Part shown: piece after piece, positions 1 to 64,000 of the stretch
Numbering within the stretch: the stretch's first letter is position 1
Layout: each line of letters begins with the position of its first letter
Assembly: GCA_003856375.1 (NCBI GenBank)
Contig: CP034120.1
Span: 3,839,501-3,903,500, forward strand
Direction of reading: 5' to 3'
From: Glaciecola amylolytica
GTDB taxonomy: Bacteria; Bacteroidota; Bacteroidia; Flavobacteriales_D; Crocinitomicaceae
DNA: 64,000 nucleotides
The notes under the pieces: model-generated
The model's database searches: none
The model's input: the letters and a program-made list of their open reading frames with translations, nothing else
What the model was told of the DNA's origin: nothing
Made by a program: the position numbers and the translations under genes

Positions 1-368
1 AAGGTCCTGCATATTTTGAGAAAGATGAATTGTCTGATCGTCCGGTTCGCTTTTTCGTTTCAGAAATGATTCGTGAAAAGATTTTCCTGCATTGCGATAA
101 AGAGGTTCCATATGCTTGTCAGGTGGAAATTGAATCGTATCAGGAAACGGAAACCATCACACACATTCGTGCATTGATTATCGTAGAGCGGGATTCCCAA
201 AAAGGAATTCTAATCGGTAAAAAAGGTGAGATGTTGAAGCGCATTGGCCGCGAATCACGTCTGGATATGGAAGCGTTCCTGGGTCAGAAAGTATTTCTTG
301 AGACCTTTGTGAAAGTGGACAAAGATTGGAGAGCCAGTGAACAAAAATTGAAAAAGTACGGGTACTAA
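1..368 (+). CDS. era: GTPase Era, C-terminal part (5' end outside window)
   Basis: This is the 3' end of the ribosome-assembly GTPase Era, which binds 16S rRNA near its 3' end and the 30S subunit through a C-terminal KH domain. The reading frame is open from base 3, so the start and the GTPase domain lie to the left of the window. The visible part begins with a YFEKDELSDRPVRFFVSE stretch, the linker typical of Era, followed by the KH domain with its GxxG-type loop IGKKGEMLKRIG. The protein ends 10-15 residues after the KH domain as expected. The GTPase gene der follows in the same direction after 53 bases, so the two may be cotranscribed. Family assignment is firm; only the extent is unknown. 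Confidence 0.95.
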   Translation, partial: GPAYFEKDELSDRPVRFFVSEMIREKIFLHCDKEVPYACQVEIESYQETETITHIRALIIVERDSQKGILIGKKGEMLKRIGRESRLDMEAFLGQKVFLETFVKVDKDWRASEQKLKKYGY

Positions 369-421
369 AACCCGGGATTATCTATAACGCAGTGCTGTGA
401 AGTACGTCTAAAAACAAAAAA

Positions 422-1732
422 ATGGGAAACATTATTGCCATCGTAGGACGCCCAAATGTAGGAAAGTCCACCCTATTCAACCGCTTAACCGAAAGTTCTC
501 ACGCCATTGTAAAAGAAATTAGTGGTGTAACCCGCGATCGCATTTATGGTCGTGGTGAATGGAACGGAATTCCGTTTTCCGTAATCGACACAGGTGGCTA
601 CGTAAAAGGTTCGGAGGATATCTTCGAAGGAGAAATCCGCAAGCAGGTGGAAATCGCTATTGATGAAGCAAATGTCATTTTGTTCGTAGTAGATGCGACG
701 ACCGGAATTGTGGATCTGGATGAAACGGTTGCAAATATTTTACGCAAAACGAAAAAGAAGGTCCTTGTGATCGCCAATAAGGTGGATAATAATGACCGCG
801 TTGGAATGTCAGCTGAATTCTGGTCATTCGGTCTGGGAGATGTTTTTGATCTTTCTGCAGCAAACGGTTCGGGAACAGGAGAAATTCTGGATGAAGTAGT
901 GAAGTATTTCGACAAGGAAGATCCGCGTGGTGAAGAGGAAGAAGGATTGCCCCGCATTGCAGTGGTTGGAAAACCGAATGTAGGGAAATCATCCATGATC
1001 AATGCATTGACCGGTGAAGAACGAAACATCGTCACCAATATTTCAGGAACGACAAGAGATTCCATCGATACACGTTTCAAATCCTTCGGGTTCGACTTCA
1101 TGCTGATCGATACTGCCGGGATTCGCAAGAAAGCCAAAGTGACGGAAGATATCGAATACTATTCTGTCTTGCGTTCGGTTCGTACCATCGAAAATTCGGA
1201 TATCTGTATTTTCATGATCGATGCAACGGAAGGAATTCAAAAGCAGGATCTGACTATTTATTACATGATCGAGAAAAACCACAAAGGAGTGGTTGTATTG
1301 GTTAATAAATGGGATTTGGTGGAGAAAGACACCATGACAGCAGTCGAATATGAAAAGAAATTGAGAAATGATCTGGCTCCTTACAACGATGTTCCGATCA
1401 TCTTTACTTCTGCGATCACCAAACAACGAATTCACAAGGCTTTGGAAAAAGCAATGGAAGTTTTCGAAAATCGTACGCGTAAAATCTCGACTTCTGAATT
1501 GAATGATAAATTACTTCCGATTATTGACAGCAATCCGCCGCCGTCATTGAAAGGAAAATATGTCAAGATCAAATACGTGCAACAATTACCGACACATGCT
1601 CCGGCATTTGCATTCTTCTGTAATTTGCCGCAATATATTCCGGATTCATACAAGCGTTTCCTTGAAAACAGACTTCGTGAGATGTACAATTTTGAAGGAG
1701 TTCCTGTTCGGGTTTACTTCCGCAAAAAATAA
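422..1732 (+). CDS. der: Ribosome biogenesis GTPase Der (EngA)
   Basis: Der is the double GTPase needed for maturation of the 50S ribosomal subunit. The 436-residue protein has the normal length and order: a first G domain with P-loop GRPNVGKST at residues 9-17 and switch DTGG, a second G domain with GKPNVGKSS at about 183-191 and DTAG, NKxD-type motifs in both (NKVD, NKWD), and a C-terminal KH-like domain ending in PVRVYFRKK, the usual family terminus. The ATG at 422 gives the canonical N-terminus starting just before the first beta strand. It lies downstream of era and ends 10 bases before a strong palindromic terminator shared with the convergent hydrolase gene. Confidence 0.98.
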
Positions 1733-1742
1733 TTAGTTTATA

Positions 1743-1784
1743 AAAACAAGTCGGGGCGAAAAATTTTTCGCCCCGACTTGTTTT
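1743..1784. terminator. Bidirectional palindromic terminator (family 1) between der and the hydrolase gene
   Basis: This is a perfect 42-base palindrome: 21-base arms with a gtcggggcg core, flanked by A-runs on one side and T-runs on the other, so an intrinsic terminator forms on both strands. It sits exactly between two convergent genes. The same core recurs at 39147, 40669 and 54540 and in weaker form at 53890. Confidence 0.93.
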
Positions 1785-1789
1785 ATCTC

Positions 1790-2431
1790 TTAAAACTGTA
1801 AAATATAATTCGTTCGTTTCTCTTCTCCGATGGTTGTTGTGGGGCCATGTCCCGGATAAACCAAGGTGTCTTCCGGCAAGGTGAAAATTCGTTCGTGAAT
1901 GGTCTTTTTCAACACATCCATTGATCCTCCGGGTAAATCTACTCTACCGAAACTTCCCTTGAAAAGAATATCGCCTCCGATCAAAAGCCGGTTCTCAGCA
2001 TTGTAAAAAGCTACATGTCCTACGGAATGTCCCGGGCCGAAAATGACTTCGAATTCCAAATCCCCGAAACGAAGAACCTGTTTGTCCTCTATAAAATCAG
2101 TTGGTTCGGGTGAAGGAATGTAAGCTGTCAATCCGTACATCTGAGCTGAGCGATCTGCAAAACTCAGGGTAAACAATTCCTCTTTGTGCGCAAGCAGAGG
2201 AACTTTAAAAGTATCCACGCAAAATGCATTTCCGGCAACGTGGTCGATATGACAATGCGTATTCAATACGGCATGTACCTTCAACTGATTGTCTGCAATG
2301 AAATCAGTCAATTCCTGCTGTTCAAAACGCTCATAACAACTGGGATCAATAATCACAGCATCTTTCTGATCATTGTAAACTACCGAACCGTTTTGCTGAA
2401 TCGGATTTCCCGGGAATACCTGAACTTTCAT
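1790..2431 (-). CDS. Metallo-beta-lactamase-fold hydrolase (glyoxalase II-like)
   Basis: This is a 213-residue single-domain hydrolase of the MBL superfamily, in the cytosolic glyoxalase II-like/YcbL subgroup. The di-metal site is complete: T58-H-C-H-I-D-H64 (ligands H59, H61, D63, H64), H135 in GPGHSVGH, D154 in GGD and H195 in PGHG. The natural substrate, probably a thioester or lactone, cannot be read from sequence. The ATG directly follows the stop codon of the upstream T9SS protein gene with no gap, so the two are probably cotranscribed. A decayed copy of its first 31 codons lies at 4566-4662, the relic of a tandem duplication. Confidence 0.93.
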   Translation of the reverse strand: MKVQVFPGNPIQQNGSVVYNDQKDAVIIDPSCYERFEQQELTDFIADNQLKVHAVLNTHCHIDHVAGNAFCVDTFKVPLLAHKEELFTLSFADRSAQMYGLTAYIPSPEPTDFIEDKQVLRFGDLEFEVIFGPGHSVGHVAFYNAENRLLIGGDILFKGSFGRVDLPGGSMDVLKKTIHERIFTLPEDTLVYPGHGPTTTIGEEKRTNYILQF

Positions 2432-3947
2432 TTATCGGATAACGTTAATATGTCCGTTAAAGGTATACTTTTTATCACTAATAATCTCTCTGGTATTCAA
2501 AATCCAGGTGTAAGCTCCCTGCGGAACAAGTACTCCCTGATACGTTCCGTCCCACGCTCCTTTCGGATCATGACTTTCCCAGATCACCTCTCCCCAACGG
2601 TTGAAGATCTTCAAATCAAACTGATAGATATCGATTCCGTCAATGTGCAGGAACCACATCTGATTGCGTTCATCTCCATCCGGCGTAAAAGCATTCGGAG
2701 CATAAAGAAGAACATCACTCAATACCTGAACAATTTTCGTAATTGAATCCACACATCCGTTCGCATTGGTAACAACCAAAGTGACATTGTAATTCCCTAC
2801 AACAGCTTCCGGAAAATCAACATTTACATTTTCCTGAAAAGAAGTTGCCGGTGTTCCGCCCTGAATAAACCAGCTGTAGCTTACCACATCTGTGGAGCTG
2901 CTGTTATTCAGCATCACATTCGTTTCAAAAATCGTGGTCGGATTGGGAGAAATATTGAAGTTCGCAGTCGGACCGTTTACCTCAATCATATTTGTAAATG
3001 TGCTGGAAGAAACACAACCGATGTCAGAAACAGAAGTGATCGAAACCGTATACATCCCCGGCTCTTCATACGTATGCGAACAAGTATCCAAAGCATTGGT
3101 CATAATGGTCGGAGTTCCGTCACCGAAATCAATCGTGCTCGTTGCTACAGTTCCGGGACCGGCAGTATGATTGGAAAACACCACATGATGTGGGAAACAA
3201 CCAACCGAATCATCAGGAGTAAGTACCGGAATCAAGGGTTGCGGTACTGTAATTGTCATAAATGCAGTGTCCGGCAAAGAACCGCAAGCTTCCGTTAAAA
3301 TCACGCCATATTGCGTTGTTTGATTCGCTGTTACATCAATCGTCGCTCCTGTTCCCACAATTCCATTGTTCGTGAACCAGGTAAAAGTATATGGCAGAGA
3401 ACCTCCGGATCCTGTGGCAGTAATTGTTGAAATCTCTCCGGAACACGTAACAAAATCCGGTGAAACGGAGGTGATCTGTGATACCGATGCCACCGGTTCG
3501 TTAATAGTGAAGTCTATATCATCCGTACATCCTGCGGTATTAAAAACCACTACCTGATAAGATCCCGCAGCCAAGCCGTTTATTACAAACGGAGTCGGAA
3601 TTGGTGTATTCGGACCTCCATCCAAAGAGTATTCCGTGGCGTTGGCAGCTGTTAAAGCAGCAGAACCATTTGGCATTCCGGGACAAGTTGCATCTGTCGG
3701 AACAGCTGTAACAGTCGGGTTAATTTCAGTAACGGTGATCACTGCCGAAGCAATACATCCGCTCGAATCGACTGTATACGTATACGTTCCCGGATTCATT
3801 GTTACCGGATTGTATGGCATTGTAACCGCAGTTCCAGCAGGATTTGTCCAGGTTCCGTTCACAGACGCTCCCGGTCCTAAAAGCGGAAACAAATTTGACG
3901 GTGCTCCCTGATGGCAAATACTCAGTGTATTGTTTGTTCCCGCATTT
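2338..3947 (-). repeat. Tandem duplication block, copy B
   Basis: This 1.6 kb segment matches 4566-6175 at nearly the same length. It covers about 500 codons of the 3' part of the T9SS gene plus the first codons of the following hydrolase gene. Similarity is obvious by eye throughout, including the run of identical codons at the T9SS C-terminus. Confidence 0.9.
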
Positions 3948-4555
3948 GGCGGATTACTGCAAGGAAGATTCGTACAGCATTCGAAGACAATAGAATCAAT
4001 GATCAACCCGCAACCCGGCCCCGGCCGATGGTAATTAAAGGTCAGATTTGTGATCGGTCCGTCCCATTCTACCCATCCCCGCGCATCATCTATATTTGAA
4101 TTGACCTGTGTCGAGTTTCCGGGATTAGAAAAATCGCCGATTACATCTGTCAAACCACTGTAAGCAGGAGAAATGGCATTCAGATACTCATTCTGACCAC
4201 CATCCAAATCACAAAACCGGATCCGCAAATTACATACCGGTTGAGAAAATGTAATCGCCATCGGAATACTTAATGACGGATCGTAAATATAACCCGGTGT
4301 GATCATCCCGGTTGTATAATTGGGATTACCTGCTGTAGAAACATTCTTGAATCCGATAGTGGAGGTGATCGTATGCGTTTCCTGTCCATTACAGAAATTA
4401 ATGGACGGACTTGTGGTTGACGTAACAGCATTTCCGGAAACCCAGACTAAGTTATCGTAAACAGTCTGAGCATTAGAAATAAGTGCCTGAAAAAGTAATA
4501 AACTAAGTGATAAGATCTTTCTTTTCACACAAAGTATAATTAGATGGTTAAACAA
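2432..4555 (-). CDS. T9SS type B-sorted exported protein with PKD repeats (shorter paralogue)
   Basis: This large exported protein is of the gliding-motility-associated C-terminal (CHU_C / T9SS type B) class. An N-terminal hydrophobic segment ends at SNAQ, a typical Bacteroidota signal peptide. Because nine residues precede VKRKILSLSLLL, a GTG start at 4528 is a plausible alternative to the ATG at 4555. Residues 30-195 are unique to this paralogue. From about residue 203 onward it closely matches the larger neighbour, with Ig/PKD-like domains (FTWF, DFGDGTP, VSYSWFIQGG). The last 90 residues (APNAFTPDGDERN ... NRWGEVIWES ... FNGHINVIR) are the sorting domain. No catalytic domain is visible, so adhesion or a matrix role is inference only. 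Confidence 0.92.
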   Translation of the reverse strand: MFNHLIILCVKRKILSLSLLLFQALISNAQTVYDNLVWVSGNAVTSTTSPSINFCNGQETHTITSTIGFKNVSTAGNPNYTTGMITPGYIYDPSLSIPMAITFSQPVCNLRIRFCDLDGGQNEYLNAISPAYSGLTDVIGDFSNPGNSTQVNSNIDDARGWVEWDGPITNLTFNYHRPGPGCGLIIDSIVFECCTNLPCSNPPNAGTNNTLSICHQGAPSNLFPLLGPGASVNGTWTNPAGTAVTMPYNPVTMNPGTYTYTVDSSGCIASAVITVTEINPTVTAVPTDATCPGMPNGSAALTAANATEYSLDGGPNTPIPTPFVINGLAAGSYQVVVFNTAGCTDDIDFTINEPVASVSQITSVSPDFVTCSGEISTITATGSGGSLPYTFTWFTNNGIVGTGATIDVTANQTTQYGVILTEACGSLPDTAFMTITVPQPLIPVLTPDDSVGCFPHHVVFSNHTAGPGTVATSTIDFGDGTPTIMTNALDTCSHTYEEPGMYTVSITSVSDIGCVSSSTFTNMIEVNGPTANFNISPNPTTIFETNVMLNNSSSTDVVSYSWFIQGGTPATSFQENVNVDFPEAVVGNYNVTLVVTNANGCVDSITKIVQVLSDVLLYAPNAFTPDGDERNQMWFLHIDGIDIYQFDLKIFNRWGEVIWESHDPKGAWDGTYQGVLVPQGAYTWILNTREIISDKKYTFNGHINVIR

Positions 4556-4565
4556 ATTTCATTAA

Positions 4566-4662
4566 AACAGATTGGTTCGATAGTCACAGGATCTTTCTGA
4601 TCATTGCAAACTACCGAACCATCTTACTGTATTTTATTTCTCAGGAATTCCTGAAATTTTAG
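4566..4662 (-). pseudogene. Decayed 5' fragment of the MBL hydrolase gene
   Basis: Read on the minus strand from 4662, the frame gives LKFQEFLRNKIQ, a stop, then DGSVVCNDQKDPVTIE. This lines up residue for residue with the start of the intact hydrolase (MKVQVFPGNPIQ-Q-NGSVVYNDQKDAVIID). The ATG has become CTA and codon 13 has become TAA. The fragment follows the larger T9SS gene at the same position that the intact hydrolase follows the shorter one, so it is a by-product of tandem duplication. It is non-functional as a gene, though it may now hold the promoter of the downstream T9SS gene. Confidence 0.9.
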
Positions 4663-6175
4663 TTATCGGATCACGTTAATATGCCCATTAAAGGTATATT
4701 TTTTGTCACTAACAAGTTCTTTGGTTTCCAAAACCCAGGTGTAACCCCCGTAAGGAACAATGACTCCCTGATACGTTCCGTCCCACGCTCCTTTCGGATC
4801 ATGACTTTCCCAAATCAGCTCTCCCCAGCGGTTGAAAATCTTCAAATCAAACTGATAGATATCGATTCCGTCAATATGCAGGAACCACAATTGGTTGAAT
4901 TCATCTCCATCCGGCGTAAAGGTATTCGGAGCATAAAGAATCACATCACTCAATACCTGTGCAATTTTCGTAACCGAATCCACACATCCGTTTGCATTGG
5001 TAACAATCAGCGTTACGTTGTAATTTCCGACAACACCTTCCGGCAAATCAACATTTACATCTTCCTGAGAAGAAGTTGCCGGTGTTCCGCCCTGAATAAA
5101 CCAGCTGTAGTTTACAACATCCGTTGAACTGCTGTTATTCAGCATCACATTCGTTTCAAAAATCGTAGTCGGATTCGGAGAGATACTGAAGTTCGCAGTC
5201 GGGTTTCCATAAACCACAATCATTCCTGTGAACGTACTCGAGTACACACATCCGCTGTCTGAAAGAGAAGTAATACTCACAGTATATGTTCCTGGGAATT
5301 CATACGTATGTGAACAAGTATCCAAAGCATTCGTTGTAATTGTTGGAGTTCCGTCACCGAAATCAATCGTGCTTGTTTCTATATTTCCAGGGCCCTGTGT
5401 ATTATTCGAGAACACTACGTGATGTGGGAAACAACCATCTGCATCATCCGGAGTAAGTACCGGATTCAAAGGTTGTGGTACTACAATTGTCATAAATGCA
5501 GTATCCGGCATCGAACCGCAAGCTTCCGTTAAAATTACACCGTATTGCGTTGTTACATTCGTTGTTACAGTAATGGTCGGCCCTACTCCAGCAACTCCCG
5601 TATTTGTAAACCAGGTAAAAGTATAGGCTGAAGAACCTCCGGAACCTGTGGCAGTAATTGTCGAAATATCGCCTGAACATACAACCAGATCCGGTGAAAC
5701 GGAAGTGATTACTAAGGCTGTCGGTTCATTAATCGTGAAATCAACCGTATCCGTACACCCTCCTGCATTGAAGACTACAATCTCGTAAGATCCTGCAGCC
5801 AACCCGTTTACTACAAACGGAGTCGGGATTGGTGTATTCTGACCTCCATTCAACGAGTATTCCGTTGCATTGGTAACCGTTAAAGCAGCGGAACCATTTG
5901 GCATTCCATGACAGTTTGCATCCGTCGGAACAGCTATAACAGTCGGGGTAATTTCAGTGACAGTAATAATCGCTGAAGAAACACATCCGTTTGAATCGAC
6001 AGTATACGTATATGCTCCCGGATTCATTGTAATCGGATCATATGGCATTGTAACTGCTACTCCTGCAGGATTCGACCATGTCCCGTTCACAGATGCTCCC
6101 GGTCCTAAAAGCGGGAATAAATCTGCCGGTGCTCCCTGAGAACAAATACTCAGTGTATTGTTTGTTCCCGGATTT
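4566..6175 (-). repeat. Tandem duplication block, copy A
   Basis: Counterpart of 2338-3947. It spans the pseudogene fragment and the last ~500 codons of the larger T9SS gene. Both ends of the similarity fall at equal offsets in the two copies, as expected for one duplication event. Confidence 0.9.
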
Positions 6176-8325
6176 GCAGAAGCTGAAATATTCACATCCA
6201 CATCATCTGTAGTTGCACATAAAGGATGTCCGGTAGGATAAACTGTTAAGGTCAGTGTTGTATTCCCTGTAACTGTTGCCGTAGGATCTAAAATATTCGG
6301 GTTGGATACAGAAGCTGCCGGTGTCCACTCATAAGTGAGATTCCCCAAACAGTTTCCTACCAGGTTGTGAATTCCTGTAGAAGGGTTTGTTCCGTCAGTC
6401 AAAACAACCGCACCTCCTGCGTCTAAAACTTCATAAGAACATTCGTTTAGGAATGATCCCGCTCCGTCAAACTGAACAGTAAATGCTGCTCCGTTCGGGA
6501 TTGAAAGTGTGAAATTCGCTGTGCTTCCACCTGCAGGAATTGTAAACGATGAAGTAACTCCGTTGATAACAACAAGCAAGTGATTTCCGTTCCAGCCATC
6601 TCCCCAGGTATCATCCAGATTGAAAGTATAGTCGCAGCTGTTGTTTCCTCCGACAATGTTTCCGTCCAACTGAACTGGCGTTCCGTTACAGATTGTTACA
6701 TCCGGACCAGCATCTGCTACCGGGTTTGCGTTCACCGTTAAGGTTACAGTAGAGTCATTCTGACAACCGTAGTTATCCAAAACAACGTATGTATAATTGT
6801 ATGTTCCTGCAGCTGTTGGGTTGATGGATAAAACATCTCCGTCAGGAGACATCGTTGCAAAATTTGCAGGCATTACCCAATAGGAAGAATCGCTTCCCAA
6901 ACCGATTTGAGGTTCGAAAACCGTTACCGGCGGATACAATGCAGGATCCAGATTGATATCGAAAGAGAATAATGTTCCGTCGTCCGAAGCCCAGTTATCA
7001 ATAACTGTCAATGTCCAGATTCCGTTTAAAGGACAACCTACCAAATTGGTAAACGGTTGAATCGGTTCGTAATTTCCGGCAGGGATTGTTCCTCCGAAAC
7101 CGTTATTATTTGACCAATCTACCCAGGTTTCCGTTGCCGCCGGTGTAAAACAATACGTGTATGGAACTCCCTGAGTTGTCGGATCGCTACAATCCACATT
7201 GTCCAATGGATTCGGTTCACCGATTTGAGTGCCTCCTCCACCTTGCTGATGCAAGATCTGGTTTTGACCATTCGGACATTCTACAATAATCACCAGGTCA
7301 CCCATAAAGGAATGTTCCAATCCCAAACACAAGCTTTGAATATCACTCAATTGTGTAATCGTTGAACCTGCAGCAAATCCTGTCTGCATAATCTGTACAT
7401 CCTGAGAAACTCCCAATAAGGTATCAGGCAAACATCCGTCATCAATGGTTTGTGAACCGGGGAAACCGTTCCACGTTACTTCATAAAAATCCGGATCTGC
7501 CGTAAATGTGACGCTTTCGCCCAAACACAGTGTTGTGTCAGCAGGGAAGCCGATAAACGTAGGAATGGTTGCAACAAACACTTGTAAATCTATCAGGTTG
7601 GTATTTCCACAACCGTTGTTATCCGTTACAAACAATTGAACCAGGTATTGTCCGGGAGCATCAAATGCATGTGAAGCATTTGCACCTGTTGCAGTACCTC
7701 CGTCCATGAAATCCCATTCGTAATTCGCCAATGTAAATCCAGGAGCAGCTGTTGATGCAATTCCGGAAAAATCAACTAAATCTCCAACACACACTCGTGT
7801 ACTGTCTGCTGTTTCTCCACCCACGATAATTCCCGCTGCTGTTGGAGTAGCACAAGGTGTTGTACATGTTGCACTTGCCGTAAACATTCCTGTTCCCGCA
7901 GTATTTGATCTGAATCGCAAAGTAATACAACCTGTTGTGTTCAATGCTGTTGCCATGATGATAACACCCTGCAGGTCGGTTCCGGAATATGTTCCCAAAG
8001 TTGGAGCTGCGGTAGAATTCCCGTCATACACATCCATGTAATCGACATTGGTGATATTCGGAGCTGGGTTATCATCCGTAGTACTCAACTGAAATAAGTT
8101 AAATACGATGGAAATGATATCTCCTGGAGTATCAGGACAAATGGTTACAATAACTGTTTCGTTGTTTCCGTATCCCGGACCTCCCTGACCACCGGAGTCG
8201 ATAATAAATCCGTTACAGGTATTGAATGTCTGGTTATTACTTGCGCCGGACATTTGAATAGTTGTTTGCTGCGAAAAGGCAACGTGAGCTAATAGAGCTA
8301 TTAGCACTGTAAGAAAATTCTTCAT
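4663..8325 (-). CDS. Large T9SS type B-sorted protein with CUB-like, PKD and P-domain modules
   Basis: This is a 1220-residue exported mosaic protein. A signal peptide ends near residue 18 (HVAFSQ). Residues 20-155 resemble a CUB domain (VDYMDVYDGNSTAAPTLG). A PKD domain follows (YEWDFMDGGTATGANASHAF, about 195-245). Residues ~305-460 look like a proprotein-convertase P-domain (HSFMGDLVIIVECPNG ... WTLTVIDNWASDDGTL). A DTWGDGWNGN-containing module lies near 560. From ~718 on it matches the neighbouring paralogue, including PKD repeats and the type B sorting domain ending FNGHINVIR. Such domains are carbohydrate- or protein-binding in other surface proteins; no protease domain is present. It starts 13 bases after a small exported protein gene, suggesting an operon. 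Confidence 0.93.
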   Translation of the reverse strand: MKNFLTVLIALLAHVAFSQQTTIQMSGASNNQTFNTCNGFIIDSGGQGGPGYGNNETVIVTICPDTPGDIISIVFNLFQLSTTDDNPAPNITNVDYMDVYDGNSTAAPTLGTYSGTDLQGVIIMATALNTTGCITLRFRSNTAGTGMFTASATCTTPCATPTAAGIIVGGETADSTRVCVGDLVDFSGIASTAAPGFTLANYEWDFMDGGTATGANASHAFDAPGQYLVQLFVTDNNGCGNTNLIDLQVFVATIPTFIGFPADTTLCLGESVTFTADPDFYEVTWNGFPGSQTIDDGCLPDTLLGVSQDVQIMQTGFAAGSTITQLSDIQSLCLGLEHSFMGDLVIIVECPNGQNQILHQQGGGGTQIGEPNPLDNVDCSDPTTQGVPYTYCFTPAATETWVDWSNNNGFGGTIPAGNYEPIQPFTNLVGCPLNGIWTLTVIDNWASDDGTLFSFDINLDPALYPPVTVFEPQIGLGSDSSYWVMPANFATMSPDGDVLSINPTAAGTYNYTYVVLDNYGCQNDSTVTLTVNANPVADAGPDVTICNGTPVQLDGNIVGGNNSCDYTFNLDDTWGDGWNGNHLLVVINGVTSSFTIPAGGSTANFTLSIPNGAAFTVQFDGAGSFLNECSYEVLDAGGAVVLTDGTNPSTGIHNLVGNCLGNLTYEWTPAASVSNPNILDPTATVTGNTTLTLTVYPTGHPLCATTDDVDVNISASANPGTNNTLSICSQGAPADLFPLLGPGASVNGTWSNPAGVAVTMPYDPITMNPGAYTYTVDSNGCVSSAIITVTEITPTVIAVPTDANCHGMPNGSAALTVTNATEYSLNGGQNTPIPTPFVVNGLAAGSYEIVVFNAGGCTDTVDFTINEPTALVITSVSPDLVVCSGDISTITATGSGGSSAYTFTWFTNTGVAGVGPTITVTTNVTTQYGVILTEACGSMPDTAFMTIVVPQPLNPVLTPDDADGCFPHHVVFSNNTQGPGNIETSTIDFGDGTPTITTNALDTCSHTYEFPGTYTVSITSLSDSGCVYSSTFTGMIVVYGNPTANFSISPNPTTIFETNVMLNNSSSTDVVNYSWFIQGGTPATSSQEDVNVDLPEGVVGNYNVTLIVTNANGCVDSVTKIAQVLSDVILYAPNTFTPDGDEFNQLWFLHIDGIDIYQFDLKIFNRWGELIWESHDPKGAWDGTYQGVIVPYGGYTWVLETKELVSDKKYTFNGHINVIR

Positions 8326-8338
8326 AATAAAATCAGGT

Positions 8339-8749
8339 CTATTTCGTATTTAGGGGGCTTGCGGTAAAAGCCTTTGTAACTTCAGGAATCGCAAAGAAAA
8401 CCAAAATACGATCTTTATCTACCTGAACATATTGTCTTTCTGTTTTTGACAACTTAATACCAAAGTCATAAAAGTTGAACCCGCTGGTTCCGAGATTACT
8501 TTTGTCAGAATCTGCTAAACGAATATCCGTCCGGATCAGTTTTCGTTGTTCTTTTGTAAGTGTGCTGCGGGAAACGACCTCATAAGAATAATCTAATTCG
8601 AACAATAAATAATTGTAAGCATTCTTATTGTATTCGTATATTTTTTCGGCTTCTTTGCCTTTGTTTTTTAGGATTCTTGTGTCAATATCCTGGGAGAAGG
8701 AGATTGCCGAGGAAATAAGGAATCCTGCAAGGATTAATACATTTTTCAA
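8339..8749 (-). CDS. Small exported protein of unknown function
   Basis: This 136-residue protein has a clear signal peptide (MKNVLILAGFLISSAISFSQ, cleavage about residue 20). The mature part is mixed alpha/beta with many Lys, Glu and Tyr and contains FELDYSYEVV and FNFYDFGIKL; no motif I recognise. There is no cysteine, lipobox or T9SS sorting signal, so a soluble periplasmic protein is most likely. It is first in a minus-strand group, 13 bases ahead of the 1220-residue T9SS protein, which suggests joint expression. The 130 bases upstream are AT-rich and unassigned. Confidence 0.8.
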   Translation of the reverse strand: MKNVLILAGFLISSAISFSQDIDTRILKNKGKEAEKIYEYNKNAYNYLLFELDYSYEVVSRSTLTKEQRKLIRTDIRLADSDKSNLGTSGFNFYDFGIKLSKTERQYVQVDKDRILVFFAIPEVTKAFTASPLNTK

Positions 8750-8882
8750 TTGGTTCCGTTTTAGTTCTGTGCTAACTAGACAACAAAAATTTGGAAAGGT
8801 TGTCTAAAAGTTGAACAAATTTAACAAAAAAGTTAACTTTTAAGTTGCGATCTTAACCTTTTGGACCTGGATTATTTAAATC

Positions 8883-9548
8883 CTAATAATAATGAAAGAA
8901 AAATAAAACGCCGAGTACAACTCCAATAAACCCAATTGAATAGCCAATTAACAATTGGCTTAGCGTATGTAATTTGAGATACATTCTTGCCGACATAACG
9001 ACTCCGCTGAGGATGAATACAGCAACTAAAATCCACATAGGAAAAACGATCATTTTACCGTAATATATGTACAGAAAACCGCTTAAAATTCCCATTCCGG
9101 CAGCGTGCAGCGACACTTTCCAGCGAAAGGTCAGAATGGTACAAACAGCTACAGCGAGTAAGGATCCACCCGCCAACCCGAATAAGAAACGGGAACCTTG
9201 CAGGGCAAGTGGAACTTTGTAAAGTAAGATGAGCAGTAAACAAACTCCGAACAAGTTGGTCATAATGGAAGGAATAATCCTTTCCGACCGCTTTTCCATC
9301 ATCACGGAACTCACTGATCCTCTTGTCTGCAGAAAAAGTACCGTCAGAGCGGGAGCAAGCACTGAGAATGCCGAAAACAAATACAACAGAACCTCTTTCG
9401 CCCTTCCATCCAATGTATACAGGTTGTTATCCTGATACAAAGAATACAGGTTTTCCCAATTTTCAACATACATTGCTATTGCAACGGCATAAACCGGAGC
9501 AAGCAAGGGGAGGAAAATCCACGAAAGAGTTTTAGAAACAATTCTCAT
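8883..9548 (-). CDS. PAP2-like integral membrane protein
   Basis: This 221-residue polytopic membrane protein has about six hydrophobic helices. The segments KVSLHAAGMG (about residues 143-152) and SARMYLKLHTLSQLLIGYSIG (from about 186) correspond in position to the second and third phosphatase motifs of PAP2 lipid phosphatases (SGH and SRxxxxxHxxxD). The usual KxxxxxxRP first motif is not evident and the final Asp is replaced by Gln, a state common in the Bacteroidota branch of this family. Lipid phosphatase activity is therefore uncertain. Its ATG abuts the rpoN stop codon with no gap, so it is probably translated from the rpoN transcript. Confidence 0.75.
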   Translation of the reverse strand: MRIVSKTLSWIFLPLLAPVYAVAIAMYVENWENLYSLYQDNNLYTLDGRAKEVLLYLFSAFSVLAPALTVLFLQTRGSVSSVMMEKRSERIIPSIMTNLFGVCLLLILLYKVPLALQGSRFLFGLAGGSLLAVAVCTILTFRWKVSLHAAGMGILSGFLYIYYGKMIVFPMWILVAVFILSGVVMSARMYLKLHTLSQLLIGYSIGFIGVVLGVLFFFHYY

Positions 9549-11000
9549 TTACAATTCTTTACGCAAACGAGCCACTGGAATATTGAGCTGCTCACGGTAT
9601 TTGGCAATCGTTCTTCTCGCAATATTGTATCCTTTGTCATTCAGCAATTTCGCCAAATGCTCATCTGTCAGCGGTTTCTTTTTGTTTTCCGCTTCAATGG
9701 CATCAGTCAGGATCTTCTTCACCTCTCTGGTAGAAACTTCTTCTCCCGTATCGGTAGAGAGTGATTCTGAGAAAAAGTATTTCAGTGAATAAACGCCATA
9801 AGCGGTTTGAACATACTTGGAATTTGCCACGCGCGAAACGGTAGAAATATCCAGACCTACAATTTCCGCAATATCCTTCAGGATCATCGGCTTCATATTC
9901 GTCTCGTCGCCTGTCAGGAAGAACTCATACTGATACATCATGATTGCATGCATCGTGGTGTACAAGGTTTGCTGACGCTGACGAATCGCATCTATAAACC
10001 ATTTTGCACCTTCCAGTTTTGTTTTCACAAAGGTCAATGCGTCCTTATCTGCTTTCGATGTTTTTGCACCTTCTCCATAGCTTCTGAGCAACTGCTCGTA
10101 TTCTTTGGAAACTTTCAGATCCGGGGTGTTTCTTCCGTTAATCGATAATTCAAGTTTTCCGTCAAACTCCGCAATCATAAAATCGGGAATTACCTGCTGA
10201 ACACTTTTCGAATTATCTTTCAAAGATCCTCCCGGTTTCGGGTTCAGACGAATGATTGCATCAATTGCTTCTTTCAGATCTTCGTCTTCAATCTCCAGTT
10301 TCTTCTGAATCTTATCGTAATGTTTCTTGGTAAATTCTTCGAAATGATCTTCCAGGATCTTTTTAGCCGTAAATAAGGTGATGTTTCCTTCCTGAATGCG
10401 TTCGATCTGAAGCAATAAACATTCTCTCAAATCGCGTGCACCGATTCCGGCCGGATCCAATTCCTGAACAATCTTAAGCACATGCTCCACTTCTCCTTCC
10501 GTTACGATCACATTGGAAGAAAAGGCCAGATCATCTACAATTGCATCCAATTCGCGATTCAAATATCCGGATTCATCCAAATTTCCGATAATCGTATCGG
10601 CGATCTGAAACTGTGTATCATCCAAATCCAGCAAATGCAGCTGTTCCGTTAATTTATCCTGAAATGACGAATCAACAGAAAGCGGAACACCGCGTTCTTC
10701 ATCGTCTTTACTTTTGTTATTTACCTGTGTTTTATAATCAGGTGTATCGTCGTCGAAGTAATCACTGATGTCGAAATCGGTATCAAATTCGTTTTCATCA
10801 TCCTTGTAATCATCTTCGGGATCATTGTCGTACTCGTCAACTTCTTCAGCACCTTCATCCAAAGCCGGATTTTCCTCCAATTCCTGTTTGATTCGCTGAT
10901 CCAATTCCATAGTAGGAACTTGCAACAACTTCATCAATTGAATTTGCTGAGGGGAAAGTCTCTGTTCCAGTTTTTGCGTAAGCTGCTGCCTTAGTGCCAT
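9549..11000 (-). CDS. rpoN: RNA polymerase sigma-54 factor RpoN
   Basis: Sigma-54 directs RNA polymerase to -24/-12 promoters and needs AAA+ activators. The 483-residue protein has the Gln/Leu-rich region I (LTQKLEQRLSPQQIQLMKLL), a strongly acidic linker (about residues 50-100, many Asp/Glu), the core-binding domain, a central HTH region, and the C-terminal RpoN box ARRTIAKYRE about 20 residues from the end. All parts are intact and the length is typical. The PAP2-like gene follows without a gap. No sigma-54 activator is encoded in this window, so its regulon lies elsewhere. Confidence 0.97.
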   Translation of the reverse strand: MALRQQLTQKLEQRLSPQQIQLMKLLQVPTMELDQRIKQELEENPALDEGAEEVDEYDNDPEDDYKDDENEFDTDFDISDYFDDDTPDYKTQVNNKSKDDEERGVPLSVDSSFQDKLTEQLHLLDLDDTQFQIADTIIGNLDESGYLNRELDAIVDDLAFSSNVIVTEGEVEHVLKIVQELDPAGIGARDLRECLLLQIERIQEGNITLFTAKKILEDHFEEFTKKHYDKIQKKLEIEDEDLKEAIDAIIRLNPKPGGSLKDNSKSVQQVIPDFMIAEFDGKLELSINGRNTPDLKVSKEYEQLLRSYGEGAKTSKADKDALTFVKTKLEGAKWFIDAIRQRQQTLYTTMHAIMMYQYEFFLTGDETNMKPMILKDIAEIVGLDISTVSRVANSKYVQTAYGVYSLKYFFSESLSTDTGEEVSTREVKKILTDAIEAENKKKPLTDEHLAKLLNDKGYNIARRTIAKYREQLNIPVARLRKEL

Positions 11001-11046
11001 CTATGGGTTTATTCTAGTAATGTAAAAAATGTTCGTTCAAATGTCC

Positions 11047-11067
11047 ACACTTCGACAAGCTCAGTGT
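11047..11067. repeat. Short intergenic repeat-like hairpin
   Basis: A 21-base sequence (acacttcgacaagctcagtg plus t) with 5-base complementary ends sits between rpoN and asnS. I recall cttcgacaagctcag as a motif found repeatedly between genes in many genomes; only one copy is present here, so the repeat status is memory-based. Confidence 0.4.
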
Positions 11068-11116
11068 TCTTTTGTCTGATTTAACATTAGAGTTCTTTAA
11101 ATGTACAAAATTCAGC

Positions 11117-12568
11117 TTAGAATTCAGCGTTCTGCGGAGTTCTCGGGAATGGAATCACGTCACGGATATTCGACATACCAGTTACGAACATCACCATGCG
11201 TTCGAAACCTAATCCGAAACCGGAATGAGGAACCGAACCAAAACGACGCGTATCCATGTACCACCACAATTCTTCTTCGTGAATTCCGAAATCAGCACAT
11301 TTCTTTTTCAAGACATCCAAACGCTCTTCACGTTCAGATCCTCCGACCATTTCACCGATTCCCGGGAACAAAATATCCATTGCCGCAACCGTTTCTTTTC
11401 CTGGTTCGCAGCCGTCGTTTGCACGCATGTAGAATGCTTTGAACGATGCAGGATAATCCGTAATGATTACCGGACGTTTGAATTCCTTCTCCACCAAATA
11501 GCGTTCGTGTTCCGACTGTAAATCAGTTCCCCAATTTACTTCGTATTTGAATTTCTTCTTTTTATAATGGTTCGAATTCACCAATACATCAATCGCTTCT
11601 GTATATGTGATTCGTTTGAAATCATTTTGAATCACGAACTGCAAACGTTCGATCAATCCCAATTCGTTGCGTTCATTCTGCGGTTTGGATTGCTGTTCCT
11701 GAGCATCGCGGTCGTTCAGGAACTTCAAATCGTCTGCACAATGATCCATCACATACTGGCAAATGTATTTCAACATGCTTTCCGCCAAATCCATGTTGTC
11801 CGGAAGTTTGTTGAATGCCACTTCAGGTTCAACCATCCAGAATTCAGCCAAATGGCGTGAAGTATTTGAATTTTCCGCACGGAATGTTGGTCCGAACGTA
11901 TAAATCTGACCCAGGGCCAATGCCGCTAATTCTCCTTCCAACTGTCCGGAAACCGTTAAGTTCACTTGTTTCCCGAAGAAATCTTCTGTGTAGTTCACCG
12001 TTCCGTCTTCATTCAACGGCGGATTTTTCGCATCCAGGTTCGTTACCCGGAACATTTCTCCTGCTCCTTCCGCATCAGAACCTGTGATAATCGGTGTATG
12101 AATGTAAAAGAATCCCTGATCGTTGAAGAACTTGTGAATGGCAAAACTCACCGCATGGCGCACTCTGAAAACCGCTCCGAATACATTTGTTCTGAAACGC
12201 AAATGTGCCTGCTCACGCAAGGTGTCCAAACTGTGTTTCTTCGGTTGTAAAATGGTTTTCTGAACATCGTCCGGATGTGCTTCACCAATGATCTCGATTT
12301 CGGAAACCTGCAATTCAAATGCCTGTCCGCTTCCTTGAGATTCGATCAAAACTCCGGTCAATCCAACAGAAGACGCTGTTGTTATTTTCTTTAAAATTGC
12401 TTCGTCAAAATTTGCAGCCTCAACAACACCTTGTAAATTATTAATGGTAGAACCATCATTCAATTGAATAAAACGGTCGTTGCGAAATGATCGCACCCAA
12501 CCTTTCACAAGATATTGTTCACCGACTTTCGGTTGACTTAATAAATCAGCAATTTTTGTTCGTTTCAT
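11117..12568 (-). CDS. asnS: Asparagine--tRNA ligase
   Basis: AsnRS is the class IIb synthetase that charges tRNA-Asn. The 483-residue protein starts with the OB-fold anticodon-binding domain ([20 protein letters not shown], residues 20-40) and continues with the class II core: motif 2 with [22 protein letters not shown], and motif 3 [15 protein letters not shown] near the C-terminus. The RHLAEF-type signature and the long insertion around residues 280-310 fit AsnRS rather than AspRS. A -7 element (TATTTTTG on the minus strand, 12587-12594) lies 19 bases before the ATG, so transcription probably starts close to the start codon. Confidence 0.97.
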
Positions 12569-12673
12569 GTTGTTTTTCTAATGATACAAAAATAGGAAGA
12601 AATTTGAAAGCTACGGTGCTGTAAGTTGAAAGGAATCAACAGTTAGGCCGGCCCTCGCTAAAATTTCAAAATT

Positions 12674-12722
12674 GCCATATCGCAATATTGCGAACCACCA
12701 ATGATTACTAGGGTTTCAGAGT
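12674..12722 (+). repeat. Dispersed palindrome-centred element, divergent copy
   Basis: This is the most divergent of three copies (others at 42666-42733 and 55451-55518). It contains a perfect 14-base palindrome tcgcaatattgcga (12680-12693) and the conserved tail gggtttcagag. It lies 106 bases upstream of the asnS start, in the same relative orientation as the other two copies to their genes. Confidence 0.6.
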
Positions 12723-12768
12723 ATATTTAGGAAAAAGCAGTCTTTTCTTTTCAACATGTTTAAAGTCT

Positions 12769-13674
12769 TCAGACCAATATTTCCAACACCAAATACCAAA
12801 TTCCGCTCGTAATAAATGAAAGTAAAATAGTCATAAACACAATCAGATTACTCAAACGCGGATTCAGACCAAACTGATCGTTCAGAATTCCGGCACTGAT
12901 CATCGTTCCCATCGAAGCTTCAAATACCGCAATCTTCGTCTGCATTTCTCCTGTCTGAAAGGCAAAAGCCAGTCCTAAAATGATCAGCGGAGAAAGAATC
13001 AATTTATAAACAGAAGCTGCCAAAATCGGTTTCAATACATCTCTCATTTTTCCCAGTTCAAACTGCAAGCCTACTGAAAACAAAGCCAGTGGTGAAAGTG
13101 TTGCCGCTAAGGTTGATGCTAATGGAGTTACCGATTCAAAGGAAACGAACCGGGGCAAGATCAGTGCAATGATAATGACCAGAAAAGGAGGGAATTTCAG
13201 TAATTTGAGACTGATGGTTTTGAAATCTGCCTTCGCATTTCCGGATGCTTTCATCGCAACAACGGAAGCAAAAACGGCCAGGATGAAAAAAGACATTTGA
13301 TCAGTCACCGCTGCAATCGACAAGTTGTTTTCGCCATAATATGCTGAAATCAGCGGAAACCCAACAAAAGAAGTGTTTCCCAAACCTGTGACAATCAAAA
13401 ATGCCGCTTTGGTTTTCCGGTCGAAATGAAACGGTTTGGCAAGCAATTCCGACAAAATCCAGGCTCCGAACCAGCAAATTAAAGGAGTAAGCAAGGGAAT
13501 CAGCAGATCATTCGACCATTGAATTCCCGGAAGATATTTGAGTGTTGCAGCAGGAAGTGCTACATAAATAATCCAAACATTGATTCCCTGATGGCTTCCT
13601 TTTGGCAGAACACCTGATTTTCTGAGTAAAAAACCAGCGAGAAAACAAACTCCTATCAGGATAAAATTCGACAT
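12769..13674 (-). CDS. AEC-family transporter (auxin efflux carrier-like permease)
   Basis: This 301-residue membrane protein has ten predicted hydrophobic helices in two five-helix halves, the pattern of the AEC family of putative exporters and malate/auxin-type permeases. Typical family stretches are present: GVLPKGSHQGINVWIIYVALPAATL in the first half and PLALFSVGLQFELGK in the middle. The substrate cannot be inferred. A -7-like element (TAATTTTG, minus strand, 13682-13689) lies just upstream of the ATG, so it probably has its own promoter. Neighbouring genes (asnS, dxs) do not suggest a function. Confidence 0.88.
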   Translation of the reverse strand: MSNFILIGVCFLAGFLLRKSGVLPKGSHQGINVWIIYVALPAATLKYLPGIQWSNDLLIPLLTPLICWFGAWILSELLAKPFHFDRKTKAAFLIVTGLGNTSFVGFPLISAYYGENNLSIAAVTDQMSFFILAVFASVVAMKASGNAKADFKTISLKLLKFPPFLVIIIALILPRFVSFESVTPLASTLAATLSPLALFSVGLQFELGKMRDVLKPILAASVYKLILSPLIILGLAFAFQTGEMQTKIAVFEASMGTMISAGILNDQFGLNPRLSNLIVFMTILLSFITSGIWYLVLEILV

Positions 13675-13743
13675 TGCAGCCCAAAATTATCGCTTATCGA
13701 CGAATTAAAATCAGAAATTCCTGCTAAAAAACGATCGGTCTTT

Positions 13744-15702
13744 CTAACCAACCTCACTTTGAGCAACTTGCCCTTCGGAAGAAGAAAGATTCAATAATTC
13801 ACGCACTTTTGCGGCAATGGAAAGTGCATCAAATCCGCAGTCTGCATGCAATTGTTCCGGTGTTCCGTGGTGAACATATTTATCCGGAATTCCCAAACGA
13901 ACTACTTTCGAACGGTAATTGTGATCTACCATGAATTCAATAACTGCAGAACCGAATCCGCCCATGATACAACCGTCTTCAATCGTAATGACCTGATCGA
14001 ATTTGGTAAACACTTCGTGCAATAAGGTTTCATCCAAAGGTTTCACAAAACGCATATCGTAATGAGCTACAGATGCTCCGCTTTCTTTCAACGTCTGAAT
14101 GGCTTGCTGCGCAAAATTCCCGACATGACCAATTGTAACCAAGGCAATATCTTCACCATTCGTTACTTTTCGACCTGTACCAATTGGAATCGCTTTCATA
14201 GGTGTTTTCCATTCGGTCATCACACCGTTACCACGCGGATACCGGATGGAAAAAGGTCCGTGATTTTCCGCCTGAGCAGTAAACATCAGATTGCGCAATT
14301 CCGCCTCGTTCATCGGAGCAGAAACAATCATATTCGGCATACTGCGCATATAAGCAATATCGTAAGCACCATGATGCGTCGCACCGTCAGCACCGACCAA
14401 GCCACCACGATCCAAACAGAAAACTACGGGCAAATTTTGCAAAGCCACATCATGCAAAACCTGATCGTAGGCACGCTGCATGAATGAGGAATAAATATTA
14501 CAGAAAGGAATCAATCCCTGAGTTGCTAATCCGGCAGAGAAAGTCACTGCATGCTGCTCCGCAATTCCCACATCAAACGCGCGATCCGGCATTGCTTCCA
14601 TCATGAAAGTCAGGGAACAACCGGAAGGCATTGCCGGAGTAATACCCATGATCTTTTCGTTTTGTTCTGCCAATTCTACGATCGTATGTCCGAATACATC
14701 CTGATATTTCGGAGGCTGTGGAGATTTCGGAACAATCTTGACGATTTCTCCGGTTTCTTTATTGAAAATACCCGGCGCATGCCATTTGGTCGGGTTTCCT
14801 TCTTCTGAGAATTTGTATCCGGCACCTTTTCGTGTAATACAATGCAAAATTTTCGGGCCGGGAATATCTTTTAAATCTTCGAGTACTTTTGCCAATCCAA
14901 CCACATCGTGTCCGTCAACCGGACCGAAATAGCGGAATTTCAATGATTCGAATAAATTACTTTGCTTTAAAATCGAACCTTTCAAAGCAGAAGAAATTTT
15001 GGACACTACAGATTGTGCATCCGGGCCGAATTTACTGACTTTTCCAAGCAATTTCCACACCTCGTCTTTTACTTTGTTATAAGTATGAGAGGTCGTTATA
15101 TCTGTCAAATATTCTTTCAAGGCGCCCACATTCGGGTCGATTGACATACAATTGTCGTTCAGAATAACCAACAAGTTGGCATCCTTTTCGAAACCTGCAT
15201 GGTTCATTCCTTCAAAAGCCAAACCGGCTGTCATTGCACCATCACCGATCACAGCAATGTGCTGACGTTCCTTTTCGCCTTTGTAGCGGCTTGCAACAGC
15301 CATTCCCAAAGCAGCAGAAATTGAAGTGGATGAATGCCCTACTCCGAACGTGTCGTATTCGCTTTCGGATCTTTTCGGGAATCCTGAAATTCCTCCTTTT
15401 GTACGATTGGTGTGAAATACTTCGCGGCGGCCTGTCAGGATTTTATGTCCGTAAGCCTGATGCCCGACATCCCAAACCAATTGATCGTCCGGTGTGTTGA
15501 AAACATAATGCAAAGCAACCGTCAATTCAACAACCCCTAAACTAGCTCCGAAATGAGAGTTTCCGATCTCAGAAATAACATCTATAATGTATTGACGCAG
15601 TTCATCGGCAACTTGCGGCAATTGTTCTACCGTCATTTTATCCCTCAAATCCTGAGGGATGATGATTTGTTCCAATAAAGGACCTGCTTTGTATGGATGC
15701 AT
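13744..15702 (-). CDS. dxs: 1-deoxy-D-xylulose-5-phosphate synthase
   Basis: DXS condenses pyruvate and glyceraldehyde 3-phosphate with thiamine diphosphate, the first step of the MEP isoprenoid pathway. The 652-residue protein shows the full transketolase-like order: N-terminal ThDP domain with GASLGVVELTVALH and the GDGAMTAGLAFEGMNHAG motif, the pyrimidine domain with DVGIAEQHAVTFSAGLA and DRGGLVGADGATHHGAYD, and the C-terminal domain with ITIEDGCIMGGFGS. The last 12 residues are a variable tail. A promoter with both boxes is visible 20-51 bases upstream. No other MEP-pathway gene is in the window. Confidence 0.97.
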   Translation of the reverse strand: MHPYKAGPLLEQIIIPQDLRDKMTVEQLPQVADELRQYIIDVISEIGNSHFGASLGVVELTVALHYVFNTPDDQLVWDVGHQAYGHKILTGRREVFHTNRTKGGISGFPKRSESEYDTFGVGHSSTSISAALGMAVASRYKGEKERQHIAVIGDGAMTAGLAFEGMNHAGFEKDANLLVILNDNCMSIDPNVGALKEYLTDITTSHTYNKVKDEVWKLLGKVSKFGPDAQSVVSKISSALKGSILKQSNLFESLKFRYFGPVDGHDVVGLAKVLEDLKDIPGPKILHCITRKGAGYKFSEEGNPTKWHAPGIFNKETGEIVKIVPKSPQPPKYQDVFGHTIVELAEQNEKIMGITPAMPSGCSLTFMMEAMPDRAFDVGIAEQHAVTFSAGLATQGLIPFCNIYSSFMQRAYDQVLHDVALQNLPVVFCLDRGGLVGADGATHHGAYDIAYMRSMPNMIVSAPMNEAELRNLMFTAQAENHGPFSIRYPRGNGVMTEWKTPMKAIPIGTGRKVTNGEDIALVTIGHVGNFAQQAIQTLKESGASVAHYDMRFVKPLDETLLHEVFTKFDQVITIEDGCIMGGFGSAVIEFMVDHNYRSKVVRLGIPDKYVHHGTPEQLHADCGFDALSIAAKVRELLNLSSSEGQVAQSEVG

Positions 15703-15721
15703 AAAATCAGAGTTCGACGTA

Positions 15722-15753
15722 CAAAGTTACGAGTTCACGTTATGGATAACAAA
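15722..15753 (-). promoter_or_regulatory. dxs promoter (Bacteroidota type)
   Basis: On the minus strand, -33 TTTG (15750-15753) and -7 TAACTTTG (15722-15729) are separated by 20 bases, matching the Bacteroidota consensus. Transcription would start about 10-15 bases before the dxs ATG. Confidence 0.6.
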
Positions 15754-15825
15754 AAAAACGAGGGAATATTTCGGGTTTGCCGGGATTTAACAAATTTTGC
15801 ACCGATGGAGTATTCCAAAACCTGT

Positions 15826-15844
15826 CCAGGGTTTATAACCCTGG
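15826..15844. repeat. Perfect 8-bp hairpin near the 3' end of the GNAT-like gene
   Basis: The arms ccagggtt and aaccctgg flank a tat loop. There is no T-run on either strand, so a simple intrinsic terminator is unlikely. It lies 46 bases past the stop of the GNAT-like gene on the minus strand and may stabilise the 3' end or be a repeat. Confidence 0.45.
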
Positions 15845-15889
15845 AAGGGTGGGCAATTTTTTTCGAAGTAAATTAAACGTGTACGCGCA

Positions 15890-16924
15890 TCAAACCATAT
15901 CCCAACCCGCCACAAAAATCGGCTTGGAACGCAGCTCGTCCATCTTCAACGGATTCTTGCGCATCACCACCACATCTACAATCGGCTGAGGAGTCATTTT
16001 ATGAAACAATCCCCAATCAATATACTGGCGACTTTCTCTCCAAAGCGGTTCTCTCCGATCCACAAACCAAAGCATCATGTTCCTGTTTTCATGCGCCAGA
16101 ATTCCTTCCAGAAGTGCAGATAAAACATGCGGATCATTGTCTTCGACCCAAATGGATTCGGGAACCAGAAACTGATGGTTTTTCGGTTTCACAATTCTCC
16201 GGATTCCGGGTGTGATGGTAATTAAATGTGTGAAAAGTCCTCCTAAAAATCCCGGTAAACGCTCAATAACCCAATTTGCACGAGTGATTTTTGCAAAACC
16301 AACTACTTTTCCGGATTCGTCGTAATACGCATAAAATGGTCCTCGTTCGGCATGAGTGCGAACAAAATACGCATGTGTTTTTTCGATTTTATCCAGGTGA
16401 TTTGAAATTTCCTGTTTGTCTTCCAGCAAACGAACATTGTTTTGCATGCGGGGTTTCGTGCGGCTGAATGACTGAGAAATCAATTGTGCTTCTGTCCGGA
16501 ATCCGAATTGCTCCGACATCCATTTACTGCGGTCATTCGCAGGGTCGATATACGCATAGAAAGCGTCGGGAGATTCTCCCAGTTTTCCGTCAAATGTTTC
16601 ATCGAAAAAGCTCGCCATTTCCATTTTCAGACGGGAATTGCTTTTGTGAACGCGATTCACATTTTTAGACGCTTGTTTTTGATTGGCAAAAGCGAAATAA
16701 CGCACATACCATTGCCTGCCACGATTACACAAAGTGAGGTTTCCCTGCACTTTTCCGTCTCTTTCCAATGAAATGAAGATCGGGTTATCCGCTTCATGAA
16801 TGCGTGTTGGTGTATCTAAATGTTTGTACCGTGCGCCGTTGGTTCCCAAAGTAGTTTGGGTTAATAAATCTAATAAAGCAGGTGTTGCTTCCTTACGAAT
16901 AGTATATCTACTTGAGAGTCCCAT
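15890..16924 (-). CDS. GNAT-like hypothetical protein cotranslated with the alcohol dehydrogenase
   Basis: This 344-residue soluble protein has no signal peptide. Segments such as FISLERDGKVQGNLTLCNRG (around residue 50) and FYAYYDESGKVVGFAKITRA (around 198) each look like the central beta-strands of a GNAT acyltransferase fold, suggesting two GNAT-like halves, but the acetyl-CoA loop (Q/RxxGxG/A) is not convincing. Function unknown. The ATG overlaps the TGA of the upstream iron alcohol dehydrogenase by one base (TGATG), which implies translational coupling and hence a shared process. Confidence 0.72.
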   Translation of the reverse strand: MGLSSRYTIRKEATPALLDLLTQTTLGTNGARYKHLDTPTRIHEADNPIFISLERDGKVQGNLTLCNRGRQWYVRYFAFANQKQASKNVNRVHKSNSRLKMEMASFFDETFDGKLGESPDAFYAYIDPANDRSKWMSEQFGFRTEAQLISQSFSRTKPRMQNNVRLLEDKQEISNHLDKIEKTHAYFVRTHAERGPFYAYYDESGKVVGFAKITRANWVIERLPGFLGGLFTHLITITPGIRRIVKPKNHQFLVPESIWVEDNDPHVLSALLEGILAHENRNMMLWFVDRREPLWRESRQYIDWGLFHKMTPQPIVDVVVMRKNPLKMDELRSKPIFVAGWDMV

Positions 16925-18093
16925 CAGATCGCTTGATTAACAATATATTCTGCCTCTTTCGGAGTCAAATCCTTATTTTCTCCAAGTCCTGTCCAACCAC
17001 GTTGAACAAAACGATCATGCACGATTCTACCCGTTTCGTGATAATCACTGGTATATTCGGAAATACGTGTTTTTACACTTAATGAATGGAAAAATGCTTC
17101 TGTTTTTGCGATTGCTTTTCGGGCAATTTGTTCCTCAGAACCTTCCAGATTCCAAACGCGTTTTCCATATTGAGCCAATTTGGCTTTTTTGCTTTCAAAC
17201 TTCACTTCATACAATCTCGGAGCAATGATTGCCAAAGACTGCGCATGATCAATTCCATGCAAAGCTGTCAGTTCGTGACCAATCATGTGTGTTGCCCAAT
17301 CGGTAGTTACTCCGCAGCGCAATACGCCGTTCAATGCCTGATTTGCGCACCACATTAAGTTGGCAGCCAGTTCATAATCTCCCGGATTTTCCAATACTTT
17401 CTCTCCGATTTCGATCAAGGTCGCTAAAATTCCTTCCGCATATCTTTCCTGAAGCAGGTTTTCACCCTTGAACGTGAGGTATTGCTCCATGGTATGGGTG
17501 TATGCATCGATCACGCCGTTTGCGATCTGACGTTTCGGCAAAGTTGCTACGAACGTAGGATCCAGCAAGGCAAATTTCGGGAAGAATAAAGGTCCGCCCA
17601 TCGTTCTTTTTTCTTTCAATTCAGAACGACTGATCACCGCTCCGGAATTGGATTCAGAGCCTGTAGCAGGAATCGTTAAAATGCATCCGAAAGGAACAGC
17701 AGAAGAAAAACTGCAGCCCGGAACCTGTGTCAGTACATCCCACGGATCACCGGCATAATTCACCGCTCCGGAAATAAATTTTGCACCATCGATCACAGAA
17801 CCACCACCAACTGCAAGCATATAACCGATTTGGTTTTCGCGGATGTACTCCACGGCTTTCATCAAGGTTGTATATTCCGGATTGGCTTCGATGCCTTTGA
17901 AAAAATGCAATTCCAGATCACTCAATTCGGATTTTAACCGATCTAAAAACCCGGATTTTTCGATGGATCCGCCACCGTATAAAACAATCACTTTTCCATC
18001 TGTTGCCTGTGCCTTTAACAGCTGTGAAACCCTTGTCAACTGGTCCTTCCCAAAGACAATGGTAGTTGGAGTTGTAATCTCGAAATTATTCAT
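16924..18093 (-). CDS. Iron-containing alcohol dehydrogenase (YqhD/BDH-like)
   Basis: This is a 389-residue group III alcohol dehydrogenase. The N-terminal dinucleotide-binding part contains GGGSIEKSGFLDRLK (about residues 40-54) and GGGSVIDGAKFISGA (about 96-110). The C-terminal helical domain supplies the metal site, with several His residues in THMIGHELTALHGIDHAQS. The start MNNFEITTPTTIVFGKDQ is characteristic of the NADPH-dependent YqhD/butanol dehydrogenase branch, which reduces short and medium aldehydes. The exact substrate is unknown. A -7-like TAAATTTG (minus strand, 18108-18115) precedes the ATG. The gene overlaps the GNAT-like gene by one base. Confidence 0.92.
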   Translation of the reverse strand: MNNFEITTPTTIVFGKDQLTRVSQLLKAQATDGKVIVLYGGGSIEKSGFLDRLKSELSDLELHFFKGIEANPEYTTLMKAVEYIRENQIGYMLAVGGGSVIDGAKFISGAVNYAGDPWDVLTQVPGCSFSSAVPFGCILTIPATGSESNSGAVISRSELKEKRTMGGPLFFPKFALLDPTFVATLPKRQIANGVIDAYTHTMEQYLTFKGENLLQERYAEGILATLIEIGEKVLENPGDYELAANLMWCANQALNGVLRCGVTTDWATHMIGHELTALHGIDHAQSLAIIAPRLYEVKFESKKAKLAQYGKRVWNLEGSEEQIARKAIAKTEAFFHSLSVKTRISEYTSDYHETGRIVHDRFVQRGWTGLGENKDLTPKEAEYIVNQAI

Positions 18094-18359
18094 GGCTTAC
18101 CAAATTGCAAATTTAAGGATTGTAAAGATATGAAAACGAGACCTAATTAGAAGTAAAAATAGTGTGCTCTTTTCTGAAAAATCAAGAAAGAATGAACTCA
18201 TTTTAAATGAATTGATTATCAAGTGAATACAAAATGAAATTTCTTCAAAATTTTGGCTGTTTTTGATTGCAGATTCCAATAGTTTTTTATTTTTGACTCT
18301 GGTCTTTCCTAACAACATTAGAACCGAACTGTTTTAGCAACCATAATGATTCACTGAAC

Positions 18360-19586
18360 ATGAACTTTACCGACAACAACATCCTGTTGATTCTCATTTC
18401 ACTGGTTTTTATTTATGCCGTATTGAGTATCCTGGTATCCATTCTCACCGAATGGTGGAACTCCCGTTTCAAAGAGCGGGGAATTTTTCTAAAAGACTCC
18501 ATTTACAAATTGCTGAAGGATCCGTTAAACAAAGATTACGGTTACCTCTTCTACAATCATGTCACGATTGCCGGCCTGAAAAGTGCACCGGACAGAGATC
18601 CTCACTATATCTCGGGCGCCATGTTTGCAGAAGCATTGATTGATATTATCGCTCAGCAGGTTGTCAATAATCAAAAAGTCAAAGTTGTTATCAATCCGGA
18701 CGGAACCAGAGAATACCAAATGGAAAGCAATACCATTCCCGGTGATATCATGGACCGCTTTCAAATGGGAGTTTCCGGTATGAACACCAGTCCGTTTGCG
18801 GATCTGATGCAGTCGTTCATTGATAAATCCGCTCATTCGGACAAAAAATATGCGGATCTCAAGGCTCATATTGAAAAGTGGTACAACGATTACATGGATC
18901 GCGTTTCGGGCTGGTATAAGACCAAACAGCGAAAAAAATTCCTCATTGCAGGATTTGCAGTAGCTATTGTACTCAATGTGGATAGTTTACACCTTTTGAA
19001 AATGCTGAGTCTGGATCCCGACCTGAAAAACCGCATGGTGGCAAGTGCCGAGCAAACAGCTGCTAACATCCGCAAAGATTCCACCTTACGAACAGATATT
19101 TCCTCAATGACCAAAGTGGTTTCGATTTCCAAAAGCGACATGCAAAATGCCCGGTCGTTCCAGATAGACACCGTGCGGGCAATGGAAATTCTGAAAAAAC
19201 TGAACGAATGGGACAGCACCCGGAAAATTGCCGACTCAACTGCTAAAAAAGATCTGAAACAATTGAACGAGGCATTAAATCTGGTCACTGAGCTAAACAT
19301 TCCTATCGGATGGTCAGAAACAAGCGCTCCTGCTTCCTGGTTTCAATCCAAAAAAACAGAAACAGATACGCTCGTTACCTCCAAAAATCCCGGGTTGGTT
19401 CGCTACCTGAATGAACGAAACAACGATCCGGATGCAGGAACCGTTTTGAAATACCTCATCGGAATCATTATTTCCGGTATTTCACTCAGCTTCGGTGCGC
19501 CTTTCTGGTTTGAGTTACTGGTGAAATTCGTCAACATCCGAAGATCCGGTAAAATTCCGGAAGGAAATCAACCAACAAAACCTTAA
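18360..19586 (+). CDS. Uncharacterised membrane protein with conserved GAPFWFELL C-terminus
   Basis: This 408-residue protein has a transmembrane helix at about residues 8-28, a second at about 195-212, and a C-terminal pair around 363-390 ending in SLSFGAPFWFELLVKFVNIR. I recall a GAPFWFDLL-type end from uncharacterised membrane proteins in many bacteria, but no function is known to me. Between the helices lie a soluble domain (residues 30-190) and a charged, probably helical region (220-350). It is followed after 4 bases by an amidohydrolase gene in the same direction, so the two likely form an operon. The ATG at 18360 places the first helix at the N-terminus. Confidence 0.82.
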   Translation: MNFTDNNILLILISLVFIYAVLSILVSILTEWWNSRFKERGIFLKDSIYKLLKDPLNKDYGYLFYNHVTIAGLKSAPDRDPHYISGAMFAEALIDIIAQQVVNNQKVKVVINPDGTREYQMESNTIPGDIMDRFQMGVSGMNTSPFADLMQSFIDKSAHSDKKYADLKAHIEKWYNDYMDRVSGWYKTKQRKKFLIAGFAVAIVLNVDSLHLLKMLSLDPDLKNRMVASAEQTAANIRKDSTLRTDISSMTKVVSISKSDMQNARSFQIDTVRAMEILKKLNEWDSTRKIADSTAKKDLKQLNEALNLVTELNIPIGWSETSAPASWFQSKKTETDTLVTSKNPGLVRYLNERNNDPDAGTVLKYLIGIIISGISLSFGAPFWFELLVKFVNIRRSGKIPEGNQPTKP

Positions 19587-19590
19587 GCTG

Positions 19591-20892
19591 ATGAAACAAT
19601 TGCCTTTTTCCAATATACATACACACGTTTTTAACAGTGAATGCGTCCCCGATAATTTCTTGCGGATTCTTCCGAACAAGACCGTGAGACGCATGCCAAA
19701 AGCGATCAAAGCCCTGCTCGACACCAAATGGTCGCGGGTGACGATTGTGGCACTTTCAAAAATTGCAGCAAAAAAAGACAGCAACAAACGAAACAGTTTC
19801 GATAAATACATCGCTTTTTTGGAAGTGGCAACCCAGCGCAAACAACTCGATGTGTTTGAACTGGAATTTGAAATCGGCAAGCAATACGATTCACAGGTCC
19901 GCATTGTGGGACTGACCATGAATATGGATTTTATGGATAATCGCACCTCCCGGCGGCAGATTACCTTCGAATCACAATTGGAAGCAGTCAAAAGCATCAA
20001 ACGCTATTATCCGACGAATTTCTTTCCCTTTCTGGGAATTGACCCAAGACATAAATCGGGGATGGATCTGGTGAATTGGTCGAAATCTTATTTCGAAACA
20101 GGCTTGCAGGCAAATGGAATGACTTTCCCGTTTTTCTCAGGGATCAAATTGTATCCGGCATTGGGATTTTTTGCCTTCGACCCGCGTCTCAACGATTTGT
20201 ACGCCTATGCGGAAACCAACCAGCTTCCGGTGATTACGCATGTCACCCGCGTTGGTTCGCAATACATCGGAACAAAAATTTCCGAACTGATTCCCGCACA
20301 GCCGGCCATGCTTCTACCAGATAATCCCTCGGAAGCAGTTCTTACCGCACAGGAAACCATTTACGCACGAATCCGGATTTACGGGGAACAAAAATGGCTG
20401 GAAGACAGTAAAATCGGGAACAACGATAAAGCCTGCGATTTGTTCAGTCATCCGGAAAATTACGTTCCGATTCTCGAAAAATTCCCGAAACTCAAAATTT
20501 GTCTGGCTCACATGGGCGGATCCAATGAAATTGTCGACAACAGCAAAAACGATCCGGATTTGCAGCAGGTTCGCCGTTTCGACAGCCAGCTGTGGTGCGA
20601 CAGAATCCGGGACATGATGGTTCGCTATCCCAATTTGTATACCGATATCTCATACACACTCGGCGATCTGGATAATCCTGAAATTCTCGCTGCCATCCTG
20701 AAATTTATGCGAACTCCCGACGACAACGGTCAGATTCTTGCGAAACGCGTGCTGTTCGGCACGGATTTTTTTATGACGGAACAGGAAAAACGCGAAAGCG
20801 ATTTGTATAAACTTGCCGTGCAGGAACTTTCCGAGTTTACGGAGTTGATCACACGTGACAATCCTGCGGAGTTTTTGAGACAGCCACTTTAG
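19591..20892 (+). CDS. Amidohydrolase-family protein
   Basis: This 433-residue protein has the metal-dependent TIM-barrel pattern of amidohydrolase_2-type enzymes: NIHTHVF at residues 8-14 (metal HxH), GIKLYPALG (the strand that usually carries a carboxylated Lys or a metal contact), ITHVTR, AHMGG (metal His), and FGTDFF near residue 392 (catalytic Asp). It is larger than most family members owing to segments around residues 30-100 and 235-290. No signal peptide, so cytosolic. Substrate unknown. It follows the membrane protein gene by 4 bases, and its own stop is followed by AT-rich sequence without a visible terminator. Confidence 0.85.
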   Translation: MKQLPFSNIHTHVFNSECVPDNFLRILPNKTVRRMPKAIKALLDTKWSRVTIVALSKIAAKKDSNKRNSFDKYIAFLEVATQRKQLDVFELEFEIGKQYDSQVRIVGLTMNMDFMDNRTSRRQITFESQLEAVKSIKRYYPTNFFPFLGIDPRHKSGMDLVNWSKSYFETGLQANGMTFPFFSGIKLYPALGFFAFDPRLNDLYAYAETNQLPVITHVTRVGSQYIGTKISELIPAQPAMLLPDNPSEAVLTAQETIYARIRIYGEQKWLEDSKIGNNDKACDLFSHPENYVPILEKFPKLKICLAHMGGSNEIVDNSKNDPDLQQVRRFDSQLWCDRIRDMMVRYPNLYTDISYTLGDLDNPEILAAILKFMRTPDDNGQILAKRVLFGTDFFMTEQEKRESDLYKLAVQELSEFTELITRDNPAEFLRQPL

Positions 20893-20895
20893 TTT

Positions 20896-21198
20896 TTACG
20901 CTAAGGAAAAGCTATCGGGAGGCAAAGAGTGCAAAGGATTTCTAGTACCAGCCTCTTTTTTATGGTTGTCTTTAATGTAAATCTTTTTGAAAGAATACGC
21001 GTGTAGTAGAATTAAGGTGATTTTATCATTTACCACGCGCAAATTTTCAGCGCTCCTGCCGGTAGCGCTTATTGTATCTATGCGAGTGCGGTAGCCGAGC
21101 CGTTTAATTTGTGCATTTGCGGAGAAAAAACTGAGTACCACCGATACCGTCGCACAGAATAAAAATCTAAGGCTTTCTCTTATTTGAAAAGCAAACAA
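20896..21198 (-). CDS. Possible small exported protein (doubtful)
   Basis: This 100-codon open frame on the minus strand has no ATG; it would start at TTG. Its N-terminus gives a credible signal peptide (LRFLFCATVSVVLSFFSANAQ) followed by a short mature part, but the last ~20 residues run into repeat-like intergenic sequence (ctaagg...gcaaagagtgcaaagg). It is nearly the only content of the 420-base gap 20893-21313. Without homologues it cannot be separated from a chance frame; the signal-peptide-like start is the sole support. Confidence 0.3.
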   Translation of the reverse strand: MFAFQIRESLRFLFCATVSVVLSFFSANAQIKRLGYRTRIDTISATGRSAENLRVVNDKITLILLHAYSFKKIYIKDNHKKEAGTRNPLHSLPPDSFSLA

Positions 21199-21241
21199 AC
21201 CTGTCTTTCTCCCATAAATAACATTTTTTTTCAGTCAAAAA

Positions 21242-21272
21242 TTGCAAAATCTAAATCAGCGATGTAATTTTG
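21242..21272 (+). promoter_or_regulatory. Promoter of the efflux operon
   Basis: -33 TTG (21242-21244), 20-base spacer, -7 TAATTTTG (21265-21272). The predicted start point (about 21279) falls at the edge of the inverted repeat that follows, the arrangement expected for an autorepressed tetR operon. Confidence 0.65.
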
Positions 21273-21279
21273 CAAAAAA

Positions 21280-21299
21280 GTTTAACCATTTAGTTAAAC
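21280..21299 (+). promoter_or_regulatory. Probable TetR operator
   Basis: Perfect inverted repeat with 7-base arms gtttaac and gttaaac around a 6-base spacer. It lies between the -7 box and the tetR ATG (15 bases downstream), so a bound dimer would block transcription of its own operon. A further attaaac half-site lies at 21306-21312. Confidence 0.68.
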
Positions 21300-21313
21300 C
21301 TTATAATTAAACT

Positions 21314-21919
21314 ATGGGATTAAAAGATTCAACGACGGAAGAAAAGATTCTCGAAGCAGCCAAAGAGGTTTTCATGAAGTACGGTCTTTACGGTGCCCGC
21401 ATGCAGGATATCGCAAATACAGCGGGAATCAACAAAGCTTTATTGCATTATTATTTCAGAAGCAAGGAAAAGCTTTTCGATTCGGTTTTTGAAAAAGCAT
21501 TGGAGAAATATTTCGCTCAAATGACTGTCATCGGAGATAAATCAATGCCGATCAAGGAACGTTTGATGCAATATGTGGATAATATCTTCACCTTTTTCAG
21601 CGAATATCCTCAAATGTCCATGTTCATCATCAAGGAGATTTCCATCAACCCTCAAATGTTTCACGAAAAGGTAAAAACTCTTAAAAATCCGAAATCTTTG
21701 CTGATTCCGATTCTTCAGGAGGCAATCGAAAACAAGGAAATTCCCCCGATTGATCCGGTCATGTTCATGGTCAATCTGCATTCACTTTGTGCTTATCCTT
21801 TTTTAGCTTCTCCGCTTTACAAGGTAGTACTGAAAAGAAACGGATACGAATGGAATGATGATTCTCAAAACAGAATCAAAGAATCCGTCAAAGAATTTAT
21901 TTCCTTCAAATTTCAATAA
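21314..21919 (+). CDS. TetR-family transcriptional repressor
   Basis: This 201-residue regulator has a classical TetR N-terminal HTH: EKILEAAKEVFMKYGLYGARMQDIANTAGINKALLHYYFRSKEKLF, residues 9-54, with the recognition helix at INKALLHYYF. The C-terminal ligand domain is unclassified. It is the first gene of an operon with TolC, HlyD and MFS genes, only 10 bases ahead of tolC, so it most likely represses this efflux system and itself through the inverted repeat at 21280-21299. The inducer is probably a transported compound (inference). Confidence 0.93.
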   Translation: MGLKDSTTEEKILEAAKEVFMKYGLYGARMQDIANTAGINKALLHYYFRSKEKLFDSVFEKALEKYFAQMTVIGDKSMPIKERLMQYVDNIFTFFSEYPQMSMFIIKEISINPQMFHEKVKTLKNPKSLLIPILQEAIENKEIPPIDPVMFMVNLHSLCAYPFLASPLYKVVLKRNGYEWNDDSQNRIKESVKEFISFKFQ

Positions 21920-21929
21920 ACATACAATT

Positions 21930-23189
21930 ATGCGCAAATTACTGACAGTACTAAGCTTTGCTTCCGTCGGAATAGGGTTCTCGCAAAACTCCATTTCGCT
22001 GGATTCCTGCATTTCCTGGTCGAAGAAAAACTACCCTCTCATCAAACAAAACGAAGTTACATTACAACAAACGGAACAAAATGAAAAGGCAATCCGCGAA
22101 AACTGGCTGCCGAAACTTTCATTCATGGGGCAGGCGACTTACAATACGGAGGTCGTGCAATTCAACTTTCCCGGAATGGATATGAAATTCCCGCACGATG
22201 CCTACATCACTTCATTGAGCTTGGAGCAGACCATTATCGACGGAGGACAAACCAAATCTCAGCACAACGTTGAAAAGTTAAATTCAGAACTGACGATTCA
22301 ACAAAATGAGGTGGAACTCTATAAATTGGTTGAACGCGTGAACCAGTTATACATCAATATCTTACTTGGACGCGAGAATTTGCGAATTCTTGAGTTGTAC
22401 AAAGAAGATCTCAGCAACCGTGCGACAAACATGAAAGCAGGTGTCGACAACGGCTTGATTCTGGCAAGTTCTTTAGATGAACTGGAAGCAGAAATTCTGA
22501 AAACAGACCAGAATATCATCGAGTCGAAATTCCAGTTGGAAGGGCTTTACAAAACATTGACCTTGTTTACCGGAAAACCAATCGATCAGGCAACTGTTCT
22601 TTCGGAAACTCCGATTGGCGGAACTGCTGCACGCATTGAAATTCAGCGCCCGGAAATGAAGATTTTCGACCTGCAATCCAAATTGCTGGATGCGCGTTTC
22701 AAGCAGATCAATGTAAACGCTATTCCGAAAGTAACCGTGGGAGCGGCCGGAAATTATGGTCGTCCCGGTCCGAACTTTATCAATCAGGAACTTCGCTTTT
22801 TCGGAAGTGCAAACCTGACGATTCGCTGGAATATCAGTTCACTTTACGGTTTGAAAAGAGAAAAAACAAAGGTTGAATTGAACAAGAGTTTGATTGATAT
22901 TCAAAAAGAAGCTTTCTTATTCAACATTGAATCTTCCCTGAATACCCAAACGGCTCAATTAAGTGCTTTGGCTCAAATGATCGAAAAAGACGATATCATT
23001 ATTGAAAAAAGACACAGCGTAACTACTACCGCTACATCTCAAATGGAAAATGGCAAGATCACAGTCGTTAATTACTTATCTCAATTAAACGCTGAACTTC
23101 AGGCAAAACTCAACAAGAAAGTTCACGAAATCAAACGCATGAATGCCATTTCAACAATCAACGCAACATCAGGTTCAATCAAATTTTAA
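21930..23189 (+). CDS. TolC-family outer membrane efflux protein
   Basis: This is the outer membrane channel of a tripartite efflux pump. The ATG at 21930 gives MRKLLTVLSFASVGIGFSQ, a good signal peptide, and a 419-residue protein; an upstream in-frame ATG would overlap tetR and add a useless leader. The mature start SISLDSCISWSKKNYPLIKQNE is the typical TolC N-terminus. Two halves with long helical coiled-coil segments follow (for example residues 105-215 and 290-400). It lies between tetR and the HlyD-type adaptor gene (9-base gap). Confidence 0.93.
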   Translation: MRKLLTVLSFASVGIGFSQNSISLDSCISWSKKNYPLIKQNEVTLQQTEQNEKAIRENWLPKLSFMGQATYNTEVVQFNFPGMDMKFPHDAYITSLSLEQTIIDGGQTKSQHNVEKLNSELTIQQNEVELYKLVERVNQLYINILLGRENLRILELYKEDLSNRATNMKAGVDNGLILASSLDELEAEILKTDQNIIESKFQLEGLYKTLTLFTGKPIDQATVLSETPIGGTAARIEIQRPEMKIFDLQSKLLDARFKQINVNAIPKVTVGAAGNYGRPGPNFINQELRFFGSANLTIRWNISSLYGLKREKTKVELNKSLIDIQKEAFLFNIESSLNTQTAQLSALAQMIEKDDIIIEKRHSVTTTATSQMENGKITVVNYLSQLNAELQAKLNKKVHEIKRMNAISTINATSGSIKF

Positions 23190-23198
23190 AACACACAA

Positions 23199-24290
23199 AT
23201 GGAAAAGACAAAGCAAAAAAAAGAAAAAGGCTCCTCTAAAAAAATGAAGTTCATTATCGGAGGAATTGTACTTGCGGTTATCATAGGAATCGTTGTTTTC
23301 ATGATGGGCGGAAATACTGAATCAACCGATAATGCTCAATTGGATGCAAACATCATTCCTGTTCGTGCAGCTATCACCGGATATGTGAAAGAAGTATTGT
23401 TCGAAGATAATCAGGAAGTGAAAAAAGGTCAGTTGCTTGTTACGATTGACGATACTGAATACAAAGCGAAAGTAGCTCAGGCTGAAGCAGCACTGGAAAA
23501 TGCGAAAGCAAATTTAAATGCGGTAAAAAGCAATGCAGCGGCTTCCAATCAAAATGCAAGCGCGGCGGTATTCTCAACTGAAAGTACTCAGGAGAATATC
23601 AATTCTGCGAAAGCGAAATTGAACAAGGCAAAGGAAGATAACAAGCGTACTAAAAACATGTTCGCTGCAAAAGCTTCAACTCAGGCTGAACTGGATAACA
23701 GCAATGCTGAATTGGAAGTGGCGCAGGCTCAATATGATTCTGCATTGAAACAGCTGAAAGTATCTCAATCTCAATCTGCAGGTGTCAGATCTCAGGCATT
23801 GGGACAACAATCCATGATTTCGTTGGCTGAAGCAATGATTCGCCAGCGTGAGGCTGAGTTGAAACTGGCGTTGACGCAATTGGATTATGCAACGATCGAA
23901 GCTCCGTGTGACGGAATCGTTTCCAAAAGAAGTATTGAAGTAGGACAATACGTTTCTACAGGTCAGGCCGTTTGTTCTGCAATCGACAATTCAAGTCTTT
24001 GGGTAAGTGCAAATTTCAAGGAAACACAATTGGAAAACATGAAGATCGGTCAACCGGTTGAAATCCATGTAGACGCTTATCCGCATATCAAATTGACCGG
24101 TAAACTGAATTCATTTGTAGGAGCAACAGGAGCAAAATTCTCTTTATTGCCTCCCGATAATGCAACCGGAAACTTTGTAAAAATCGTTCAGCGTGTTCCT
24201 GTAAAAATCACTATCGATCATTTGACAAAAGAAGAAATCAAGATTCTTTTCCCTGGATTGAGTGCATACGTATCAGTAAAAGTGAAATAA
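23199..24290 (+). CDS. HlyD/EmrA-type membrane fusion protein
   Basis: This 363-residue periplasmic adaptor links the inner-membrane pump to TolC. A Lys-rich cytosolic start is followed by a membrane anchor at about residues 16-36 (FIIGGIVLAVIIGIVVFMMGG), the first half of the biotinyl-lipoyl-like domain (IPVRAAITGYVKEVLFEDNQEVKKGQLLVTID), a long alpha-helical hairpin (about 90-225, rich in Ala/Gln/Glu), the second lipoyl half (ATIEAPCDGIVSKRSIEVGQYV) and a beta-barrel domain (WVSANFKETQLENMKIGQPV). This is the EmrA type. It is the third gene of the operon, 2 bases ahead of the MFS gene. Confidence 0.95.
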   Translation: MEKTKQKKEKGSSKKMKFIIGGIVLAVIIGIVVFMMGGNTESTDNAQLDANIIPVRAAITGYVKEVLFEDNQEVKKGQLLVTIDDTEYKAKVAQAEAALENAKANLNAVKSNAAASNQNASAAVFSTESTQENINSAKAKLNKAKEDNKRTKNMFAAKASTQAELDNSNAELEVAQAQYDSALKQLKVSQSQSAGVRSQALGQQSMISLAEAMIRQREAELKLALTQLDYATIEAPCDGIVSKRSIEVGQYVSTGQAVCSAIDNSSLWVSANFKETQLENMKIGQPVEIHVDAYPHIKLTGKLNSFVGATGAKFSLLPPDNATGNFVKIVQRVPVKITIDHLTKEEIKILFPGLSAYVSVKVK

Positions 24291-24292
24291 TT

Positions 24293-25870
24293 GTGGAGGC
24301 TTCTACTTTAAAAACCCCCATCGTATATCCGGCGGGAGCGGAAAAGTGGATTTTAGTCATTACAGCAATCAGTTGTGCCATATTAGAGCTTCTCGATACA
24401 ACCATTGTAAACGTTTCATTACGTGAAATCAGTGGTAACGTCGGAGCAACAACAACTGAAATTGCCTGGGTGGTAACAGCTTATGCCATTTCAAATGTGA
24501 TTATTATTCCGCTTACGAGTATGCTCAGCGACTTTTTCGGTCGTCGAAATTACTTCACCGGCTCTGTTGTGATCTTTACGGTAGCGTCCCTGATGTGTGG
24601 TTTATCCACCAATCTGTGGACACTCGTTTTCTGGCGTTTTATACAAGGTTTAGGTGGTGGTGGTTTGCTTTCAACAGCACAATCCATTATCATCGGAGCT
24701 TTCCCACCAGAAAAAATCTCTGTAGCAAATGCTATTTTCGGAATGGGACTGATTCTCGGACCAACCTTCGGGCCGACTCTTGGTGGATACATTACCGATA
24801 ATTTCTCCTGGCACTGGATTTTCTTCGTGAATATTCCGATTGGTATCGTAGCAACGATCTTAAGTTATACCTATGTCACCGACCGACCCGGGGCCGTCAA
24901 GCCCAGACGGATCGACTGGTGGGGGATTTTGTTCCTGGTCGTCTCCATCGGTTCGATTCAGTATGTATTGGAAGAAGGAACTGCCGAAGACTGGTTTGAA
25001 AGTCACGAAATTGTGGCGATGACCATTGTTGGTTTGGCGAGTTTGGCTGCTTTTATCATCCGGGAATTAAGTATCGACTATCCGGCGGTAAACATTCGTT
25101 TGTATAAGAATTACAACATGATCATGGGGTCGATTATGAACTTCATGCTCGGATTGATGCTTTTCGGAACGGTCTTTATCTTCCCGTTGTTTGTGCAAAT
25201 TTCGTTAGGTTGGACAGCCACACAAACCGGAATGTTCATGATTCCGGGAGCACTCTGTACGGCCGTCGCCATGCCGCTGGTTGCCAAATTACTGGGATCC
25301 GGAATGAACCCGAAAACGGTCATTCTGATGGGAATTACCATGACTTTCACCTTTGTGATGATGCTGGCTTTCTCTTCACCGGATTCATCGGAAGGCAATT
25401 TTTATCTTCCGTTCATCTTACGTGGTTTCGGAATGGCCTTCATGATGTCACCGATTTTGACACTGGCCGTTTCAGGATTAAATCCCAAAGACATGCCTCA
25501 GGCAATCGGATTGGCCAACATGATTCGTCAGTTGGGTGGATCTGTGGGAATTGCCTTAATTAATGTGTATCTGACAAACGCAAATGCCGTTGTAAGAGGA
25601 AACATGATCGGATATATCAACCAGTACAGCGAAGCTGCATCGGAGCGCATTCAAATGTTGACACAGAACTTTTTGTCGAAAGGATTTTCTTCGATTGAAG
25701 CTCAGGAAATGGCTAACAGAACAATGGACGGTCTGATGACCAAACAGCAAATGATCGTGAGCTACAACCACGGATTTTTCATGGTTGCCAGTTTGATCCT
25801 GATCTGTGTTCCGGTCGTATTCCTGATCCGCTACAAAAAAGGAGCGAAAGCCGTCGTTGCGGATCATTAA
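24293..25870 (+). CDS. DHA2-family MFS drug:H+ antiporter (EmrB/QacA-like)
   Basis: This 525-residue inner-membrane transporter has 14 predicted helices. Signature elements are LDTTIVNVSL in helix 1 (motif D1), SDFFGRRNYF in the loop after helix 2 (motif A), FWRFIQGLGGG (motif B) and GPTFGPTLGGYI (motif C, antiporters). The start is GTG at 24293, two bases after the adaptor stop. It completes an EmrAB-TolC type tripartite pump with the preceding genes. Substrates are likely hydrophobic toxicants (family inference). A stem-loop terminator follows 25 bases after the stop. Confidence 0.94.
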   Translation: MEASTLKTPIVYPAGAEKWILVITAISCAILELLDTTIVNVSLREISGNVGATTTEIAWVVTAYAISNVIIIPLTSMLSDFFGRRNYFTGSVVIFTVASLMCGLSTNLWTLVFWRFIQGLGGGGLLSTAQSIIIGAFPPEKISVANAIFGMGLILGPTFGPTLGGYITDNFSWHWIFFVNIPIGIVATILSYTYVTDRPGAVKPRRIDWWGILFLVVSIGSIQYVLEEGTAEDWFESHEIVAMTIVGLASLAAFIIRELSIDYPAVNIRLYKNYNMIMGSIMNFMLGLMLFGTVFIFPLFVQISLGWTATQTGMFMIPGALCTAVAMPLVAKLLGSGMNPKTVILMGITMTFTFVMMLAFSSPDSSEGNFYLPFILRGFGMAFMMSPILTLAVSGLNPKDMPQAIGLANMIRQLGGSVGIALINVYLTNANAVVRGNMIGYINQYSEAASERIQMLTQNFLSKGFSSIEAQEMANRTMDGLMTKQQMIVSYNHGFFMVASLILICVPVVFLIRYKKGAKAVVADH

Positions 25871-25894
25871 AATTATTGAGTTACACCCCTACGG

Positions 25895-25942
25895 AAACCT
25901 TCTTTTTCGGAACAGTAATCTGTTTGGAGAAAGAAGGTTTTT
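25895..25942 (+). terminator. Terminator of the efflux operon
   Basis: The 11-base arms aaaccttcttt (25895-25905) and aaagaaggttt (25930-25940) run into further T residues. The rest of the 310-base gap 25871-26180 is AT-rich and shows a cctccccccaac tract but no gene or clear promoter. Confidence 0.8.
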
Positions 25943-26180
25943 AGTTTGTTGAGTTGTCTGAAAATTTAGCTGATGTATTCTTTTTTTCCGCGGATCGTGC
26001 GGATGATATTAGATACGTTCATAATCTGCGTTATCAGCGAGCCATTAAAAATCACCATCATTCTTACATAAAATCCGGTTTATTTAAACCTCCCCCCAAC
26101 CCTCTGAGGAAAGCGCTTTTAAATTTTATCCAACTTTTGTTTACCTTTCACTTTTCTCAACACAACCATTAAAATCAGCA

Positions 26181-26723
26181 ATGGAGAAACCTTTTTATAA
26201 TCCTCAGGAAGTACAGAAAGAACTGTCAGTTCTCTACAAGCATTTTCCGGAGGTAAAACGCCTGCTTCGCTCTTTTGGTTGTGACGGACTGACCGCAGAA
26301 GACATTTTTCAGGAAGCATTGATCATCTATTTGAGAAAGAAAAACGATCCCAATTTCGATTTTCAACTGGCTCCGATTCATTTTATCAAGCAAACCTGTA
26401 AACTTCTTTGGTACAATGCTGCCCGAAAAGCACAAAAACAGGGAACAAGCTCATTGGAATTCGATTTGGAAGAAATCCCGGATTCCTGGATGGAAAAAGA
26501 ACTGCAATACAAACAACTTGAAACCGCTCTTTCGAAGATCGGGAAGCAATGTAAGGAGTTGCTGCATTTGTTTTATGGTTTAGGCTGGAACATGGTTGAA
26601 ATTGCCAAAAAGCTTGATTTCCGTAATGACAAAGTAGCCAAAGCACAGAAATACCGCTGCATTCAGAAAGCCAAAGATTTGGTGCAGGAAGCTCAGTTGC
26701 AGGTCGAATCAACATCTTTTTAG
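26181..26723 (+). CDS. ECF-type sigma-70 family RNA polymerase sigma factor
   Basis: This 180-residue sigma factor has regions 2 and 4 only. Region 2 includes DIFQEALIIYLRKKNDPNFD (around residues 41-60) and the W-rich helix FIKQTCKLLWYNAARKAQKQ (2.3-2.4). Region 4 is an HTH: CKELLHLFYGLGWNMVEIAKKLDFRNDKVAKAQKYRCIQK (about 119-165). It directs RNA polymerase to promoters not seen here. The gene is followed after 3 bases by a membrane anti-sigma-like protein with a cytochrome c domain, its likely cognate regulator. The predicted region 4 spacing is complete, so it should be active when released. Confidence 0.9.
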   Translation: MEKPFYNPQEVQKELSVLYKHFPEVKRLLRSFGCDGLTAEDIFQEALIIYLRKKNDPNFDFQLAPIHFIKQTCKLLWYNAARKAQKQGTSSLEFDLEEIPDSWMEKELQYKQLETALSKIGKQCKELLHLFYGLGWNMVEIAKKLDFRNDKVAKAQKYRCIQKAKDLVQEAQLQVESTSF

Positions 26724-26726
26724 GTC

Positions 26727-29126
26727 ATGGGAGCGAATTGGAATCAATTGATCGAGCGTTATCTGAATAACGAGCTTTCAGCAGAAGGAAAGGCTGCTTT
26801 CGAAACCGAATTGGAACGAAATGCGGAGCTTCAAAGCGAATTGAAGCTGCACAAACTCACCAGAGAACTGATTCAACGGAACTCTTTGCGCAGGTTGGTG
26901 AAAAAATCCGGGAAGTGGTTTCATCTGAAAAAAATTCTGGTGAATAGTGGAATTGCCTTAATTGTTGCCGGAGCTCTGGCCGTTGCCGTTTATGTGATCG
27001 CAACACAAATGAGCCAGTCCGGAACAGATAAACCGCAATTGATGGAGAAATCCATGATCGAGAAACTGGATCAATACCTGGCTTTCGACAACATTGATCC
27101 GCAATACTTTCAGTTTACCGGAGAATCAGATGTGTTTTTGTCGGAAAGCGGGGTTTTACTGAGTTTAACCGACGAATCATTTTTACTGAATGGCAAACCT
27201 TACGACGGTGAAGCGCTTGTTCAGTGGCAGGAAGTTCAAAACCCTACTGAGATTGTGAAAGCAGGATTGAGTACGATGTCGGGTGACCGCTTGCTGGAAA
27301 CTCAGGGAATGTTCAGTTTGAATGCATTTACTCCGGATGGAAAAAAACTGGAATTGAGTAAAGAAGGAGCTTACATTCAGGTTCCGGTGGATGAAGTGAA
27401 AAACGGAATGAAATTGTTTCAGGGAGTTCCGCAGGCAGACGGCAAAGTCGACTGGCAGAACCCGGTAGAACTTGAACGGCTTCCGAAATCAAAACCGATG
27501 GCAGAGATGGACCTGTTTCCTCCGGAATATGAACCGAAACTGAATGAATTGAAGTGGGCAACCGAAAAAAAGAAACGCGACAGTTTGTATCTGAGTTTTG
27601 AAGAACATTTGTCGAACCAAAAGCCAGTCGCTGAAATTTATTATGCTACTAATTCCCCGGAAGTAAGTAAAGATCCAATAGCGGGCTTTGGAACTCCGGT
27701 TGGTGCTTATCCTTCAGAAGGAGAGTTGAGAGGAAAATTATTGTTCGAAACGAAATGTGCCACTTGCCACCAGGCTCATAAAGATGGTACAGGTCCCAAA
27801 TTATTCGAAGTTCGTCAAAAATGGGTTTTGGGCGGAGCAAAAGAAGGGTCAATTTACAAATGGGTTGCCGATTGGCCCGATGCAGCAAATACAGATCCGT
27901 ATGCAAGGGAAGTCAGTATGTATAAACCAACCGCTATGAATCGTTTTCCGGAGTTGAGAGGAAAGCAAAGTGATATCGATGCCATTTTCGATTACATTGA
28001 CTGTTTGCCTGATAATGATGCAGAACCAAAACCCCATATTCCGCCTTCCAAAGTTCTGGCAATCTGGGATAAAAAATTCGACAACACGCTTCTGGCAACG
28101 CAGGAATTCGAAGACAGAATGAAACTGATCCACCAAACCTGCGACGAAAAAGTGTTTGATGTGTATGCGAAAAACCTGAATGAGCCGCTTTGGAAACTGG
28201 ATCAGCGCGTCGTTAAAATGGGATACAAACAATTTCAAGCTTTGGCAGATCAACGGATCGGAAAAGTGAAATTGGATGATGCACATCAGAAAAACCTGAA
28301 TTCCTTTTACGAAGAAGCGGTGAAAGCCATCCGGGAAAAAGGAAAGAAGGAGTTGGAATCTGCTTTGAAAAAAGAACGCCAATGGGATAACGAACTACAG
28401 GATGAACGCGGAAAGGAAGTGCTTCGAAAAGGTTTGCGGGAATCTGCCAATCTGAATGAAGAATACGGATTCAACCTGCAGAATGTATACAAGCAATTGG
28501 GAGTTACGGCCGCTTTTCAAATGCATGGTGGTGGAACGATTGTCAACATTGATAAATATGTTTGGGAAGCAACAGTTGCCCGCCAATCGACTTTAATAAC
28601 CGATCCGACTACGGGAAAAACGGCACAACTTACCTACGAACCACTTGCTGTAGAAATATCGGAATCGGAGCAGTACGACAAGCTGTTCATTTACCTCTTC
28701 TCAAAAGAAATCAACAGTTATCAGCGATTGGATTTCAAAGAAGGAAAACTGAATTACAACCTGAACGGCGATATGAACTATTCTGCAGCGATTGTCGGGA
28801 TGAATGATAAAGGCTACTTCTACCACCAGATCAACGAATTGAAAGTAGAAGATCTGGGAGTAATTGCTTTGGAGAAAATTTCTGAAAATGAATTTGACAA
28901 ACGAATCAACATTCTCAACAACCACCGAACAGACAAACCCATGAGTTTGAAAGACGAACTCAAATGGCTCTTCAAAGAACAGGCGAACTACAAAGTACTT
29001 CAAAAAAGAAGGGAGAATGAGGCTTTTCGCACTCAAATCCGGTCTACGATTTATTCATGTATGCAAAGTGAAACCGGAAACCAAAAGACTCTTGACGACT
29101 CATTTTCAGATACTATTAATAAATAA
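26727..29126 (+). CDS. Transmembrane anti-sigma-like protein with a c-type cytochrome domain
   Basis: This 799-residue protein joins unusual parts. Residues 1-60 (WNQLIERYLNNELSAEGKAAFE...) look like the short cytosolic anti-sigma segment common in Bacteroidota. One membrane helix lies at about 70-93. The periplasmic part begins with a beta-rich region (110-290, including FTPDGKKLELSKEGAYIQVP) and then a mono-haem cytochrome c domain: CATCH at residues 344-348, candidate axial Met at 398 or 404, typical end ELRGKQSDIDAIFDYI. Residues 440-600 are charged and helical; 600-740 are beta-rich. The gene sits 3 bases after an ECF sigma factor. Haem- or redox-gated control of that sigma factor is inference from the layout. 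The C-terminal half is unrecognised. Confidence 0.85.
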   Translation: MGANWNQLIERYLNNELSAEGKAAFETELERNAELQSELKLHKLTRELIQRNSLRRLVKKSGKWFHLKKILVNSGIALIVAGALAVAVYVIATQMSQSGTDKPQLMEKSMIEKLDQYLAFDNIDPQYFQFTGESDVFLSESGVLLSLTDESFLLNGKPYDGEALVQWQEVQNPTEIVKAGLSTMSGDRLLETQGMFSLNAFTPDGKKLELSKEGAYIQVPVDEVKNGMKLFQGVPQADGKVDWQNPVELERLPKSKPMAEMDLFPPEYEPKLNELKWATEKKKRDSLYLSFEEHLSNQKPVAEIYYATNSPEVSKDPIAGFGTPVGAYPSEGELRGKLLFETKCATCHQAHKDGTGPKLFEVRQKWVLGGAKEGSIYKWVADWPDAANTDPYAREVSMYKPTAMNRFPELRGKQSDIDAIFDYIDCLPDNDAEPKPHIPPSKVLAIWDKKFDNTLLATQEFEDRMKLIHQTCDEKVFDVYAKNLNEPLWKLDQRVVKMGYKQFQALADQRIGKVKLDDAHQKNLNSFYEEAVKAIREKGKKELESALKKERQWDNELQDERGKEVLRKGLRESANLNEEYGFNLQNVYKQLGVTAAFQMHGGGTIVNIDKYVWEATVARQSTLITDPTTGKTAQLTYEPLAVEISESEQYDKLFIYLFSKEINSYQRLDFKEGKLNYNLNGDMNYSAAIVGMNDKGYFYHQINELKVEDLGVIALEKISENEFDKRINILNNHRTDKPMSLKDELKWLFKEQANYKVLQKRRENEAFRTQIRSTIYSCMQSETGNQKTLDDSFSDTINK

Positions 29127-29205
29127 GCAGATTTGGAAGCGATGCAACACCATCAAATAAATTTCTTTCCTCCTCAGGTCTCTTAAAAATGGAGGTTAAA
29201 GTCAG

Positions 29206-29233
29206 GTTGGGACGCGATGTATTGCGTCCCAAC
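29206..29233 (+). terminator. Stem-loop (family 2) after the anti-sigma gene
   Basis: 10-bp stem gttgggacgc / gcgtcccaac with an 8-base loop, 80 bases after the stop. No T-run follows, so termination is uncertain. Almost the same stem-loop, in the same sense relative to its gene, follows leuS (31161-31196). Confidence 0.5.
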
Positions 29234-29322
29234 TATTGATATTCAAATAAAAATAATTTTTCATTTAAGAGCGGATTAAAATTTCCCCCTTTGGAGGTGG
29301 AACGGGAGATTACTCCTGCAAG

Positions 29323-30306
29323 CTACTCCACTTTTCGTTCTTTCAACTCCTGCTGGAGCCTAGAAATGCGTTCGTCTTTACCATCGTGTTTCCATCCCGG
29401 TGCTTTGAAAATATAGCTGAGTTTTGCTTTCCATCCGGGAGCTTTTTTCACGTCCTGAACCATGTCCCGGAATTCATCAAACACAATATGAAAAACGTTG
29501 TACGTGCTGATATTGTGAAGAATTCCATACTCGGTAGTTTTTTGCTCTTCCGCTTTGTAGGTTCCGAAAAGATGATCCCACAACATGAGGATTCCGCCGT
29601 AATTTTTATCGAGATCTTCTATTTTCCGGGAATGGTGAATACGGTGATTCGAAGGAGAATTGAAGACTTTATCGAACCAGCCTAATTTCCCGATGGCATC
29701 CGTATGCGGCCAGAACTGAAAGATCAGATTCATTTGATGCATCATCACCATCATGATCGGATGAAAACCAATGATGATAAAAGGAATGTACCAGATATCG
29801 CGGTAAGCAATTTCAAACCATCCCTGCCGCAATGCAATCGCAAGATTTAAATGAGTAGCCGAATGATGGTTGACGTGTCCTGTCCAGAATAAACGGATTT
29901 TATGACTCAAACGATGATGCCAGTAAAACCCGAAATCCTGCACGATCAAAACCAGAAGCCACAACCACCAATGGTCCACATGCCATTTCCAGGTAAAGAA
30001 ATCGTTGAAATCCGCTATTCCGAAATAATCGGTCAGGCGGAAATGATTGTAGATCCAAAAGTAAAATGAAAGCGTGATTGCCTTCATCCCGAAATCCAGA
30101 AGTACAGCTCCGATTCCCAAGCCAATACTCGACACATCATCTTTGATGAGTTTTTTGGTAAACAGTTTCCGGGGAACCTGGTACAGAAATATTTCGCCCG
30201 TAATCAACAGGATAAAACCCGGGATAAAATAAGTCACCGGATCGGTAAAATCCATCGGGCTGAACAAGCCATGATCGTTAAAGAAGGCCGAGATTTGTTC
30301 TTTCAT
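29323..30306 (-). CDS. Sterol desaturase / fatty acid hydroxylase superfamily protein
   Basis: This 327-residue integral membrane di-iron enzyme has the histidine-box pattern of the superfamily: HHRLSH (about residue 149), HVNHH (about 163) and a late HRIHHS box (about 233). Several membrane helices precede and separate the boxes. The family includes sterol desaturases, alkylglycerol monooxygenases and fatty acid hydroxylases, and the substrate is not evident. The next gene encodes a lysoplasmalogenase-like protein 35 bases upstream on the same strand. Both families can act on ether lipids (alkylglycerol cleavage, plasmalogen degradation), which makes an ether-lipid role attractive but unproven. 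A soluble tail of about 60 residues follows the last box. Confidence 0.88.
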   Translation of the reverse strand: MKEQISAFFNDHGLFSPMDFTDPVTYFIPGFILLITGEIFLYQVPRKLFTKKLIKDDVSSIGLGIGAVLLDFGMKAITLSFYFWIYNHFRLTDYFGIADFNDFFTWKWHVDHWWLWLLVLIVQDFGFYWHHRLSHKIRLFWTGHVNHHSATHLNLAIALRQGWFEIAYRDIWYIPFIIIGFHPIMMVMMHQMNLIFQFWPHTDAIGKLGWFDKVFNSPSNHRIHHSRKIEDLDKNYGGILMLWDHLFGTYKAEEQKTTEYGILHNISTYNVFHIVFDEFRDMVQDVKKAPGWKAKLSYIFKAPGWKHDGKDERISRLQQELKERKVE

Positions 30307-30341
30307 CTAAGCGTCTAAAAAGGTGAAATGCTGTATCATAT

Positions 30342-30959
30342 TCATTCATTGGAAATCATTCCACGGACTAAGGAAAGCTGCGCGAAAACGTACGTTGCCA
30401 TAACGCATTGTTCCATCACTGCCGTGTAGTTGACGAACATATTGAACGACAACAGAGAATCTGAAATCACAAACAGAAAGGCCCCTGCAATCAGCCATTT
30501 GTTTCTCGAACGGAGACTGAAATAAGCCATTATTGAAATGGTTGTTCCATAAACGATCACCGGGATTTCCATTTCCTTCAGATAAGGATGCAGGAAGTAA
30601 ATCAGGAAAAACAGGTAGAGCAAAATGAAAGGAATCGAAACAAGCATTTTCGCTTTCCGGAGTTTGACAAAACTCAGAATGTAGAACACATGTGCCAGCA
30701 GAAAAGACCCCAATCCGGGCAAAAATCCCCATTTAAAAAGCAGAAAAGTGTCTCCAAGGAAACTGAAAATCAACCCGGATAAAAACCAGGAGTTTATCGC
30801 CGTTTTTTTGGCAATTCCCGAAAGATATATGGCAGTAATCAGAGGAACGAGAAGTGGTTTGGTGAAAAAACGAAGGAAAAGGAAATCTTCCTGAGTAATT
30901 AAAATCAGATCCAGGATGAAAAGGATCATTAAAATACCAGGCAGGATTTTGTTTTTCAT
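30342..30959 (-). CDS. YhhN/TMEM86-family lysoplasmalogenase-like protein
   Basis: This integral membrane protein has about eight hydrophobic helices and the YhhN pattern: FFTKPLLVPLI near the start, SGLIFSFLGDTFLLFKWGFLPGLGSFLLAHVFYILSF in the middle with conserved Gly-Asp and Ala-His, and FVISDSLLSFNMF toward the end with a conserved Ser-Asp-Ser. Characterised members (TMEM86B and bacterial relatives) cleave the vinyl ether bond of lysoplasmalogens. I chose the ATG at 30959 (MKNKILPGIL) over 30983, because the extra eight residues are not family-like. It precedes the sterol-desaturase-family gene by 35 bases. Confidence 0.85.
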   Translation of the reverse strand: MKNKILPGILMILFILDLILITQEDFLFLRFFTKPLLVPLITAIYLSGIAKKTAINSWFLSGLIFSFLGDTFLLFKWGFLPGLGSFLLAHVFYILSFVKLRKAKMLVSIPFILLYLFFLIYFLHPYLKEMEIPVIVYGTTISIMAYFSLRSRNKWLIAGAFLFVISDSLLSFNMFVNYTAVMEQCVMATYVFAQLSLVRGMISNE

Positions 30960-31160
30960 AAGGGATTTGTTTTTCAATCCCAATGTATGAAATAAATCGT
31001 TTTAAAACCGGTTCTTAAGTTTCCTCCCCCTTAATCCCCCTCCAAAGGGGGAAAGCTAAGATTTCACTTTAAAGAGTAAAACTTGCTACGAAAATTTAAT
31101 CTGCAGATGATAAAATTCTTTTTTTGAAAGAGGATTAAAATTTACCTCTTTGGAGGGAGA

Positions 31161-31196
31161 GGAAAAGAAAAAGGGACGCAATGAATCGCGTCCCAA
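31161..31196 (-). terminator. leuS terminator (stem-loop family 2)
   Basis: On the minus strand a gggacgc / gcgtccc stem with an 8-base loop is followed by tttttcttttcc, 26 bases beyond the leuS stop. It differs from the stem-loop at 29206-29233 at only a few positions. The rest of 30984-31222 holds a ccccctccaaaggggg hairpin (31036 area) and no gene. Confidence 0.75.
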
Positions 31197-31222
31197 CTTT
31201 ATTTTTTCTAACTATAAAACGA

Positions 31223-34189
31223 TTATACTACGATGTTCACAATCTTCCCGGGAACCACGATGACCTTTTTCGGAGCTTTTCCTTCAAGCCATTTCTGAGC
31301 TTCCGGCATCGCCAAAACAGCTTCTTCTACTTCTTTTGCGGAGAAAGTGGTCGGCAACTCAGCGTTAAATCGCATTTTTCCATTGAAAGACACGGGATAA
31401 ATCGTGTTTGCCTCTACCAGCATTTCCGGATTGAATTTCGGGAATTGCGCCGTGGAAACTGTTCCGGCCTCGTGACCGATAGCTTCCCACAACTCTTCAG
31501 CTGCGTGCGGAGCATATGGAGCCAATAGGATCACCACCTGCTCCAGAACTTCTTTCGAATGACATTTCTGCTCCGTTAATTCGTTCACACAGATCATCAG
31601 GTTCGAAACGTTCGTGTTGAATGAGAAACGCTCCAAATCGTCTTCCACCTTTTTGATGGTTTTATGCAACGTTTTCAAAGCTTCTTTGCTTGCCGGCTCG
31701 TTCGTTACGATCAGCTGACCTTCATGATAAAACAAACGCCACAATTTACGCAGGAAGTTATGCACTCCGTTGATTCCTTTCGTATCCCAGGGCTTGGTTT
31801 GCTCCAAAGGACCTAAGAACATTTCGTACATACGCAAAGTGTCTGCTCCGAATTTATCTACTAATTCATCCGGTGTTTGCACGTTGAACTTTGATTTGGA
31901 CATTTTTTCGACTTCAGAACCGCAGATGTATAAATCTTCTCCATCAAGGAATTGAGCTGTTTGGTAATCTTCTCTCCATGCTCGGAATCCTACAATGTCT
32001 AATTTGTTATTATCCACCAAAGAAATATCTACATGTAATCTGGAAAGTGATATATCAAAGACACTGGAATTTGAAATTCCTTTTAGAATATCCCCTCTGA
32101 AAGTAGAATTAGGATATTTTTTTAGAATCCATGCTTTAATATCTGTGAAATCATTATCCCTTATGATTTTATCATAAGAATCCTTACTTATGGCTAGAAA
32201 AAATGGTCTTGGTTGGTTAATAGCTATTTTATTACTTGAATCACCAATTGCATTATACCCAGAAAACTGAATCCATGTACCATAAACAAATGCACTAGTC
32301 CCCAAAATCATCCCTTGGTTAATCATTTTCTTAAACGGTTCGTCAAAGGAAATGTATCCGCGGTCGTACAGGAATTTGCACCAGAAACGGGAATACAACA
32401 AGTGACCCGTTGCGTGTTCCGAACCTCCGATGTACAAATCCACCTGATTCCAGTAATCTGCTTTTTCTTTCGAAACGAATTCTTTTTCGTTGTGCGGATC
32501 CATGTAGCGCAGGTAGTAGAAAGAACTTCCTGCCCAACCCGGCATCGTGTTGTATTCCATGCGGTCGCCCTCAGAATATTTCCACGCACTTTTTTCTGCA
32601 CGCGCCAATGGTGGTTCACCGTCTTCAGTTGGCAAATATTTGTCTACTTCCGGCAGTTCAATCGGCAAATGTGCATCGTCTACCAAATAAGGAATGTCGT
32701 TTTTATAATAAACCGGGAAAGGTTCACCCCAATAGCGCTGACGGGAGAAAATAGCATCTCTCAGGCGGTAGTTGGTTTTTCCTTTTCCAAGCCCTTGTTC
32801 TTCAATTTTTGCAATTGCAGCAGCCATCGCTTTTTTGATCGGTAAGCCGCTCAGGAAATCCGAATTGGCAATCGTCCCTTCTTTTTCAGCGTAAGCAGCT
32901 TCGGAAATGTCTACATTCTCGAAAATGTTCTTAATCGGAATATTGAAATGAGTTGCAAAATCCCAATCGCGCTGATCTCCGCAAGGAACTGCCATCACAG
33001 CTCCGGTTCCGTAAGAAGCCAGAACGTAATCGCCGATCCAAACCGGGATTTTTTCTCCCGAGAACGGATGAACCGCATATCCTCCGGTAAACTGACCCGT
33101 AATGTTTTTCACATCGGCTTGTCTGTCGCGCTCCGATTTCAATGAAGCAGCTGTTTTATATCCTTCGATCGCGTCTTTGTATTCTGCGGTCGTGATTTCG
33201 TCCACCAACGGGTGCTCCGGTGCCAAAACCATGAAAGAAACTCCGAAAATGGTATCGGGACGAGTGGTGAAGACTTCAATTGTCATGTCAGACTGAGTAT
33301 CCTCATTCCCACTCCAAAGAGGGAAGCTTACTGAAGCTCCAACAGATTTTCCGATCCAGTTGCGCTGCATATCTTTAATCGCATCTGTCCAATCGACCGT
33401 ATCCAAACCGGTAATTAAACGTTCCGCATACGCTTTGATTCGCATCGACCACTGACGCATCAGTTTTTGTTCCACCGGATGTCCGCCGCGCTCAGAAAGT
33501 CCGTTAATGACTTCGTCGTTTGCCAGAACAGTTCCCAAAGCCGGACACCAGTTTACCCAGGAATCAGCCAGGTAAGCCAAACGGTATCCCATCAGGATAT
33601 CCGATTGTTCTTTTTCCGATTTTGCTTTCCAATCAGAAGCAGTAAATGTTTCCGCAAACTCTGTTACAGCCTCTATTCCTGCATTTCCATTGTTTTCGAA
33701 AGCAGCAATCAAGATCGAAATGTCTTCTGCTTTATCGGTTTTTACATTATACCACGAATCGAAAATCTGTTTGAAAATCCACTGTGTCCATTTATAGTAT
33801 TCCGGAGATGAAGTACGCACTTCTCTGTCCCAGTCGAACGAAAAGCCGATTTTATCCAATTGATCGCGGTAACGCGCAATGTTTTGTTCAGTTGTAAGAG
33901 CCGGATGCTGACCGGTTTGAATCGCGTATTGCTCCGCGGGAAGTCCGAATGAATCGTAACCCATCGGATGCAACACATTGTAGCCTCTTAATCTTTTGTA
34001 ACGCGCATAAATATCAGAAGCGATGTAACCGAGCGGGTGACCAACGTGTAATCCGGCTCCGGAAGGATATGGGAACATATCCAATACGTAGTATTTTGGT
34101 TTACTGCTGTTGTCTTCCGCTTTGAAAGTTTTATGGTCTGCCCAGAAACGGCGCCATTTTTTCTCGATATCACTAAAATTATATTCCAT
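31223..34189 (-). CDS. leuS: Leucine--tRNA ligase
   Basis: LeuRS is the class I synthetase charging tRNA-Leu, with an editing domain. It has the HIGH-type signature HVGHPLGY near residue 50, the CP1 editing domain (TTRPDTIFGVSF with the conserved Thr-rich loop), a catalytic core WAGSSFYYLRYMDP, KMSKS at 762-766 and the anticodon domain. The start at 34189 (MEYNFSDIEKKWRRFW) is family-typical; the longer frame to 34219 would begin upstream of the probable transcription start. At 988 residues it is longer than usual owing to an AT-rich insertion (about 31970-32330) between FVYG and HVDISLV, before KMSKS. Confidence 0.97.
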   Translation of the reverse strand: MEYNFSDIEKKWRRFWADHKTFKAEDNSSKPKYYVLDMFPYPSGAGLHVGHPLGYIASDIYARYKRLRGYNVLHPMGYDSFGLPAEQYAIQTGQHPALTTEQNIARYRDQLDKIGFSFDWDREVRTSSPEYYKWTQWIFKQIFDSWYNVKTDKAEDISILIAAFENNGNAGIEAVTEFAETFTASDWKAKSEKEQSDILMGYRLAYLADSWVNWCPALGTVLANDEVINGLSERGGHPVEQKLMRQWSMRIKAYAERLITGLDTVDWTDAIKDMQRNWIGKSVGASVSFPLWSGNEDTQSDMTIEVFTTRPDTIFGVSFMVLAPEHPLVDEITTAEYKDAIEGYKTAASLKSERDRQADVKNITGQFTGGYAVHPFSGEKIPVWIGDYVLASYGTGAVMAVPCGDQRDWDFATHFNIPIKNIFENVDISEAAYAEKEGTIANSDFLSGLPIKKAMAAAIAKIEEQGLGKGKTNYRLRDAIFSRQRYWGEPFPVYYKNDIPYLVDDAHLPIELPEVDKYLPTEDGEPPLARAEKSAWKYSEGDRMEYNTMPGWAGSSFYYLRYMDPHNEKEFVSKEKADYWNQVDLYIGGSEHATGHLLYSRFWCKFLYDRGYISFDEPFKKMINQGMILGTSAFVYGTWIQFSGYNAIGDSSNKIAINQPRPFFLAISKDSYDKIIRDNDFTDIKAWILKKYPNSTFRGDILKGISNSSVFDISLSRLHVDISLVDNNKLDIVGFRAWREDYQTAQFLDGEDLYICGSEVEKMSKSKFNVQTPDELVDKFGADTLRMYEMFLGPLEQTKPWDTKGINGVHNFLRKLWRLFYHEGQLIVTNEPASKEALKTLHKTIKKVEDDLERFSFNTNVSNLMICVNELTEQKCHSKEVLEQVVILLAPYAPHAAEELWEAIGHEAGTVSTAQFPKFNPEMLVEANTIYPVSFNGKMRFNAELPTTFSAKEVEEAVLAMPEAQKWLEGKAPKKVIVVPGKIVNIVV

Positions 34190-34216
34190 GCTTTCGCGTC
34201 TCTTAAAAAAGTGTGG

Positions 34217-34245
34217 CAAAGATAGGATAATTCAAAACGCGCAAA
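34217..34245 (-). promoter_or_regulatory. leuS promoter (Bacteroidota type)
   Basis: On the minus strand, -7 TATCTTTG (34217-34224) and a -33 TTTG (34242-34245) are spaced by 17 bases, within the range reported for flavobacteria. Its position excludes the ATG at 34219 as start codon. Confidence 0.5.
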
Positions 34246-34390
34246 TTCAAAATTGAAAATTGAAAAGGTAAAAAGCGTCGCATACGTCAATTGCCTCCGG
34301 CGAATATCTTATTTCCGCAGAAGATCACTTTGTCTTACTCCTTCAATAAGTATGCGTTGTTTTGTGTAACCAATTCATTTACCTTTCATT

Positions 34391-34618
34391 ATGATAAAAA
34401 TGATTTTTATGACTCTCCGTATTTTCTTTGCTCTTTTTGCAATCAGCTCCGTGTTCGGAGTGGTGGGTTCGGCAAATGCAGCTGAACAAGTTCTGACAAC
34501 CAAACAAGGCGTTTTGGAAATGAAAGCTTCTTCAACCATGAAGAAAAAAGATTTCAAACCCAAAAAACGAAAAAAATCAAAACCGAGAAGACACGGTTGT
34601 GAAGCCTATGGAGGTTAG
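34391..34618 (+). CDS. Small exported basic protein
   Basis: This 75-residue protein has a signal peptide (MTLRIFFALFAISSVFGVVG then SANA-AEQ; start may be any of the Met at residues 1, 4 or 7). The mature part of about 45 residues is strongly basic (KKKDFKPKKRKKSKPRRHG) and ends CEAYGG. Similar short basic secreted peptides with a final Cys-containing motif occur in Bacteroidota, role unknown to me. It stands alone between leuS and the histidine kinase gene, 127 bases ahead of the latter. Confidence 0.55.
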   Translation: MIKMIFMTLRIFFALFAISSVFGVVGSANAAEQVLTTKQGVLEMKASSTMKKKDFKPKKRKKSKPRRHGCEAYGG

Positions 34619-34744
34619 TCCTGCCTTTTCGGATCCGGTTTAGTGCTTTTTTCAGACACACCGCTTTATTAGAATTCAGGTAATATTTTAGAGCTTTTTC
34701 GGCAGATGAGACAAAACATTTCTGAAAAAACCTATTTTTAGTCC

Positions 34745-36943
34745 ATGTTTCGAACGCTGCTCTCCCTGTTGATTCTTTCTGTCTGCTTTGATTTTTCTAC
34801 TAAAGTCTTTGCAGCGAATGGAGATGAGGCAAGTTACCGGAAGGCATATTTAACCGAAAAAGATAATACCAAAAAATTCTGGCGGCAGGTTGCGCTTGGC
34901 AAATTCTATCAATTCAACGATGTTCAAAAAGCGGATTCTATTCGTTATGCGATCATTGATGCGAGTAGAACAGAGTCGGACTCTGCGAAATTGCAGGCAC
35001 TTATTTTTGACTTGCGGATCGAAGCTCTTCAGGGAAATAAGACGGCTTATTACGCCAAGATTCTGCAGTTGCAGCCTTATTTGTCGCGCACGGATTCCAA
35101 ACTGAATCAGGTACACATTTTCCACTTACTGGCAGAATATCACATTGCTTATCGTGAATACGAGCAGGCTGATATTTACCTGACGGAAGCGTTGCGCTTT
35201 TCGAAACGGGTTCGCAGTTATGCGCTGATTGCGGAAACAAACCGCTTGCTGGCTAAATTGAATATGGAGCAGAACAAACGGGATGCTTCACTGGATTTTG
35301 CTGAGACCTCCATTCAGTATGCGCGCCGTTCTTCCGACAAATCGCTGATGGCGAAATGTGTGAATATGCAGTCTGTGATCTATAATTTTTTCGGACAGGT
35401 AGAACTTTCTGTTTCTAAAAACTTCATCGCACTGCAGCTTGCCAAGGAAGCGAATGATTTTCCACAGGTTGCACATTATCAGCGCCAGATCGGAGAATCT
35501 CAATTCCAGATCTTCAATTACGACAATGCGAACAACTTCTTTAACCAGTCGAGAGAAACCGCACTGAGAATCCGCGACAAACGGTTGGTCGGACTTGCAG
35601 ATACCGATATCGGTTTGGTGAGATTGGCCAAAAAGGAATACGAAGAAGCAATCGCAGAACTGAAAAGTGCCATTCGCACACTTCAGGCTTACAACGATCA
35701 GGACGGTTTGGGAATGGCTCACAAGTATCTGGGAAATGTGTTCAACGAGCAAAAGAAATACAATGAAGCATTGCGCTACTACAACATGGCGCTTGTTTAC
35801 TTCGAATCTGCGGCAAACAGATCCGAGATTGCGGCGGTTTACCATTTGGTGGGAACCGTTTTTGCCGAGCAGGGAAAATACAAGAACGCTTTGAACTATC
35901 TGAACCGGTCGATAGATATCCGTTCGCAATACGGCTACATCGGCGGAATTTACCCTTCCTACAAAGAAGTTGCCGATGTTTACAGGAAGACCGGAAACAT
36001 GGATTTGGCCTACAAATATCTGAACATGTATTCCGATTATTCGGATAGTGCCCGCATTGTGGAAGTGAGCGCTAAAATTGCCGAATTATCCGAATTATAT
36101 CGTTCGGAACAGCGGGAACGTTTGATCGCGATTCAGGCAGATTCGATCGAATTGCAGCGGAAACAAAAAGAGAATACGGAACTGCGAAACATTTTTCAAA
36201 CCTATATTATTCTCGGATTTATTGTTTTGCTGGCACTCGGAGCCTTTATCATTTACAACCGTTGGAAACAGCGAAACATCAAACAATTGCAGCGCGAAGC
36301 GGAAATGAACCAAACCTTATTGCGTTCTCAGATGAATCCGCATTTCGTCTTCAACGCCATGTCGGTGATTCAGAGTTATATTTATGAGAATGACACGAAG
36401 AATTCAACCAAGTTTTTGGTGAACTTTTCGAAACTGATGCGCCTGATCCTGGAAAATTCCTCCAAAGAGTTTATTCCGCTGGGAACGGAGATCGACATCT
36501 TAAAAAAATACCTGGAAACACAGAAACTGCGTTTCGGAGACCGTTTCGAATATGAAGTTTCAGTCAATGAACAATTGCTGCGGGAAGAAGCGGTTATTCC
36601 TCCGATGATTACGCAGCCATTTATCGAAAATGCTATTGAACACGGACAATTGCATACGGTCGAAGGAGGATTTATACATGTGCGTTTCACCAAGGACGAG
36701 GAAATGCTTCATGTGATGATCGAAGACAACGGAGTGGGCAGAAAAGGCTCAAAAAACAATAAGAAAAGTGCCGAACATAAAAGTATGGCTATGAAAATTA
36801 CTCAGGACCGGATCAATAATCTGAGTTACAAATACAAGATTCTGGGCCGGATGGAAATCGAGGATTTTGACGCACAAAAGGAAACCGGAACGCTAGTCAA
36901 TATTTATTTGCCTTACCGAACGGAGGGATTGGTTTCGTTATAA
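34745..36943 (+). CDS. LytS-type sensor histidine kinase with TPR sensor region
   Basis: This 732-residue kinase of the His_kinase (LytS/YehU) family has a signal peptide or first helix at residues 1-23 and a periplasmic sensor of tetratricopeptide repeats from about 70 to 450 (for example AKKEYEEAIAELKSAIRTLQ, EQKKYNEALRYYNMALVYFE, EQGKYKNALNYLNRSIDI). One membrane helix lies at about 480-502, then a short coiled coil, then the phospho-acceptor motif QMNPHFVFN with H533, and a HATPase domain with QPFIENAIEHG and DNGVGRKG. The LytTR response regulator gene follows 96 bases downstream and is the probable partner. The signal sensed is unknown; TPRs suggest a protein partner. Confidence 0.94.
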   Translation: MFRTLLSLLILSVCFDFSTKVFAANGDEASYRKAYLTEKDNTKKFWRQVALGKFYQFNDVQKADSIRYAIIDASRTESDSAKLQALIFDLRIEALQGNKTAYYAKILQLQPYLSRTDSKLNQVHIFHLLAEYHIAYREYEQADIYLTEALRFSKRVRSYALIAETNRLLAKLNMEQNKRDASLDFAETSIQYARRSSDKSLMAKCVNMQSVIYNFFGQVELSVSKNFIALQLAKEANDFPQVAHYQRQIGESQFQIFNYDNANNFFNQSRETALRIRDKRLVGLADTDIGLVRLAKKEYEEAIAELKSAIRTLQAYNDQDGLGMAHKYLGNVFNEQKKYNEALRYYNMALVYFESAANRSEIAAVYHLVGTVFAEQGKYKNALNYLNRSIDIRSQYGYIGGIYPSYKEVADVYRKTGNMDLAYKYLNMYSDYSDSARIVEVSAKIAELSELYRSEQRERLIAIQADSIELQRKQKENTELRNIFQTYIILGFIVLLALGAFIIYNRWKQRNIKQLQREAEMNQTLLRSQMNPHFVFNAMSVIQSYIYENDTKNSTKFLVNFSKLMRLILENSSKEFIPLGTEIDILKKYLETQKLRFGDRFEYEVSVNEQLLREEAVIPPMITQPFIENAIEHGQLHTVEGGFIHVRFTKDEEMLHVMIEDNGVGRKGSKNNKKSAEHKSMAMKITQDRINNLSYKYKILGRMEIEDFDAQKETGTLVNIYLPYRTEGLVSL

Positions 36944-37039
36944 ATGCATGGTTCCGAATTCAAACACTTTTACATTTTCACTTTTCAATTCTCAATTACC
37001 ATTAAATTTCTATCTTTCCAATAAAATACGTCAGCTTAC

Positions 37040-37789
37040 ATGAAAAAAGTATTAATCATTGACGATGAGCAAAGAACACGGGAGTTAATTGCTAAAATGA
37101 TCGAATCATTCGATTTGGACATTCAGACCTTTCCTGTTGGTGAAAATGTGCAGTCAGGACTAGCCGCTATCAAAGAAATCAAACCCGATTTAGTTTTCTT
37201 AGACATTCAAATGCCGGACGGTACCGGATTCGATTTATTGAAATCCATTCCTGAAAAAGATTTTGAGGTCATTTTCATTACGGCACATGAAGAATTCGCG
37301 ATAAAGGCGATTAAGTTTTCTGCCCTGGACTACATTCTGAAGCCAGTTGATCCGGAAGAACTGAGAGGAGCTGTGGAACGCGCTTTGGTATCTTTGAAAG
37401 AAAACGAGACCAAACAGGAACCACAATTTGAGGCCTTGCAGAATAATATTCAACCGAATCAGAAAAGAAGATTGGTTTTGAAAACACAGGAAAGTGTTCA
37501 TGTGGTAGATCTGGATCACATCATTCGTTGTGAAGCCGACCGCAATTATACCTCCTTTTTCTTAACCGAAGGAAAGAAGATTCTTGTTTCGAGAACTCTG
37601 AAGGATTATGAGACTTTGTTAACAGGTCACAATTTTTTACGTGTTCAGCAATCCCATTTAATCAACTTGAATTTTGTGGATCGATACGACAAAGGAAACG
37701 GTGGAGCGGTGGTTATGAAAGACGGCTCAGAGGTTCCGTTATCGCCCGCAAAACGAGATATATTCTTCCAAATACTGGAAAGTTTGTAA
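37040..37789 (+). CDS. LytTR-family response regulator
   Basis: This 249-residue response regulator has a receiver domain (residues 1-120) with the acidic pair D8-D9 (IIDDEQ), phospho-acceptor D55 in VFLDIQMPDGTG, ITAHEEFA (Thr switch) and LDYILKPVD (Lys). The C-terminal LytTR DNA-binding domain covers about 150-249 (RCEADRNYTSFFLTEGKKILVSRTLKDYE ... RVQQSHLINL). It is probably phosphorylated by the preceding TPR kinase. Target sites are not recognisable here. Confidence 0.95.
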   Translation: MKKVLIIDDEQRTRELIAKMIESFDLDIQTFPVGENVQSGLAAIKEIKPDLVFLDIQMPDGTGFDLLKSIPEKDFEVIFITAHEEFAIKAIKFSALDYILKPVDPEELRGAVERALVSLKENETKQEPQFEALQNNIQPNQKRRLVLKTQESVHVVDLDHIIRCEADRNYTSFFLTEGKKILVSRTLKDYETLLTGHNFLRVQQSHLINLNFVDRYDKGNGGAVVMKDGSEVPLSPAKRDIFFQILESL

Positions 37790-37897
37790 GTCCGTTAAAC
37801 TATTTCTGCTAAATATTCATCCAAATGGGGTATTTATTCATTGAACGGTTTAGGATTGCAAGACATGACTATCTTAGGAGAGGAAATAAGGAGAATG

Positions 37898-38051
37898 GAA
37901 TCAGGTTGTTTTCTATGTTAGGTTTAAGTTAAAACGGAAAACACTGCAATGGAGAGGCAGTTTTTTCATTTTCTAGTTTTATTGAAGAGTATACAGTTCT
38001 ATCTCCGTCAAAGACTTGACCAATTAAAAAACTTAGAAACAACCTGATTTT
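37898..38051 (+). ncRNA. Candidate structured RNA in an empty 448-base gap
   Basis: The gap 37790-38237 has no credible gene. Within it a 13-base segment at 37899-37911 is fully complementary to 38037-38049 (aatcaggttgttt / aaacaacctgatt), extendable by G-U pairs, and would close a ~125-base domain containing a small actgc/gcagt stem followed by six T (37943-37966). A second, stronger terminator lies at 38113-38137. A small RNA or long leader for the 38238 gene is possible; strand and function are inference. Confidence 0.3.
37943..37966 (+). terminator. Weak terminator-like hairpin
   Basis: 5-bp stem actgc/gcagt with a 9-base loop, followed by six T. It lies 154 bases after the LytTR regulator stop and may end that transcript. 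Confidence 0.35.
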
Positions 38052-38112
38052 CATTATTGTTGATTGTTCACACGCGACATAGCAAACTAAAACACTACTA
38101 AACTAATTGAGA

Positions 38113-38137
38113 GACTCATGAATTCATGGGTCTTTTT
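38113..38137 (+). terminator. Intrinsic terminator with no obvious upstream gene
   Basis: 20-base near-perfect palindrome gactcatgaattcatgggtc (one G-U pair) followed by five T. The nearest plus-strand stop is 323 bases upstream, so it may terminate a small RNA. Confidence 0.6.
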
Positions 38138-38237
38138 GTTTGAAAAGTATTAAACATTTCGTCGTTTAAATGTTTTTTTCTATGTTTAGTCGAAAACTCC
38201 TTTTCCAATTCATCAAATCATTTATTTTTGCTCAAAA

Positions 38238-38531
38238 ATGGAAATGGACACAACAAATTTTGTTCAGGTTGAAAAAGAGGACGTCTCAGGAATGCATTTT
38301 TCGAAGGAAGAAGTTCTGGAAGATGCAGATTTGATCGCCGTAAGAAAAGCAGATGTGAATCGTGCAATTTCTCTTGGAAATTTGGAACATTATAAAGTAA
38401 AGATTTACTTTGCAGACGATAATGGGGAGAAGGTTGTGCATACAACAATTTGGGCTGTGACTGATGTTGCAATCGTTTTGAAACAACACGTTCTAATTCC
38501 AATTAATCGTATCATCAAATTAGAAATATAG
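38238..38531 (+). CDS. Conserved small soluble protein of unknown function
   Basis: This 97-residue protein has no signal peptide or membrane helix and an alpha/beta pattern: KVKIYFADDNGEKVVHTTIWAVTDVAIVLKQHVLIPINRIIKLEI forms several beta strands at the C-terminal half. I do not recognise a named domain, but the good -7 element TATTTTTG (38223-38230) seven bases before the ATG and the tight coupling to the next gene (4-base gap) support a real gene. It shares a likely transcript with the acidic-tail protein. Confidence 0.75.
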   Translation: MEMDTTNFVQVEKEDVSGMHFSKEEVLEDADLIAVRKADVNRAISLGNLEHYKVKIYFADDNGEKVVHTTIWAVTDVAIVLKQHVLIPINRIIKLEI

Positions 38532-38535
38532 AAGC

Positions 38536-38895
38536 ATGTCGAAAAAGAGGACAATTATTAGCTATGATAAGCTGAATATCGATCAGAAGAAACAACTACT
38601 AATTGCTTTTCCGGAAGGGTTTTCCGGGAATACTACAAAAATGACGAATCCGATTACCGGAGAAGTATTTGATTCCCTGTTATGGGAAACAGATGAAATT
38701 ATTTACCTGGTTAAACTTCCTAAAGTAACCGTGAAATCACCTTCTGTTGATGACGATGATGATGATTTCGAAGATGATTTCGACTCCGTTGATGCTAAAG
38801 GAGAAGACGATGATGTATCCGAAGACGACGATGATGATGATTCGTATGACGATGCTCCTGAAGAAGGAGGAGAAGACGAAGAGGATGAAGACTAA
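38536..38895 (+). CDS. Small protein with a long acidic C-terminal tail
   Basis: This 119-residue protein has a folded-looking N-terminal part (residues 1-70, SYDKLNIDQKKQLLIAFPEG ... DSLLWETDEIIYLVKLPK) and a low-complexity tail of about 48 residues, nearly all Asp, Glu, Ser and Gly. Acidic tails of this sort often mimic nucleic acid or bind basic proteins, but no function is shown. It follows the 97-residue gene by 4 bases and is ended by a GC-rich terminator 23 bases past the stop. The tail is encoded by GAT/GAC runs prone to length change. Confidence 0.8.
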   Translation: MSKKRTIISYDKLNIDQKKQLLIAFPEGFSGNTTKMTNPITGEVFDSLLWETDEIIYLVKLPKVTVKSPSVDDDDDDFEDDFDSVDAKGEDDDVSEDDDDDDSYDDAPEEGGEDEEDED

Positions 38896-38917
38896 TAGAC
38901 ACGCATAAAATAAATAC

Positions 38918-38958
38918 GCCCCGGCCTCTGATCTTATCGGAATGTCGGGGCGTTTTTT
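38918..38958 (+). terminator. Terminator between acidic-tail gene and 53-residue gene
   Basis: 9-bp stem cgccccggc / gtcggggcg (one G-U pair), then six T. It ends 6 bases before the ATG of the next small gene, so expression of that gene would need read-through or a promoter overlapping the hairpin. Confidence 0.85.
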
Positions 38959-38963
38959 CATAT

Positions 38964-39125
38964 ATGGAAGAAGAAAAGCAAACATCGGCTCAGTTACCGG
39001 AAGACAAAGCAAGTAAGCGCAAAAAGTGGCTGAAACGTTTTGGATTGGCGGGATTCCTGTTTTTTCTGATCAAAGGTTTGGTCTGGATAGCCGTTGGTTT
39101 GTTTGCCTGGAAAGGCTGCGCCTAA
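38964..39125 (+). CDS. 53-residue small membrane protein
   Basis: This short gene starts MEEEKQTSAQLPEDK, has a basic stretch SKRKKWLKRFG, and then one hydrophobic helix (about residues 27-48, LAGFLFFLIKGLVWIAVGLF) ending WKGCA. Charge pattern predicts N-in topology. Similar small proteins with a FLFFLIKGL-type helix occur in other Bacteroidota as far as I recall, function unknown. It is bracketed by two strong terminators (38918-38958 and 39147-39185), consistent with a separately controlled short transcript. Confidence 0.7.
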   Translation: MEEEKQTSAQLPEDKASKRKKWLKRFGLAGFLFFLIKGLVWIAVGLFAWKGCA

Positions 39126-39146
39126 AAAAAGAATTAAAATAACTGC

Positions 39147-39185
39147 AAAAAGTCGGGGCGAAAAATTTTTCGCCCCGACTTTTTT
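39147..39185. terminator. Palindromic terminator (family 1)
   Basis: Perfect 38-base palindrome with the gtcggggcg core and T-run, the same element as at 1743-1784. It lies 22 bases after the 53-residue gene. Confidence 0.92.
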
Positions 39186-39320
39186 GTTTCAGTAACTTCC
39201 TTTGAATCAGTATTGGTAAATCGATTTAGGATCTCAAGAGTGGGATTTCTTTTGACAGAAACAGGGAGATTTCGTTTTTCAAAAGAAATTAGATTTAGGC
39301 CAATCAAAACATTCTATTTT

Positions 39321-40661
39321 ATGAAACTAGTTAATCACTTATTTATCGCAGCAACTCTTCTGCTGGGAAACCGTTTATCGGCACAATATGTTCCTGATCC
39401 CGCGTTTGCGAACGACTTTGCAGGAAGAACCGGACATTCCAACTCCAATTTAACCAATCCCGCCGGAGCCGGGTTCATGCAAGCCCCCAAGTCCATTGTC
39501 CATTCCGGAAGCTTTGTTTACGTTGCCGGGAAAACAGTTGATGATCAATTCATTTATGGAGGATATATCCTGAACAAAAAAAATGCAACTACCGGAACAA
39601 ATAACATAATGATCAAACTGAATTATGGTCTTCTGACAACCGGAACCGTGAATTCGGACGATATTCATGTATATGCCATGACTCCTAATTCAGCAACAGA
39701 CCGATTGTATGTTACGGGAAGGACATCAGCAACTGATAAAGGCATCATTTTGTGTTTTAAATTAAGCACCCTGCAGTTGGAAACAGGTTTCAACGGAACA
39801 GGAATCTTACTGATGGAAACCGGATCCAATGTAATGGACATTGTGCTCAAGGATGCATTCAATTTGTTGTCGGTACGAAATATCTCCAATGAAATCCGTG
39901 TAAGTGAAATCACTACTTCAGGAGTAACAGGTATTTCTTTCACTTTGTCTTCTGCCGGAAAAACGTATAAATCAACACGCATTAAATCGTATCCGGGTCT
40001 TGCCAATCGCTATTTTATCACCGGATCATGCAAGGATAATACTTCCAATGTCGTTTCTCCTGCCATTTGGGGAGTTGATTACGTACCCGGTGGACATGGA
40101 GGTTCGTCGATGGTTTTAAGATGTGAAAATGCCATGCAGCTTTCTACCGAGGGCCCGGGAGAGTTTCTGGATCTTTGTTTTCCGTACAACAGCAACACTT
40201 TGAAGTACGATATTGTTTGTGTTGGAAAAACCAATGCGGTGAGCATTGCAGGAAGCGGAATCTTTATCAAGTATAAAGGAAGTACAACCGCCGGACTTGT
40301 ATTCAACCTGGCAATAGACAACACGTTTAAAAATCAAACAACACTTCCTGGAACGGGATATGCGAGCAATATTTCAGATCCGACAAACATGACTGTTTTC
40401 AGTGGTTGTGAAATCATTGGAACTCAGATTGCGGTATCTGGATCGCACAAAGTGGGCAGCGGTGATCCGCACGATGCACAAGTTGGTTTCATCAGTTCGA
40501 CGGGAGCTTATACATCTGCTTACATTGCTCCACATTCTACGAATCCATTGTATACCGGAAACGTTGTTCATTATCCGGGAAGACTTTGCACCAACACGCA
40601 AAATCAAATTTTTGTAATTGGTTGTGATTATGGCTTGACAGCATTCAAACTGAAACCGTGA
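39321..40661 (+). CDS. Exported protein, probably beta-propeller-like
   Basis: The ATG at 39321 gives MKLVNHLFIAATLLLGNRLSAQ, a clear signal peptide; the frame is open 36 codons further upstream but that part is not signal-like. The 446-residue protein begins YVPDPAFANDFAGRTGHS and contains repeated hydrophobic strands of the type FVYVAGKTVDDQFIYGGYIL, DRLYVTGRTSATDKGIILCF, YFITGSCKDNTSN, YDIVCVGKTNAV and IFVIGCDYGLTAFKL. The spacing suggests a six- or seven-bladed propeller resembling delta-60-type repeats. No T9SS sorting domain or lipobox, so periplasmic or secreted by another route. No known enzyme motif. Confidence 0.8.
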   Translation: MKLVNHLFIAATLLLGNRLSAQYVPDPAFANDFAGRTGHSNSNLTNPAGAGFMQAPKSIVHSGSFVYVAGKTVDDQFIYGGYILNKKNATTGTNNIMIKLNYGLLTTGTVNSDDIHVYAMTPNSATDRLYVTGRTSATDKGIILCFKLSTLQLETGFNGTGILLMETGSNVMDIVLKDAFNLLSVRNISNEIRVSEITTSGVTGISFTLSSAGKTYKSTRIKSYPGLANRYFITGSCKDNTSNVVSPAIWGVDYVPGGHGGSSMVLRCENAMQLSTEGPGEFLDLCFPYNSNTLKYDIVCVGKTNAVSIAGSGIFIKYKGSTTAGLVFNLAIDNTFKNQTTLPGTGYASNISDPTNMTVFSGCEIIGTQIAVSGSHKVGSGDPHDAQVGFISSTGAYTSAYIAPHSTNPLYTGNVVHYPGRLCTNTQNQIFVIGCDYGLTAFKLKP

Positions 40662-40668
40662 TTAAATG

Positions 40669-40708
40669 AAAAAGGTCGGGGTGAAAAATTTTTTGCCCCG
40701 ACCTTTTT
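40669..40708. terminator. Palindromic terminator (family 1) between convergent genes
   Basis: 40-base stem-loop with ggtcgggg/ccccgacc and two adjacent G-U pairs in place of Watson-Crick pairs of the other copies, flanked by A5 and T5. Serves the exported protein gene and lepA. Confidence 0.9.
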
Positions 40709-40723
40709 ATATCAACAAATAAC

Positions 40724-42520
40724 TTAATCGTTCAATTTCAAAACCGCCATAAATGCTTCCTGTGGAATTTCTACTTTTCCAACCTGGCGCATGCGTTTCT
40801 TTCCTTCTTTTTGTTTTTCCAATAGCTTACGTTTACGGGAAATATCACCACCGTAACATTTTGCAGTTACGTCTTTACGCAAAGCCTTAATGGTTTCACG
40901 CGCAATGATCTTTGCCCCGATCGCAGCCTGAATCGGAATCTCGAATTGCTGACGCGGGATTAATTCTTTCAATTTCACACAAATCTTCTTTCCAAGATCA
41001 TATGCATTGCTTCTGTGAACCAAAGCAGAAAGTGCATCCAGCTGTTCACCGTTCAATAACATGTCCATGCGGATCAAATCGGATTCTTTGTATCCGATCG
41101 GATGGTAATCAAATGAAGCATAACCGCGGGAAACGGATTTCAAACGGTCGTAAAAGTCAAATACGATTTCTGCCAAAGGCATTTCAAAAGTCAATTCCAC
41201 ACGGTCTTGTGTCAAATAAACCTGATTTCTCAACTCACCGCGCTTTTCGATACACAAAGTCATAATCTGACCGATGTATTCCGATTTCGTAATAACCTGC
41301 GCCTTGATATACGGTTCCTCAATGCGGTCAATTGTTGACGGATCCGGCAATTCGGACGGATTGTTTACAATAAACTGCTTGGTTGGTTCTTTGGTCGTAT
41401 AACAATAGTAAGATACGTTCGGTACCGTCGTAATAACGGTCATATTGAACTCACGTTCCAAACGCTCCTGGATAATTTCCATGTGCAGCATTCCAAGGAA
41501 TCCACAACGGAAACCAAATCCAAGTGCAGCGGAAGATTCCGGCTCAAATACCAGCGATGAATCGTTCAACTGCAGTTTCTCCATGGAATAACGCAATTCT
41601 TCGTACTCATCAGTCTCTACCGGATAAATACCGGCAAATACCATTGGTTTTACGTCTTCAAACCCTTTGATAGGAACTTCACAAGGATCTGCAGTAAGAG
41701 TGATCGTATCTCCAACCTTTACTTCTTTGGCAGTCTTAATTCCCGAAATAATATATCCAACATCACCTGCACGAACTTCTTTCTTTGGACTTAAATCCAT
41801 TTTCAGAATCCCTACTTCGTCTGCATTGTAATCTTTTCCTGTGTTTAAGAAACGAACTTTATCGCCTTTCTTAATAACACCATTTTTAACGCGGTAATAA
41901 GCGATAATTCCTCTAAACGGGTTAAAAACCGAATCAAAAATCATGGCTTGTAATTGACCTTCCTCATCACCTTTCGGAGCCGGAATGCGTTCGATAATGG
42001 CTCTTAAAATATCATCAACTCCCAATCCCGTTTTTCCTGAAGCCGGAATCACGTCATTCGGATCACAACCGATCAATTCTACAATCTGGTCCGTTACTTC
42101 CTCAGGCATTGCACCCGGAAGGTCCATTTTATTCAGAATCGGAATAATCTCCAAATCGTGTTCTAAAGCCAGGTAGAGATTCGAGATCGTCTGCGCTTCA
42201 ATTCCCTGAGATGCATCTACGATAAGCAAAGCTCCTTCGCACGCTGCAATGGAACGCGAAACTTCGTAGGAAAAATCCACGTGTCCGGGAGTATCAATCA
42301 GATTCAGCACATATTCCTGTCCTTCAAATTTATAGTTCATTTGAATGGCATGCGATTTAATAGTAATACCACGTTCGCGCTCAAGATCCATATCATCGAG
42401 TGCCTGCGCTTGCATTTCACGATCAGAAATAGTTCCGGTAGTTTGCAACAAACGATCGGCCAAAGTACTCTTACCATGGTCGATGTGTGCGATAATACAA
42501 AAATTGCGTATGTGCTTCAT
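40724..42520 (-). CDS. lepA: Elongation factor 4 (LepA)
   Basis: LepA is a ribosome-dependent GTPase related to EF-G that affects translation initiation and back-translocation under stress. The 598-residue protein has the P-loop AHIDHGKST at 11-19, [17 protein letters not shown], domains II and III, the EF-G domain V-like part and the LepA-specific C-terminal domain with the conserved end ([27 protein letters not shown]). A -7 element TATCTTTG (minus strand, 42525-42532) lies 4 bases before the ATG, implying a very short or absent leader. Confidence 0.97.
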
Positions 42521-42665
42521 GGCGCAAAGATAATGCTTTTTTTTTCAGTTTTGAGTGAGGGAAATGAGTGGGTAATTCTTGGTTTTGTTGTATTCGGCGA
42601 GTTGAAAAAACAAGCTTATTTTCTTTTGGGGTTAAGGGATGGGCTTGATCATCAAAATCTTCACA

Positions 42666-42733
42666 TTTTCTCTTTCTGGTCACATATTCGCGATATTGCG
42701 TACTAGCCAGTCATATCAAGGGTTTCGGAAGAA
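42666..42733 (+). repeat. Dispersed palindrome-centred element, copy 2
   Basis: 62 of 68 bases match 55451-55518 by direct comparison. Core tcgcgatattgcg is a near-palindrome; conserved flanks are ctctttctgg and agccagtcatatcaa. It lies 146 bases upstream of the lepA start. Confidence 0.85.
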
Positions 42734-42832
42734 TGTTTTTGTAAAAAATGAAGGGTTATTCTTCATTTGTAAAAAGCATCAGTGATCGAAATTCAGGTTT
42801 CAAATACTCACAAAGAAATCTTCTACATTAGG

Positions 42833-42870
42833 ATAAAAAAGGAACGAGATCCTCTTTGTGGGATCTCGTT
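42833..42870 (-). terminator. Minus-strand intrinsic terminator
   Basis: 10-bp stem aacgagatcc / ggatctcgtt with an 8-base loop; on the minus strand it is followed by CC and six T. Confidence 0.8.
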
Positions 42871-43432
42871 GCTAGTTGAAAGGTGTATTTACTTTCGCTT
42901 CCGCTAAGGGCTAATGAGAGTAAAGTGAGTTTGAAAAAGTTTCGAATGGTTTTGAAACGGATATCGAAATTTAATCGCACCTGAATGGCTTTCTTTTTAA
43001 ATCGGACTCGCAGTCCTTTTTCATTTTTCTTCATAGTAAGTAATTTTGTATCCTCGAAACGAAGAGTTTCAGTATTTGGTTGCCCGCGAAGTCAAATTAA
43101 AATTTAAGTTGCTTCAAAAGTTTAGATGATGATTCTCAATTCGGGTAAGTTTTACTTCCTGAACATTTATTCTTATTTATCCGTTGCATAACCGTTAAAA
43201 ACGTTTAGAAGTGCGCTATCAGTGGGTTCATCCTCAAAATGCCCGGATTCAATTTTCAAATCGTATCAATCTCTTCTCATTCAAATGACTGCCATGTAAA
43301 TTCCACCTGCAATCTCAAGCGGAAGCTGCGGTTGTCCGGATTTTTGCTCCTGATAGATGCATTTTTCCGACAAATCGAACAGCTGAATCTGAGAAAGGAT
43401 TCCGGATTGGCTTATATTATTTCAGCATTAAT

Positions 43433-43597
43433 TTAGCTAAATCTTCGAGAGAGCAAATAACCAAGTAATCCAAGACCACCTGAAATAATCAATTGCATTT
43501 GATCAATCCCTGAATTCGGTTCTTTGGCGGACCAAACAATTATGTTGTAAACAACAAGAGGTAAAAAACATAAAATGTAAATGAGTACTGTCTTCAT
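43433..43597 (-). CDS. 54-residue membrane protein downstream of the bestrophin gene
   Basis: An ATG-to-TAA frame of 55 codons encodes MKTVLIYILCFLPLVVYNII, then VWSAKEPNSGIDQ, then MQLIISGGLGLLGYLLSRR and FS. It has two hydrophobic helices joined by a short polar loop, with a basic C-terminus. It lies 32 bases downstream of the bestrophin-family stop codon on the same strand, so it is probably cotranscribed and may be a small partner of that channel (inference). The length is below common gene-calling limits. Absence of a shift in base composition and the clean helix-loop-helix pattern support it. Confidence 0.6.
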   Translation of the reverse strand: MKTVLIYILCFLPLVVYNIIVWSAKEPNSGIDQMQLIISGGLGLLGYLLSRRFS

Positions 43598-43629
43598 AAC
43601 CGAAATCAATCTTATTTAAGAGATATGAT

Positions 43630-44502
43630 CTACGGCTTATCCAAAATCGTGTGCACAATTCCCTGAATACGCTGTGCCATTTCATCCGTTGGTAAATCAT
43701 TGTCATCTGCTCCAAAAGGATCCTCGATCTCTTCCGCCAGAATTTCGATACTGACAAAAACGTAGAAAATAAACGTAGAAATAATCGTTGCGAAATACCC
43801 GAAACTCACCACGAAAGCAAAAGGCAGCGTGATCACATAACTGAAGATGAACTTTTTGAAGAACATCGAATAGGAATAAGGAATCGGAGTGTTTTTGATG
43901 CGTTCGCAAGCTCCCACACAATCCAAAAAACCATTGAGATTTCTATCCAGACGCAATACATCCTCTTCCGAAAGAACGCCTGCCTTTCTCAATTCATTCA
44001 ATCGTCTGTACATCAATTCCACAATTCCGGAAGGAATATGATCCAGGCTTTTCAAAAAAGTGACCTCTTCAGGAGTCAGGTTCAACAACTCGAACTTCGT
44101 TCCGTCACGTAAATGTTCCTTGATGCAAAGCGCAAAGTTTCCGATGTGTCGTCCAAAAAAATGATTGTCTTCCAGAGATAAATCCAACGCAGTAAGCTTC
44201 ACCGCCAAATTGCGGGAGTCATTCACCAATTCGCCCCATTTTCTGCGGCCTTCCCACCATCTGTCGTACGCCGTATTTGTTCTGAATACTAATAGAAGGG
44301 AAATAACAAAACCCATGATCGAATAAACCGAAAACAGCTTTTCAAGAAAGAAAGCTTTCGGAAAATAGGTTTGTTCTACAAAGACAATAGCGAGTGTAAA
44401 CAAAAAGATAAATACAAGCTCCTTCCATAAAATGGAAAGCGTATCACTTTTCGTGAAGTGGAAAATCAGACTGATCCAACTCTTTGGATTGTAAGTTATC
44501 AT
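43630..44502 (-). CDS. Bestrophin-family (YneE/RFP-TM) channel protein
   Basis: The ATG at 44502 gives 290 residues starting MITYNPKSWISLIFHFTKSDT, the usual N-terminus; the longer frame to 44571 adds a non-conserved leader. Bacterial bestrophin homologues form pentameric ion channels (the Klebsiella protein is cation-selective). Family landmarks are FRTNTAYDRWWEGRRKWGELVNDSRNL after the second helix, four membrane helices in total, PIPYSYSMFFKKFIF preceding the last helices, and an acidic C-terminal segment EEIEDPFGADDNDLPTDEM that in the family contributes Ca-binding or gating. A 54-residue membrane protein gene follows. Confidence 0.92.
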   Translation of the reverse strand: MITYNPKSWISLIFHFTKSDTLSILWKELVFIFLFTLAIVFVEQTYFPKAFFLEKLFSVYSIMGFVISLLLVFRTNTAYDRWWEGRRKWGELVNDSRNLAVKLTALDLSLEDNHFFGRHIGNFALCIKEHLRDGTKFELLNLTPEEVTFLKSLDHIPSGIVELMYRRLNELRKAGVLSEEDVLRLDRNLNGFLDCVGACERIKNTPIPYSYSMFFKKFIFSYVITLPFAFVVSFGYFATIISTFIFYVFVSIEILAEEIEDPFGADDNDLPTDEMAQRIQGIVHTILDKP

Positions 44503-44928
44503 GAGCGTTTCTGGTGGAACAAAAATAATGAATTTTGGGACTGTGATAGTGAATAAAAAGACTCTGCGCAAAAATAAATCAGATAATTGCTCTTGAGCCT
44601 GTCAGTTCGGATAAGGAGGTATCGAGAACAGAGGCGAGTTGTGCTTTTCCTGCCCTATGTGTCTAATTACGGGAAAAACCCGGTATTCAAATTCGACTCA
44701 CCAATCCAATCTTCGTGTTCTATTGTAGATGTAGTAATAAAAAATGGCTTCCAACAGCTTGAATTTATCTTCTCACAAAACATAAAAATAAAAAATGCGT
44801 TAATCTAAACGAACAAAAAATCCGGCAGCCGGAATTGAACGAATCAAAACTGAAAGACCGATTGATACAATAGAATTTGGCTATTGCTTAATTTCGGATA
44901 AATTTGCAACTCTTAATTGAAACGAAGT
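44503..44928. other. 426-base intergenic region between divergent genes
   Basis: No gene is evident. It holds the wzz promoter (44876-44906), a palindromic stretch tccggcagccgga (44821-44833) that resembles the 3' end of a tRNA on the minus strand but lacks the rest, and a cctgtcagttcggataagga stretch reminiscent of common intergenic repeats. Confidence 0.5.
44876..44906 (+). promoter_or_regulatory. Consensus promoter of the Wzz-like gene
   Basis: -33 TTTG (44876-44879), exactly 19 bases, -7 TAAATTTG (44899-44906). This is a full match to the Bacteroidota consensus and the best promoter in the window. The ATG is 22 bases downstream of the -7 box. Confidence 0.8.
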
Positions 44929-45924
44929 ATGGAAGAAAGCAGCAAGGTAATGCAAGAACAACGAATGAATTTGTTCGTAACACTGTGGGCTAAGCGTAAA
45001 ATATTGATTATTGTGACCACAGCAGGTTTGATCGTTTCAACCCTTGTAGCATTCCTAATGACACCTTTGTACCGGTCAACTGCGATCGTGTTCCCGGCTG
45101 CAACCAGTACGGTATCCTTTTCCGAGCAGCGAAATGCCAAAGCTTCATCCATGGACTTTGGAGAGGAAGAACAAGCCGAGCAGCTGATTCAGATTTTGCA
45201 GTCCTCGAAAGTAAGAGACAAAGTGGTGCAACAATTCGATTTGATGAAACATTATAATATCGATGCTTCGGATGCGAACAAACACTACAAATTAGTAAAA
45301 GAATACAACAGTCACATTTTGTTTGTCCGCACCCGTTACGGTTCCATCCAGATCGATGTATTGGATAAAGACGCGCAACTTGCAGCAGATATGGCAAACA
45401 AGATTGTGGATCTGATCGATACGGTTAAAAATGAAATGGTCATGGAACGTACGGTTCCTGCATTTGAGATTAACAAACGGAAGAAAGAGCAATTAGAAAG
45501 AGATAAGGAGGCAGTTTTGAATCAATTGGATTCATTGGCGGCACTTGGAGTTGTTCCGTTGGAAGGTCGTGCAAACCTGTTTCAAGCCTATGTAGAAGCG
45601 AAAAACCCGGAAGATAAAGCGGATTTCAAAAGACGGATTGATATCAACCTGGAATTTGGAGCGGTATTCGACGGTTTGGAATATGTGCGAAATGAAAAGA
45701 TCATGAAACTGGCAGATTTTGCCTTGTCGTATGAACAGGCAGAGTCCGATGCAAATACACAATTCAACCACAAGTTTATCGTGGAACGCGCGGTAGTAGC
45801 AGATAAGAAAGACAAACCAAAACGTTTGATCATTATGATCTTATCTACTTTCGGAACCTTTGTTTTCATGGTGTTCTTACTCTTGATTCAGGATAAGATT
45901 AAGGAACTTCGCAAGTTAGCTTAA
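44929..45924 (+). CDS. Wzz-like polysaccharide chain-length determinant
   Basis: This 331-residue polysaccharide co-polymerase starts at the ATG at 44929, fitted by the consensus promoter. There are two membrane helices at the ends (LIIVTTAGLIVSTLVAFLM, about 27-45; IIMILSTFGTFVFMVFLLLI near 305-325). Between them is a periplasmic alpha/beta domain with PLYRSTAIVFPA after helix 1 (the conserved region) and long helices from about 150 to 210. There is no tyrosine-kinase domain and no Pro-rich motif before the second helix. It is followed 1 base later by an O-antigen-ligase-type polymerase gene, so the two probably act on one envelope or exopolysaccharide. Confidence 0.9.
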   Translation: MEESSKVMQEQRMNLFVTLWAKRKILIIVTTAGLIVSTLVAFLMTPLYRSTAIVFPAATSTVSFSEQRNAKASSMDFGEEEQAEQLIQILQSSKVRDKVVQQFDLMKHYNIDASDANKHYKLVKEYNSHILFVRTRYGSIQIDVLDKDAQLAADMANKIVDLIDTVKNEMVMERTVPAFEINKRKKEQLERDKEAVLNQLDSLAALGVVPLEGRANLFQAYVEAKNPEDKADFKRRIDINLEFGAVFDGLEYVRNEKIMKLADFALSYEQAESDANTQFNHKFIVERAVVADKKDKPKRLIIMILSTFGTFVFMVFLLLIQDKIKELRKLA

Positions 45925-45925
45925 G

Positions 45926-47368
45926 GTGGCTTTTATTCGGGAAAATAGTTTACTGTTGGCTCTCGGACTGGCGTTTGTCGGTTTGCTGGGATACGGGTTT
46001 TGGTTCGATAACGAATACATTCCCTTAATTCCCTATGCACTGATCGTTCTTTTCGTAGCACTCTTCTACACCGAGTACACTTTCTTTTTCATTCTCGCCG
46101 CAACTCCGCTTTCGATCAATATTGAAGAATACACGGATAGTTTCGGGTTATTTATTCCCACCGAGCCTTTGTTGTTCGGAACCATGCTGTTGCTCTTGAT
46201 TCAAAATATCAAGTATTCGGTTTTCCCGAATTATCTGAGAAATTCAGCAATCGTCTGGACAGTTGTTTTCTACCTTTCCTGGGTCTTGTTTACTTCCATC
46301 ACCAGCGAAAACATGGCAACTTCCCTGAAATTCCTTATCGCTCGTTTGTGGTTTATTATCCCGATTTTATTCTACGGAAGCTCCGTATTTTATGAACCGA
46401 AGAAAATCCGTTGGTTTTTGTGGCTTTTCCTTTCCACAATGATCATTGCGATTACGTATACGTTATTGGTACACGCCTCTTATCGTTTCGGAGAAAAGGA
46501 AAGTCACTGGGTAATGTGGCCTTTCTTTAAAGATCACACGATTTACGGAGCTTTGGTTGCTTTAGTTGTTCCGCTGATCTTCTCTTTTTACTTTTCCCGA
46601 AAACACACTCCTTTGCTGCAATTCATCCTGATCGGATTCATGTTTATTTCCCTGCTTGGCTTGTATTTCAGTTATACACGTGCGGCCTGGCTAAGCGTGT
46701 TCCTCGGAATGGTGGTTTGGTTGCTGATCCGCTTCAAAGTGAAATTTTCATGGCTGGCAGGAATCGCCTTAATTGCCGGTTTATACATTTGGGCTTCCTG
46801 GGATTCCATTCAGCAGGATCTGGCCCGGAACAAGTATGAACATACAACCGAAGAATTCGGAGAACGCCTGCAAAGTGCTACGAACGTAACGACCGATGCT
46901 TCCAATCTGGAACGGATCAATCGCTGGAACTGCGCCATTGATATGTTCCGGGAACGACCATGGACGGGATTCGGTCCGGGAATGTATTCCTTCGAATATG
47001 CACGTTTTCAGCGGCCGGAAAACCTGACGATTATTTCCACCAATTTCGGAAATCTGGGAAATGCACACAGCGAATATTTAGGTCCTTTGGCTGAAATGGG
47101 CTGGATCGGAATGCTGAGCATGCTCGCAATCGTGGCGGCAATCTTTTACGAAGGAATTACGCTCTACAACGACTGGCCGGAAGAAGACCGCGAAACAAAA
47201 ACCCTGTTGATGGGATTCATCATCTCTTTGTCTACTTATTTCATCCACGGATTTCTGAACAATTTCCTCGATACCGATAAAGCAGCAGTTCCTGTTTGGG
47301 CAATGTGTGCTATCTTTATAGCCTTAAGGGCGCGCTTGAATCAAATGCAGCGCCAAAACACACATTAG
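45926..47368 (+). CDS. O-antigen ligase/polymerase family protein (Wzy/WaaL-like)
   Basis: This 480-residue membrane protein has about 11-12 helices. The large periplasmic loop near residues 300-390 contains the Wzy_C-type signature, with RINRWNCAIDMFRERPWTGFGPGMY and GNAHSEYLGPLAEMGWIGML; the Arg, Gly-Gly and His residues are those conserved in O-antigen ligases and polymerases. The start is GTG at 45926, one base past the Wzz-like stop, so coupling is likely. It joins or polymerises lipid-linked glycan chains in the periplasm; which glycan is unknown since no glycosyltransferases are nearby. Confidence 0.9.
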   Translation: MAFIRENSLLLALGLAFVGLLGYGFWFDNEYIPLIPYALIVLFVALFYTEYTFFFILAATPLSINIEEYTDSFGLFIPTEPLLFGTMLLLLIQNIKYSVFPNYLRNSAIVWTVVFYLSWVLFTSITSENMATSLKFLIARLWFIIPILFYGSSVFYEPKKIRWFLWLFLSTMIIAITYTLLVHASYRFGEKESHWVMWPFFKDHTIYGALVALVVPLIFSFYFSRKHTPLLQFILIGFMFISLLGLYFSYTRAAWLSVFLGMVVWLLIRFKVKFSWLAGIALIAGLYIWASWDSIQQDLARNKYEHTTEEFGERLQSATNVTTDASNLERINRWNCAIDMFRERPWTGFGPGMYSFEYARFQRPENLTIISTNFGNLGNAHSEYLGPLAEMGWIGMLSMLAIVAAIFYEGITLYNDWPEEDRETKTLLMGFIISLSTYFIHGFLNNFLDTDKAAVPVWAMCAIFIALRARLNQMQRQNTH

Positions 47369-47374
47369 AATAGC

Positions 47375-47962
47375 ATGTTTACAGGTATTATCGAAACCCT
47401 TGGAAAGGTCGTTGCGATTGAAAAGGATCAAAGCAATGTTCATTTTACGGTAGAATCTACCATCACACACGAATTAAAAATCGATCAGAGTGTTGCACAC
47501 AACGGCTGCTGCCTCACAGTAGTTAAGATCGAAGGAAACACCTATGTGGTAACTGCCATTCAGGAAACGCTCGACAAAACGAATCTGGGTGAGTGGGAAG
47601 TCGGGACCAAAGTGAACCTGGAACGCTGTATGCTGCTGGGCGCACGTTTGGACGGACACATTGTTCAAGGTCATGTCGACACAACGGCAAGCTGTATTTC
47701 GGTAGAAGATCTGAACGGAAGCTGGAAATACACTTTCCGTTATGATTTTGATCAGCCCACCGTGGCAAAAGGTTCAATTACCGTGAATGGAGTGAGTTTA
47801 ACCGTAGTTGACTCCGAAAAAGGCTTGTTTTCTGTTTGCATTATTCCTTACACACACGAACACACGAACTTCCATACCTTCGAAGCAGGTTCGAAAGTGA
47901 ATCTTGAATTCGATATCATCGGAAAATATGTCGCGCGTTTAATGGAACAGCAGAAAGCTTAA
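47375..47962 (+). CDS. ribE: Riboflavin synthase, alpha subunit
   Basis: Riboflavin synthase converts two molecules of 6,7-dimethyl-8-ribityllumazine into riboflavin. The 195-residue protein has two lumazine-binding barrels: MFTGIIETLGKV at the start, NGCCLTVV and GARLDGHIVQGHVD in the first, VNGVSLTVVD and the C-terminal helix IGKYVARLMEQ in the second. The MFTG N-terminus is invariant in the family. It follows the O-antigen-ligase gene by 6 bases, but the functional link is doubtful. No FMN riboswitch is visible upstream. Confidence 0.97.
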   Translation: MFTGIIETLGKVVAIEKDQSNVHFTVESTITHELKIDQSVAHNGCCLTVVKIEGNTYVVTAIQETLDKTNLGEWEVGTKVNLERCMLLGARLDGHIVQGHVDTTASCISVEDLNGSWKYTFRYDFDQPTVAKGSITVNGVSLTVVDSEKGLFSVCIIPYTHEHTNFHTFEAGSKVNLEFDIIGKYVARLMEQQKA

Positions 47963-48121
47963 TGATTTAATAACACGCATCCTTTAAATCGATTTAGTTT
48001 TTAATAAATCATTCATTATCAGTTAATTAATTCTTAACTAAAGTTTCGTGAGAAGTCTTTTGCCGCGAATTTTTTTAGGAACATACACCCCGCTTTTCAT
48101 ACATTTGAGAAAAATTTCAAA

Positions 48122-51112
48122 ATGAAAAGACTTTTACTAATACCTATTTTATTTTGGGCTAGTTGCAGTTTTGGTCAAATAGTTGATCAATTTAATTATG
48201 CTACTACGCTTGATGCAACTGGTTGGGTTTCCCATGGTGGAGCTGCAGGACAGATAACTCCATCACCAACAGCGAGCGATGATGGAAACAGTTTATCTTT
48301 CTCCGGTTTTCAGGCATCTGTTGGAAACAGAATTTTGCTTGTCGCAGGGAATAATCAGGATGTGAATAAAGCATTAACTGGAATTACTGGAACAGGATAC
48401 TACTCCTTGCTCTTGAAAGTAACCAATACAACCGGTATGAATGCTTCTGGTGATTATTTTGCCGGATTCGGAATTAATAATTTATCATCATTAACAACTT
48501 TTGCGGCCAGATTATTTGTTAAACCAGGATCTGTTGCAAACACATTTAAATTAGGAATTCAAAACTATACCGGAGGTACACCAACTCAAACATACGGTGC
48601 GGCAGATTACCCCGTTGGAACAACAGTTTTGGTTGTCGTAAAATTTAATACAACAACATCTCCTTACACTGCTAGTTTATTTGTAAATCCGGTTCCTGGA
48701 GCCGCAGAACCTGCTTCCATAGCGTCTAATAATTCCGGTACAACGACTAACTTCACAACTTTTGGTTCACTCTTTTTAAGACAGGGAGGTAGCTTACCAA
48801 GTACTACAGGAAACTTAGAGATTGACGAAATCCGTGCGGGCTCCACATGGGCATCTGTTACACCAACCGGGGCGGTTTCTTGTAACACAACCAATACAAT
48901 TAACGTTTCACGATGTGAAACATACACCGTTCCTTCAGGACACGAAACACACACTACTTCAGGAGTTTATCACGATACAATCCCGAATGCAGGAGGATGT
49001 GACAGTCTTTTAACAATCAACCTGACGATCAAGCACAATACGACAAGTACTATTTCTCCGATTGCATGTGGAACTTATACCGTTCCTTCAGGCCATGAAT
49101 CATATACTACTTCAGGAACTTACCACGACACCATCCCGAATGCAGCAGGATGCGACAGCCTTATCACCATTAACTTAACAATTACAGGATCGATTACTTA
49201 TTACCAGGATTTGGATCTTGACGGATTCGGAAACCCGAATGTTTCTCAACCGGGATGTGCTCCGATCACGAATTACGTAACGAATAATGACGATTGTGAC
49301 GATACCAATCCGGCAATCACTACCGGAACAACTTATTATGCGGATACCGATGGCGATGGATTGGGAGATCCTGCAACTGCTGTTGTTGAGTGTACCCCAC
49401 CTACCAACCACGTTACAAATAATACGGATTGTGATGATACAAACCCGGCAATCGGTGCTGCTGTTTTGTATTACGTAGATACGGATAGTGACGGATACGG
49501 ATCTGCAAGTGCTACAGGAGTTCCTTCTTGTACAGTAATCGGAGGTTCTGTAACAAACAATACAGACTGTAACGATAACAACCCTGCGGTTCACCCGGGA
49601 GCAACTGAAATTCCGAATAACGGGATTGACGAAGATTGCAATGGTTCGGACTTAAATACTTTAGGAACAGCTTTGGGAATGTACCAATTTACAAACCACA
49701 CATGTGCTCTTCCGGTTGATACAGCAACGAGTGTTCAGGCGAACATCTCATTCAGCTCATTCAACGCAACAGGTGATTCTTTGGAATGTGTGGATGCTGC
49801 AGGAGTACTTAACTACAAAGGATTCAACACAGCTGCCACAATTGACGCGACAGAATATTACCATTTTGCTGTCACTCCGGCAAACTGTTATGGAATGGAT
49901 CTGAACCTGATCAAGTTCAACCACAGATTGTCCGGAACAGGAGGAACACCAACACTTCGTGTTCGTTCAAGCCTGGATAATTACACAACTGATTTGTTTA
50001 CCAAACAATTAGCGGTAAACGGGTCCACATACATGTTAGATACAGTGCATTTAACTTCAGCATTCGATAACGTAACTTCAACTGTTGAATTCAGATTCTA
50101 TATTACGAATATGGGTCAGTCAGGAACTACTTACCGTTATGATAACGTAACTGTTATTGGTTCAACAAATACATTACCTACTCAAACCTATTACGCAGAT
50201 GCGGATGGTGACACTTATGGAAATCCGGCGGTTTCTCAAACTGCTTGTACTGCTCCTAACGGATATGTTCTTGACAATACGGATTGTGATGATACGGATG
50301 CAGAAGAGTTTCCTGGTGCTGTTTGGTATGCAGATACGGATGGTGACGGATTTGGTGATGCAGGATCTTCTCAGATTTCTTGTACACGTCCGACAGGCCA
50401 TGTTTCAAATGACAACGATTGTAATGATACAGATGCTCAAATCGGATCTATTGTACTTTATTATGTAGATGCTGACGGTGACGGATTTGGTGACGCGGAT
50501 GCTACAGCAGTGAATTCTTGTACTCCGATTGCAGGATCAGTGACAAACAATGACGACTGTGACGATGATGACGATGAAATGAATCCGGGTGCAACAGAAG
50601 TGTGTGACGGAGTTGATAACAACTGTGACGGAGATACGGATGAAGGCTTCACAATGGTGACTTATTACGAAGATGCGGATGGCGATACATACGGAAATCC
50701 TCTTTCTCCTCTAACAGATTGCGCTCAGCCAATCGGTTATGTAACAAACGATGACGATTGTAACGATACAATTGCAGCAATTCATCCGGGTGCAGTGGAT
50801 CAAACCGGAAACGGAATTGATGAGAACTGTGACGGAGTAGACGGTGTGTTGGGAATCGAAGAGTCTATTTTGGCTGACTTGAATGTATATCCGAATCCGG
50901 GAACAAGCTCAGTAGTATTGAGCCTGACTTCAGGATGGAACGGATTCAACGTAACATTCGCAGGAGTAGACGGAAAAGAAATCGCTTTGACTTCCACCCA
51001 AAAATCTGCAGACACATTAGAATTCAACACGGAAACATTGGTTTCAGGGACTTATTTTATCCGCTTGACTTCCGCTTCAGGAACCGCATTGGTTCGTTGG
51101 GTGAAGAATTAA
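48122..51112 (+). CDS. T9SS type A-sorted repeat protein with calcium-binding-type motifs
   Basis: This 996-residue exported protein has a signal peptide (about residues 1-19, FWASCSFGQ). An N-terminal lectin-like region runs to ~250. Two copies of a 39-residue repeat (CETYTVPSGHETHTTSG... ending INLTI) follow, encoded around 48910-49185. Seven MopE-like putative metal-binding repeats (YYADTDGDGLGDP...NDTDCDDTNP) come in two groups, three at 49195-49660 and four at 50185-50835, separated by a ~165-residue jelly-roll-like domain. The last 75 residues (LNVYPNPGTSSVVLSL ... FIRLTSASGTALVRWVKN) are a T9SS type A sorting domain. A surface adhesin stabilised by Ca2+ is the natural reading, but inferred. 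Confidence 0.92.
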   Translation: MKRLLLIPILFWASCSFGQIVDQFNYATTLDATGWVSHGGAAGQITPSPTASDDGNSLSFSGFQASVGNRILLVAGNNQDVNKALTGITGTGYYSLLLKVTNTTGMNASGDYFAGFGINNLSSLTTFAARLFVKPGSVANTFKLGIQNYTGGTPTQTYGAADYPVGTTVLVVVKFNTTTSPYTASLFVNPVPGAAEPASIASNNSGTTTNFTTFGSLFLRQGGSLPSTTGNLEIDEIRAGSTWASVTPTGAVSCNTTNTINVSRCETYTVPSGHETHTTSGVYHDTIPNAGGCDSLLTINLTIKHNTTSTISPIACGTYTVPSGHESYTTSGTYHDTIPNAAGCDSLITINLTITGSITYYQDLDLDGFGNPNVSQPGCAPITNYVTNNDDCDDTNPAITTGTTYYADTDGDGLGDPATAVVECTPPTNHVTNNTDCDDTNPAIGAAVLYYVDTDSDGYGSASATGVPSCTVIGGSVTNNTDCNDNNPAVHPGATEIPNNGIDEDCNGSDLNTLGTALGMYQFTNHTCALPVDTATSVQANISFSSFNATGDSLECVDAAGVLNYKGFNTAATIDATEYYHFAVTPANCYGMDLNLIKFNHRLSGTGGTPTLRVRSSLDNYTTDLFTKQLAVNGSTYMLDTVHLTSAFDNVTSTVEFRFYITNMGQSGTTYRYDNVTVIGSTNTLPTQTYYADADGDTYGNPAVSQTACTAPNGYVLDNTDCDDTDAEEFPGAVWYADTDGDGFGDAGSSQISCTRPTGHVSNDNDCNDTDAQIGSIVLYYVDADGDGFGDADATAVNSCTPIAGSVTNNDDCDDDDDEMNPGATEVCDGVDNNCDGDTDEGFTMVTYYEDADGDTYGNPLSPLTDCAQPIGYVTNDDDCNDTIAAIHPGAVDQTGNGIDENCDGVDGVLGIEESILADLNVYPNPGTSSVVLSLTSGWNGFNVTFAGVDGKEIALTSTQKSADTLEFNTETLVSGTYFIRLTSASGTALVRWVKN

Positions 51113-51133
51113 TCCGGAGATGATATAAAACAG

Positions 51134-51165
51134 AAAAGGCTTTCTCGAAAGAGGAGGCCTTTTTT
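51134..51165 (+). terminator. Terminator of the T9SS type A gene
   Basis: Stem aaaaggc / gcctttt with an inner ctc-gaaa-gag hairpin, followed by T residues, 22 bases after the stop. Confidence 0.85.
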
Positions 51166-51264
51166 CATGTTCAAAAATTGAAAACAGCAGGCAAGCTGCT
51201 TTTAAACTTTTACCTTTTTCCTTCTCACTTTTCTCGTATGTTTTCTTTAAGTACCTTTGCAGCA

Positions 51265-51591
51265 ATGGAACACATAATTTATAACGTCACTGTGAGCATT
51301 GATCCGGCCATTGAGCAGGATTGGGTTACATGGATGCGTGAAATACACATTCCGGAAGTAATGAAAACCGGATGCTTTTTGGAAAGCCGCATGTCCAAAA
51401 TGAATAATGAAGAAGACGGAGCTTGTACATACGCAATGACTTATGTTGCATACAGTCAGGATCATTTGAACGATTATCAGAAAAATCACGCTGCTGCACT
51501 GCAGGTCGATCATAAAAGCAGATATGAAGGTCATTTTGCCGCATTCAGAAGCACACTAAACGTGATCCAACATTTCACTCATGAGCGTTAG
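51265..51591 (+). CDS. DUF4286 family protein
   Basis: This is a 108-residue protein of a small alpha/beta-barrel (dimeric ferredoxin-like) family: IIYNVTVSIDPAIEQDWVTWMREIHIPEVMKTGCFLESRM. The ATG at 51265 is chosen because a -7 element TACCTTTG (51252-51259) ends 5 bases before it; the longer frame to 51178 would start upstream of transcription. Its last 11 bases overlap the start of rsmA, so the two are translationally coupled. This gene pair recurs in Bacteroidota as far as I recall. Function unknown. Confidence 0.85.
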   Translation: MEHIIYNVTVSIDPAIEQDWVTWMREIHIPEVMKTGCFLESRMSKMNNEEDGACTYAMTYVAYSQDHLNDYQKNHAAALQVDHKSRYEGHFAAFRSTLNVIQHFTHER

Positions 51592-52363
51592 AGCCAAAAA
51601 GCATTTAGGACAACATTTCCTGAAAGACAAAAACGTTTGCAAGAAAATTGCAGAGCAGTTCAAGCATCATCAAGGTGTGAAAACGGCTATTGAAATTGGT
51701 CCCGGAATGGGTGCGCTGACGGAATACTTATTACAGGATTCCGAAACGGAACTCTACGTCATGGATGTAGATACCGAATCCATCGATTACCTGAAAATTC
51801 ACTACCCGCAATTAGGCGAACGAATCATTTTCGGAGATTTTCTGAAAATGGATCCCACCAGCATCGTGGGACAGCAACCATTCGCAGTAGTTGGAAATTT
51901 CCCCTACAACATTTCGTCCCAGATTTTGTTCAAATGCATCGACTTCAAAGATTCGATTCCTGAGATTATGGGAATGTTTCAGAAAGAAGTGGCGCAGCGT
52001 GTTGCAGAAAAACCGGGAACAAAAACATACGGAATTCTGAGCGTTTTGCTTCAGGCATATTACGATATCGAATATTGTTTTACGGTAGACGAACATGTAT
52101 TCGACCCGCCACCGAAGGTTAAATCCGGAGTTATTCGCTGCACCAGAAACAGCAGAGAGAAACTTCCCTGCGATGAAAAACTGTTCAAGCAAATCGTCAA
52201 AATGTCTTTCAATCAGCGCCGCAAAACCATTCGGAATTCAATCAAAGCGCTGCTTCCCGAGACATATGAGGAAAACCCGATGCTGCAATTGAGACCCGAA
52301 CGTTTGGGAGTAGAGGAATTTGTTGAATTGACCAATTGGATTGAAAAACACAGAACGAATTAA
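51581..52363 (+). CDS. rsmA: 16S rRNA (adenine(1518)-N6/adenine(1519)-N6)-dimethyltransferase
   Basis: RsmA (KsgA) dimethylates two adjacent adenines in helix 45 of 16S rRNA late in 30S assembly. The 260-residue protein opens AKKHLGQHFLKDKNV (family hallmark), has the SAM-binding motif EIGPGMGALTEYLL (about 38-51), the acidic DVD, the catalytic NFPYNIS motif (about 106-112) and the C-terminal rRNA-binding helices with FNQRRKTIRNSIK. It overlaps the DUF4286 gene by 11 bases. Confidence 0.97.
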   Translation: MSVRAKKHLGQHFLKDKNVCKKIAEQFKHHQGVKTAIEIGPGMGALTEYLLQDSETELYVMDVDTESIDYLKIHYPQLGERIIFGDFLKMDPTSIVGQQPFAVVGNFPYNISSQILFKCIDFKDSIPEIMGMFQKEVAQRVAEKPGTKTYGILSVLLQAYYDIEYCFTVDEHVFDPPPKVKSGVIRCTRNSREKLPCDEKLFKQIVKMSFNQRRKTIRNSIKALLPETYEENPMLQLRPERLGVEEFVELTNWIEKHRTN

Positions 52364-52767
52364 TCCGGACAATCGATTTGTTACAGTTTCAGGAAATAAA
52401 TTGCACGGATTCGTAAAATGCCGAATTGGCAATTTCTGAATGTGCCCGATTGTAAAATATGAAAAAGTGCGTTTTTACAAAAAGCTATACTGATGAACTG
52501 AAATGTCTGTTTCTGGAATAATTACAACTTTCCGATACCATGAAAGAAAATGTTAAGTCAGACGGGTTTTCAGTAGAAAGTGAATATTAAATCTCTTTAA
52601 CACTTTCATTTTTCAGCTTTTTTCTTGCTCTTTTTCAGTGATTTACTAACAAAAACGCCCTCTCCGGAGGCATTCCTGTGAATAAGTAATTGTTACCATT
52701 CATCAAATTCATGTTACTCCTCTGAAAATTCGATTATTTTTGTGCGAATTTCAAAAGTTACTTTACC
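52364..52767. other. 404-base intergenic region
   Basis: AT-rich, no credible gene; the longest ATG frame is 16 codons (from 52541). A -7-like TATTTTTG occurs about 34 bases before the DksA-like ATG (52735-52742) and probably drives that gene. Nothing else was recognised. Confidence 0.5.
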
Positions 52768-53148
52768 ATGTCACAGGAGAAAACAAGATACTCAGACAGT
52801 GAATTGGATGAATTCCGTCAATTGATCAACGACAAGTTGAAAGAAGCATATGATGATTATGATATGTTGAAAGCATCTTTGTCGAACAATAATCATGGAA
52901 CCGATGACACAGGAAGAACTTTCAATATGATGGAAGACGGTTCGGAAACTTTGTCCCGTGAAGAAGTTGCTCAATTAGCTGCTCGTCAGGAGAAGTTCAT
53001 CGAAAATCTGAAGAATGCATTGATGCGTATTGAGAACAAAACATACGGAATTTGCCGTGTAACCGGTAAATTGATTCAAAAAGAGCGTTTGAAACTGGTT
53101 CCGCATGCTACTTTGAGTATCGAAGCTAAAAACATGCAAAACAAATAA
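52768..53148 (+). CDS. DksA/TraR-like protein lacking the zinc finger
   Basis: This 126-residue protein has the DksA coiled-coil layout: helix about 8-40 (YSDSELDEFRQLINDKLKEAYDDYDMLK), a tip loop, returning helix about 70-98 (REEVAQLAARQEKFIENLKNALMRIE) and the globular end NKTYGICRVTGKLIQKERLKLVPHATLSIEAK. In E. coli DksA four Cys bind zinc; here only one remains (YGICRVTGKLI). DksA proteins bind the RNA polymerase secondary channel and work with ppGpp; whether this variant does is unproven. lspA starts one base after its stop. Confidence 0.9.
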   Translation: MSQEKTRYSDSELDEFRQLINDKLKEAYDDYDMLKASLSNNNHGTDDTGRTFNMMEDGSETLSREEVAQLAARQEKFIENLKNALMRIENKTYGICRVTGKLIQKERLKLVPHATLSIEAKNMQNK

Positions 53149-53149
53149 G

Positions 53150-53863
53150 TTGAAGAAACAACTCTATATCGTTTTAATAGCGGTATTCTGCATCTTGTTG
53201 ATTGATCAGATCACTAAAATCTGGATTAAAACAACGTTCAATTATTACGATCCTCCGGTAAATGTATTCGGTTCCTGGTTTCGTCTGTTGTATATCGAAA
53301 ATCAGGGAATGGCTTTCGGCACAACTTTCGGAGCAAGTATTTGGGCTAAATTGGGCTTGAGTATTTTCAGAATCATTGCCAGTTGTGCGATTGCTTACTA
53401 TTTTGTAAAACAATGGCGCAGAGGTGCAAGAACCGAATTTTTGCTTGCAATCGGATTGGTATTTGCCGGAGCAACAGGAAACCTGATCGATTCCATGTTC
53501 TACGACTTCATCTTTGATTACGATCCATGTATCGGATTCAATCATTTGGAAGGATCGGGAGTTTGGTCGGATTGCGGAATCGTTGGCAAATATGAAACCA
53601 GACATACCGGATTTTTATTGGGGAATGTCGTGGATATGTTCCAATTTAATGTCGACTGGCCATCCTGGGTTCCGTGGTACGATGAAAACGGAGACAATCA
53701 GATCTTTCCTGCAATCTGGAACGTGGCTGATGCCGCAATCAGTATCGGAGTAGTGATGATTATCCTCAGACAACGAAAATATTTCCCGAAGGAAAAGAAA
53801 GCGGTAACCGCTCAAACAAATTCGGCTTCAACAGAAGAAAATAGTGAAAAAACGGAAGAGTGA
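53150..53863 (+). CDS. lspA: Lipoprotein signal peptidase (signal peptidase II)
   Basis: LspA is the membrane aspartyl protease that removes signal peptides from prolipoproteins. It has four helices and the family motifs: DQITKIW near the start, ENQGMAFG (the N-x-G-x-A-FG block), GNLIDSMFYDF with catalytic D114, and WNVADAAIS with catalytic D194. At 237 residues it is longer than the E. coli enzyme owing to a periplasmic insertion (about 120-175) and a polar tail. The start is TTG at 53150, one base after the DksA-like stop, with no ATG available. The terminator at 53847 overlaps its last codons. Confidence 0.95.
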   Translation: MKKQLYIVLIAVFCILLIDQITKIWIKTTFNYYDPPVNVFGSWFRLLYIENQGMAFGTTFGASIWAKLGLSIFRIIASCAIAYYFVKQWRRGARTEFLLAIGLVFAGATGNLIDSMFYDFIFDYDPCIGFNHLEGSGVWSDCGIVGKYETRHTGFLLGNVVDMFQFNVDWPSWVPWYDENGDNQIFPAIWNVADAAISIGVVMIILRQRKYFPKEKKAVTAQTNSASTEENSEKTEE

Positions 53864-53876
53864 TCTTCCGTTTTTT
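53847..53876 (+). terminator. lspA terminator overlapping the stop codon
   Basis: 12-bp stem aaaaaacggaag / cttccgtttttt with a 6-base loop; the stop codon lies in the loop region. Confidence 0.88.
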
Positions 53877-53889
53877 GTTTTATAAAACC

Positions 53890-53932
53890 AGTCGGGGTGA
53901 ATTCTGCATATGTGGGACTCCCCGACTCTTTT
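53890..53932 (+). terminator. Degenerate family 1 stem-loop
   Basis: 8-bp stem agtcgggg / ccccgact around a 22-base loop, followed by a T-rich tract. The loop has lost the A5T5 centre of the other copies. It is a second terminator behind lspA. Confidence 0.7.
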
Positions 53933-53960
53933 TCTTTATCAATAGATTAAACACTTGTTG

Positions 53961-53991
53961 TTGTAAGCAAAGACGATTTTTCATATCTTTG
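53961..53991 (+). promoter_or_regulatory. Promoter of the toxin-antitoxin locus
   Basis: -33 TTG (53961-53963), 20 bases, -7 TATCTTTG (53984-53991), five bases before the antitoxin ATG; the transcript would be leaderless or nearly so. Confidence 0.6.
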
Positions 53992-53996
53992 AGTTT

Positions 53997-54254
53997 ATGA
54001 GTACGGTAGATTTAAAAGTAAGCTTACACCAATTAATTGACGGAGTTTCAGATAATTATGTATTGGAAGCTGTTTACACCTTACTTTCAAAAGCAACTGC
54101 AAATCAGGAAGAAGATTGGTATACTACGCTTTCAGAAGAGGCCAAAGCTTCTATTGAACGTGGGCTGGATGATCTGAAAAATGACCGGGTCGTATCGCAG
54201 GAAGCTGCAATGAAACGAATCTCAGAAAAGGTTTCCCAACTAAAAAATGGCTAA
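53997..54254 (+). CDS. Antitoxin of a RelE/ParE-type system
   Basis: This 85-residue, mostly helical and acidic protein starts MSTVDLKVSLHQLIDGVSDN and carries the C-terminal stretch LSEEAKASIERGLDDLKNDRVVSQEAAMKRI, the arrangement of Bacteroidota addiction-module antitoxins that wrap around RelE/ParE toxins. The final 8 bases overlap the ATG of the toxin frame (ATGGCTAA), the usual coupling. It appears intact, whereas the toxin has a stop codon. Function as an orphan antitoxin is therefore possible. Confidence 0.8.
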   Translation: MSTVDLKVSLHQLIDGVSDNYVLEAVYTLLSKATANQEEDWYTTLSEEAKASIERGLDDLKNDRVVSQEAAMKRISEKVSQLKNG

Positions 54255-54534
54255 GACTAAAATTGTTTGGTCGACAGAAGCTTTAGATACCTTAGACGGT
54301 ATTTTAGAATACATCTTCGAAGAATGGGGAATACATTCTGTTCTGGATTTGCAAAATGAAATTTAAAGACTAATCGTCGCTATTGGAAACAATAAGAAAC
54401 TATGTCCGGATTCTAAAATAATCGGACTTAGAAAATGTGTTTTATCCAAACAAACGTCTTTGGTTTACAGGATTGTCAAATCTCGTTTAGAAATAGTCAC
54501 ATTGGTCGACAACCGCAGTGAACACAAATATTGA
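54247..54534 (+). pseudogene. RelE/ParE-type toxin interrupted by an in-frame stop
   Basis: The frame begins MAKTKIVWSTEALDTLDGIL and EYIFEEWGIHSVLDLQNEI, hits TAA at 54364-54366 (codon 40), then continues in the same frame with RLIVAIGNNKKLCPDS, KIIGLRKCVLSKQTSLVYR and IVKSRLEIVTLVDNRSEHKY to TGA at 54532. Both halves fit the ParE/RelE fold (RKCVLSKQ...YRI...VTLVDNR is the C-terminal strand set with the catalytic-side Arg). A single base change (for example AAA or GAA to TAA) explains it, so inactivation looks recent. No frameshift is needed. A sequencing error is the main alternative. Confidence 0.88.
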
Positions 54535-54539
54535 AAACA

Positions 54540-54577
54540 AGTCGGGGTGAAAAATTTTTCACCCCGACTCTTTTTTT
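54540..54577. terminator. Palindromic terminator (family 1) between toxin locus and kdsB
   Basis: 30-base perfect palindrome agtcggggtgaaaaa plus its complement, then seven T. Compared with 1743 and 39147, the g-c pair after the gggg run is a paired t-a change on both arms (gtga / tcac), a compensatory substitution that supports the stem. Confidence 0.93.
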
Positions 54578-54581
54578 ATAA

Positions 54582-55316
54582 TCACAATAAGCTTAATACC
54601 TTTTCCACATCTTCCGGAGTATCGACATTCGGAGTTTCGATTTCGGTTTCCACCACCTGAATCGAATAACCATTGTACAACCAACGCAGCTGCTCCAAGG
54701 ACTCGATTTTCTCCAATTGCGTTTCTTCCAGAGCACTTAGCTGAAGCAGCACTTCCGAACGATAGGCATATAATCCGATGTGTCTGAGAAACGGATAAAT
54801 CTCCAAAGGTTCTCCCTTGGCATTTGCGAAATTCGGAATCGGACTGCGTGAAAAGTAAAGTGCGCTGTGGTTCTTATCTACAACAAGCTTAATCCGGTTG
54901 GGATTCAGAATATCTTCCATTTCAATTTTTCGGGAGGCCAGCGTTGCAATTTGAACATCCGGATGTGAGAATGCCTGCAGCAGCTGATCCAATTGCCTGG
55001 CATCCACCAAAGGTTCATCCCCTTGAATATTGATCACCACATCATAGGAATCCGAAAGATTCCGAAGCACTTCTGCACAGCGGTCCGTTCCGGTCGGGTG
55101 ATTGGAATCCGTCATCATGACCTTTCCGCCAAAACGCGTCACCTCATCCACAATTCGCTGATCATCCGTTGCCACAACCAAATCAGTTAAAAGAGCAGCT
55201 TTAGAAGCTCCTTCAACAACCCGTTGAATCATGGTTTTTCCTTTCAGATCAATCAAAGGTTTTCCCGGAAAGCGGGAAGATCCGTAACGAGCCGGAATGA
55301 TGCCGAGAATGCGCAT
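54582..55316 (-). CDS. kdsB: 3-deoxy-manno-octulosonate cytidylyltransferase
   Basis: KdsB activates Kdo as CMP-Kdo for lipopolysaccharide inner core synthesis. The 244-residue protein has the CMP-sugar synthetase fold: IPARYGSSRFPGKPL at residues 7-21 (nucleotide binding), MTDSNHPTGTDRCAEV, VVINIQGDEPLVDARQ and HIGLYAYR, all diagnostic. Length is normal. A -7 element TATATTTG (minus strand, 55336-55343) lies 19 bases upstream of the ATG. It shows that the organism makes Kdo-containing LPS. Confidence 0.97.
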   Translation of the reverse strand: MRILGIIPARYGSSRFPGKPLIDLKGKTMIQRVVEGASKAALLTDLVVATDDQRIVDEVTRFGGKVMMTDSNHPTGTDRCAEVLRNLSDSYDVVINIQGDEPLVDARQLDQLLQAFSHPDVQIATLASRKIEMEDILNPNRIKLVVDKNHSALYFSRSPIPNFANAKGEPLEIYPFLRHIGLYAYRSEVLLQLSALEETQLEKIESLEQLRWLYNGYSIQVVETEIETPNVDTPEDVEKVLSLL

Positions 55317-55450
55317 AGTTTTAATTCTTTTCCTTCAAATATAGTTATTCGGGAGAGATAGAATAAATCTCTTTGTGCTCTTAGGATCTTTGCGCCTGGA
55401 TATGAGATTGATTAAACAGACCCCAAAGTGGGACCTTAAAAACCCTCGCA

Positions 55451-55518
55451 ATTTCTCTTTCTGGTTGCATATTCGCGATATTGCGTACTGGCCAGTCATA
55501 TCAAGAGTTTCAGAAGAA
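55451..55518 (+). repeat. Dispersed palindrome-centred element, copy 3
   Basis: Matches 42666-42733 at 62 of 68 positions. It lies in the 393-base gap 55317-55709 between divergent genes, 135 bases upstream of the kdsB start; the remainder of the gap has no gene, only the two promoters. Confidence 0.85.
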
Positions 55519-55672
55519 AAATCAACGCATTTTTAGTCCATTCTACAAGCTAAAAAAACACGAAAACTTCCTTTCTTGATTCAGGCCATAAGAGGCGATC
55601 ATTTAAGTGAAACAAAGATCTTGCAAGATTCTACGTTTCAAAAAAAGTGAATGTAAACCAATTAATTTTCGT

Positions 55673-55705
55673 TTTGTTTCATCCACCGACTTTTCACTAA
55701 TTTTG
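55673..55705 (+). promoter_or_regulatory. Promoter of the exported protein gene at 55710
   Basis: -33 TTTG (55673-55676), 21 bases, -7 TAATTTTG (55698-55705), four bases before the ATG. Confidence 0.55.
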
Positions 55706-55709
55706 CTGC

Positions 55710-56681
55710 ATGAATCTAAGAATGAATACCTTTTTTGTTGCTTTGGTAATCCTTGTGCTGTCGTCAAAATTGCTTGCACAGGAACAGCCAAACCTGCTTT
55801 CCTCTACGAAAGTAACAACGATCGGATACTGGAATATCGGTGACAAGATAGCGTATCATGTTACGACATCAGATGTCACCAATAAATCAACCATTGCTAA
55901 ACCAACGAAGCAATCATCAAGTACTTATGATTTGGAATTAATCGTGGTCGACAGCACGGAGCATAGTTACATTTTAGAAATGAAATATCTGAAAGCTTCC
56001 GTTGAAGGAATTGATCCGCAGTTGAAGGAAATAATGAATTCCTTTCAAACCTCCGCTGCGATACGTTATCAGACAGATGAATTTGGTGCTTTCCAAAAAA
56101 TCCTGAATACAAATGCATTGCAAAAAGACTTTCAGAAAAAGTGCGAGGAGTTTAAAAAGCAATTGACAATCAACCGCAGTTCGGAAGAGGCAAAAGCATC
56201 AATCGCTGTACTGGATGGACTCCTGGTTGAATTTTCCAAGCCTGAAAACATAGAGGTGCTCTATCTTGGAGACATTATGGCTATTCATGGAAATTATGGG
56301 ATGGAGTTGATTCTGAATAAACCGATGGATGTGGATGTTGAAATTCCCTGTCTGATGGATATTGTTGTAAATGGAACCGGAAAGATCTCATTACAATCCA
56401 TAAACAAGGTGAAGGATATTGCACTGATTTCTATTAAGTATAAACCGAATCAAGCAGAGCTAAAGAAGTACATGAAAACTTTTTTTGAACTATTCATTCC
56501 CAAAGACAGTAAGGAATTCAAAGTAGATGACATGAAGATTGATTTCGAAAATACGGAGAAACTACAAATGTATTTATCCAGTGGTTGGATGGAATCCATT
56601 CAAACAAGTCGAACGATAAACATCTCATTTGAAGAGGAAAAAATCAAAAAAGTAATGACTACCACCTATCAGCGCAATTAA
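55710..56681 (+). CDS. Exported protein of unknown function
   Basis: This 323-residue protein has a signal peptide (about residues 1-23, VILVLSSKLLAQ); a second Met at residue 5 is an alternative start. The mature part is beta-rich at both ends (TYDLELIVVDSTEHSYILEMKY, VEIPCLMDIVVNGTGKISLQSI) with a helical middle (LKEIMNSF...KDFQKKCEEFKKQL). No lipobox, no T9SS domain and no catalytic motif that I recognise; the layout resembles the many uncharacterised periplasmic proteins of Bacteroidota. It has its own promoter and lies 26 bases upstream of pth. Confidence 0.8.
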   Translation: MNLRMNTFFVALVILVLSSKLLAQEQPNLLSSTKVTTIGYWNIGDKIAYHVTTSDVTNKSTIAKPTKQSSSTYDLELIVVDSTEHSYILEMKYLKASVEGIDPQLKEIMNSFQTSAAIRYQTDEFGAFQKILNTNALQKDFQKKCEEFKKQLTINRSSEEAKASIAVLDGLLVEFSKPENIEVLYLGDIMAIHGNYGMELILNKPMDVDVEIPCLMDIVVNGTGKISLQSINKVKDIALISIKYKPNQAELKKYMKTFFELFIPKDSKEFKVDDMKIDFENTEKLQMYLSSGWMESIQTSRTINISFEEEKIKKVMTTTYQRN

Positions 56682-56707
56682 CTGAAACTGCTTTTTATCT
56701 TTGTAAC

Positions 56708-57271
56708 ATGAAATACCTATTTGTCGGTTTGGGAAACCCGGGTTCGAAATACGAAGAAACCCGTCATAATATCGGTTTTAAAGTAGTTGAGGCTTTAGCA
56801 AAAGAGCTTGGAGGAAGTTTCACCCTTCAGAAAACAGCTGAAGTGGCAGAAGTGAAATTCAAAGGAAGAACCATCATTCTGGTGAAACCGACAACTTACA
56901 TGAATCTTTCGGGAAAAGCCGTGAATTATTATTTGCAGCAGGAAAAAATTCCGAAGGAAAACCTGGTAGTCATTACGGATGATCTGGCGCTTCCGTTCGG
57001 AAAATTGCGGATGAAAGGAAAAGGTTCTGACGGTGGTCACAACGGATTAAAAGACATTCAGGCAACTTTGAATACGACCGAATACTGCCGTTTAAGATTT
57101 GGTGTCGGAGCCGATTTTCACAAAGGTCAGCAGGTCGATTATGTATTGGGTGAATGGAGTCCGGAAGAAAGAGAAACATTGACCGAACGCATTCAGGTGG
57201 CAACGGGATTCCTGAAAAGTTATGCCGCTGTGGGAATTCAATTAACGATGACGAACTGGAATAACAAATAA
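56708..57271 (+). CDS. pth: Peptidyl-tRNA hydrolase
   Basis: Pth recycles tRNAs from prematurely released peptidyl-tRNA. The 187-residue enzyme has VGLGNPG (6-12), catalytic H20 in TRHNIGF, N66 in TYMNLSG, the DD pair at 91-92 and the GSDGGHNGLK motif with the conserved Asn. Length and motifs are typical. A -7-like TATCTTTG lies immediately before the ATG, so a near-leaderless transcript is likely besides read-through from the exported protein gene. It converges on the NarL-type regulator gene with only 2 bases between the stop codons. Confidence 0.97.
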   Translation: MKYLFVGLGNPGSKYEETRHNIGFKVVEALAKELGGSFTLQKTAEVAEVKFKGRTIILVKPTTYMNLSGKAVNYYLQQEKIPKENLVVITDDLALPFGKLRMKGKGSDGGHNGLKDIQATLNTTEYCRLRFGVGADFHKGQQVDYVLGEWSPEERETLTERIQVATGFLKSYAAVGIQLTMTNWNNK

Positions 57272-57273
57272 TG

Positions 57274-57912
57274 TTATAGTTCTACAATCCGGTTTTTCAA
57301 TGCTTTTGCAACCGCCTCAGATGCCGAATTCACCTGTAATTTTGAATAAATATTCTTGATGTGCGATCCGATGGTATCCACAGAAACGAACAGGTTTGTA
57401 GCGATTTTTTTGTAGGAATACCCTTTGGTAAGCAATTCCAAAACCTCATGTTCCCGTTTACTGAGTTCAAAATTTACCGTTTTCGGTTTACTCTTTTCCC
57501 GGAAAGCATCCAGAACTTTACCTGCAATTCCCGGACTGATGGGAGAGCCGCCGGTAGCAGCATTACGGATCGCAGGAATTAATTCGGAGGGAATTGATTT
57601 TTTCAGGATGTAGCCATCAGCACCTGCTTTGATGGATTCAAAAATCTTGTCATCGTCTTCAAAAACAGTCAGCATAACGATCCGAGTTTCCGGACTCACA
57701 TTTTTAATTCGTTTCACTCCTTCGATTCCACTGACTTCAGGCAGATCAATGTCCATCAGTACGACATCCGGCTTCAATCTCAACACTTCCTCCGCAGCGC
57801 GAATGCAGTTTGGAAACAAATCCGGAATTTGAAAGTCGGGTTGGCTTTCAAGCAGCAGCTTCAGCGATTCTCGCATATTGGCCTTGTCTTCAAAAATGAT
57901 AATTGTCGTCAT
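57274..57912 (-). CDS. NarL/FixJ-type response regulator
   Basis: This 212-residue regulator has a receiver domain with the acidic patch (IIFEDKANMRE), phospho-acceptor D54 (VVLMDIDLPEVSG), TVFEDDD (Thr switch) and YILKKSIP (Lys), followed by a LuxR-type HTH (LSKREHEVLELLTKGYSYKKIATNLFVSVDTIGSHIKNIYSKL). Its ATG overlaps the stop codon of the upstream kinase gene by 4 bases (ATGA), so it is the cognate partner of that kinase. Targets could include the divergent GH5 gene (inference). Confidence 0.95.
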   Translation of the reverse strand: MTTIIIFEDKANMRESLKLLLESQPDFQIPDLFPNCIRAAEEVLRLKPDVVLMDIDLPEVSGIEGVKRIKNVSPETRIVMLTVFEDDDKIFESIKAGADGYILKKSIPSELIPAIRNAATGGSPISPGIAGKVLDAFREKSKPKTVNFELSKREHEVLELLTKGYSYKKIATNLFVSVDTIGSHIKNIYSKLQVNSASEAVAKALKNRIVEL

Positions 57913-60857
57913 GTAAGTTGGATAGTGAGTTCAATGTAAGTTCCTTTTTCAGGAGCAGAAGAAATAAAAATAGCAGCTCCGATTTCTTTTGCACGGGATT
58001 GCAGATTCTGAATTCCGTTTCCGCGAATTTGGGCTTTTGGATCAAATCCCGCTCCGTTATCCCGGACGGAAAACCCGAATTGTCTTCCGTTTAATTGAAA
58101 ATCGATTTCGATGCGCAGAGCTTTGGAATGTTTCACAGCATTATTCACACTTTCCTTGAAAATCAGGTACAAATGATATTTTGTCCGGTTATCCAAACGA
58201 AAGTCGGTGGAGCTTTTCGGAAGGTTCAGATCGTATTCGATTTGTGCTCCTTCGATCGTTTCGGAAGCGTAGCGGGTCATGCGTTTAATCAGTTCATCCA
58301 CCGAATCAAATTGCGGATTAATGTTCCAGATAATATCGTTGATCGTATCGCTGATCTGAACGGAATACCGGGAAATGTTTTGCAAAGCCGTTTTTGCCTG
58401 TGGTGAATCCGGATTGGTTTGAAGCATATTGGCCATGATGTGGATGGAACTCACATTCGCTCCCAATTCGTCGTGCAGGTCTTTTGAAATCTGATTCCTG
58501 ATCCGGAGCAGCTGGATCGTTTGATAGCGTTTGTATCCGTAAAACAACCCGAAAAGCGCGAAAAGAAATAGAAATATCAGCAACAGAAACCACCAGGTAT
58601 TGTAAAAAGGTGGAGCAATGGTGATCAGAAGCGATTTTGAAGATCCGGATCGAATACCTTCATTGTTGACAGAATAGAAAGTGAGGCTGTAATCATCAGG
58701 AGGTAAATTTTGCAATTCGATCAAACCATCCGACACTTTCGGTTCCTGTTGATTCAATTGATAAACCCACTTGTTTTTACTTGATTCGGGATAAACACAG
58801 CCAGCCAGATAAATTCGAATGGTGTTTTCGTGGTTGGATAAGTTTAGTTTGTTTTCCGACAGGTGAACAGAACGATTGTTTACCAGGATTTTTTCAATGT
58901 CCAAAGAAGGTGTTTTCGGATTTCTGAAACGATTGTTGACTGTGTAACTACAGAAATAATCCGAAACGTTGTAGAGCAGCGCTCCATGTCTGGTTAATTC
59001 CAGCTGATTGTACCACTTTTGGGCATAATTCTCATAGGAGAAAAGCCGTTTGCTGGTTTTATTTTTCAGATTATAGACATACAAGCCGTCTACGGTTGTG
59101 TAAAACAAGCGGTGATTATCCGGAACAAGGATATTTTCTATTCCGTCTCCAACCAAACCATTGGCGGTTTTCAGATAATTGATTTTAGAGAGATCATTCA
59201 GCTGTTGCCGGATAATTCCTGCACTGGTAGCAATGTAAACAAATGAATCGGAAGCTTGAATGCAATGGTAGTCAATCGGAAGTTTCAGTCTGGAAGGTTT
59301 CGGAACGAACAGCGTTTTAAAACCCGGATATTCTCTGACTTCCCAGCCATCGAAAAAACGTAGAATCCATAATTTCCCGTTTTTCAGGCAAACGTCTTTG
59401 CAAAAAAGCTTTTCCGGTGCATCGGGTTTCAGGGATTCCTGGAAAATGAATCTTTTTTGCCGCGAATCAAATAGTTTCAATCCGGTTTGAGTGCAGTAAG
59501 CGACCACAGAATCGTTCAATTGTTTAATTCGGAGCGTGTTGCCGATAAACAGCGGTTTGGATGCTAATGTCCGGGTTCTGGACTGAAAGCGAAAAACACC
59601 GTTTTTGGAGCCGATGAGAATTCCCTCTTTGGTTTGAGCAATGCAGCTGATTTGAGAAAGCGTGCTTTTAATGGTAACCAATTCATCCGTGTTTGCATCG
59701 TAAAGAAATAGACCGTTGTTTTCAGTACCAATCAGAAACGACTTTTCACTAAGCGGAAAAACAGCATTAATGAGAATACCATTTCTGAATGCTTCGCGAT
59801 TGTGAAAATGATAACTCTTGTTTTTCTGAAGCGAGGGATGAAAATAGCTGATTCCCATGCTGGTTGCAATCCAGATTCCATTGTTGTTATCAGTATGCAA
59901 TGTTAATATCTGATTGGAACACAAACTTTTCGGATCAGATGGATTGTAACGTACGGTAGAACGTTTATGAGTCCGTTCATTCCAAACGATCAACCCTTCG
60001 GACTGAGTTCCGATGATCAAAAAACGTTCTCCGCCAATGTGATAGCGTGTGAGTTGAGAATACTGGGTTTTATCCGGAAATTGATTTGGAAAGAATGCTT
60101 CCGCCCGATCGGACCCGATGGTGTAGACCAGCAATCCGTTTTGTCTTGTTGCAAGGAGCAATTGCTTTGGATTCAGTTGGAAAACACCTTTAATCACCGG
60201 ACTGATTTTCTTGCCTTGAAGTGTTAGTTGGCGGATATAAGACAATTTTCGGGTTTTCGGATTCCAACGAATCAACGAAGGATGATCTTCGGGGCAGGAC
60301 CAGATGCTTCCATCCGGACTACGATAAAGCAGCGGAAATGAATTGCCGCTCGTTTCCGGAAATTTCCAGAGAGATTGCAGCTTCTTTTTCTTCTTTTGAA
60401 AAATCTCCAACCCGGTCCAGGAAGAAACAAGAATCTGATCGGAACCAAGCACCGCAATTTTCCCCCAACCTTTGATTGGTTGCGAAAACCGCTGAATAGA
60501 ATCTCCTGCAGAATCATAGAAAGCAATCCCGCGGTCCGTATTGATCCAGATTCCTTTGCCCCTTTCTTCGTCAATATCAATTACCCAGTTGGCCGGAAGC
60601 TGTTTGCGTTTGGTCTCCGTTTGTTGCTGAAAAGTTTCCCAATGATTGCCGTTGAACCGATTCAAACCGTTGAGTGTGGCAATCCAGATAGTGCCCTTTT
60701 TATCCTGAAGAACGTCATAACAATAATTGGAAGTAAGCCCGTCTTTCATAGAATAATTTTGAAAAACGGCATGATCGAAAAGCAACGAAGTAGTGCGTTC
60801 CTGCCCGAAAACGGAATGAAACCATAACAACAAACAAATAAGAGTGTAATACTTCAT
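57909..60857 (-). CDS. Two-component sensor kinase with beta-propeller periplasmic domain
   Basis: This 982-residue sensor has a signal peptide (1-18, HSVFGQ) and a periplasmic region of about 14 Reg_prop-like propeller motifs forming two seven-bladed propellers (for example DVLQDKKGTIWIATLNGLNRFN, HTDNNNGIWIATSMGISYFH), then a Y_Y_Y domain (about 640-730, YSLTFYSVNNEGIRSG). One membrane helix lies at about 747-769 (WWFLLLIFLFLFALFGLFYG). The HisKA_3 dimerisation helix has QISKDLHDELGANVSS (H795), and the HATPase has NAVKHS and DNGAGFD...GNGIQNL. This is the short propeller-kinase class related to polysaccharide-sensing hybrids but with a separate regulator, encoded by the overlapping next gene. 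Confidence 0.95.
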   Translation of the reverse strand: MKYYTLICLLLWFHSVFGQERTTSLLFDHAVFQNYSMKDGLTSNYCYDVLQDKKGTIWIATLNGLNRFNGNHWETFQQQTETKRKQLPANWVIDIDEERGKGIWINTDRGIAFYDSAGDSIQRFSQPIKGWGKIAVLGSDQILVSSWTGLEIFQKKKKKLQSLWKFPETSGNSFPLLYRSPDGSIWSCPEDHPSLIRWNPKTRKLSYIRQLTLQGKKISPVIKGVFQLNPKQLLLATRQNGLLVYTIGSDRAEAFFPNQFPDKTQYSQLTRYHIGGERFLIIGTQSEGLIVWNERTHKRSTVRYNPSDPKSLCSNQILTLHTDNNNGIWIATSMGISYFHPSLQKNKSYHFHNREAFRNGILINAVFPLSEKSFLIGTENNGLFLYDANTDELVTIKSTLSQISCIAQTKEGILIGSKNGVFRFQSRTRTLASKPLFIGNTLRIKQLNDSVVAYCTQTGLKLFDSRQKRFIFQESLKPDAPEKLFCKDVCLKNGKLWILRFFDGWEVREYPGFKTLFVPKPSRLKLPIDYHCIQASDSFVYIATSAGIIRQQLNDLSKINYLKTANGLVGDGIENILVPDNHRLFYTTVDGLYVYNLKNKTSKRLFSYENYAQKWYNQLELTRHGALLYNVSDYFCSYTVNNRFRNPKTPSLDIEKILVNNRSVHLSENKLNLSNHENTIRIYLAGCVYPESSKNKWVYQLNQQEPKVSDGLIELQNLPPDDYSLTFYSVNNEGIRSGSSKSLLITIAPPFYNTWWFLLLIFLFLFALFGLFYGYKRYQTIQLLRIRNQISKDLHDELGANVSSIHIMANMLQTNPDSPQAKTALQNISRYSVQISDTINDIIWNINPQFDSVDELIKRMTRYASETIEGAQIEYDLNLPKSSTDFRLDNRTKYHLYLIFKESVNNAVKHSKALRIEIDFQLNGRQFGFSVRDNGAGFDPKAQIRGNGIQNLQSRAKEIGAAIFISSAPEKGTYIELTIQLT

Positions 60858-60864
60858 CGATACT

Positions 60865-60893
60865 CAAAGATAAGGAATAATGACCGAGTCAAA
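60865..60893 (-). promoter_or_regulatory. Promoter of the propeller kinase operon
   Basis: Minus strand -7 TATCTTTG (60865-60872) with -33 TTTG (60890-60893) at 17-base spacing, just before the kinase ATG. Confidence 0.5.
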
Positions 60894-60911
60894 AATCACC
60901 TGAATTGGTGA

Positions 60912-60941
60912 TTGTTTGCAAGTAGAAGGGCTGTATGTTTG
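60912..60941 (+). promoter_or_regulatory. Promoter of the GH5 gene
   Basis: -33 TTG (60912-60914), 19 bases, -7 TATGTTTG (60934-60941), 21 bases before the ATG. It shares the 105-base intergenic space with the divergent kinase promoter. Confidence 0.6.
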
Positions 60942-60962
60942 CCTTAGTTTAAAATCAACAAA

Positions 60963-62246
60963 ATGAGACAGATATTACTAATGATCATCAGTTTTTTCAT
61001 CCTTTGCAAACTGTCGGCTCAAAGCACGGATTACATTCACACAAGTGGCAAACATATTTTGGGACCTTGTGGCGACACCTTGCATTTGAAAGGAATCAAT
61101 TATGCACCATACAATTGGGGTTACGACATCAACGATCAGCGAATTGCCGAAATAGCTCAGACAGGAGCAAATGCGGTTCGTTTACCTTGGTATTCAAGTA
61201 ATCCCGGAGCAAATGTCTACTATGATTATGTTGCTTTGGACAGCATTATCAGTAAATGCGTTCAAAACAAATTGATTGTCATCCTGGAATTGCATGATTT
61301 CACCTGTGAAAATGATCCGAATGAACTGATTTCGGGTTCTGCCTGGTGGACCAACAGCAATGTGGTTCCCATTCTGAATAAATACAAAGAAAGCATCATC
61401 GTCAACATTGCCAATGAAACCTTGTATGTGAACTGGACAGGAAACCAGACTGCGGCACTTGCAACGTACACCAGCACCTATCAAACCATTATCAATAATC
61501 TTCGAAATGTTACCGGATTCAACTATCCCATCATGATTGATGCTCCTGACTGCGGACAAAACTCCGATGTATTTATCACTTCCAATACGGCAATAAATTT
61601 GATCAGCGCGGATCCGAAACACAATCTGATTTTTAGCGCACACGCCTATTGGTATGCATATGCGAATAACGACAGCACGCAAATGGCCAATAAAGTGAAC
61701 TCCGTATTGGCTGCCGGGATTCCCTTTGTTTTGGGTGAAATTGCTAACCAGCAGGATGATCAGACCATGTGCCAGCATACGCTCAATTACAAACCCTTAC
61801 TGCGCTATTGCGAAGCGAATGAGATCGACTGGATTGCCTGGAGTTGGGATCACGACTTATGTACACAAAGACAAATGTCGACGAACGGAACTTTTGCATC
61901 GTTGACAACTTACGGGAATGATCTGGTAAACAATCCGGATTACGGATTTAGCACCCGCCCTGCGGCAAAAAGCGAGTTTTTGGTCAACGGAGAATGCTCA
62001 ACAGCTTCAGTAGATGAAATGGAGTTATCACAGCTAAAGATATATCCCAACCCGAATAACGGAACGTTTATTTTGAAAGCAGATCAAAAAGAATTTGAAC
62101 TGACCTGCTATGATTTGCTGGGAAATAAGGTGGTATTAACGAATCAGGGAAATTCCTCTTACCAAATTCCTTCCGTACCGGGAGTTTATCTCCTGAAATT
62201 TCAAAGCACAGATCGGGAGGCAGTATCCCGCTTTGTAGTTCAGTAA
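60963..62246 (+). CDS. Secreted GH5-family glycoside hydrolase with T9SS type A sorting domain
   Basis: This 427-residue exported enzyme has a signal peptide of 19 residues (ILCKLSAQ) and a GH5-type TIM barrel (about 20-340): LKGINYAPYNW at the first strand, ANAVRLPWY, ELHDF, the acid/base Glu in VNIANET (E152), SAHAYWYAY, the nucleophile Glu in FVLGEIANQ (E259) and WIAWSWDHD. These fit beta-mannanase/cellulase-like GH5 members; the exact substrate is open. The C-terminus (LKIYPNPNNGTFILKADQ ... KFQSTDREAVSRFVVQ) is a type A sorting domain, predicting release or cell-surface attachment. It diverges from a propeller-type sensor kinase operon. Confidence 0.92.
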   Translation: MRQILLMIISFFILCKLSAQSTDYIHTSGKHILGPCGDTLHLKGINYAPYNWGYDINDQRIAEIAQTGANAVRLPWYSSNPGANVYYDYVALDSIISKCVQNKLIVILELHDFTCENDPNELISGSAWWTNSNVVPILNKYKESIIVNIANETLYVNWTGNQTAALATYTSTYQTIINNLRNVTGFNYPIMIDAPDCGQNSDVFITSNTAINLISADPKHNLIFSAHAYWYAYANNDSTQMANKVNSVLAAGIPFVLGEIANQQDDQTMCQHTLNYKPLLRYCEANEIDWIAWSWDHDLCTQRQMSTNGTFASLTTYGNDLVNNPDYGFSTRPAAKSEFLVNGECSTASVDEMELSQLKIYPNPNNGTFILKADQKEFELTCYDLLGNKVVLTNQGNSSYQIPSVPGVYLLKFQSTDREAVSRFVVQ

Positions 62247-62266
62247 TTAATCAAAAAACAGTGAAT

Positions 62267-62716
62267 ATGAAAATAGGATTGATTTTTCTGGCAATGGTGT
62301 TTTTTGCCTTTACTTCCTGCAAAAAGAAGGAAGTCATTAAAACGAACACGGTAGAGGTTGAACCGGAGCCGTCTTTAACCGGAAGTTGGGAAGGTTATTA
62401 TGGCGGAATAACCGTTTCTGCTTCGGGGGATACTTCATTTTATAACCCAACCCATGGTTATTCCATGATCTTCAAATCAAACGGAAGTGCCGCGGTATAC
62501 AATTCCAAACTGGCCGATACGGCAATCGCTGATTTGGCTCAGGGAACGTGGATTTATTCCACAAATAACACCATTTTTGTGGGTTATAATTATGTGTCAT
62601 CAAATGAGTACTATTTTGTCCGTGCGGTTGTGGATTCGAAGATGCATGCCATCAATGGAAAATGGTACAATAGCAACGGGAGCGTGGGTGGTTTGTTTTA
62701 TTTAGTCAAAAAGTAA
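62267..62716 (+). CDS. Small lipoprotein, META/lipocalin-like size, unknown function
   Basis: The ATG at 62267 gives a 149-residue lipoprotein: MKIGLIFLAMVFFAFTSC, with Cys18 as lipidation site followed by KKKE. The mature part starts with a short linker and then beta strands (LTGSWEGYYGGITVSASGD, GYSMIFKSNGSAAVYN, QGTWIYSTNNTIFVGYNY, YFVRAVVDSKMHAINGKWYN), a pattern like small lipocalin-like beta barrels common in Bacteroidota. It follows the GH5 gene by 20 bases, so cotranscription is likely. The longer frame from GTG 62261 adds only two residues. Confidence 0.82.
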   Translation: MKIGLIFLAMVFFAFTSCKKKEVIKTNTVEVEPEPSLTGSWEGYYGGITVSASGDTSFYNPTHGYSMIFKSNGSAAVYNSKLADTAIADLAQGTWIYSTNNTIFVGYNYVSSNEYYFVRAVVDSKMHAINGKWYNSNGSVGGLFYLVKK

Positions 62717-62915
62717 AGTGGAGAATGAGAGGCTTCTTCAGTTATTAGGAATTCAACTAACTGTGAGAATTTGAAACAAAGTTAATCTATTCAAATTCAA
62801 CTCATTAACTTCTTTTGGCTGTTAAATCTTCTCATTTCGCCTTTTTTGGCTATTTTGAATTGAAACTATCAATACCTTTGTGCGTGCAAATAAATACCAT
62901 TTGTGCTATAAAACT

Positions 62916-63998
62916 ATGCAATACATACGACTCACGAGAAGTGACGACTTTACAAAGAAACTCTCCCAGCAAGTAGACGAATATCTCAAAAGGAATAATC
63001 TGAAGCGTTATGGTAACTGGCGAATTTTATTGAAAGTTCCACTAATGTTCTCCATGTTCCTGCTTCCATATTTTTTAATGATTTTCGGTGTAATCGAAAA
63101 TCACTGGCTGATGTTCTTCATGACGATGATCATGGGTGTCGGGATGGCCGGAATCGGACTTTCGATTATGCATGATGCCAATCACGGAGCATTCTCAAAA
63201 TACAAATGGCTGAATAAAATCATGAGCTTCTCCATGGAAGTTCTTGGTGGGTTTAATTTGAACTGGCGGATTCAGCACAACGTATTGCATCACAGTTTTA
63301 CGAATGTGCATGATATGGATGAAGACATCGATTCAATCGGATTGCTGCGTTTTTCACCAAACATGCCGCGTAAAAAAGTACACCGCTTTCAAGTATATTA
63401 TGCCTGGTTCTTTTACGGTTTGATGACCTTATCCTGGATGACAAACAAGGATTTCATGCAGTTGAGCCGTTATAGCAAAGAAGGATTATTGCAAGCGCAG
63501 AATACGACTTTCAGAAAAGCATTGATTCAGTTGATTTTTTCAAAATTGCTTTACTACGTATACATCATCGCGATTCCTTTATTGGTGATGGATGTTACCT
63601 GGTGGCAGGTTCTGATCGGATTCTTTGTGATGCATTTCATTTGTGGAATCATCCTGGCATTCGTATTCCAGGTAGCGCACGTGATGCCGGAAACAGAATT
63701 CATGACCAAAGATGGTTATACTGAAAAGAATGATGACATTTCATGGGCAAAACATCAAATGATGACAACTGCGAATTTCGAGAATTGGAATCCATTATTG
63801 ACTTGGTATGTGGGAGGTTTGAATTATCAGATTGAGCACCATTTGTTCCCGGATATTTCGCACGTACATTACCCGAAGATCTCGAAAATTGTAAAAAAGA
63901 CTGCTCAGGAATACGGCATTCAATACAATTATCACAAAACATTCGGTGCCGCAATTTTCAATCATTTGAGATTGTTGAAACAATTGGGCAGAGCTTAA
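62916..63998 (+). CDS. Membrane fatty acid desaturase
   Basis: This 360-residue acyl desaturase of the membrane di-iron class has three His boxes: HDANHGAFS (about residue 89), HNVLHHSFTN (about 124) and a C-terminal QIEHHLFPDISH (about 306). Two pairs of membrane helices precede and follow. The pattern with a HDANH first box and QxxHH third box fits the front-end / linoleoyl-CoA desaturase-like branch; no cytochrome b5 domain is attached. The ATG at 62916 is chosen because a -7-like TACCTTTG lies at 62873-62880, overlapping the alternative GTG start. It ends two bases before the window edge. Confidence 0.92.
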   Translation: MQYIRLTRSDDFTKKLSQQVDEYLKRNNLKRYGNWRILLKVPLMFSMFLLPYFLMIFGVIENHWLMFFMTMIMGVGMAGIGLSIMHDANHGAFSKYKWLNKIMSFSMEVLGGFNLNWRIQHNVLHHSFTNVHDMDEDIDSIGLLRFSPNMPRKKVHRFQVYYAWFFYGLMTLSWMTNKDFMQLSRYSKEGLLQAQNTTFRKALIQLIFSKLLYYVYIIAIPLLVMDVTWWQVLIGFFVMHFICGIILAFVFQVAHVMPETEFMTKDGYTEKNDDISWAKHQMMTTANFENWNPLLTWYVGGLNYQIEHHLFPDISHVHYPKISKIVKKTAQEYGIQYNYHKTFGAAIFNHLRLLKQLGRA

Positions 63999-64000
63999 AC

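Follow-up and report, generated by a model that had tools for sequence, protein, structure and literature searches.

In DcrA, the Geobacter sensors and similar chemoreceptors and kinases, covalently bound haem c on the periplasmic side of the membrane is coupled to a cytosolic output. Inputs and inhibition of many ECF sigma systems of Bacteroidota are poorly known, and class I anti-sigma domains are stated in a coevolution study to adjoin only 6% of the Bacteroidota ECFs (PMC7406223). For the mobile monohaem domain of Flavobacterium johnsoniae ActA, a role as electron shuttle within alternative complex III (ACIII) to the aa3 oxidase has been proposed (PMC8552683). A search of the open-licence literature by title and start of abstract revealed no cytochrome-bearing anti-sigma factor, and a word search showed that "cytochrome" is absent from the ECF papers PMC7406223, PMC8999054 and PMC8103513.

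The window analysed here is a stretch of 64,000 nucleotides of contig CP034120.1 of Glaciecola amylolytica, a Fluviicola-type bacterium. A two-gene pair at positions 26181-29126 of the window encodes an ECF sigma factor and a membrane protein of anti-sigma type, referred to below as the window protein.

The gene pair and its conservation

26181..26723, plus strand: ECF sigma factor, 180 aa; TIGR02937 and Sigma70_r2, both above cut-off
26727..29126, plus strand: membrane protein of anti-sigma type with a cytochrome c module, 799 aa (the window protein); profile searches and family comparison

The product of the first gene is an ECF sigma factor, matching the general ECF model TIGR02937 (sigma70-ECF) over residues 20-165 with E=7.9e-13 and 48.4 bits (cut-off 42.9). 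Region 2 alone is recognised by Pfam (Sigma70_r2, 27.1 bits, cut-off 24). The sigma stop codon TAG occupies 26721-26723 and is followed by a 3-base gap and the ATG of the window protein at 26727. The coordinates and spacing of both genes in the first-pass annotation were correct on recheck.

A survey of genomes showed that the pairing is conserved. A sigma gene lies directly upstream in 66 of the 68 distinct scaffold genes scored, which represent five family codes, with a gap of -226 to +121 nt. An overlapping scan of named genomes gave 64/69, and every locus with a detected anti-sigma domain in that scan (62/62) has a sigma gene. A chance gene neighbourhood was rejected on these counts. The first-pass annotation had named, as evidence against its reading, homologues in which the cytochrome protein occurs without a sigma gene and with an unrelated N-terminus. 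A minor form of this is seen in two cytochrome scaffolds (L299 and L043, of which L261 is a second label), which have neither anti-sigma domain nor upstream sigma gene and, by reading, just a membrane anchor. Since the N-terminal domain and the sigma gene are missing together, we take both to have been lost jointly, as would suit an N-terminus that binds sigma.

The N-terminal domain and membrane helix

26727..26930, plus strand: anti-sigma-type domain, residues 1-68, presumed cytosolic; conserved among family members, weak profile matches
26934..27005, plus strand: membrane helix, approximately residues 70-93, after a basic stretch (residues 52-70); read from the sequence, AlphaFold2 (AF2) helix 33-91

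Annotation of the second product as a paired membrane protein of anti-sigma type with a presumed extracytoplasmic c-type cytochrome was upheld, and the pair is kept across many genomes; taken alone, the N-terminal domain of the window protein matches the NCBIfam "anti-sigma factor" model only weakly (E=0.061, 13.3 bits, cut-off 100). Among 31 N-termini of the family, 16 match this model at E≤0.1 (best 1.2e-4) and 11 match Pfam zf-HC2 at the same threshold (best 0.002). Matches of the domain in the PDB are weak, with E=0.08 for RsrA and E=0.89 for RslA. All five cysteines of the window protein are at residue 344 or later; hence, there is no zinc motif in the N-terminal domain.

In the AF2 model of the window protein, a single long helix (residues 33-91) falls at the predicted membrane segment. 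The sigma factor and the N-terminus, modelled as one read-through chain, gave a mean pLDDT of 83.6 and a pTM of 0.76, values that include no interface score. A search of the PDB with this model gave no matches at E≤0.001, the top ones being weak and mostly sigma chains. The same genome includes a paralogous pair, in which the sigma factor is 56% and the N-terminal region 43% identical (query residues 2-103), the outer part being different. It is very probable that the window protein is the anti-sigma factor of the adjoining sigma, which its N-terminus would bind.

A common scaffold with an exchangeable slot

27069..27605, plus strand: DomA, residues 115-293, conserved, beta-rich, presumed extracytoplasmic; family conservation, AF2 strands 126-248
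27606..28037, plus strand: variable slot, residues 294-437, the interval between DomA and DomC; family comparison
28035..29093, plus strand: DomC, residues 437-789, with a helical part, a beta part and a C-terminal helix; family conservation, AF2

Members of the family share a scaffold comprising, in order, the anti-sigma domain, the membrane helix, DomA and DomC, to which exchangeable modules are added. The module is an ActA-type cytochrome c, DsbD_N-like, TonB_C or of the type IX kind (CHU_C), or there is none. The part of the window protein after the cytochrome had been described as about 360 unrecognised residues (437-790); no Pfam model matches it in the window protein, though it is conserved in the family. 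Of 41 complete rows, 40 have Cys472 as well as Cys778 of DomC, and the remaining one has neither. No PDB entry matched the full-length AF2 model at E≤0.001; the best matches, from E of about 0.02, are to beta domains of the starch-binding and Ig/Fn3-like kinds. DomA is also found in other proteins that lack the remainder of the scaffold.

In relatives, a DsbD_N-like module (best E=4.7e-6) sits in the slot held by the cytochrome in the window protein, and modules are exchanged on near-identical scaffolds, with 96% identity over residues 1-293 and a different slot. Several members have just a linker of 55-73 residues there, so the scaffold also occurs with no module in its slot. Where the slot holds a cytochrome, dN/dS is about 0.11 for two pairs (one of them near saturation, with dS of 1.68) and 0.30 for a third, which indicates, as judged from the sequences, that the cytochrome slot is under purifying selection. 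The modules belong to extracytoplasmic kinds, and the outer part of the window protein is presumed to be extracytoplasmic.

The cytochrome c module

27696..28022, plus strand: cytochrome c module of ActA type, residues 324-432; 65% identity to the N-terminal domain of the genome's own ActA, trees
27756..27770, plus strand: CATCH haem c attachment motif, residues 344-348; read from the sequence
27936..27938, plus strand: Met404, candidate axial ligand of the haem; corresponds in the alignment to the axial Met of ActA

Pfam PF00034 (Cytochrom_C) matches the window protein at residues 335-425 with 30.4 bits (cut-off 21.3). The CATCH motif was confirmed, and of the two axial ligands considered in the first-pass annotation, Met398 is unconserved, whereas Met404 aligns with the axial Met of ActA. 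The module thus combines a CXXCH motif within a cytochrome c domain with a candidate axial ligand, as is characteristic of c-type cytochromes. Haem is very probably attached to the protein in vivo.

The CXXCH motif is kept in all 22 scaffolds that match the cytochrome model. The position of Met404 is occupied by Met in all 29 ActA rows scored (L128 left out) and in 16 of the 22 anti-sigma cytochromes, and by H, K, C, I or Q in the other six. Electron transfer of the ActA kind may therefore not persist in all anti-sigma cytochromes.

Origin of the module from ActA

The cytochrome of the window protein is 65% identical (query residues 325-430) to the N-terminal haem domain of the ActA of its own genome, which is encoded elsewhere, has six CXXCH motifs and matches subunit A of alternative complex III (6btm_A) at 1.7e-63. 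With a single CXXCH as against six, the window protein itself is not an ActA. When 29 ActAs were ranked by similarity to the anti-sigma cytochrome, that of the same genome came first for 13 of 19 genomes, and among 39 ActAs it did so for 4 of 9 further genomes; it was not first in 6/19 and 5/9, the tracking being imperfect. In G. amylolytica the own ActA ranks fourth. The best is the ActA of a relative (G060), and the anti-sigma cytochrome of that relative is closer still.

In trees of cytochrome modules and ActA domains, the anti-sigma cytochromes are polyphyletic among the ActA domains. A single clade was rejected (dlnL 264, then 425), and at least 10 label changes between anti-sigma cytochromes and ActA domains are forced. 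This polyphyly indicates recurrent copying or conversion of the module. One clade consists of seven anti-sigma rows (six of the genus and G118), and a single gain of the cytochrome within the Fluviicola-like genomes is likely from its composition. A single gain across the family is ruled out by the trees.

A promoter-like motif and candidate regulon

26138..26162, plus strand: promoter-like site TGTTTACCTTT-N10-RACA (TGTTTACCTTTCACTTTTCTCAACA); block conserved in 8 genus loci aligned

The sigma ATG is 43 nt after the first base of this site. Of 69 stretches upstream of paired sigma genes, 27 contain the exact motif, mostly in close relatives; it is largely missing from distant ones. A scan of the genus gave 31 exact sites and 3 for a reversed-pattern control; with up to one mismatch allowed, the motif was no better than the control (87 versus 82 in 14 genomes), and exact sites alone were therefore used. 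Beyond the genus, exact sites are only about 2-fold above control (42 versus 20 in 226 genomes). Presumably, the sigma factor autoregulates its own operon. Within the genus the motif also precedes genes for proteins that appear to be exported, among them members of the OmpA family, and an OmpA-family gene is associated with it in the G. amylolytica genome. As the candidate regulon consists of apparently exported proteins and not respiratory genes, the output alone does not indicate respiration.

Proposed mechanism and alternatives

From the pairing, the architecture, the origin and exchange of modules, the purifying selection and the promoter-like motif, all established by sequence, we infer a mechanism that would involve haem attachment, sigma binding, a signal and release of sigma. 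The N-terminal helices of the anti-sigma factor would hold sigma at the membrane, and outside, DomA and DomC would carry an exchangeable module copied from an envelope machine of the cell itself, in the window protein one of the type of the ActA mobile monohaem domain. The copied cytochrome may dock to, or exchange electrons with, the partners of ActA. The scaffold would change with the redox or docking state of this cytochrome, the change would pass through the membrane helix, and sigma would be freed by conformational change or cleavage to transcribe the operon that encodes it together with genes for exported proteins, here the OmpA-family gene. Gating of sigma release by haem, redox state, O2 or NO, as put forward in the first-pass annotation, may be envisaged.

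There is an even chance that the membrane anti-sigma factor keeps watch on envelope machines by means of built-in copies of their components, in this case on the respiratory chain via haem. That what the module reads is the ACIII/oxidase branch and not another signal is plausible, if a little short of probable. The swaps among relatives suggest a modular way of sensing envelope machinery. More tentatively, the family may be viewed as "integrated-decoy" anti-sigma factors, in which one receptor scaffold would watch respiratory complex III, the DsbD thiol relay, TonB coupling and type IX secretion via domain copies renewed repeatedly from the host's own gene, the haem-bearing copy of the window protein reading the respiratory chain.

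It is less likely that the signal is maturation of the module (haem attached, thiols reduced) and not electron traffic. An apo-module would then be misfolded or cleaved, leading to sigma release, and the thiol relay would be read likewise through DsbD-like modules. Thiol reduction by DsbD/CcdA-type proteins contributes to the maturation of cytochrome c, and the occurrence of DsbD_N-like modules in the cytochrome slot would be accounted for, as would the invariant CXXCH beside an axial Met lost in 6/22. However, the cytochromes resemble ActA beyond the needs of haem attachment, and the family also has TonB_C and CHU_C modules, for which we know of no role in cytochrome c maturation.

Another unlikely reading is that the module just binds a partner of ActA (ActE or the aa3 oxidase), so that the anti-sigma factor would detect whether the complex is occupied or assembled, redox being irrelevant. 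It would agree with the tendency of anti-sigma cytochromes to track the ActA of their own lineage, with the loss of the axial Met in some of them, and with the resemblance of the module types to partner-binding domains (ActA cytochrome, DsbD N-domain, TonB_C, CHU_C), but the retention of CXXCH implies that haem seems to matter.

A module that is a spacer or tether, its exchange near neutral and DomA/DomC the real sensor, would agree with the members that have just a linker in the slot; the low dN/dS in two of three pairs and the narrow set of envelope-machine domains from which the recognised modules are drawn make this improbable. Sensing of O2, NO or CO by displacement of the axial Met is more doubtful still: replacement of this residue in six cytochromes would suit a haem-based ligand sensor, but the window protein retains Met404 in an ActA-like domain, and such a sensor gives no obvious reason for tracking of the ActA lineage. 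Finally, despite the weak HMM support for its N-terminus, the window protein is most improbably an electron-transfer protein, and no anti-sigma, adjoining a sigma gene by chance, given the pairing over five family codes, the joint absence of N-terminal domain and sigma, and the paralogous pair.

Comparison with known systems

The reading of the window protein as an anti-sigma factor with a copied module concerns a pair that is conserved and simple in its genetics; its input modules can be identified by sequence and have been swapped in nature. If confirmed, it would be, to our knowledge, the first haem c anti-sigma factor; regulation would draw directly on the respiratory chain, and the family would provide a natural kit for rewiring sigma inputs.

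With class I (zf-HC2 type) membrane anti-sigma factors of ECF sigmas, such as RsrA and RslA, the window protein has in common a small helical N-terminal domain, followed here by one predicted membrane helix, and a gene placed right after that of sigma. It differs in the lack of Cys, and hence of a zinc motif, in that domain, and in an outer part made up of DomA, DomC and the module. FecR-type anti-sigma factors of cell-surface signalling in Bacteroidota are likewise membrane proteins encoded beside an ECF sigma, and some members of the present family carry TonB_C; Pfam scans of the window protein and the scanned family members gave no match to a FecR domain. The mobile monohaem domain of ActA has the CXXCH and axial Met at the same positions as the cytochrome of the window protein, but ActA carries six haem motifs and acts in a quinol-oxidising complex, whereas here one haem domain is part of an anti-sigma scaffold. 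DcrA and the Geobacter sensors differ in both the haem domain and the output, which is not sigma release. Plant NLR immune receptors carry integrated-decoy domains, and by analogy they too are scaffolds that take up copies of cellular proteins repeatedly and interchangeably; the proteins are unrelated, and the decoy function is a proposal for the family described here.

The gene pair in the window and its relatives in the same genome

The pair and the features discussed with it are as follows.

26181-26723, ECF sigma factor gene
26727-29126, gene for a 799-aa membrane protein of anti-sigma type
21855-25870, same strand, efflux genes OEP, HlyD and MFS (Pfam), directly 5' of the pair
C1:2294000-2313000 of the same genome (L006), paralogous sigma/anti-sigma pair, with the sigma gene at C1:2306646-2307170

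When checked on the sequence, both gene positions in the first-pass annotation were correct. The ECF sigma identity of the first product was borne out by a match to a curated model, and the cytochrome c domain reported in the second scored above the Pfam cut-off, with CATCH found at residues 344-348 and the single membrane helix agreeing with our reading of the sequence. Of the two methionines proposed as axial haem ligand, Met404 aligns with the axial Met of ActA, subunit A of alternative complex III (ACIII); Met398 is not conserved. Taken by itself, the window protein gives the anti-sigma label weak support; other family members score better, yet below cut-offs.

Queried with the second protein, the window's genome yielded the protein itself, a six-haem-motif protein, an N-terminal paralogue and a cbb3 oxidase subunit. 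The six-haem-motif protein hits ACIII subunit A (6btm, E=1.7e-63), its N-terminal cytochrome domain is 65% identical to the window protein's cytochrome, and the gene that follows looks like ActB. The paralogue (309 aa) shares with the window protein only the first ~100 residues, and its gene is also preceded by a sigma gene, whose product is 56% identical to the window's sigma factor. Genes for a cbb3 oxidase (FixO and FixP) and a DsbD_2 gene (Pfam) are found a few kb or less from this second pair, whose anti-sigma shows a weak similarity to WG repeats, under the cut-off, in its tail.

Conservation of the scaffold and of its pairing with a sigma gene

Some match was found in 230 of the 240 family genomes searched (at most four candidates scored per genome), many to the ActA-type cytochrome alone. 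The scaffold set was taken as stretches from among the matches listed in the family and order searches, and its counts are lower bounds. Conservation extends over residues 1-297 and 437-785 but not over the stretch that separates them; the scaffold comprises the anti-sigma domain, the membrane helix, and DomA and DomC on either side of a slot.

Pairing was scored on 69 ORFs, 43 with both conserved ends and 26 with the anti-sigma domain and DomA; fragments lacking the N-terminus (L053, L057 and L082) were left out. A sigma gene lies at -226 to +121 nt in 67 of the 69, or 66/68 distinct genes when L097 and L115, which represent one gene, are counted once; the exceptions are L067, at a contig edge, and L043. 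Thus the survey of the pair proposed in the first-pass annotation shows it to be conserved. DomA proteins without an anti-sigma domain (two at L110, and L116, L118 and L119), which fall outside this score, have no sigma gene near. Both L110 genes, in the window's genome (C1:2652000-2663000), encode lipoproteins by eye, and L118 carries DomA and DomC in a similar lipoprotein-like protein.

Among 69 loci scanned in named genomes, which overlap the scored set, 64 have a paired sigma gene. Exceptions are L266 (contig edge), L284 (no anti-sigma domain found, sigma only downstream), L290 (an apparently broken frame, with the sigma about 300 nt upstream), L261 (the same gene as L043) and L299. The last two are cytochrome-bearing, their N-terminus reads as a membrane anchor alone, and neither locus has a match to the sigma model. 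A sigma gene is present at 62/62 loci with a detected anti-sigma domain and at 2/7 without one.

Matches to the N-terminal profile at E<=1e-10 occur in 124 of 399 genomes of the order, DomA-only matches counted, and matches at E<=1e-20 in 6 of 395 phylum genomes, the window's among them. A scaffold fragment with a sigma gene in a record named Saccharospirillaceae (L300) probably reflects a contaminated assembly. One scaffold gene (L039/L010, genome G054) has an in-frame TGA, with an open frame from about query residue 22.

Exchangeable modules in the slot

Among ten slot inserts scanned with Pfam, TonB_C was detected in three (down to E=4.4e-18), DsbD_N above the cut-off in one (E=4.7e-6) and below it in two, and cytochrome c in one, alongside a weak DsbD_N-like domain; the other five gave no match or a chance-like one, or are already included in these numbers. 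As judged by local models, with combinations included, the 69 scaffold ORFs among the matches listed carry a cytochrome in 22 cases, a DsbD-like module in 9, TonB_C in 17 (C-terminal in some) and none of the three in 27. CHU_C type IX signal domains occur in three C-terminal tails (E=2e-14, 1.4e-14 and 9.4e-9). In six family members the slot holds just a linker of 55-73 residues, and in L090 and L094 the cytochrome sits within DomC, a second insertion site.

In a quick tree of 53 scaffold rows, the cytochrome label changes 13 times, at least 11 of these forced by well-supported branches, the DsbD-like label 7 times and the TonB label 6 times. A recent module exchange is seen between L065 and L068, which are 96% identical over residues 1-293 and 20% in the slot.

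Relationship of the modules to ActA and DsbD of the host

An ActA match was found in all 30 genomes searched. Ranked among 29 ActAs, a set with no own ActA for G047, G050 and G051, the genome's own ActA scored best in 13 of the 19 genomes having both. It ranks fourth in the window's genome (69%, local alignment); compared with G060, the window cytochrome is 72% identical to the ActA and 76% to the anti-sigma cytochrome (local alignment). Ten more genomes were drawn from the scan of named genomes: with 39 ActAs ranked, the own ActA came first in 4/9 and second in 2 more, and in the tenth a full ActA was looked for and not found. In the ActA of G050 (L128), the first haem motif is CATCP, not CATCH, a sequencing error or a real loss.

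When cytochrome domains from 22 anti-sigmas and 30 ActAs are placed on one tree, the label changes 11 times, at least 6 of these changes being forced, and uniting the anti-sigma cytochromes as one clade costs 264 log units. The enlarged tree (31 anti-sigma and 39 ActA rows; the short AS_G816 left out) has 15 changes, at least 10 forced, though single forks are unsure because the alignment has 102 columns only and the bootstrap had not settled; a single clade was rejected here by 425 log units. ActA looks like the source, as many of its rows have the shorter branches; the pattern agrees with repeated copying as well as with gene conversion. For a small set of DsbD-like modules, two label changes are forced and a single clade was rejected by 103 log units. 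One is 77% identical to the DsbD of its own genome, and the own DsbD ranked first in 2/7.

Selection, conserved residues and structural models

Slot dN/dS is ~0.11 for two cytochrome pairs and 0.30 for another; one of the first two is window/L036, whose dS of 1.68 approaches saturation. CXXCH is present in 22/22 scaffolds matching the cytochrome model. The axial Met is retained in 16/22 anti-sigma cytochromes compared with 29/29 ActA rows scored; these rows were picked by CXXCH, and motif retention rests on the cytochrome-model matches instead. In DomC, Cys472 and Cys778 occur together in 40 of 41 complete rows, and the remaining row lacks the two of them, which suggests that they may form a disulfide.

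The full-length model of the window protein has a mean pLDDT of 80.8 and pTM of 0.58, and a PDB fold search with it gave no match at E<=0.001. A single-chain model of the sigma factor, the read-through stop and the anti-sigma N-terminus (pLDDT 83.6, pTM 0.76, without interface score) predicts a defined mutual position for the two.

A promoter-like motif and candidate targets

The block TGTTTACCTTT-N10-RACA 5' of the sigma gene is conserved in the genus; the exact form occurs in 27/69 upstream stretches of paired sigma genes, distant ones largely lacking it. The 14 genus genomes hold 31 exact sites versus 3 for the reversed pattern, and by position 12 of the 31 precede the sigma gene of the scaffold pair and 7 that of the paralogous pair; G053 and G057, genus genomes without a scaffold match, have none. 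Across the 240 family genomes there are 73 exact sites versus 23 for the control, and outside the genus 42 versus 20, so the excess is mostly within the genus.

For ten of the remaining 12 sites in the genus, the gene 34-228 nt downstream encodes a product that starts with a signal sequence (by eye). OmpA family genes (Pfam) follow sites L226, in the window's genome, L231 and L232, with L223 similar; transglutaminase-like genes follow L220, L221 and L224, and further kinds occur elsewhere. The gene after L222 lacks a signal-sequence start, and no clear gene follows L228. A transglutaminase-like target is common to G059 and G051, with the cytochrome module, and G058, with the DsbD module, which suggests that one output may serve different inputs. 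Both paralogous sigma genes have the motif, with one mismatch in the window's genome, and the targets are therefore not assignable to either. At L225, L227, L228, L229 and L230, a similar untranslated stretch lies ~30-100 nt after the site, upstream of differing genes; it is possibly a leader element.

Proposed function and comparison with known systems

According to PMC8552683, the N-terminal sixth haem of F. johnsoniae ActA lies in an apparently mobile domain, proposed as an electron shuttle to cytochrome aa3; PMC5928083 also notes the extra cytochrome domain of ActA. A copy of this domain on an anti-sigma could receive electrons from, or dock to, ActA's partners, which is the preferred reading. 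That the module serves as a maturation sensor is considered unlikely, and that it is a docking bait equally so; an inert tether is less likely still, and a gas sensor is improbable.

A literature search at title/abstract level found no anti-sigma with a cytochrome domain. The protein would be a membrane-bound ECF anti-sigma, a known kind, in which the class of interchangeable sensor parts is new.
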